Source of the DNA: a virus
IMG/VR virus record: IMGVR_UViG_3300042879_004656
Span: 1-22,753 of that record
Length of the DNA: 22,753 nt
Strand: one strand, 5' to 3'
Below, one piece after another: positions 1 to 22,753 of this stretch (the stretch's first letter is position 1; every line of letters begins with the position of its first letter). The notes beneath the pieces were generated by a model that was given only the letters and a program-made list of their open reading frames with translations, made no database searches and was not told the DNA's origin. Position numbers and translations under genes: made by a program.

Positions 1-144
1 TTGTGCCCAATATCAGACCGAGTAATAACTTTTCATTATGTTGTTCCTGTTGAACTTGGAGCTCTTGGATTTAAAGCTGACATAAATGATCCTACACCGA
101 TCAAGTGCAGAGTATCATTTGCATACTCTTATTATTCTTTTTAA
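1..144 (+). CDS. C-terminal end of a tail-tube-fold protein (partial)
   Basis: Frame 1 is open from the window edge to a TAA at 142-144 and gives 47 residues with no start inside the window. The tail of this peptide (PVELGALGFKADI, then RVSFAYSYYSF) follows the same pattern as the C-terminus of the tube protein at 6850-7515 (PSEIGEISLDM, then SVTFMYDYYSI). In both, a P-x-E-hydrophobic-G turn is followed by a final strand ending in an aromatic-rich Y-x-YY. I infer the end of another gp19-family (tail tube or tube-initiator fold) protein. It is transcribed towards the capsid gene and stops just before the shared terminator. The rest of the gene lies outside the window, so its exact role cannot be given. 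Confidence 0.6.
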   Translation: MCPISDRVITFHYVVPVELGALGFKADINDPTPIKCRVSFAYSYYSF

Positions 145-163
145 TTTTTTTTATTTTCAAATG

Positions 164-195
164 AAAAACCCTCGGGCTTTCGCCCGAGGGTTTTT
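164..195. terminator. Bidirectional intrinsic terminator between converging genes
   Basis: A perfect 9-bp GC-rich stem (CCCTCGGGC at 169-177, GCCCGAGGG at 182-190) closes a 4-nt loop (178-181). It is flanked by A5 (164-168) and T5 (191-195). The A-stem-T symmetry gives a U-tract in both directions. It can therefore end the rightward transcript stopping at 144 and the leftward capsid transcript stopping at 215. Confidence 0.93.
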
Positions 196-214
196 GTTAC
201 CTGTCAACTACTGA

Positions 215-1663
215 TTAGTTACCGTAAGTATTGCCGTGTAGACCGAGAACTCTGGTCAAACGGTAGTACTGGTTAGCACCTAGTTGTCCAATAATATCTG
301 ATCCGTAAGGAATGCCAGTATTGTTTAGGACGTAGGGGTTAGCAACCATACCGTAACGAGTCTTGAACGCGATACGGGGCTGGAAGGTGCCGGGATCAAT
401 AGCTCTCATCATCTGGAGAGGAACGTATGGGCAGTAGAAAATACCTGCGTCATATGGTGATTCTCCCTTATAACCTACACACATGAAGTTGACGCCCAAC
501 TGTGCATATGGGTCGATGTAGACACGGAGTTTGCCGTTCAAGAGACCAGCAAAGGTGCTACCAGTATCATCAACTTGAAGTTGTGTATTTAGTGCGGGTG
601 AGAGGTTGAGGAAGCCTGACATAGCGAGGGCGCTGGCGACATCGCTTGAAACGATGACGAAGTTACCCTTACCACGACGAGTTTCCTTGGCGATAGCATT
701 GCATTCACGCTCAATCTGGAAGACTAGACCACGGAATCTTTCAGCAGACCAACGACCGTCTGAGTCAAGATCTAGGTTGTAGCTACCAGCGCTGGTGATG
801 TCAGACTGTTGTGAACCATCGCGAGCAACGTAGTAAACGGTGCGAACGACTTCGCGGTTAATCTCAGCGAGAATTTCGGTGCTGAGAAGATTGGCGAGTT
901 CAGCTTCGGCATCTAGACCGTGAACAGCCTTGAGGTCTTGAGCGAGCTCAACAGTGTAACCTGCTGCCAAAGCACGGGTTTGTGCTGCGACGGCTACGCG
1001 GTCAATGGTGAATGACATCTTCTGCATGAAATCAGTTGATGTTGCAGCAGCATTGTAGTCCAAACCTTCGCCCTTTTGGGTGAGCATTGCACGCATAGAA
1101 CCGAGAGTGGTTGCGTTTTTACCGCTTGCAAAACCAGAAGCAGTAGCTCCGGGGTTTACACCAATGGTTGAAGGTGAAGTTCCACCAGCAGCAGCAAATC
1201 CACCAGAGGTTCCGCTGGAACCTGAGAAGCGAGGATCTGGCTCTTGGAACATAGCTTCAGTTGCAACGCCTGTTGGTGAAGCATCTGAATACTTGGCGCG
1301 CATGGCAAAGATTAGACCAGTTGGAGCGGTCATTGGCTGAACGCCGCAAATGTCATATGCCATTAGGTTGGGCATAGCACGACGAACAAGGCTGATTAGA
1401 ATTGGGTCATAACCCTTTACGCCGCCCTGTGCGGTTGCTAGTTGTGCAGAACCAACGCCTGATGTATCGTTGTTGAAAGCCATACCAGCGGGTACAGCTT
1501 CTGTGAGGTACTGTTCGCGCATGGCCTGTTCTTGATTCTCAAGAAGGACAGCGGTAACTTTTTTCTTCCATTCATCACCGATTGAGGGAAGAGCCTCGTG
1601 ATTTAGCACGGGATTCCATTTTTCGGAAAGAATGTCGTATGGGGTTTCGTCTCTAAAGCTCAT
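215..1663 (-). CDS. gp23: Major capsid protein (T4 gp23 family)
   Basis: This is the precursor of the hexameric major head subunit; 482 aa, against about 520 in T4. Position next to scaffold gp22 and protease gp21, in T4 gene order, supports the call. Residues 53-56 read LTE|A, the (L/I)-x-E|(A/G/S) cleavage signature of the T4 prohead protease, so the mature chain should begin near Ala56, as in T4 where an N-terminal propeptide is removed. A Gly/Ser/Ala-rich segment (about residues 146-180) probably lies in a surface loop. The ATG has a strong Shine-Dalgarno (AGGAGA, minus strand, 1674-1679) with a 10-nt spacer and a CTAAATA box at 1694-1700. The gene is clearly richer in GC than its neighbours (34 of 60 bases in 601-660), which fits codon selection for very high expression. 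Confidence 0.97.
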   Translation of the reverse strand: MSFRDETPYDILSEKWNPVLNHEALPSIGDEWKKKVTAVLLENQEQAMREQYLTEAVPAGMAFNNDTSGVGSAQLATAQGGVKGYDPILISLVRRAMPNLMAYDICGVQPMTAPTGLIFAMRAKYSDASPTGVATEAMFQEPDPRFSGSSGTSGGFAAAGGTSPSTIGVNPGATASGFASGKNATTLGSMRAMLTQKGEGLDYNAAATSTDFMQKMSFTIDRVAVAAQTRALAAGYTVELAQDLKAVHGLDAEAELANLLSTEILAEINREVVRTVYYVARDGSQQSDITSAGSYNLDLDSDGRWSAERFRGLVFQIERECNAIAKETRRGKGNFVIVSSDVASALAMSGFLNLSPALNTQLQVDDTGSTFAGLLNGKLRVYIDPYAQLGVNFMCVGYKGESPYDAGIFYCPYVPLQMMRAIDPGTFQPRIAFKTRYGMVANPYVLNNTGIPYGSDIIGQLGANQYYRLTRVLGLHGNTYGN

Positions 1664-1693
1664 TTTGAGTATATCTCCTGTGTGTTGTTAAAT

Positions 1694-1700
1694 TATTTAG
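1694..1700 (-). promoter_or_regulatory. Putative late promoter box CTAAATA for gp23
   Basis: The minus strand reads CTAAATAATT, 30 nt before the gp23 ATG, with a Shine-Dalgarno in between. It matches the other eight boxes in the window and resembles the T4 late promoter TATAAATA. It lies in the gp22-gp23 gap. Confidence 0.7.
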
Positions 1701-1706
1701 TAAATT

Positions 1707-2705
1707 TTAAAGTTTCTTTGCCAGCCGGGTCAAGCTGTTTGCGTAGCTCTCTACTAGAGTGGTTGGTACGCTTGCAGGCTTGCTGAATGTCAATTCCGGA
1801 TCTGGCTGCTCAGGAACTGCGACTTTCGACCCAAGGTAGTGTTCCTTGAGTGTCAATAGTTTGGTCTTGTACTCGTCAGAAGTTGAGAACTCAATGTTCT
1901 CAATTAGTGAAGCTAATTTTTCAACTTGAGTATCTGCAAGATCCTTTGTTTCGGCAACAAAGATTCCAGCACACTCAGTAATAAGAAGTTGCTTCTTGAG
2001 TTCGATATTTTCATGAAGTACATCGTTTAGATCATTCTGAAGGCTTCCAGCTTGTTCGTATAGGCCATCAAGAACGTTGTACTTCTCAGCGGGAACATCA
2101 ATGTAATGCATTTCAAAGAGCTTCTTAAGGCCCGTGATGAAATTTTCTGCCAAGGTGGATTTGATTCCGGTTTCAACTGCAAGCTTGTTGTCTTGCATCC
2201 ATTCCTCAACAACATAATCTAGGTAATCATCAATTTTTTCTGTGAGGGTCATGGTAACTTCACCGAGCTTGGATTCAAACTCTTCCTGAAGTGTTGGTGC
2301 GATTTCTTCTGCTACAGCCTTTAGCTTTTGATCGACAGCTGCTTCAAAGAGTGTTTTAACTTGTACAAAGAATTCTTCTGAGAGTTGGACATCACCAACC
2401 AAAGAACGAAGGCTTTGTTCGAATTCTACGGCTTCTTTCATTTCTTTTTCCTCATCTTCTTCGTACTCTTCTTCAGGCTCTTCTTCAGCCTGTTGAACGG
2501 GAGCAGCAGTCATTGGCATTGTTCCTTTGGCTGCGAGAGTGGCTTGGTTCATTTGGGCAGTTCCGGGTTGAGCAACAGGCTGAGGGATCATATTTGTGGC
2601 CCCATTAGCTGCCATTGCTCCCTTGCCAGTTACATCATGAACTGGATTGCCAACATTTTCCTTTATGATATTCATTAGGTATTCTTGTTTCAGTTTGTCG
2701 CTCAT
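1707..2705 (-). CDS. gp22: Prohead core scaffolding protein (T4 gp22 family)
   Basis: This 332-aa protein lies immediately upstream of the capsid gene, the place of gp22, the main internal scaffold that T4 gp21 degrades after assembly. It has a Gln/Ala/Met/Pro-rich low-complexity N-terminal part (about 25-72), a dense acidic run (73-90), long helical and coiled-coil stretches (about 100-290) and a basic, helical C-terminus ending RLAKKL. Several sites fit the protease signature, including LFE|A (119-122), LVE|S (317-320) and the looser ITE|C (242-245). That matches a protein cut into peptides. The start is supported by an AAGGA Shine-Dalgarno and by a CTAAATA box at 2728-2734. Overall sequence conservation in this family is low, so the call rests on position, composition and cleavage sites. 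Confidence 0.9.
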   Translation of the reverse strand: MSDKLKQEYLMNIIKENVGNPVHDVTGKGAMAANGATNMIPQPVAQPGTAQMNQATLAAKGTMPMTAAPVQQAEEEPEEEYEEDEEKEMKEAVEFEQSLRSLVGDVQLSEEFFVQVKTLFEAAVDQKLKAVAEEIAPTLQEEFESKLGEVTMTLTEKIDDYLDYVVEEWMQDNKLAVETGIKSTLAENFITGLKKLFEMHYIDVPAEKYNVLDGLYEQAGSLQNDLNDVLHENIELKKQLLITECAGIFVAETKDLADTQVEKLASLIENIEFSTSDEYKTKLLTLKEHYLGSKVAVPEQPDPELTFSKPASVPTTLVESYANSLTRLAKKL

Positions 2706-2727
2706 TTGTGCATCCTTTATGCTTTAT

Positions 2728-2734
2728 TATTTAG
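2728..2734 (-). promoter_or_regulatory. Putative late promoter box CTAAATA for gp22
   Basis: The minus strand reads CCTAAATAATAAAG, 22 nt before the gp22 ATG, with AAGGA in the leader. It gives the scaffold its own promoter, separate from the portal-to-protease unit. Confidence 0.68.
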
Positions 2735-2786
2735 GTTAAATTTTTTTTTATTTTTAATATATCCAACTGTTAATTACCCACCATTA

Positions 2787-3302
2787 TCAGACTCTTACCA
2801 GTATATTTTTTATAGTGGTTAAAAGGTCATCTTTGGGGTGCATAGACGGTGTCTTCACACCCAAATTTTTGTAATAATTGTCAACATTAGTCATGCTTCT
2901 AACGGCAGTTTGTTGACGGCGAACTTCTTCTTTTGCTTTCTCGGGAGCACTAATTACATCAGCTAGTCCTCTACCGATCAATGCTCCGGCTACACCACCA
3001 GCACCAACCATAGCTTTGTATGGTCCGGTAGTTAGTGCAGCAATTCCTACAGGAAGTTTACCATATCCTTCTTTGCCCATTACCGAAGGATCAATCAGAG
3101 TGGATTTTGCTGGGCCTTCTCCGGCCTTCATTGGGCCTTCATCAACTTCGCCAGATTCTTCTTTTCTCTTTTTTTGCCTTTCAGCAGCTTTATCCTGCAT
3201 TGCACTAACAACTGGAGAAGGTGGTCCAAAGGGCTCAGAACCCTGACCGAAGCCACCAGCTTCAGCAATGTAAGAAAGCATTTTTAAAGAAGATTTGTTC
3301 AT
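2787..3302 (-). CDS. Putative internal head protein with capsid-targeting and cleavage sequence
   Basis: This 171-aa protein has no family I can name. Its N-terminus reads MNKSSLKMLSYIAEAGG. Residues 12-15 (IAE|A) fit the gp21 cleavage signature, and the whole leader resembles the capsid-targeting sequence of T4 internal proteins and Alt (MKTYQEFIAE, cut before Ala). The predicted mature chain starts at Ala15. A Pro/Gly-rich stretch (17-31) is followed by a charged, basic stretch (38-48), a Gly/Ala-rich hydrophobic region (about 84-118) that could insert in a membrane, and a basic helical tail. Its ATG overlaps the gp21 stop by 4 nt (ATGA), so it is co-expressed with the protease that would process it. 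I infer a protein packaged in the prohead core and perhaps ejected with the DNA. It could instead be a minor scaffold component. Confidence 0.6.
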   Translation of the reverse strand: MNKSSLKMLSYIAEAGGFGQGSEPFGPPSPVVSAMQDKAAERQKKRKEESGEVDEGPMKAGEGPAKSTLIDPSVMGKEGYGKLPVGIAALTTGPYKAMVGAGGVAGALIGRGLADVISAPEKAKEEVRRQQTAVRSMTNVDNYYKNLGVKTPSMHPKDDLLTTIKNILVRV

Positions 3303-3943
3303 ATATTATTCAAAAAGTGCTTGAATACCTTTATCATGTTTTCTTCAAGTTTTCGTGGAGAACTTTTCTTGATGATATTATGATAATTTTCAATTTCTCT
3401 TGCTTTCAAAATTCCGTTGTCCCAAACCCATTCTTTTCCTTCCATGATTCCATTTACGAAAGCATTTGGAGCTGAAGGGTCCGCTACAATGTCAATTGCA
3501 GCAAGCATAAAGTCCTCTTGGACTTCTTGATAACCATTCTTTGCTCTCAGTGATCCCATACCTCTGCTGGAAACACCAAGATTTGCACCTTCATTGATCA
3601 AGTTTTTAACAATCTCTCCCATTGGTGTGCTGAGAATCTTGGCACGACCGATCACATCTTTGCCAGACTCATTCAAGCTTTTTACCATGTGAGATACACG
3701 ATCAAGGTTTACTGTTGGGCCAGATGGGTGGTTTAACTCACCCAAAGCTCTTCCTTTTTCAACATATTCCTTGATGTAACGTTTGCATTCTTTGATTAAT
3801 GTTGGTGTGGGATATACACGACCATTACGATTTTTTACTTCGCTTTGAAGAAAAACACCTTCAATGTAATAATCCTTACCACCGTTTCCGTTGTCTTCTT
3901 TGATGTACTTTACTTCTTCTACGAGTTCGGTGATAAGTTTCAT
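3299..3943 (-). CDS. gp21: Prohead core protease (T4 gp21 family)
   Basis: Serine protease that matures the head by cutting scaffold, core proteins and capsid precursors inside the prohead. The 214-aa length fits the family. Catalytic elements are visible in the usual order: His72 in GELNHPSGP, the GVSSRG motif with Ser125 and Ser126 (one of them the nucleophile), and DIVADPSAPNAF with Asp155. This is the herpesvirus-assemblin-like fold used by T4 gp21. The segment around residues 35-45 (SEVKNRNGRVYP) is also typical of the family. It sits between the small core proteins and the putative internal protein. It is 2 nt downstream of the 96-aa core protein and overlaps the following gene by ATGA, so it is translated as part of the portal-core operon. 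The protein was probably made as a zymogen and self-cleaved, as is known for T4. Confidence 0.95.
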   Translation of the reverse strand: MKLITELVEEVKYIKEDNGNGGKDYYIEGVFLQSEVKNRNGRVYPTPTLIKECKRYIKEYVEKGRALGELNHPSGPTVNLDRVSHMVKSLNESGKDVIGRAKILSTPMGEIVKNLINEGANLGVSSRGMGSLRAKNGYQEVQEDFMLAAIDIVADPSAPNAFVNGIMEGKEWVWDNGILKAREIENYHNIIKKSSPRKLEENMIKVFKHFLNNI

Positions 3944-3945
3944 GT

Positions 3946-4236
3946 TCAGTAGGCTCCGTAGCTGTGTTTTACTTTGTCGCCGCCTGTTTGTTTAGCCTTT
4001 GGAGTCTCTTCGGAAACCTCGGGCTGTTCTTCAGTTTCTTCGGTATCTTCTGCAGCAGTTACTTCTTCTCCAGCTTCTTCAGCCTCTGAAAGACGGAAAA
4101 GCCCAGAAGCTGCATTCTTATACTCGCTGTCCAAACGAACAGAAAGTTTTTCAAGAAGAACCTTGTTTACAATCTGACGAAAATCAACAGCATTTTCGTT
4201 TACGATTGATTCGATTAATTTAGTTTTTTCGGTCAT
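3946..4236 (-). CDS. Acidic prohead core protein (T4 gp67-like)
   Basis: This small 96-aa protein has a helical N-terminal half (residues 1-48). The Glu/Asp/Thr-rich tail (51-78) looks like the acidic cargo peptide of T4 gp67. A clear protease site LSE|A spans residues 49-52, exactly where the acidic tail begins, so cleavage would release the acidic peptide into the head. In T4, gp67 and gp68 lie between portal gp20 and protease gp21, and this gene is in that interval. Its start overlaps the stop of the preceding gene by 4 nt (ATGA), which suggests translational coupling. Sequence identity to T4 gp67 cannot be shown by eye; the assignment rests on synteny, size, acidity and the cleavage site. 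Confidence 0.72.
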   Translation of the reverse strand: MTEKTKLIESIVNENAVDFRQIVNKVLLEKLSVRLDSEYKNAASGLFRLSEAEEAGEEVTAAEDTEETEEQPEVSEETPKAKQTGGDKVKHSYGAY

Positions 4237-4658
4237 GTAAGTAATCCTTTAGTATTTTTTGCAAACTTAATTGTCTCTCTCAAAAAATTCGGTGTTTCAA
4301 AAATATTTTTCGCTAAGTGCTTTTGATTTTTCTCATTTAACTGATCAAATAAAAGCTTAAGCGGGGCTATTTCTGATTCTGAAATATTTATAATTGAACC
4401 ATTTTTAAAGTAAATTTTTGCCTTTTTATTTTTATGAATTTCAGTTAAAAGATTTATTAATTTTTTAATATCTTCGTTTTCATTTACACTTTTATTCAAT
4501 AAAGATGTTGTCAAATTTTCAAAAATTTTAACAGATATGCTTTTGCATAGATCTTCTTTTCTGGTGCTCAATTCTTGTTTTAGTCCAGCAAAAAATAAAT
4601 CTTCTTCGCCTTCCATCAAATTTTCAACTAATTTATGAACTCTCTGTGGACTCATCAT
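4233..4658 (-). CDS. Prohead core protein (T4 gp68 position)
   Basis: This 141-aa protein sits between the portal and the gp67-like gene, where T4 has its two small core proteins (there in the order 67-68, downstream of gp20). It starts MM and overlaps the portal stop by ATGA. Residues 14-17 (LME|G) fit the prohead protease signature, so the first 16 residues may be removed. The rest is Lys/Glu-rich and helical, with a short beta-like segment (KAKIYFKNGS, about 78-87) followed by a helical C-terminus. It is strongly AT-rich. I infer a core or scaffold role from place and cleavage site only; no catalytic motif is visible. Confidence 0.58.
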   Translation of the reverse strand: MMSPQRVHKLVENLMEGEEDLFFAGLKQELSTRKEDLCKSISVKIFENLTTSLLNKSVNENEDIKKLINLLTEIHKNKKAKIYFKNGSIINISESEIAPLKLLFDQLNEKNQKHLAKNIFETPNFLRETIKFAKNTKGLLT

Positions 4659-6241
4659 TGTGGTGGAGCTCCCTCTTCTGGGGGCAGTGCCATGCCCATA
4701 GAGCCTTGTTGCTGGGCAAGCAATGCTTGTTCAGCCTGAGCTTTCATCTGTTCGTCCTTTATTTCAGATTGAATTTTATTTAATTCTTCGTCTGAGAAGT
4801 TCATAATTCTTTGTTGAATATACTTGGCAGAGAAATACTTTCCAACATAACTTTCTGCCAAACCTGCCATCTTCAATCTTTCTGCTAAAATTTCTGCTTC
4901 TTTTAGATCCCAGAAATAATTGTCGGTGTTGAACTTAAATTGGAAATAATACTTAATTGAGTTCCAATCATCCTCAGTCATTGTTCCGGTCAGTAGCAAT
5001 TCAACTCTCAAAAGATGCAAGAAAATTTGACTGAATTGGTGGCGAAGTCTTTCTATAAATTTATAAAATTTTAGTTCTTCTCTGCTAATTTCAGTGGTGC
5101 GACCCATGTTGAAGCCGCTATTTGAATCTAAACGACTAATAGGTACGTTTAGCGCCGAGTACAATTTCTTTTGGAAGTACTGGACGTCTTCGATTTGCGA
5201 CATTGCTTGGCCCCCCGGCAGCACGCTGATTTCTGTGCCACGGGAGCCTTCTCTACGGGGAATCCAATAATCTTCAAGAATCGATAAATGATTTTTATCA
5301 TCTTTAATTTCTCCAGTTGATTGATTGTATACAATTTTATTTCTAAAGCGAGACATCATGTCTCTCAGATACTGTTCAGCCTTTTGCTTTGGGAGCTGCC
5401 CAACGTCAACGTAAAATGCTCTTCTTTCAGGTGCTCTGGCAACACGATAAACCATTAGAGCATCTTCAAGCTGTCTTAACATGTTTACTGGACGAATTGC
5501 CTTATGCAAATATCCAATGACTCTTTTTGTATTAAGATCAATGATGCCCGAATGTACGTAAGAAATAGCATCTTTAGAAATTTTTATTCCCTGTTGAGGA
5601 GTCATCAAGTATGAATCTCTATCACTATTTGAATACAGGTAAAATTCTTCTATATTTTTAATCAGAGAAACCATGCCAGTTTCAAGGCTAGCTGGTTGCT
5701 TTTCAATGTTTTTTATTTTTTTAGTCTTTAATGGGTCAAGAGGAATTAATTCTTGAATTCCATCTTTTGGATTTTTTTCATCAATCGCAATGTAGTAAAA
5801 CAACTTTCCATCGACATACCATCTACGATAAATTTCATATGCCTTTGAGCTAAAATCCAATAATTTTAAAATACGTTCGTAGCTGCTTATGACCTTTTTC
5901 TTAACAGAATCAGACAGCGGAACTTCTGAAAGATCAATTTTAATGGGCTTTCGATCTGTTCCCCACACTATAGAAGCATTGACTATCTCATCTATCGCTG
6001 CATCCACTTCTGGATACAAAGACATATTTCGGTATTGAATGATATTTGCATTTTCATCTTTGATGGTGGTGGAATAATCAATGTATGTTCCAAATACACC
6101 GCCAGCTTCAACCGCTACGGTTCCATCAAATTGTTCTGACGCAATTAGTTTTTTAGGACCACCATTAGATACCGAAAGATAACCTGTGTTTTCTTTTGGT
6201 TTTTCTTCGCCAAATTCAAATCCAAAAAATTCTATAGCCAT
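4655..6241 (-). CDS. gp20: Portal vertex protein (T4 gp20 family)
   Basis: This is the dodecameric portal through which DNA enters and leaves the head, and the start point of prohead assembly. At 528 aa it matches T4 gp20 (about 520). Recognisable family segments run in order: the N-terminal arm, DAAIDEIVNASIVW (about 80-95), the wing region with RRWYVDGKLFYYI (about 140-152), VYRVARAPERRAFYVDVGQLP (stem and clip region, about 262-282), and PGGQAMSQIEDVQYF with the following LNVPISRL (tunnel and crown region, about 340-375). The C-terminus is Gln/Ala/Pro-rich. A CTAAATA box lies 15 nt upstream of the ATG. The gene heads an operon with two core proteins, the protease and the putative internal protein, all joined by 4-nt overlaps or gaps of a few nt. 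Confidence 0.96.
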   Translation of the reverse strand: MAIEFFGFEFGEEKPKENTGYLSVSNGGPKKLIASEQFDGTVAVEAGGVFGTYIDYSTTIKDENANIIQYRNMSLYPEVDAAIDEIVNASIVWGTDRKPIKIDLSEVPLSDSVKKKVISSYERILKLLDFSSKAYEIYRRWYVDGKLFYYIAIDEKNPKDGIQELIPLDPLKTKKIKNIEKQPASLETGMVSLIKNIEEFYLYSNSDRDSYLMTPQQGIKISKDAISYVHSGIIDLNTKRVIGYLHKAIRPVNMLRQLEDALMVYRVARAPERRAFYVDVGQLPKQKAEQYLRDMMSRFRNKIVYNQSTGEIKDDKNHLSILEDYWIPRREGSRGTEISVLPGGQAMSQIEDVQYFQKKLYSALNVPISRLDSNSGFNMGRTTEISREELKFYKFIERLRHQFSQIFLHLLRVELLLTGTMTEDDWNSIKYYFQFKFNTDNYFWDLKEAEILAERLKMAGLAESYVGKYFSAKYIQQRIMNFSDEELNKIQSEIKDEQMKAQAEQALLAQQQGSMGMALPPEEGAPPQ

Positions 6242-6256
6242 ATTAATCTTTCACAA

Positions 6257-6263
6257 TATTTAG
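6257..6263 (-). promoter_or_regulatory. Putative late promoter box CTAAATA for the gp20 operon
   Basis: The minus strand reads GTCTAAATATTGTG, 15 nt before the gp20 ATG, in the 37-bp gap between the second tube gene and the portal. The leader is short, with only a weak purine run (GAAAG) as ribosome site. Confidence 0.68.
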
Positions 6264-6278
6264 ACAAATTATAATACT

Positions 6279-6845
6279 TTAAACACCAGTGTGAACATCT
6301 TTAATTCTTATTTCATCATAGATCATGACAACAGAAAAGGTTGTTATAAAATTTCTTCTGGTCATGTTAAAATCAATATCACCAACTCTGCTTGGCCAAC
6401 AGCCTTTTAGTACAAATTTTTTCAATGGATTTAATGACCCATTTAAATCTAAATGCTCCACAATCCAATCTTTTTTATAATTAAGGTATGGTGCTGGTAT
6501 CGTTGTATTATTCACAGCATGAGAATTTATGCTATTTTGCCACTCAGAAAAAAGACTCCATAAATTTTTAGGAGGATTATTTGTATTACTATTTCCAGCA
6601 GAACTATATTCAATATCATCATAAATTGTAACTTGCCAAGGCCCGTATTCTCTATCGCCGGGAATATGTAATTTACGACCAAAAGCATTCATTTCTAAAA
6701 CCATTTGAGGCACAGCAGGAATAAATGTTGAACGTATGTGAAAACTATGAGTGTCTGAAGGATCATCTCCAATAGCACCAGTTACACGAAATCTGTTTCC
6801 TCTGGTTCCGCCATTAAATGTTTCTTTGAATGCTGTTATATCCAT
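6279..6845 (-). CDS. gp19: Tail tube protein, gp19 family (second tandem copy)
   Basis: This 188-aa protein has the gp19 tube signature: the N-terminal FNGGTRGNRFRV segment, a GDREYGPWQVTIYDD strand pair (compare T4 GDRTFDDWTVTV), and KGCWPSRVGDIDF (compare T4 KGLWPTNVGEL). A final beta strand follows. It lies 4 nt downstream of a second, longer gp19-like gene. The two share the FNGGTR-NRFRV start, the GDREY-PW-VTI core and the WPS-(R/E)-(V/I)-G turn, so they are paralogues. T4 has a single gp19. One copy may build the tube body and the other its end or a decorated variant; the sequence does not say which. A weak Shine-Dalgarno (GAGAT) precedes the ATG, so translation is probably coupled to the upstream paralogue. 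Confidence 0.88.
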   Translation of the reverse strand: MDITAFKETFNGGTRGNRFRVTGAIGDDPSDTHSFHIRSTFIPAVPQMVLEMNAFGRKLHIPGDREYGPWQVTIYDDIEYSSAGNSNTNNPPKNLWSLFSEWQNSINSHAVNNTTIPAPYLNYKKDWIVEHLDLNGSLNPLKKFVLKGCWPSRVGDIDFNMTRRNFITTFSVVMIYDEIRIKDVHTGV

Positions 6846-6849
6846 TGAA

Positions 6850-7515
6850 TTATCTCTTTTGAGTAAATGCGTCTAGTTTTACATTAGGATATTGAGGTTT
6901 ACCACTAGTGCTTGGTGATGTTTGTGGATCACCATCATTTGTTATTGAATAATAATCATACATAAAAGTTACAGAAAAAGAAACAAGACCACCACCTTCA
7001 CCCATATCCAATGAAATTTCACCAATTTCAGATGGCCAAGCATGATGTAGAGTTATTTTTTTAAGATCTGAAAATCCCACACCGGGTTGTATTGGGGCGT
7101 GTAATTGAGTAAAAACAAGATCTTTCAAATATTCCGAAGTTCCTAACGGACTGTAGGAAAAGGTAGGATCATTTACTGTATTATCATCATGAGAACCTAA
7201 AGCATCTGCCCATCTATGAAAATGTTTCCACGAATCTGTTCCGGCTCCAGTATCATCCAGAATAGTTACAGTCCATGGTTTATATTCACGATCTCCTGCA
7301 TAATAAGCTATACGACCACGATAAGGAACTTTAATAGTACCTAATTCTGCACTTGGAAGTTTAGCAGAAATTACATGATAATCTAAATTTAAAGTTGGTG
7401 GTGTAGTATTTGTTCCCGAGCCAACAATACTAGGCCAATTGATTTTTACTCTAAATCTATTGGCGCGGGTTCCGCCATTAAATCCTGATTTGAAATCTGA
7501 AATTGATTGAGCCAT
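6850..7515 (-). CDS. gp19: Tail tube protein, gp19 family (first tandem copy)
   Basis: This 221-aa paralogue of the adjacent tube gene is longer than T4 gp19 (about 163 aa). Family hallmarks are FNGGTRANRFRV near the N-terminus, GRIAYYAGDREYKPWTVTILDD (middle), HHAWPSEIGEI and the last strand VSFSVTFMYDYY. The extra length lies in the N-terminal loop (SGTNTTPPTLNLDY region) and in a Ser/Pro/Gly-rich C-terminal tail of about 25-30 residues after the last strand, which could project inwards or contact the sheath. It follows the sheath gene by 1 nt, the T4 order 18-19. A CTAAATA box at 7531-7537, inside the last codons of the sheath gene, can start a transcript for the two tube genes. Confidence 0.9.
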   Translation of the reverse strand: MAQSISDFKSGFNGGTRANRFRVKINWPSIVGSGTNTTPPTLNLDYHVISAKLPSAELGTIKVPYRGRIAYYAGDREYKPWTVTILDDTGAGTDSWKHFHRWADALGSHDDNTVNDPTFSYSPLGTSEYLKDLVFTQLHAPIQPGVGFSDLKKITLHHAWPSEIGEISLDMGEGGGLVSFSVTFMYDYYSITNDGDPQTSPSTSGKPQYPNVKLDAFTQKR

Positions 7516-7516
7516 A

Positions 7517-9457
7517 TTAGCTAATTGTTATATTTAGTTTGAATGAAGTAACTGCAGATGGTCCACTTCCTTCGGTGTAATTATAAGTAATTCGTTTTGG
7601 CGTTAACTCTACATCAACTGTAAGTGTTGGGCCATTGACAGTATTATTTGTGCTATCGCAAGTTACAGTCCATGATTGCAAATAATTTCCATACTTTGGA
7701 TCAATTATAGCATTTCGAATATGGTCAGTTACTTCTGTCCATAAATCCGAATTACTAATACGATTATTAATTATGCTTTGGCCATAAGCTTCAATTTCTT
7801 CTCTTACGCTTCTAACCATCCAGAGAACGCTTAATCTGTCGGAAACATTTACTACAAAACTTGTTGCTCCGGTTAATTCGGTTGCTAGGAAGTATCGTCC
7901 TTGTGAACCAGCAAATTCATCAAAATCAAAGAAATTTACTCTTCTTGAAGAAAGAAGACTTGCATCATTAGAAGTGAATTTAATTGTTGGAGTAAGAGAT
8001 CCATTAAGTACAATACCATTAGCTGTCCCAATTGGTGCCCAATACTTCCCAAGGCCGTTTATTCCTTTATTATAGGCCATTATTCCAGCCACGTCTGCAA
8101 CTGCTGGAGTACTAATTAATAAATTTGGTCCCAAATCATTTCCAAAATCAGGAATTTTGGGGGAACCAATTACTCTTACATTTTTTCCAAATGTAGCAAA
8201 AAGCCTGTTTAAGCCGGAATAATTTGCTTCAGTAAGTCTATAACTAGTAAGACCAGATGTTTGCGATGCAGTAGCTAGTCTTTCTCCAGTAAGACCATCT
8301 AATCCGGGATATCTGAATATATCGGTATATGTAAAATCTGAACTTTCTTGTGCAATCGTTAAATCTGTTCCTGATAAACCACAGTGAATAATTGGAATGT
8401 TTGGGTATTTATTTGATCCATATCCTTCCATAAAAATTGTAACAAAGTTTCTACGCCCAGTTGGTGAAGAATAATTATTAATTAATTCAGAACCAGTTAA
8501 GCCATATGCCAAAGCGGCGCTTACCCCAGCGTTTACATAACTATAGGGCTGACACGCGTAAGCAACTCTATTTGTACCTGTAATTCCATAACCAGCTCTA
8601 GATACTCGCGTTTCAATTAGTCCACCATTATCAATAGATACTATAGCGTCAAGAGGACCTGTAAATAAATCAGTTCTATCAACATCGGCAGCTGCATTCG
8701 GATCATTAGGATACTCACTTGCTCCAACTTCCCCTCTAACCGATGCTGCTATTGGAGAATTTGTAATATAATTATTTAAACTTAACCAATCTGGAGCGAC
8801 TACAGCTATACCACCATATGCCAAATAATCTACTAATATTTTTAATTCAGCACCAGCTCGGTTTACTTGCCATTTATCAAAATCTTGATCACTTAAAACA
8901 AAAAGCTTTGCTATTCCATTTCCAGCAATATTGCTTCTAGCATCATCATAACCATTATAAGAATCAACAAAATTTACAGTATTAAATCTGTTAAACCATG
9001 ACTGCCATTGATCTGCAACTGCTTGAGTTAACGTCTCATTTGCTAAACCTTGTGCAATATAAGGATTAGCATTAGTATCAAGAAGTGACATCCATCCAGC
9101 AATACTAGAATCTAAAACATTTAAATTGTTTATAAACGGAGAAAGACTTCTTATAACCCAAACTAATTTACTATTAATATTTACTGGATAAAAATCTTTG
9201 TTAAATATTGGTTTTGGTAAACTTTCATATAAAGGGTCCCCAGCTTTACCGTTTCCATTTGTATATGCATTAAAATAGCATTTACTTAACCATAAACCAT
9301 TCAGAATAGCGTGCAAACCACTTGCAGTAGCTCCGGGATTTGATTCATTATTTTCAGAAAAACTAAATTGAAACCCGCAAGTAAACTTATCTGCCAGAAT
9401 TGGTGTTTGTGAAGCTGTATTTAAATTTTCTAAGAATGCATTGAATGGATTTGCCAT
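7517..9457 (-). CDS. gp18: Contractile tail sheath protein (T4 gp18 family)
   Basis: This 646-aa protein compares with about 659 in T4 and is the subunit of the sheath that contracts around the tube to drive it through the cell envelope. Support comes from place (between terminase gp17 and tube gp19), length, and the C-terminal domain typical of sheaths: SLSVLWMVRSVREEIEAYGQ, then a beta-rich end with LTVDVELTPKRITYNYTE. The N-terminal half is rich in Asn, Gly and Ser and holds the variable protruding domains. The start has a good Shine-Dalgarno (GAGG at 9463-9466, minus strand). An exact T4 late consensus, TATAAATA, lies 14 nt before the ATG, so the sheath appears to be a promoter-proximal gene. 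The last codons carry the next promoter box. Confidence 0.94.
   Translation of the reverse strand: MANPFNAFLENLNTASQTPILADKFTCGFQFSFSENNESNPGATASGLHAILNGLWLSKCYFNAYTNGNGKAGDPLYESLPKPIFNKDFYPVNINSKLVWVIRSLSPFINNLNVLDSSIAGWMSLLDTNANPYIAQGLANETLTQAVADQWQSWFNRFNTVNFVDSYNGYDDARSNIAGNGIAKLFVLSDQDFDKWQVNRAGAELKILVDYLAYGGIAVVAPDWLSLNNYITNSPIAASVRGEVGASEYPNDPNAAADVDRTDLFTGPLDAIVSIDNGGLIETRVSRAGYGITGTNRVAYACQPYSYVNAGVSAALAYGLTGSELINNYSSPTGRRNFVTIFMEGYGSNKYPNIPIIHCGLSGTDLTIAQESSDFTYTDIFRYPGLDGLTGERLATASQTSGLTSYRLTEANYSGLNRLFATFGKNVRVIGSPKIPDFGNDLGPNLLISTPAVADVAGIMAYNKGINGLGKYWAPIGTANGIVLNGSLTPTIKFTSNDASLLSSRRVNFFDFDEFAGSQGRYFLATELTGATSFVVNVSDRLSVLWMVRSVREEIEAYGQSIINNRISNSDLWTEVTDHIRNAIIDPKYGNYLQSWTVTCDSTNNTVNGPTLTVDVELTPKRITYNYTEGSGPSAVTSFKLNITIS
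7531..7537 (-). promoter_or_regulatory. Putative late promoter box CTAAATA for the tube genes
   Basis: The minus strand reads CTAAATATAAC, 15 nt before the ATG of the first tube gene. It overlaps the last codons of the sheath gene, so the box is also coding. No clear Shine-Dalgarno follows it. Confidence 0.6.
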
Positions 9458-9471
9458 GTTTTCCTCGTTAT

Positions 9472-9479
9472 TATTTATA
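9472..9479 (-). promoter_or_regulatory. Late promoter TATAAATA for the sheath gene
   Basis: The minus strand reads CTTATAAATAATAACGAGG. TATAAATA is the exact T4 late promoter consensus, 14 nt before the gp18 ATG in the 31-bp gap after gp17. The GAGG ribosome site lies between box and start. Confidence 0.8.
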
Positions 9480-9488
9480 AGTTATTTT

Positions 9489-11147
9489 TCATGTAGGATA
9501 CCAAACAACTTTCCCATCAGACCATCCGTCTTTTGGGATCATATCGTTATTTTTATCCTTATCCCCCATCATGAATAAAACATTGTCTTCTTCGACATCG
9601 GTTTCATTCTGGGAATATTTATTTTTTGAAGTTTCTATTAAATCTGCAAAATATTCTTGCCGGGTCAACCAAGAGAAAAATACCAAACACATGACCAAAT
9701 CGTCAGATTGATTATCATCTGCCTTAAAAGTACTTCCCTTTGAGACAAATGACATCAATTCTCTTATAATTCTGTCATCATTCAGTAAAATTTTGTCCTC
9801 TTCTACTAATCTTTTCAAGACTGCACAGCCTATTTTTTTGGTCTGTGTGGTTGTTCTGAGGCCAAATTCAGATCTACCATTGGAAAAGCCTTGAGATAAA
9901 ACTTGCCCCTTTACACCTTTAGTTTGGGTCATCAGCAAATTTTCATAACCTAAGTCATTGTACAAAATTGTAGAAACTTGACTTCCAACGTCATTAACCT
10001 CTACTAAAGCGTAAGCATTATTATATCTTTCCCCAACATTTTTAATTATTGTTGGAAAAGCAAATGGGCTTATTGTATTGTTTTGAAAACTGGCAACTAT
10101 GTTATAAGGTGATTTGGACCCTTCAACGACCACAAAAGCTGAGTAGTCATTCCCGGTTCCTCTAGAAACATCGGCAAGCAAAAAATATGTCTTTTTTGGA
10201 TCAGCTTCTTCAAAAATTTTTAGCCCCTCCATTGTTTTTTCCAAAGGATCGTTTGGTGCCAAAACATTTAATTTTGAAGATGATATTAAAGTATTTGAAG
10301 AACCGATAAAAGAACATTCAAATTCTTGATTAAATTGCTCTTCGCTTGTATTTGCAATCGTTTCTTGTTTCCAGTTATCATCTCTATTTGGGCCACCCGG
10401 ATAAAGAGGTACATCTCTCCAACTTATTTCTACTGGTACAAATTTATTTTTAAGAGGATGATCTTTCGGTCTGCAGGCATTAACCCACAAATTGTAATAG
10501 TGATTCAATCCGTGAGGGGTAGAAACAATAACTATCTTAGAAGTTGTACCAGAAGAAATTGTAGGATAAGTAGACGCATAAAACTCTTCTGCTATATTTT
10601 GCGGCAGATATGCAAACTCATCTAAAAGCAAAAAATTATAAGATCCACCACGAATGGCGGATGCAGAAGTTGCAGCGCATACTACTGAAGATCCATTCTC
10701 TAGCTTAAGTGAAGTTTTGTTCCACTCAAGAACTCCTTGCTGCAAATACTGTGGTAAATTTTCGTATGCTGTTTGAAGCCTAGAGAACAAATCGGTTGCC
10801 GTCTTTTGTTTATTGGCGAGAATTGCAACCTTAACATCAGATTGGAAGTTAATATAATGATTTATGTAACCAAGTACACAGCTAGACTTTCCACTCTGAC
10901 GAGGAAATTTAGATATTACAAATCTATTGTTATGGATAGCACTTATGAATCTTTTTTGATAATCATAAGGTTCAAACGGAGATAAGCCCTTATTCAATGT
11001 AACAATTTTTACATGCTGTGATATAAAGTGTACTGGATCTCTGGCACACTTCATATAATCTTCAAGCTGCTCTTGGGTATAGTTTAAATTTACTCCGGGA
11101 GCTTTAAGATTCGGATTCGATCTGTAGCCGCTTCTCTGATTGTTCAT
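9489..11147 (-). CDS. gp17: Terminase large subunit (T4 gp17 family)
   Basis: This is the DNA packaging ATPase and nuclease that docks on the portal; 552 aa, against about 610 in T4. All motor motifs are present: Walker A PRQSGKSS (82-89), Walker B LLLDE (173-177), coupling motif IVSTP (207-211), and the RNase-H-like nuclease acids Asp326 (LADVSRG), Glu383 (LVEVND) and Asp482/483 (QSDDLV). The N-terminal YDYQKRF (61-67) is the adenine-binding Q motif region. Its ATG lies inside the 3' end of gp16 (44-nt overlap) and is preceded by a near-ideal Shine-Dalgarno, GGAGGT at 11156-11161 (minus strand), 8 nt away. This decides the start and shows that gp17 is initiated independently within gp16. Confidence 0.97.
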   Translation of the reverse strand: MNNQRSGYRSNPNLKAPGVNLNYTQEQLEDYMKCARDPVHFISQHVKIVTLNKGLSPFEPYDYQKRFISAIHNNRFVISKFPRQSGKSSCVLGYINHYINFQSDVKVAILANKQKTATDLFSRLQTAYENLPQYLQQGVLEWNKTSLKLENGSSVVCAATSASAIRGGSYNFLLLDEFAYLPQNIAEEFYASTYPTISSGTTSKIVIVSTPHGLNHYYNLWVNACRPKDHPLKNKFVPVEISWRDVPLYPGGPNRDDNWKQETIANTSEEQFNQEFECSFIGSSNTLISSSKLNVLAPNDPLEKTMEGLKIFEEADPKKTYFLLADVSRGTGNDYSAFVVVEGSKSPYNIVASFQNNTISPFAFPTIIKNVGERYNNAYALVEVNDVGSQVSTILYNDLGYENLLMTQTKGVKGQVLSQGFSNGRSEFGLRTTTQTKKIGCAVLKRLVEEDKILLNDDRIIRELMSFVSKGSTFKADDNQSDDLVMCLVFFSWLTRQEYFADLIETSKNKYSQNETDVEEDNVLFMMGDKDKNNDMIPKDGWSDGKVVWYPT

Positions 11148-11550
11148 TTACATCTACCTCCACAACTTCATTTTGTTTTTTAATCAAATTTTGTAAATCT
11201 TTTGTTGTTCCTACAAAAATTGAATTAGTAGTATTATTTTTTATAGTAACCTTATTTGTTTCTGCAAATTTAGCAGAGACATCCATCAGATTTACATTTA
11301 TATCTGCTAATGTTTTAATCATATTTCCAAGGACTTCATATGCTCTTGGACTGTCTGATTCCATTGCGACTTTCATTATCCCCTTTAATCCTTCGGAACC
11401 ACTGTCTATCAAACCACGCAAGTTTTTTCTAGCGAACTCATAGTCTTGAATTGCACATCCAGTAACTCCTTGTGTTATTTCTTCTTTTACTTCGGTTTCT
11501 TTTACTGGTTCTATTTCAAAAAAGTTTTGTAAATTGTTGTTAACATCCAT
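11104..11550 (-). CDS. gp16: Terminase small subunit (T4 gp16 family)
   Basis: This 148-aa protein lies directly upstream of and overlaps gp17, as in T4, where gp16 (about 164 aa) forms a ring that recognises DNA and stimulates the gp17 ATPase. The central part (residues about 36-90) is helical, with FARKNLRGLIDSGSEGLKGIM and a second helix ending NLMDVSAKFAETN, consistent with the coiled-coil oligomerisation core. A low-complexity, charged C-terminus contains the gp17 start. No classical helix-turn-helix is obvious by eye. The family is poorly conserved, so the call rests on synteny, size and the helical core. Confidence 0.85.
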   Translation of the reverse strand: MDVNNNLQNFFEIEPVKETEVKEEITQGVTGCAIQDYEFARKNLRGLIDSGSEGLKGIMKVAMESDSPRAYEVLGNMIKTLADINVNLMDVSAKFAETNKVTIKNNTTNSIFVGTTKDLQNLIKKQNEVVEVDVNEQSEKRLQIESES

Positions 11551-11553
11551 AAA

Positions 11554-12231
11554 TTACTCACCATCTGGTACATCAGTAACATCTAGGTTCAAATCAAACT
11601 CTGTTATAGTATTTACAGTAGCTGCTCCAGTTACTCCGGGTGGAGGACCAAAAATATGACCCTTGGCAACAAATGCCAGACTTGACATATTTAATCTTCT
11701 ATTTCCAAAATCTCCATCATATCTTTCATTAAGTTGAAGTGAATTTAACATAACAAGAGGAACAATTACTTCTTCTCGTGCCAAATTATAATTTATTTTT
11801 AAATTGTATTCGGGATTAAAGTGTGGTATTATTTGTTCAGCAATTTGAAGTGTATCATTTATATGTCTTGTATAAATGAATAAATTAAAATTAACATTTA
11901 CTGGAACCTCTACTAAAATTACATTTGCTTTTCCTGGCTCTGTTTCGTAATTTTCTTTATAAACTCTGTTTCTACGTCTATTATTGTCAACAGCAATTTG
12001 ATTAATGGCAAAACTAAGTTGAGGCAAACGTATTCCTATTTTTGTATTATCATTTATTGAAGACTCTTCTAACAATCTTCTTATAAATTTTTCCTTTGGG
12101 GCATAAGTCAGTGGAACTCTTATATTCTTGTCAATTCCGTCTTCTGGGTGCGTGACATATATGTTGTTAAAAAGCGTACCAACACCTATTACTAATTTTC
12201 TAAAATATTCTCCATAATAAGGACCAAACAT
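11554..12231 (-). CDS. gp15: Tail sheath terminator / tail completion protein (T4 gp15 family)
   Basis: This 225-aa protein compares with about 270 in T4. It forms the hexameric ring that caps tube and sheath and joins the tail to the neck. T4-like segments are visible: the start MFGPYYGEYFRKL (T4 MFGYFYNSSFRRY), IRVPLTYAPKEKF (T4 IRVPITYASKEHF), LFIYTRHINDTLQIAEQIIPHFNPEYN (T4 IFTRYEDDMFQIVEQILPYFQPHFN) and the end DVTDVPDGE (T4 TRDLPDGE). The long C-terminal tail of T4 gp15 is absent; the protein ends right after PDGE. Its ATG overlaps the gp14 stop by 1 nt (TAATG), with AAGGT in the last gp14 codons as ribosome site. Confidence 0.93.
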   Translation of the reverse strand: MFGPYYGEYFRKLVIGVGTLFNNIYVTHPEDGIDKNIRVPLTYAPKEKFIRRLLEESSINDNTKIGIRLPQLSFAINQIAVDNNRRRNRVYKENYETEPGKANVILVEVPVNVNFNLFIYTRHINDTLQIAEQIIPHFNPEYNLKINYNLAREEVIVPLVMLNSLQLNERYDGDFGNRRLNMSSLAFVAKGHIFGPPPGVTGAATVNTITEFDLNLDVTDVPDGE

Positions 12232-13133
12232 TAGCAGCTACCTTCCGAAAATGGATTTTTGATATCAAAGGGAACAACATTTTCACTAAATCTTTCAGCC
12301 TCAAAGTCTTCGTTATTGCCTTTGAGCGTTTTGCTTGGCCCATAAGACATGTATCTGTATGGATTTGCGGTAATACCAGTAATATAAGCTGTAACCTGTG
12401 GATAATTTCCAGCAGTATCACCTAGAGCGTAAACAGTGCTTCCTGCGCTGAAAGTTCCGCTAAAAATGTTGATAGTAAGCATCGAAGCTCCTTTGTTCCA
12501 ATTAATAATTTCACCATATCCTGTTGCTCCAGTTATCTTACTAATACGCTGTCCTTCGTAGAATGCAGTTCCACCACTGAAGCTGCCTACAGTAAGATCA
12601 AAGAATGTTCTATAAGACGTGTCGTAGATTTCATTAATTGCAGTATTGCCTGTTTGAATCTTTTCCATGCTGTAAGAGAACATTTCACATGTCAAGAAAT
12701 AGCTATATCTTTTCCCCAATGGATAAAAAGGGCTTTCGTGTTCTACGAAATTAATTTCAAATAGACTTTTAGAGAGAGGAAAATAAATTAAATCGCCTTC
12801 TCTTGGTCTTGTTATTGTTGGATCAGAAGCAGTTATAATTTCTTCAAATCTTCTTTTTGCCACAGTCAATGATAATTTATCCTTGACCTCAATGCCGAAC
12901 TGATTTACTATATCTGTACCGTTAAATCCTTTCCATGAATCTACATAAGCTTCAATTGGATAAGAATTTGTAAATTTTGAAGATATATCTTCGCCAAAAA
13001 TTCTATCTATGTTTGCATATTGCCTAGGAACATAGATAACATCTCTGCCCATACCTTTAATTATTTCAATAGTGATATCTTCAACAAGATTTTGTTCTCC
13101 AGAATATTCTTGAAGATATGGGTTCGTTGTCAT
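12231..13133 (-). CDS. gp14: Neck protein (T4 gp14 family) with an inserted beta domain
   Basis: Head-completion and neck protein, which with gp13 seals the filled head and accepts the tail. T4 gp14 motifs are clear: DVIYVPRQY (T4 CYYVPREY), IFGEDISSKFT (T4 IFGEDLKNKFT), GDLIYFPLSKSLFEINFVEHESPFYPLG (T4 [28 protein letters not shown]), and the C-terminal FDIKNPF. The protein is 300 aa, against 256 in T4. Most of the extra length lies at about residues 180-255, a Gly/Thr-rich beta stretch with two similar units (SFSGGTAFYEGQ and TFSAGSTVYALGD). This looks like a small inserted domain on the neck surface. The last codons (GSC) contain the Shine-Dalgarno for gp15. Confidence 0.93.
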   Translation of the reverse strand: MTTNPYLQEYSGEQNLVEDITIEIIKGMGRDVIYVPRQYANIDRIFGEDISSKFTNSYPIEAYVDSWKGFNGTDIVNQFGIEVKDKLSLTVAKRRFEEIITASDPTITRPREGDLIYFPLSKSLFEINFVEHESPFYPLGKRYSYFLTCEMFSYSMEKIQTGNTAINEIYDTSYRTFFDLTVGSFSGGTAFYEGQRISKITGATGYGEIINWNKGASMLTINIFSGTFSAGSTVYALGDTAGNYPQVTAYITGITANPYRYMSYGPSKTLKGNNEDFEAERFSENVVPFDIKNPFSEGSC

Positions 13134-13134
13134 T

Positions 13135-13935
13135 TTAACCTACCTGCATATCGGGGGGTGGTTCGTACATCTTTGTTATCTTGTCTTCAATTTCTTGTAT
13201 TTCACGAAGGGCATCTTGCATTAATGCTGGCGCATTCAACTGAGCACCACCGGGTAAAGGAACTCCGCTGAATTTCATCAAATTTTGTGCCCATTGCTTT
13301 TTTAACATTGCTGTATAATAACGTTTGAAGATACGATCTCTCCAAATTTTTGGATACTTATCGATATCTATCGATACATAAGTTTCAAGCAAAATATAAT
13401 TTCCTGCTTTCAATCTTTGTTTACCAATTTCCAAAAACAATCTTTCAGTCACTTTTGAAAACGTAAACGATACAGGATATGCAAATGTATGTTCGATTGT
13501 TTGAATATAGCTTCTTGCCATTTCATAATTTGCCAATGCCCCGTATGGAGCTATTCCCTGATTAAAGAATATACCGAAAAAGTCCTGCATAGAAAGTTGA
13601 TATCTTAAATCAAAGATATAATCTCCAACAGTAGAAGTTATTGGATAAACTTTACTGATTGTCAAAATATTTTCACCGCTAGGCCACCCACCAGTTGCAC
13701 CTAAAGCATTTCCAAGATCAGAAGTATCTATGTACAATCTGTCTATATCCTGTTGTTTTAACTGATAAGAAAATAGAGCTCTATGAACGAAGTCAAAGTG
13801 CTTTTCCATCAGATAGTTTAAACAGTCAGTAAGACGGTCATCTGCCTGTGTAGCGCCTACGTTTACGTTTACTACGGGCTCACCGAGGGCGCTACGGCAA
13901 TACGTAATGAATTCTTCTTTGTTTGATGGCTCCAT
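13135..13935 (-). CDS. gp13: Neck protein (T4 gp13 family)
   Basis: This 266-aa protein compares with about 309 in T4. It is the head completion protein that binds under the portal with gp14. The N-terminus NKEEFITYCRSALGEPVVNVNV matches the T4 pattern (NKEELIEWCKRKLGAPVLEINV). It is followed by the conserved acidic helix with LTDCLNYLMEKHFD. The middle has GDYIFDLRYQLSMQDFFG, and the C-terminal part is helical, with WRDRIFKRYYTAMLKKQWAQNLMKF. It ends 1 nt before gp14. Its ATG is only 9 nt from a CTAAATA box, with no Shine-Dalgarno. It heads the unit gp13-14-15-16-17. Confidence 0.92.
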   Translation of the reverse strand: MEPSNKEEFITYCRSALGEPVVNVNVGATQADDRLTDCLNYLMEKHFDFVHRALFSYQLKQQDIDRLYIDTSDLGNALGATGGWPSGENILTISKVYPITSTVGDYIFDLRYQLSMQDFFGIFFNQGIAPYGALANYEMARSYIQTIEHTFAYPVSFTFSKVTERLFLEIGKQRLKAGNYILLETYVSIDIDKYPKIWRDRIFKRYYTAMLKKQWAQNLMKFSGVPLPGGAQLNAPALMQDALREIQEIEDKITKMYEPPPDMQVG

Positions 13936-13943
13936 GTCAAAAA

Positions 13944-14420
13944 TTATTTAGGTATTGTATTTGTAGTAATTTTTGACAATTTTTTAAATAACAGATACTC
14001 ATCATCAGTAGGATCTGGGGAAGAAACATCTATTTCCGATAGCTTTAAAGTATCATAAACTTCAATTAAAGATTTTCTGTTTTTTTCAGATACTTCCCGT
14101 GGACTTGCTGGATCATAGTTTGAAAATCCGGGCATTTTTAATGGACATGTTAAATATGGATAATCTAATTTTGAATAAGCTTTTCCATTAATTAGTAATT
14201 GAGTATGAGGTTTATCACCACACCCACACGCCTTGCAATAGTGGCCTTCATATTTTTCGCTTTTTAATAAATTTTCACAGGCTGGTATTTCAGTATTGCC
14301 AAAACAAGACAAAGCTCTAAGCTGTTTGACAGATGGCTCTGCTTTTTTACCAATTATTCCACGAGACACAACAGACATTGCGAAAGATATACACTGGTTT
14401 AAAAAATTCATATTAATCAC
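13944..14420 (-). CDS. Cysteine-rich protein, putative metal-binding, unknown
   Basis: I cannot name this 158-aa protein. It has Cys at 10, 39, 48, 62, 65, 67 and 92. The central cluster is HYCKACGCGDK (C-x2-C-x-C), followed by LDYPYLTCPLKMPGF, with Cys92 in a C-P context. Such spacing suggests a zinc ribbon or an iron-sulfur site. The N-terminus is a hydrophobic or amphipathic helix (residues 4-20) and the C-terminus is charged. It begins at a GTG that overlaps the previous stop by 4 nt (GTGA). An ATG three codons later (14409-14411) is an alternative start and lacks a better ribosome site. It lies between baseplate gpI/gp7-like and neck gp13, in one late operon, so a minor virion or assembly role is plausible but not shown. 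Confidence 0.75.
   Translation of the reverse strand: MINMNFLNQCISFAMSVVSRGIIGKKAEPSVKQLRALSCFGNTEIPACENLLKSEKYEGHYCKACGCGDKPHTQLLINGKAYSKLDYPYLTCPLKMPGFSNYDPASPREVSEKNRKSLIEVYDTLKLSEIDVSSPDPTDDEYLLFKKLSKITTNTIPK
13945..13951 (-). promoter_or_regulatory. Putative late promoter box CTAAATA for gp13-gp17
   Basis: The minus strand reads CCTAAATAATTTTTGACATG, leaving 9 nt between box and ATG. It overlaps the final codon of the cysteine-rich gene. If transcription starts 6-7 nt after the box, as at T4 late promoters, the mRNA is almost leaderless. Confidence 0.68.
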
Positions 14421-15025
14421 TTAAATAACACATTGAACGAAAATGGACACGCTAATTTTTTAAATAGATCTTTATACTCTGATTGGATATCAGAAACAAT
14501 TGTTATAGTGCTTGCAGTTGATGTTATTGAAACCGTAGTTGCGCCAAATAAAGATTTTAAAATATATGCTAAACCATCTGGTGTTCCCTTTATAGGAACA
14601 TACTTTTCATAATAATTGATAAAAAAAGTTTGAAAATTTTTCAAAAGCTCTGGATATTCTTCAAAGTCCAATTGTTTATAAAAAATTGCATCAGCGTATG
14701 CTTGATATAAAAACGATGGTACGTAAAAAGGATCTCTAATATCTTCTAAGTAAAATCCAAATCCATAACCATCTTTGTCGAACAACCAACGATAATATTC
14801 AATAAAAAAATCAACAACTGGAGCAGTTTCTGGGTCTGTATCGTGTAAACTTTGAATCCATTTTGGCAATTGTCTTTTTGGATCTATTTCATCTCCGTCC
14901 CATTCTTGCGTAGAAAGACTTTGTTCACGCATCGACTGTAACGCAGATGTAACAATTCTTTCTATACCAGTTTGTATAGAGTCTTGAGTCTGAGCTCCGG
15001 GGCTATTATTAAAAAATAAAATCAT
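14417..15025 (-). CDS. Baseplate wedge protein, P2 gpI-like / T4 gp7 N-terminal-like
   Basis: This 202-aa protein follows gp25 (W-like) and gp6 (J-like), the order W-J-I of phage P2, where gpI (about 176 aa) completes the minimal baseplate wedge. In T4 the matching part is the N-terminus of gp7, which forms a trimer with two gp6. The C-terminal half has NYYEKYVPIKGTPDGLAYILKSLFG, the R/K-x-KGT-...-L-...-(L/F)G pattern typical of gpI-like proteins, followed by Ser/Thr-rich beta strands. The middle has VVDFFIEYYRWLFDKD. ATGA overlap with gp6 supports translational coupling. The function is inferred from order and this motif; no long gp7 arm domains are present. Confidence 0.65.
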   Translation of the reverse strand: MILFFNNSPGAQTQDSIQTGIERIVTSALQSMREQSLSTQEWDGDEIDPKRQLPKWIQSLHDTDPETAPVVDFFIEYYRWLFDKDGYGFGFYLEDIRDPFYVPSFLYQAYADAIFYKQLDFEEYPELLKNFQTFFINYYEKYVPIKGTPDGLAYILKSLFGATTVSITSTASTITIVSDIQSEYKDLFKKLACPFSFNVLFK

Positions 15026-16137
15026 TTGCTTTGTCCGTACTCAACTACTATTCCTGCAATCTTTCTTACTGCCAAAAAGTCTGTAATTAATTCTGTCTGT
15101 AACGCAGCAGAAAGATTTGGAACATATACTTTTATGGTTCCAGCGGATGGACTTGTAACAGAAATATCAGTTTTGGTCACAGAAATTCCTTTACCTAATA
15201 AGAATTCATAAATGCCTTCGATATAATCATCTTGAGTGACTATTCTGTCTTTGGTGTTTGAAATATAAGCAGAATAAGATCTAATATAATCTTTTGTTGC
15301 GGTATCTGTACCACCAGAAACTGTTCCGGTGCTTACGACAGTAATAGCAGCAGAATCTCTAGAGCCTGTTATTGTTGCCCCATTCCCCAGAGAGCCGAGT
15401 GATTCAATTCCTATTACTCTTACTGCACCAGAGGGAGTCAGCGCTCCCGGAATGTTCGTAGTTACGTAGTATGAATTTGGACCATTTTTAATTGTATAAA
15501 CTTTTCCGCCTGCATTTTCTACTCCAATATTTGAATATCTTGAAACTTTAGTCCAAGTGACAAATTCAAAATTTCCACTAACTTCTTCTTGTACTTGTAA
15601 AACTAAAGAATCAGCATCATATATTAAAGGTATTTCAATTACTTTATTTGTATAATCAAAATTAGAAAATTGTGTTACTCGTTTACCTGCTACGAGAGTA
15701 ACAGAAGCAGCGTTTGGTTCTGGTGTATTTGCAATTGGCTCTAGATTATAAAAGAAGCAAGGACTTCCATTTGTTCTAACGGCGTTAAATGTAGAAAAAG
15801 CTGGTAGAGTAGTAGCAGAAGAATTTGTAACTGTAGCCGTGCAGCGTGCCGATGAGTTGTCTGGAATAAATACTCCGCTCAATGCGGCATTTAACAATAA
15901 AGCTCTTTTAGTTTTTGCCGTTGTTGGAAATGCATTTGTCAATACCGAATGAAGATAATATCCATTATATGCCGTGTTTGCAGCAAGAATATCCAAAAAG
16001 ATATTCAATGAAGATGATTCATTGTCAAAATCAAAATTTTCAAATTTTGGTTGAGATTTTAAAAAATTGACTAGATTGGTTTTAATTCCTTCATAGTCCA
16101 ATTTTCCAATATTTAATTTAGTATAATCGTAGCTCAT
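15022..16137 (-). CDS. gp6: Baseplate wedge protein (T4 gp6 / P2 gpJ family), short form
   Basis: This is the core wedge subunit that forms the inner baseplate ring around the hub. The N-terminus matches T4 gp6 closely: YEGIKTNLVNFLKSQPKFENFDFDNESSSLNIFLDILAANTAY against T4 FAEIKQNLIEWLNGQNEFLDYDFEGSRLNVLCDLLAYNTLY. A late segment with IVTQDDYIEGIYEFL also matches (T4 CVTATDYDTFVSERF). At 371 aa the chain ends where T4 gp6 (about 660 aa) still has over 200 residues, so it is closer to P2 gpJ (about 300 aa). The end is a natural stop overlapping the next gene by ATGA, not a frameshift. Confidence 0.92.
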   Translation of the reverse strand: MSYDYTKLNIGKLDYEGIKTNLVNFLKSQPKFENFDFDNESSSLNIFLDILAANTAYNGYYLHSVLTNAFPTTAKTKRALLLNAALSGVFIPDNSSARCTATVTNSSATTLPAFSTFNAVRTNGSPCFFYNLEPIANTPEPNAASVTLVAGKRVTQFSNFDYTNKVIEIPLIYDADSLVLQVQEEVSGNFEFVTWTKVSRYSNIGVENAGGKVYTIKNGPNSYYVTTNIPGALTPSGAVRVIGIESLGSLGNGATITGSRDSAAITVVSTGTVSGGTDTATKDYIRSYSAYISNTKDRIVTQDDYIEGIYEFLLGKGISVTKTDISVTSPSAGTIKVYVPNLSAALQTELITDFLAVRKIAGIVVEYGQSK

Positions 16138-16526
16138 AGCGTTGTCGTGACCTCCACCGTCACTATGTTATTTGAAGACTGTGTAGTTCTGGTTTTATAG
16201 TCAAATTTTATTGTTATAGTAATAATTCCCGGAGTATTTTCTGAACTGGATATAGTAGAAGATAAATTAAAAATATCCTTTACGGCATAAGCCACTGATG
16301 AATTTATACTTTCATTTAAAAAAATATCATATAATCTATTTTTTGAGATATAATCCTGAACGTTAGCACCAATTACTGAAGAAAAAGGAATTTCCTTAGC
16401 ACTCATGGAAACTACACTTTTTATTTGTTGTGCAACAGATGCCAGCCCTTGAACCAAAGATATATCTTTGAGGTTACTGGTCGATGCAGATGGTGTTAAA
16501 AGTATATCAAAATCTACTTTTTGCAT
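16134..16526 (-). CDS. gp25: Baseplate wedge protein (T4 gp25 / P2 gpW family)
   Basis: This 130-aa protein is nearly the T4 length (132). It belongs to the lysozyme-like-fold wedge proteins that connect sheath and baseplate, related to TssE of type VI secretion. The family order is kept: an N-terminal strand with DILLTPSASTSNLKDISLVQG, a helix, then the SAKEIPFSSVIGANVQDYI segment (T4 has YERPFHPEIGS), a helix and C-terminal strands. The usual E-R-P-F reads E-I-P-F, so the normally conserved Arg is missing. It precedes gp6 with a 4-nt overlap. A CTAAATA box is 9 nt before the ATG. Confidence 0.85.
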   Translation of the reverse strand: MQKVDFDILLTPSASTSNLKDISLVQGLASVAQQIKSVVSMSAKEIPFSSVIGANVQDYISKNRLYDIFLNESINSSVAYAVKDIFNLSSTISSSENTPGIITITIKFDYKTRTTQSSNNIVTVEVTTTL

Positions 16527-16535
16527 TTACACCAA

Positions 16536-16542
16536 TATTTAG
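16536..16542 (-). promoter_or_regulatory. Putative late promoter box CTAAATA for gp25-gp6-gpI
   Basis: The minus strand reads ATCTAAATATTGGTGTAAATG, 9 nt from box to ATG, in the 30-bp gap after the 270-aa gene. The only possible ribosome-site bases are GGTG within the 9 nt. Confidence 0.66.
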
Positions 16543-16556
16543 ATGATTCTACCGAA

Positions 16557-17369
16557 TCAAGGTATACTTTCAAAAGGAGCAGAAGACTTATACGATGGAT
16601 AAAATCTACTGGCCAAAAATTTGCTCAAAGATATAATTGTAGTATGTGTTCCGTCATTTTTTATCACATTTTTAGTCCGCAGAACATAGTAATATCCACT
16701 TTTAATATTTTCTATTGGTAAAGACTCAGTTTCTGTGACTAAACCTGTTAGATTATCTGCTTTAAGATAAACTATATCTCCCGGTCTCTGCGAAAAATCA
16801 CCAGTTACTGTTATTTCTACAAGATCTCGTACCGATTCTACAAATTGTTGTCTATGTACCGGAGTTTCCAGAGGTGTTGCCCAGAAAGTAGCGGAGCTTA
16901 ATCTATATTTTAAGTAATTCTCATACATGTCTCCGTATAGAGGACAATTGCAGCTAAAATTCGCCAAAGGATCTGGCCAAAAACATCCCATCCAAGCAGT
17001 TCCAAGTAATTGTGCAATTTTTGTGCATTCTCTGTCAGGATCGTTAAATATTAAAGTAAAGCCACCACTAGTAGCTCCAGCGACGCCAAATCCACTAGAA
17101 CCTGAAATCCCACAGGGAATAATGCCACTTGTTGAGCCGCTGAACCCGAAAGATGCAGGAAGACTATAAGTAGTTCCTACACCTAAAGCTATGGCTATTT
17201 TATGCAATTCGGGATATCTCTCATAACATTCAGCAAGATCACCGGGGGCGTTTTGTTTGCCTGTAGTTATTTGACTATTGGCGCAAACATATTCATCTCT
17301 ATTTGAAAGAGCGTTTCCAGTTTGTATCTTTAAAACATTTGTTCCTAAAACTGTTATTTTTTTAGACAT
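16557..17369 (-). CDS. Unknown baseplate/hub-associated protein, Cys- and Gly-rich
   Basis: I cannot name this 270-aa protein. The N-terminal half contains a Gly/Ser-rich stretch (about 73-104) with repeats of the GSTSG, GISGSSG and GATSGG kind. It has seven Cys (29, 48, 86, 115, 129, 140, 142), four of them in or near GCFWPDPLANFSCNCPLYG. The C-terminal part (about 183-255) reads VEITVTGDFSQRPGDIVYL, then IKSGYYYVLRTKNVI and a final strand. This is the beta-barrel pattern common at the C-terminus of gp27/gpD-type hub proteins. Its ATG overlaps the stop of the large hub gene by 1 nt (TAATG), with TGGAG as ribosome site. I infer a hub partner, perhaps holding a domain that in other phages is part of the hub chain. 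Confidence 0.65.
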   Translation of the reverse strand: MSKKITVLGTNVLKIQTGNALSNRDEYVCANSQITTGKQNAPGDLAECYERYPELHKIAIALGVGTTYSLPASFGFSGSTSGIIPCGISGSSGFGVAGATSGGFTLIFNDPDRECTKIAQLLGTAWMGCFWPDPLANFSCNCPLYGDMYENYLKYRLSSATFWATPLETPVHRQQFVESVRDLVEITVTGDFSQRPGDIVYLKADNLTGLVTETESLPIENIKSGYYYVLRTKNVIKNDGTHTTIISLSKFLASRFYPSYKSSAPFESIP

Positions 17370-19699
17370 TAGCAGGCTCCATCAATAGCATTTTCTTTAT
17401 CAAAGTAGTAAACATATTCACCCTCAAAGGATGATACTGGCAATAAAGCTCCCATTTGACGAAGTTCATTGACAGAAATTTTAAACATTTTAACAATTTG
17501 TTCTCCAGATCCTTTGTTCTGATCGGTGTAAGACGCCCCAGTATATCCTATTGGTTTAAGTCTAAAATTTGTACCCTGTAAGTTATCGGCATCAATGCCG
17601 GGGCCCAAGTAAGAAGCAAGACTATTATTATTTGTCACACAGTTCAATCTCTCGTTTAGATTGACGGCCCACGTACTTATGCCAGTAAATCCCTTTCCTT
17701 GAATCATATTAGTAATGTCGGTATCAGTTGGCATTCCCGTAGAACCATAGCAGGAACTTAAAGTCCATCCATGGAACATACTATGCATTGAAGCCTGTAT
17801 TTCTACTTTACTAGCAGTGCCACCAGTAAGACCACCAATAATTGGACCGGGTTCTAATCTTTTCCAAGAATAAATCCAAGCATTATTTAAGGAACCAATT
17901 TCTGGTTCAAGATTTGCTTTTAGTATTTGTCTTCTATCTTTTGCGAATCCAGTAATTTTTGCAAAGAACCAATCCTCTTTATCCACTATTTCTTTGCCAA
18001 TACAACATAAAACATTAGCAACAAAATTTTCCTTTTCTACCTTGTCTAGAAGAATTCTTCTATGATTATCGTAGAATTCTTGTTCTTGCATCGCTGTGTA
18101 TTTTGCTTCCATGACTTTGTTCAAAGTCACACGTTTTAATTCGTTTCGAAGTAAATCAGAACTAATATCTGATTCGTCTGCGTCAGCAGTTGGAGTATCT
18201 AAGATTTCTCTAATATCATTATAGAAATCTTTTTCAGAAACAGTTGTCTGTCCTCCAGTTGAACCTCTTATCAAGTTTGGATGGGTTCGTGTAATATCAT
18301 ATTGAAACTGCCATATATATCGGTTATCGTTAAAGGGATATAAAGGTTGTTCTCCTGCTTCTGTAAAATATGCATCTCTGAGTCCTAATGGAGTGCTTTC
18401 GATATAATTCAATACATTTTCATAAGATCCAACTGCATCTGTAGCATTTATTGTAGTTGATCTGTGGAGATGAAAATCTTTTGCATATCCCCAGAATCCT
18501 TGATCTGGTAAGTTTATCAGATTTGCATCTTTTTTGGCTTCAGTTCTAAATGCATAAGTGAGACCGGGAGAATCATTTATGGTATAGGTAGTTATAGTAG
18601 TAAGGGTTGTATTTGCAGTCTCACTTAAGTAAGGAGACATCAATCTCTCTACATCACTTACAGAGCCAGATAATTCGTGACTTGGTTGTTCCAAATATAT
18701 TGGAGAACTTCTAATATAGTAATAATTTTTATCTACTACACTATGTGATGGATTTGTTATCATCACATATACTTTTTTACATATAACGTCTTGATCTTCT
18801 ATTTTAAAAGATCTACCAATATCATCTGAGTTATATACCGCGTATGCTTCAATTTTTCCAGTATCACTGTTATCTTTGTCAAAAGCATATTTTCCACTTT
18901 CCAGATCTTTTCTTAAGTCAAAAAACTTATAGTTTAAACAATTTGAAAAATCTGTCCAAAAAAGATAATATGGCTTTCGGTCTTCATTAACTGCATATGT
19001 AAAAATGTAATTCAAATATGTTATGATATTTGTTTGATATTGTTCTATTCTTTCGGGATCTGAAATTCTTGGACGGAATAAAATATAGTTAATTGGTTCT
19101 TGTGTATTTTTAACAAATAAATTAACTCCACATCCTTTTAGATTTACCTCTTCTCCTTCGGAGTCCCTAATGGGAAACAAAGGTTTATTGAAAACTGCTC
19201 TGGTTCCATATGTTTTTAAAATGTGATCTGGTGTTGTTACGAAAGGATAAGAAAAGGGCCAAAGAGATGTTGAACTAACTTCTTCCTCTTGCTCTGTTTC
19301 TGTATTTATTTCAAATATTTTTTCATCATACAAAGATACATTTTGTGATTGATGATATATACTATTCGTGAAATAAACCACAATAAAACTTTGATCTACT
19401 TCCGATGCGGCATTATTAGTATAATTCAAAGAAGTTATATACCACAAAAACTTCTCACCATTTTGAAATTCAACTTGAAGACTTTTTATTTGTTTAATTG
19501 CGATATAAGTCATTATATCGCTTTTATCTCTCAGTATTAAAGCACCTTTGGGGAAAACATTTAACACACTCTCTTCCATTTCCAAACGTTCAAATTGACA
19601 AAAATCATTACTTTTAAAAACATTAATATCAAATTCAACATTATCATTTGATTTTAAAATAATAGAAGAAATTACAGTATCAATTGGATTAGCAGCCAT
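17369..19699 (-). CDS. Large baseplate hub protein (T4 gp27-like N-terminal region)
   Basis: This 776-aa protein lies between gp53-like and the 270-aa unknown. Residues 1-130 follow the hub pattern of T4 gp27-like proteins: ISSIILKSNDNVEFDINVF, a fit-for-family LEMEESVLNVFPKGALILRDKSDIMTYI, then strands ending SFIVVYFTNSIY. Around residues 240-270, PYYLFWTDFSNCLNYKFFDL fits the F-F-(E/D)-x-(F/Y)-x-F-x-S-L region of hubs. The C-terminal third is rich in Gly, Thr and Asn and has no recognisable family. T4 gp27 has about 390 aa, so this chain is about twice as long. No lysozyme or repeated needle motif is visible. The function is inferred from the N-terminal pattern and the baseplate setting. 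Confidence 0.65.
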   Translation of the reverse strand: MAANPIDTVISSIILKSNDNVEFDINVFKSNDFCQFERLEMEESVLNVFPKGALILRDKSDIMTYIAIKQIKSLQVEFQNGEKFLWYITSLNYTNNAASEVDQSFIVVYFTNSIYHQSQNVSLYDEKIFEINTETEQEEEVSSTSLWPFSYPFVTTPDHILKTYGTRAVFNKPLFPIRDSEGEEVNLKGCGVNLFVKNTQEPINYILFRPRISDPERIEQYQTNIITYLNYIFTYAVNEDRKPYYLFWTDFSNCLNYKFFDLRKDLESGKYAFDKDNSDTGKIEAYAVYNSDDIGRSFKIEDQDVICKKVYVMITNPSHSVVDKNYYYIRSSPIYLEQPSHELSGSVSDVERLMSPYLSETANTTLTTITTYTINDSPGLTYAFRTEAKKDANLINLPDQGFWGYAKDFHLHRSTTINATDAVGSYENVLNYIESTPLGLRDAYFTEAGEQPLYPFNDNRYIWQFQYDITRTHPNLIRGSTGGQTTVSEKDFYNDIREILDTPTADADESDISSDLLRNELKRVTLNKVMEAKYTAMQEQEFYDNHRRILLDKVEKENFVANVLCCIGKEIVDKEDWFFAKITGFAKDRRQILKANLEPEIGSLNNAWIYSWKRLEPGPIIGGLTGGTASKVEIQASMHSMFHGWTLSSCYGSTGMPTDTDITNMIQGKGFTGISTWAVNLNERLNCVTNNNSLASYLGPGIDADNLQGTNFRLKPIGYTGASYTDQNKGSGEQIVKMFKISVNELRQMGALLPVSSFEGEYVYYFDKENAIDGAC

Positions 19700-19700
19700 A

Positions 19701-20609
19701 TTAAATTAATCTACCTAAAATTTGACTAAAAGATGCAGGATTCAAATAATTAAAGTTATTAGTTGTAAAGTACTCATATTCATAAAATGTTCTTGTATCA
19801 ACTGGAGTATAAGCGCCATATGCATCAAGTCCCGGTGCATCTGGAGCATTATTTGCCATTACTGTAATTAGAGTATCTGTAGCAGAGATATAATCTGATG
19901 GGGAGAGTATAACATCGGATTTACCTATTTCGCTAAAATAAACTGGTGACTTAGCATACTTGTAATTTGCTAAAGTTGTTATATTTTTACTAGAAGTGCT
20001 AAAAGGATTGTTTAAAATATAGTATCCAGTATTTCCTTTACGAAGTATAAGAATATTTTCTCCTTCACCGATTATAGGAGTACCAGTATTTCCAACATTT
20101 AAATTTTTTGTAATTTTGGCTTTTTTGGTATCGCTAAATGCATTTTGAACAAACCAAGTATCTAAGTTATAATTGTCATCATTTAAAGTGTTATAATCTG
20201 TGAAAATAGATGACGCAGCAGTAAACCCTGTGTTGCCATAATCACCACGTACAATTATATCTTCAGATTGAAAAATTACGTGAGCATTTGGATTTAATTT
20301 ATTACTTGTTGCATATTTTGCAAAAAATCCATAAAAATCTTTATTTCTTTGGTTAAACTGAGTTGGCGTTTCTTTTAAAAACATCCAAGGATTTATTACA
20401 TCATTAGCAAATAAAATAGCCCAAAAATTATTTGGATCTTCGTAAAGATTTAAAGAAAGAAGACCTATCTCATTTACTGGAGGTAAAGCAGATTGCATGG
20501 TTTCATAATCTTCAAAATCACTCGCTGGGGCATAACTAAGATCAAGTAATTCGTATTGAAATCCATTAATTGTATCTTTAACTTTGGGAAAATTTGCAAA
20601 ATATTTCAT
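19701..20609 (-). CDS. gp53: Baseplate wedge protein (T4 gp53-like)
   Basis: This 302-aa protein compares with about 196 in T4. The core LYEDPNNFWAILFANDVINPWMFLKETPTQFN (about residues 55-86) matches the T4 gp53 pattern IYGNPQLYWVLLMCNDNYDP...W, including the N-P/D-P, W and ND-x3-(N/D)P positions. The N-terminus (YFANFPKV) also has the family look. The C-terminal extension (about 150-300) is beta-rich with many Asn, Thr and Tyr and has no clear match. It is joined to the gp48-like gene by an ATGA overlap and lies 1 nt before the hub gene. In T4, gp53 completes the wedge and links wedges into the baseplate. Confidence 0.68.
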   Translation of the reverse strand: MKYFANFPKVKDTINGFQYELLDLSYAPASDFEDYETMQSALPPVNEIGLLSLNLYEDPNNFWAILFANDVINPWMFLKETPTQFNQRNKDFYGFFAKYATSNKLNPNAHVIFQSEDIIVRGDYGNTGFTAASSIFTDYNTLNDDNYNLDTWFVQNAFSDTKKAKITKNLNVGNTGTPIIGEGENILILRKGNTGYYILNNPFSTSSKNITTLANYKYAKSPVYFSEIGKSDVILSPSDYISATDTLITVMANNAPDAPGLDAYGAYTPVDTRTFYEYEYFTTNNFNYLNPASFSQILGRLI

Positions 20610-21406
20610 CCTACTGCATCTCCAAGAAATGACACCTCTGATTTAGATAGCAATCTTCCATTTTGATAATTAGGAGCAAATGTACCCGTCTCAAATTCAG
20701 CAAAGGTGACAGTTAATAAAGTAGCCACCGCTCTGGTGTTAGGCAAAACTTTCAAAACAGGATCACTTGGATCTCCCTTATCGACTTCCATACTCGTTAA
20801 AACACAAGGCAGGGGCTCACCAAGCCAGCTAGATGTAAGATAATCGGAATTAGCAGCATTGCTTATAGCCTTTATAGTCCAAAGATTTTGCGGAAACGAT
20901 CTTTCTGGAAGATTTGGTACGACTTTTGGATATGAATAATTTCTGAAAGTATTAACAATTTGATCAACCATTATAGATTCATCATTATCTTTTGGTACAA
21001 AAAGATATTTAAAAACAAAGTTTCTTCTGGCTTCACTAGTCATTGTTGCCTCAGTAACGTTACTAAATCTTCGGTATGTGTCTGTTGTAAAAGCAGATTC
21101 ATAAAATGCAGCAGCAGGAGCAGCAAGTCTGTCTAACAAAGCCAGCTCTCCACCACTACTGTTTTTGAGACCAGCAATACTTAAAACTGGGCCTACTGGG
21201 TTTGTCCCTTCTGAAAATTCATGTTTTAGGGACATTTTTGGTTCACTAGTAAATGGCAAAGCGATCTTTACACCAGCATTTATACCAATTCCTTCTCTGG
21301 TTCTATTCTCATTGATTACTGAATATGGCGCACAGCTAAAAATACACCAAAATGGTATTTCGGCGGCATAAATATCAGTCAGGGGATATCTTAATTCAAT
21401 TGGCAT
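20606..21406 (-). CDS. gp48: Tail tube initiator / baseplate cap (T4 gp48/gp54 family)
   Basis: This 266-aa protein has the C-terminal pattern of gp48/gp54. Residues about 128-165 read RRNFVFKYLFVPKDNDESIMVDQIVNTFRNYSYPKV. A P-x-NLWTIKAI strand follows, then LPCVLTSMEVDKGD, a proline-rich loop and the last strand TLLTVTFAEFET. In T4 these proteins have the tube fold and form the rings between hub and first tube ring. T4 chains are longer (about 320-364 aa). It is the first gene of the leftward baseplate unit, with a CTAAATA box 9 nt before its ATG and no Shine-Dalgarno. gp54 is the alternative name; by eye the two cannot be separated. Confidence 0.72.
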   Translation of the reverse strand: MPIELRYPLTDIYAAEIPFWCIFSCAPYSVINENRTREGIGINAGVKIALPFTSEPKMSLKHEFSEGTNPVGPVLSIAGLKNSSGGELALLDRLAAPAAAFYESAFTTDTYRRFSNVTEATMTSEARRNFVFKYLFVPKDNDESIMVDQIVNTFRNYSYPKVVPNLPERSFPQNLWTIKAISNAANSDYLTSSWLGEPLPCVLTSMEVDKGDPSDPVLKVLPNTRAVATLLTVTFAEFETGTFAPNYQNGRLLSKSEVSFLGDAVG

Positions 21407-21415
21407 TTATGAAAT

Positions 21416-21422
21416 TATTTAG
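21416..21422 (-). promoter_or_regulatory. Putative late promoter box CTAAATA for gp48-gp53-hub
   Basis: The minus strand reads CCTAAATAATTTCATAAATG, with 9 nt between box and the gp48-like ATG and no ribosome site. It would drive the leftward baseplate genes. Confidence 0.7.
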
Positions 21423-21434
21423 GTAAGTTGGCGT

Positions 21435-21441
21435 CTAAATA
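21435..21441 (+). promoter_or_regulatory. Putative late promoter box CTAAATA for gp4
   Basis: The plus strand reads TCTAAATAATTTTTGAAAATG, with 10 nt from box to the gp4 ATG. It is the mirror of the box at 21416-21422 and drives rightward transcription. Confidence 0.7.
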
Positions 21442-21451
21442 ATTTTTGAAA

Positions 21452-21871
21452 ATGGCCTATAAAACTAGATTTACTCCAAAAAATCCAAATAAGTACATAG
21501 GCACAAAGAAAGAATTAACATGTCGTTCTTTGTGGGAGAGAAGAGTCTGCAAATTTTTGGATGAAAATTCACATGTAACAAAATGGTCCTTTGAAGAAGT
21601 AGAAATACCATATGTAAGCCCATTGGACAAAAAAGTACACAGATACATACCTGATTTTTTAGTTCAAGTAGAACAAGCAAATCGTAAAAAAAGTATGTTG
21701 ATTGAGGTCAAACCCAAAAAACAAGTAAAATTAAAAGAATCTGCTTCAGGTAAAGAAAGATTAATGTTTGCTGTAAATAAAGCCAAATGGGAAGCAGCAC
21801 AAAGATTCTGCGAAAAGCATAATATAGAATTCAAAATTTTAACAGAAGAGGAAATATTTCATGCCAATTAA
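21452..21871 (+). CDS. gp4: Head completion protein (T4 gp4 family, PD-(D/E)XK fold)
   Basis: This 139-aa protein matches T4 gp4 from its first residue: MAYKTRFTPKNPNKYIG against T4 MAYSGKWVPKNISKYRG, later CRSLWERRVCKFLDEN (T4 YRSNWEKFFFEWLDKN), RYIPDFL, LIEVKPKKQ (T4 FIEIKPKKE), KAKWEAAQRFCEKHNIEFKILTE (T4 DKWKAAQSLAEKRGIKFRILTE). Glu29, Asp68, Glu85 and Lys87 form the PD-(D/E)XK-like nuclease core. The T4 protein is needed to complete DNA-filled heads. I chose the ATG at 21452. A TTG two codons upstream (21446) is in frame but would lie closer to the promoter box and extends beyond the conserved start. The 3' end overlaps the next gene by 11 nt. Confidence 0.95.
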   Translation: MAYKTRFTPKNPNKYIGTKKELTCRSLWERRVCKFLDENSHVTKWSFEEVEIPYVSPLDKKVHRYIPDFLVQVEQANRKKSMLIEVKPKKQVKLKESASGKERLMFAVNKAKWEAAQRFCEKHNIEFKILTEEEIFHAN

Positions 21872-22451
21872 TATGTCAATCGCTGCATTAAAAAATAAGA
21901 TTACGCTCGGCGGGGGAATGCAGCGCGATAACAGATACTTAGTTACAATATATTCGAATATATTTGATGACACTGGAGCAAATGCAGCTGATTCTACAAA
22001 TGGCGGCAAACAAAGTTACTATGCAGAAAATGTATTACTACCAAATGTATCTCTTATAACTCAAGCAGATGGTCTAGCAGGGCCAAGCAGCGGAAGAACT
22101 GTTCCTAGAGGTTTAAGCTATAGAGGGGGAGTACAAATAACGTTTCCAATCTTTGGCGATTTAAAATTTTTACAGGGAATGAATGATTGGATGAAAAAAG
22201 CATTGTATATTCGTGAAAATAATTTTTGGTATACTAATTTTTATAGTAATACCATAAAAAATGCCAATAGTTATTTGACTATTGATTTATTAGATTTAAA
22301 CGGCAACAAAAAAGGAATTTACACATTTGAAGAAGCCTTTCCTGTTGAAATAGCACCCATTCAATTGAGTGCTACTAAAGTTAATAGCTATATGAGTGCA
22401 ATTATTCGTTTTGCATTCAGAGAATATACATTTGAACCACCAACAACCTAA
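21861..22451 (+). CDS. Tail-tube-fold structural protein (gp19/gp54-like)
   Basis: This 196-aa protein has the tube-fold pattern: LLPNVSLITQADGLAGPSSG (the LPG-like loop), RGLSYRGGVQITFPIFGDLKFLQGMNDWM (strand, then the fF-x2-W helix), a YLTIDLLDLNGNKKGIYTFEEAFPVEIAPIQLS stretch (the Y-x-(F/L)-EAFPV-x-I element) and the last strand AIIRFAFREYTFEP. It differs from the two tandem tube proteins and may be a tube terminator, initiator or minor tube subunit. The start at 21861 has AGAGGA at 21847-21852, 8 nt away, inside gp4. An ATG at 21873 is weaker. It overlaps gp4 by 11 nt, so the two are co-expressed. Confidence 0.72.
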   Translation: MPINMSIAALKNKITLGGGMQRDNRYLVTIYSNIFDDTGANAADSTNGGKQSYYAENVLLPNVSLITQADGLAGPSSGRTVPRGLSYRGGVQITFPIFGDLKFLQGMNDWMKKALYIRENNFWYTNFYSNTIKNANSYLTIDLLDLNGNKKGIYTFEEAFPVEIAPIQLSATKVNSYMSAIIRFAFREYTFEPPTT

Positions 22452-22459
22452 AAAATATT

Positions 22460-22753
22460 ATGTTAGACGATATATTAAAACAATTACGTGAAACGCAGCC
22501 AAATTACAAAACAACACTTCCAATTTCAAATAAAGAAATAGAGTATCATCCATTTAAGGTAAAAGATCAAAAAATTATTACTTTAATATCCCAAGAAAAA
22601 CACACTGGGATGATATTAAAAAATCTTTGTAAATTATTGGAAAGCTGTTCAAATATTGGTAATGCAGAAGATTTGTATCTTGCCGATTTTGAATTTTTGT
22701 TTTTGCAAATTCGATCTAAAAGCGTGGAGGAACAGATTAGACTAAAGGTTGAT
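22460..22753 (+). CDS. Baseplate hub assembly protein (T4 gp26/gp51-like), partial
   Basis: The frame is open from an ATG at 22460 to the window end (98 codons, no stop). The peptide starts MLDDILKQLRE. It contains YHPFKVKDQKIITLISQEK and then LADFEFLFLQIRSKSVEEQI. The F-K-V-K-(E/D)-(E/Q)-K and D-(I/F)-E-(Y/F)-LFL-x-(I/L)-RSKSV pattern is that of the T4 hub assembly proteins gp26 and gp51. These are known to be needed for making the central hub. It starts 8 nt after the preceding gene, with no clear Shine-Dalgarno, so it probably depends on read-through translation. Which of the two T4 proteins it matches cannot be told from this part. Confidence 0.6.
   Translation, partial: MLDDILKQLRETQPNYKTTLPISNKEIEYHPFKVKDQKIITLISQEKHTGMILKNLCKLLESCSNIGNAEDLYLADFEFLFLQIRSKSVEEQIRLKVD

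Follow-up and report, generated by a model that had tools for sequence, protein, structure and literature searches.

We propose that the 171-aa protein encoded between the genes for the prohead protease gp21 and the scaffold gp22 in this viral DNA is an internal head protein in the style of T4, targeted to the head by a leader, cut by gp21, surviving maturation and ejected as a host-facing cargo; judging from its sequence and from the T4 precedent, we consider this reading as a whole quite probable. Residues 1-14 would act as a capsid-targeting sequence (CTS) that puts the precursor into the prohead core, and gp21 would cut after Glu14 during maturation, at Y-I-A-E/A (a slash marks a cut), as the invariance of the site suggests. 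The mature protein of about 157 residues, nearly free of other gp21 sites, would then be spared when gp22 and the gp67/68-like proteins are degraded, stay with the packaged DNA and, by analogy with T4, be delivered into the host at infection, where it may serve as a counter-defence or takeover cargo. These steps differ in strength. The data argue strongly for packaging and cleavage by gp21, and ejection into the host is plausible on the T4 analogy; a counter-defence role, the weakest step, stands at roughly even odds, given the analogies with T4 IPI* (PMC3012670) and P1 Dar (PMC9024508) and the fast divergence of the protein.

The window, by which we mean the whole 22.7-kb viral fragment analysed, carries a T4-type head module on its minus strand: portal gp20 comes first, followed by a 141-aa protein, a 96-aa protein, protease gp21 and the 171-aa protein, then scaffold gp22 and lastly capsid gp23. 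ORF, Pfam and PHROG checks bear out the initial annotation as to the reading frame (2787..3302, minus strand, ATG start, 171 aa) and its location between gp21 and gp22, a position that we call the slot. The protein comprises the leader, a hypervariable mature part and a conserved C-terminal motif. Both the protease (3299..3943, minus strand; Peptidase_S77 PF03420, E 8.6e-37; phrog_207) and a gp22-type core (1707..2705, minus strand; T4_CASP PF25623, E 1.8e-58; phrog_237) are encoded in the window. At two other loci (L138:4683-8285 and L160:4683-8363) the gp22 scaffold domain ends a protein of about 1200 aa that has an N-terminal extension of about 900 aa. The 4-nt overlap with the protease gene that had been described is present as an ATGA at 3299..3302 (minus strand), combining the gp21 stop with the slot-gene start, and is likely to couple translation of the slot gene to that of gp21; the same -3 offset is common to most slot genes, every member of the window's family included.

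The family is known from uncultured phages. The 171-aa protein has no match above threshold in Pfam, PHROGs or PDB sequences and none in 50,697 phage records, where no isolate carries the family, and a family profile found no relative in GTDB genomes. The nearest cultured relatives are cyanophages, with gp21 about 63% and gp23 about 55% identical; the photosystem gene psbA, which would have hinted at a cyanobacterial host, was not found in two long relatives, which are themselves fragments. T4 and S-CAM1 have nothing between genes 21 and 22. Among five further cultured T4-like phages checked, a slot gene occurs in the freshwater cyanophage S-CRM01 only, and it lacks the leader. That gene (L258:3174-5084) is metallopeptidase-like and bears the annotation "pre-peptidase C-terminal domain protein".

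The N-terminus of the 171-aa protein reads MNKSSLKMLSYIAE/AGG, with the predicted leader at 3261..3302 and the predicted cut, E14/A15, between bases 3261 and 3260 (both minus strand); IAE14/A fits the published specificity of gp21, which cuts after L/I-X-E (PMC9026906). Cleavage there would leave Ala15-Lys38, AGGFGQGSEPFGPPSPVVSAMQDK, as the predicted semi-tryptic peptide. The initial annotation had pointed to homologues in the gp21-gp22 slot as the place to look for conservation of this site, and a profile search returned 19 IMG/VR loci in which the leader ends in Y-I-[ASVN]-E/A throughout. The 13 distinct homologues have 10 distinct 15-residue leaders, and all 13 keep Y11, I12, E14 and A15, with A, S, N or V at residue 13. 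Fixed P3, P1 and P1' positions around a free P2 are what a protease site should show, and the conservation of leader and cut motif is beyond chance. Homologues that keep the body without the site were sought among the 19 loci, and none was found.

Related sites occur on two other head proteins. The predicted propeptide of gp23 (215..1663, minus strand) ends in Y-L-T-E55/A, and residues 13-16 of gp21 read Y-I-K-E (3896-3907), possibly a self-processing or targeting site; all ten family-A phages have Y-I-[KQE]-E in gp21, and the same ten keep Q-Y-L-x-E at the end of the gp23 propeptide. Taken with the slot leader, these sites make a P4 Tyr common to three head proteins. In T4 the P4 residue is Phe in gp23 and in IPII/IPIII.

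The leader is also found on a protein that is otherwise unrelated. Three occurrences of a DNA pattern encoding [YF]-I-x-E-A were found in the 108 kb of one relative (G001). One lies in the slot gene, a second within another gene, near residue 24, and the third opens a 795-aa protein (L204:4667-7054, in G001:C1) that is unrelated to the slot protein. The leader of this protein, MDFKHQLLKYIAE/A, with LLKYIAE/A at its end, is similar to the slot leaders across LL-x-Y-I-x-E-A, and four further contigs retain it. The last 80 residues of the protein match phrog_4590 and form a putative HNH nuclease domain by sequence and structure-model comparison: the Pfam HNH match (E 0.0055) is below the curated cut-off, and the top Foldseek hits, though weak in E-value, are for the most part HNH nucleases. 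Ten other relatives yielded no copy of the 795-aa protein, nor did the four contigs yield the slot family, all of these being fragments. A neighbouring Ala/Pro/Gly-rich protein of 1061 aa (L204:144-3329) starts with MKNFNQLVNE/S, near the T4 CTS in form, and its homologues in L206-L209 vary in length from 818 to 992 aa. Such leader-like starts occur in 1 of 39 ORFs in 39 kb of other DNA from two relatives.

These findings bear on the suspicion that the leader matches by chance only and that the 171-aa protein comes from an unrelated accessory gene inserted at a tolerant site. L/I-X-E is a short motif, which weighs against reading a leader into it, and the slot gene of S-CRM01, apparently unrelated, is without the motif. 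However, the site is invariant in 13 distinct homologues and recurs on a second protein, and slot N-termini are enriched in such sites: a gp21-type site lies within the first ~25 (to 27) residues in 15 of 19 slot N-termini, in 0 of 57 portals and in 8 of 299 other non-head ORFs, two of the eight being truncated gp21 ORFs, although kinship among the sequences makes these counts non-independent and inflates the significance. We regard coincidence as highly improbable.

Comparison with T4 supports a targeting leader but corrects the likeness first drawn. The start MKTYQEFIAE/A, which had been ascribed to the T4 internal proteins and Alt, is that of IPII and IPIII; IPI begins MKTFKEF...TITE/A and Alt begins MELITELFDE, so that the ascription to Alt was mistaken. 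Like the leaders of IPI, IPII and IPIII, that of the slot protein is short (14 residues, against 10-19 in T4) and ends in L/I-X-E/A, with an aromatic residue ahead of I/L as in IPII and IPIII, and in both systems divergent mature parts follow a conserved leader. The mature part, however, has no detectable sequence homology to IPI, IPII or IPIII (Pfam, PHROG and tblastn), and in T4 the ip genes are remote from gene 21, whereas here the gene overlaps it. T4 Alt is likewise packaged and injected, its propeptide removed by gp21 (PMC9026906), but it is a large ADP-ribosyltransferase, and in size the 795-aa protein of G001 comes closer to it. In P1, DarB/Dar carry an N-terminal capsid-targeting signal, are delivered with the DNA and act in anti-restriction (PMC9024508); phage, protease and signal all differ. 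The ejection proteins of phiKZ-like phages and SPN3US are inner head proteins whose N-terminal propeptides are processed by the head protease (PMC5694885), but at A-X-E or S/A/G-X-E sites, with propeptides often longer than 100 residues and no confirmed gp22-type scaffold (PMC5694885).

The T4 comparison also bears on the fate of the mature protein. It might be packaged and cut and yet retained in the virion, condensing DNA or lining the capsid. Mild basicity is shared by most of the homologues, and lysines mediate the DNA contacts of the T4 internal proteins (PMC3012670). The basic tail of the initial annotation amounts, in our analysis, to a mature part that is only mildly basic (+4), with homologues running from -1 to +11, and the near-neutral ones (L100 at +1 and L101 at -1) would be unsuited to condensing DNA. 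Because the leader-bearing internal proteins of T4 and Alt are in addition largely ejected (PMC9026906), we think retention unlikely and favour ejection.

Leader and body evolve separately. Body identity to the window protein is only about 30-38% in homologues. The leader has a mean pairwise identity of 64% and a pN/pS of 0.41, residues 18-65 and 81-128 have 30-40% identity and a pN/pS of 0.8-0.94, and the C-terminal motif at residues 129-148 (RQQTAVRSMTNVDNYYKNLG; 2859..2918, minus strand) has 80% mean pairwise identity and a pN/pS of 0.22, all of these pN/pS values being only indicative because synonymous sites are near saturation. D71, P72 and G76 are invariant in a DPSVMG motif (residues 71-76; 3075..3092, minus strand). 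That the C-terminal motif is more conserved than the leader suggests constraint on the role of part of the body, perhaps a structural one. As a whole, the slot protein is the fastest-changing member of the head module: its mean identity is 42%, whereas the two core proteins stand at 62-71%, gp22 at 77%, gp20 at 80%, and gp23 and gp21 at 86-87%. A body that diverges much faster than its head neighbours, together with the unrelated proteins found in the slots of relatives, points to a host-facing cargo and probably not to a structural part.

The distribution of gp21 sites points in the same direction. The window protein has a single L/I-x-E, in the leader, and none in the mature part; across the mature slot proteins of ten homologues, [LI]-x-E was observed 3 times against 8.5 expected (P = 0.024), the opposite of gp22, which has 14 gp21-type sites against 6.6 expected, and of the 141-aa core protein, which is enriched like gp22. 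Being depleted in gp21 sites, the mature part should survive maturation as the T4 internal proteins do. Membership of the gp67/gp68 type calls for multiple gp21 sites, and the slot protein, with one at the leader, was rejected as a member. A protein of that type, assisting in the building or sizing of the head as part of the prohead core or scaffold, destroyed by gp21 and with no role after infection, would nevertheless belong in a head operon, next to the scaffold and coupled to the protease, and the strong conservation of the C-terminal motif would suit it. Against this, the gp67/68 position is already filled in the window by two proteins, the acidic 96-aa (3946..4236, minus strand) and the 141-aa (4233..4658, minus strand) head-core proteins, both assigned by position and composition only; the mature slot protein is poor in the sites in which gp22 and the 141-aa protein are rich; its body is far more variable than every neighbour; and the gene is missing from most relatives, T4 and S-CAM1 included. 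We therefore consider a core role quite unlikely. An internal head protein with a targeting leader that gp21 removes, as first proposed, agrees with the invariant site, the variable cargo, the leader on a second protein and the scarcity of internal sites.

A role at the host membrane, also suggested at first, fares less well. Residues 84-118 (2949..3053, minus strand) are indeed Gly/Ala-rich (50% G+A in the best 30 residues), but their hydrophobicity is below transmembrane grade and is not conserved: the Kyte-Doolittle maximum over 21 residues is 1.41 in the window protein, the highest in the family, and 0.55-1.14 in homologues, against a usual transmembrane threshold of about 1.6 mean hydropathy. 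An ejection channel or pore component in the host membrane might use such a segment, and unrelated slot proteins have longer ones (54 uncharged residues in that of L006). However, the segment is the least conserved part of the protein, and a membrane role is unsupported because no transmembrane-grade segment is conserved; we hold it to be decidedly improbable. The AlphaFold model of the 171-aa protein is too poor (mean pLDDT 46) to inform this question or to support a comparison of folds.

The slot itself varies between relatives. L006, L008 and L011 share 85-88% gp21 identity with L009, and their slot proteins range from 174 to 515 aa, that of L011 having no detectable similarity to those of L006, L008 and L009. 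Slot leaders include MKIKLVNLIE/G, MKLQFKQLLNE/A and MKLSGLKQLVE/A, and in L202 and L203 a body related to that of L008 stands behind a different leader, MKLPINSLQTLVKE/A. The slot proteins of L006 (5145-6692, 515 aa) and L009 (3396-4910, 504 aa) have a second leader-like stretch in mid-protein, similar to the start of that of L008, which gives tandem sites (LIE10/G and MQE291/G in L006; LNE11/A and LQE333/V in L009). By their sequences these genes resemble two cargos fused into one precursor, and with two leaders in one gene, gp21 might cut a single precursor into two delivered proteins. The fit to the site is poor or partial in families L014/L052 and L007/L013, and the leader of L008 ends in LLEQ/A; the misfits of L014/L052, L007/L013 and S-CRM01 indicate that the leader rule is not universal. 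We raise tentatively, as a possibility more than an expectation, that the gp21-gp22 junction in this branch of uncultured T4-like phages is a dedicated cargo slot in which a fixed leader coupled to the protease stays while the cargo is swapped, that tandem-leader precursors are cut in two, and that larger leader-bearing proteins, one of them HNH-like, are injected as well.

At its core, then, the slot protein probably represents an uncultured family that is new but belongs to the known class of T4 internal proteins, and it is the cargo slot with its tandem-leader architecture that could be new. The finding would carry head-borne protein delivery beyond T4, where most work on it has been done, into a large group of uncultured phages, and it offers a rule for recognizing candidate injected proteins in metagenomes: a slot after gp21 whose product has [LI]-x-E/[AGS] within about 25 residues. 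The slot proteins are candidates for new counter-defence functions, and their leaders could act as packaging tags.
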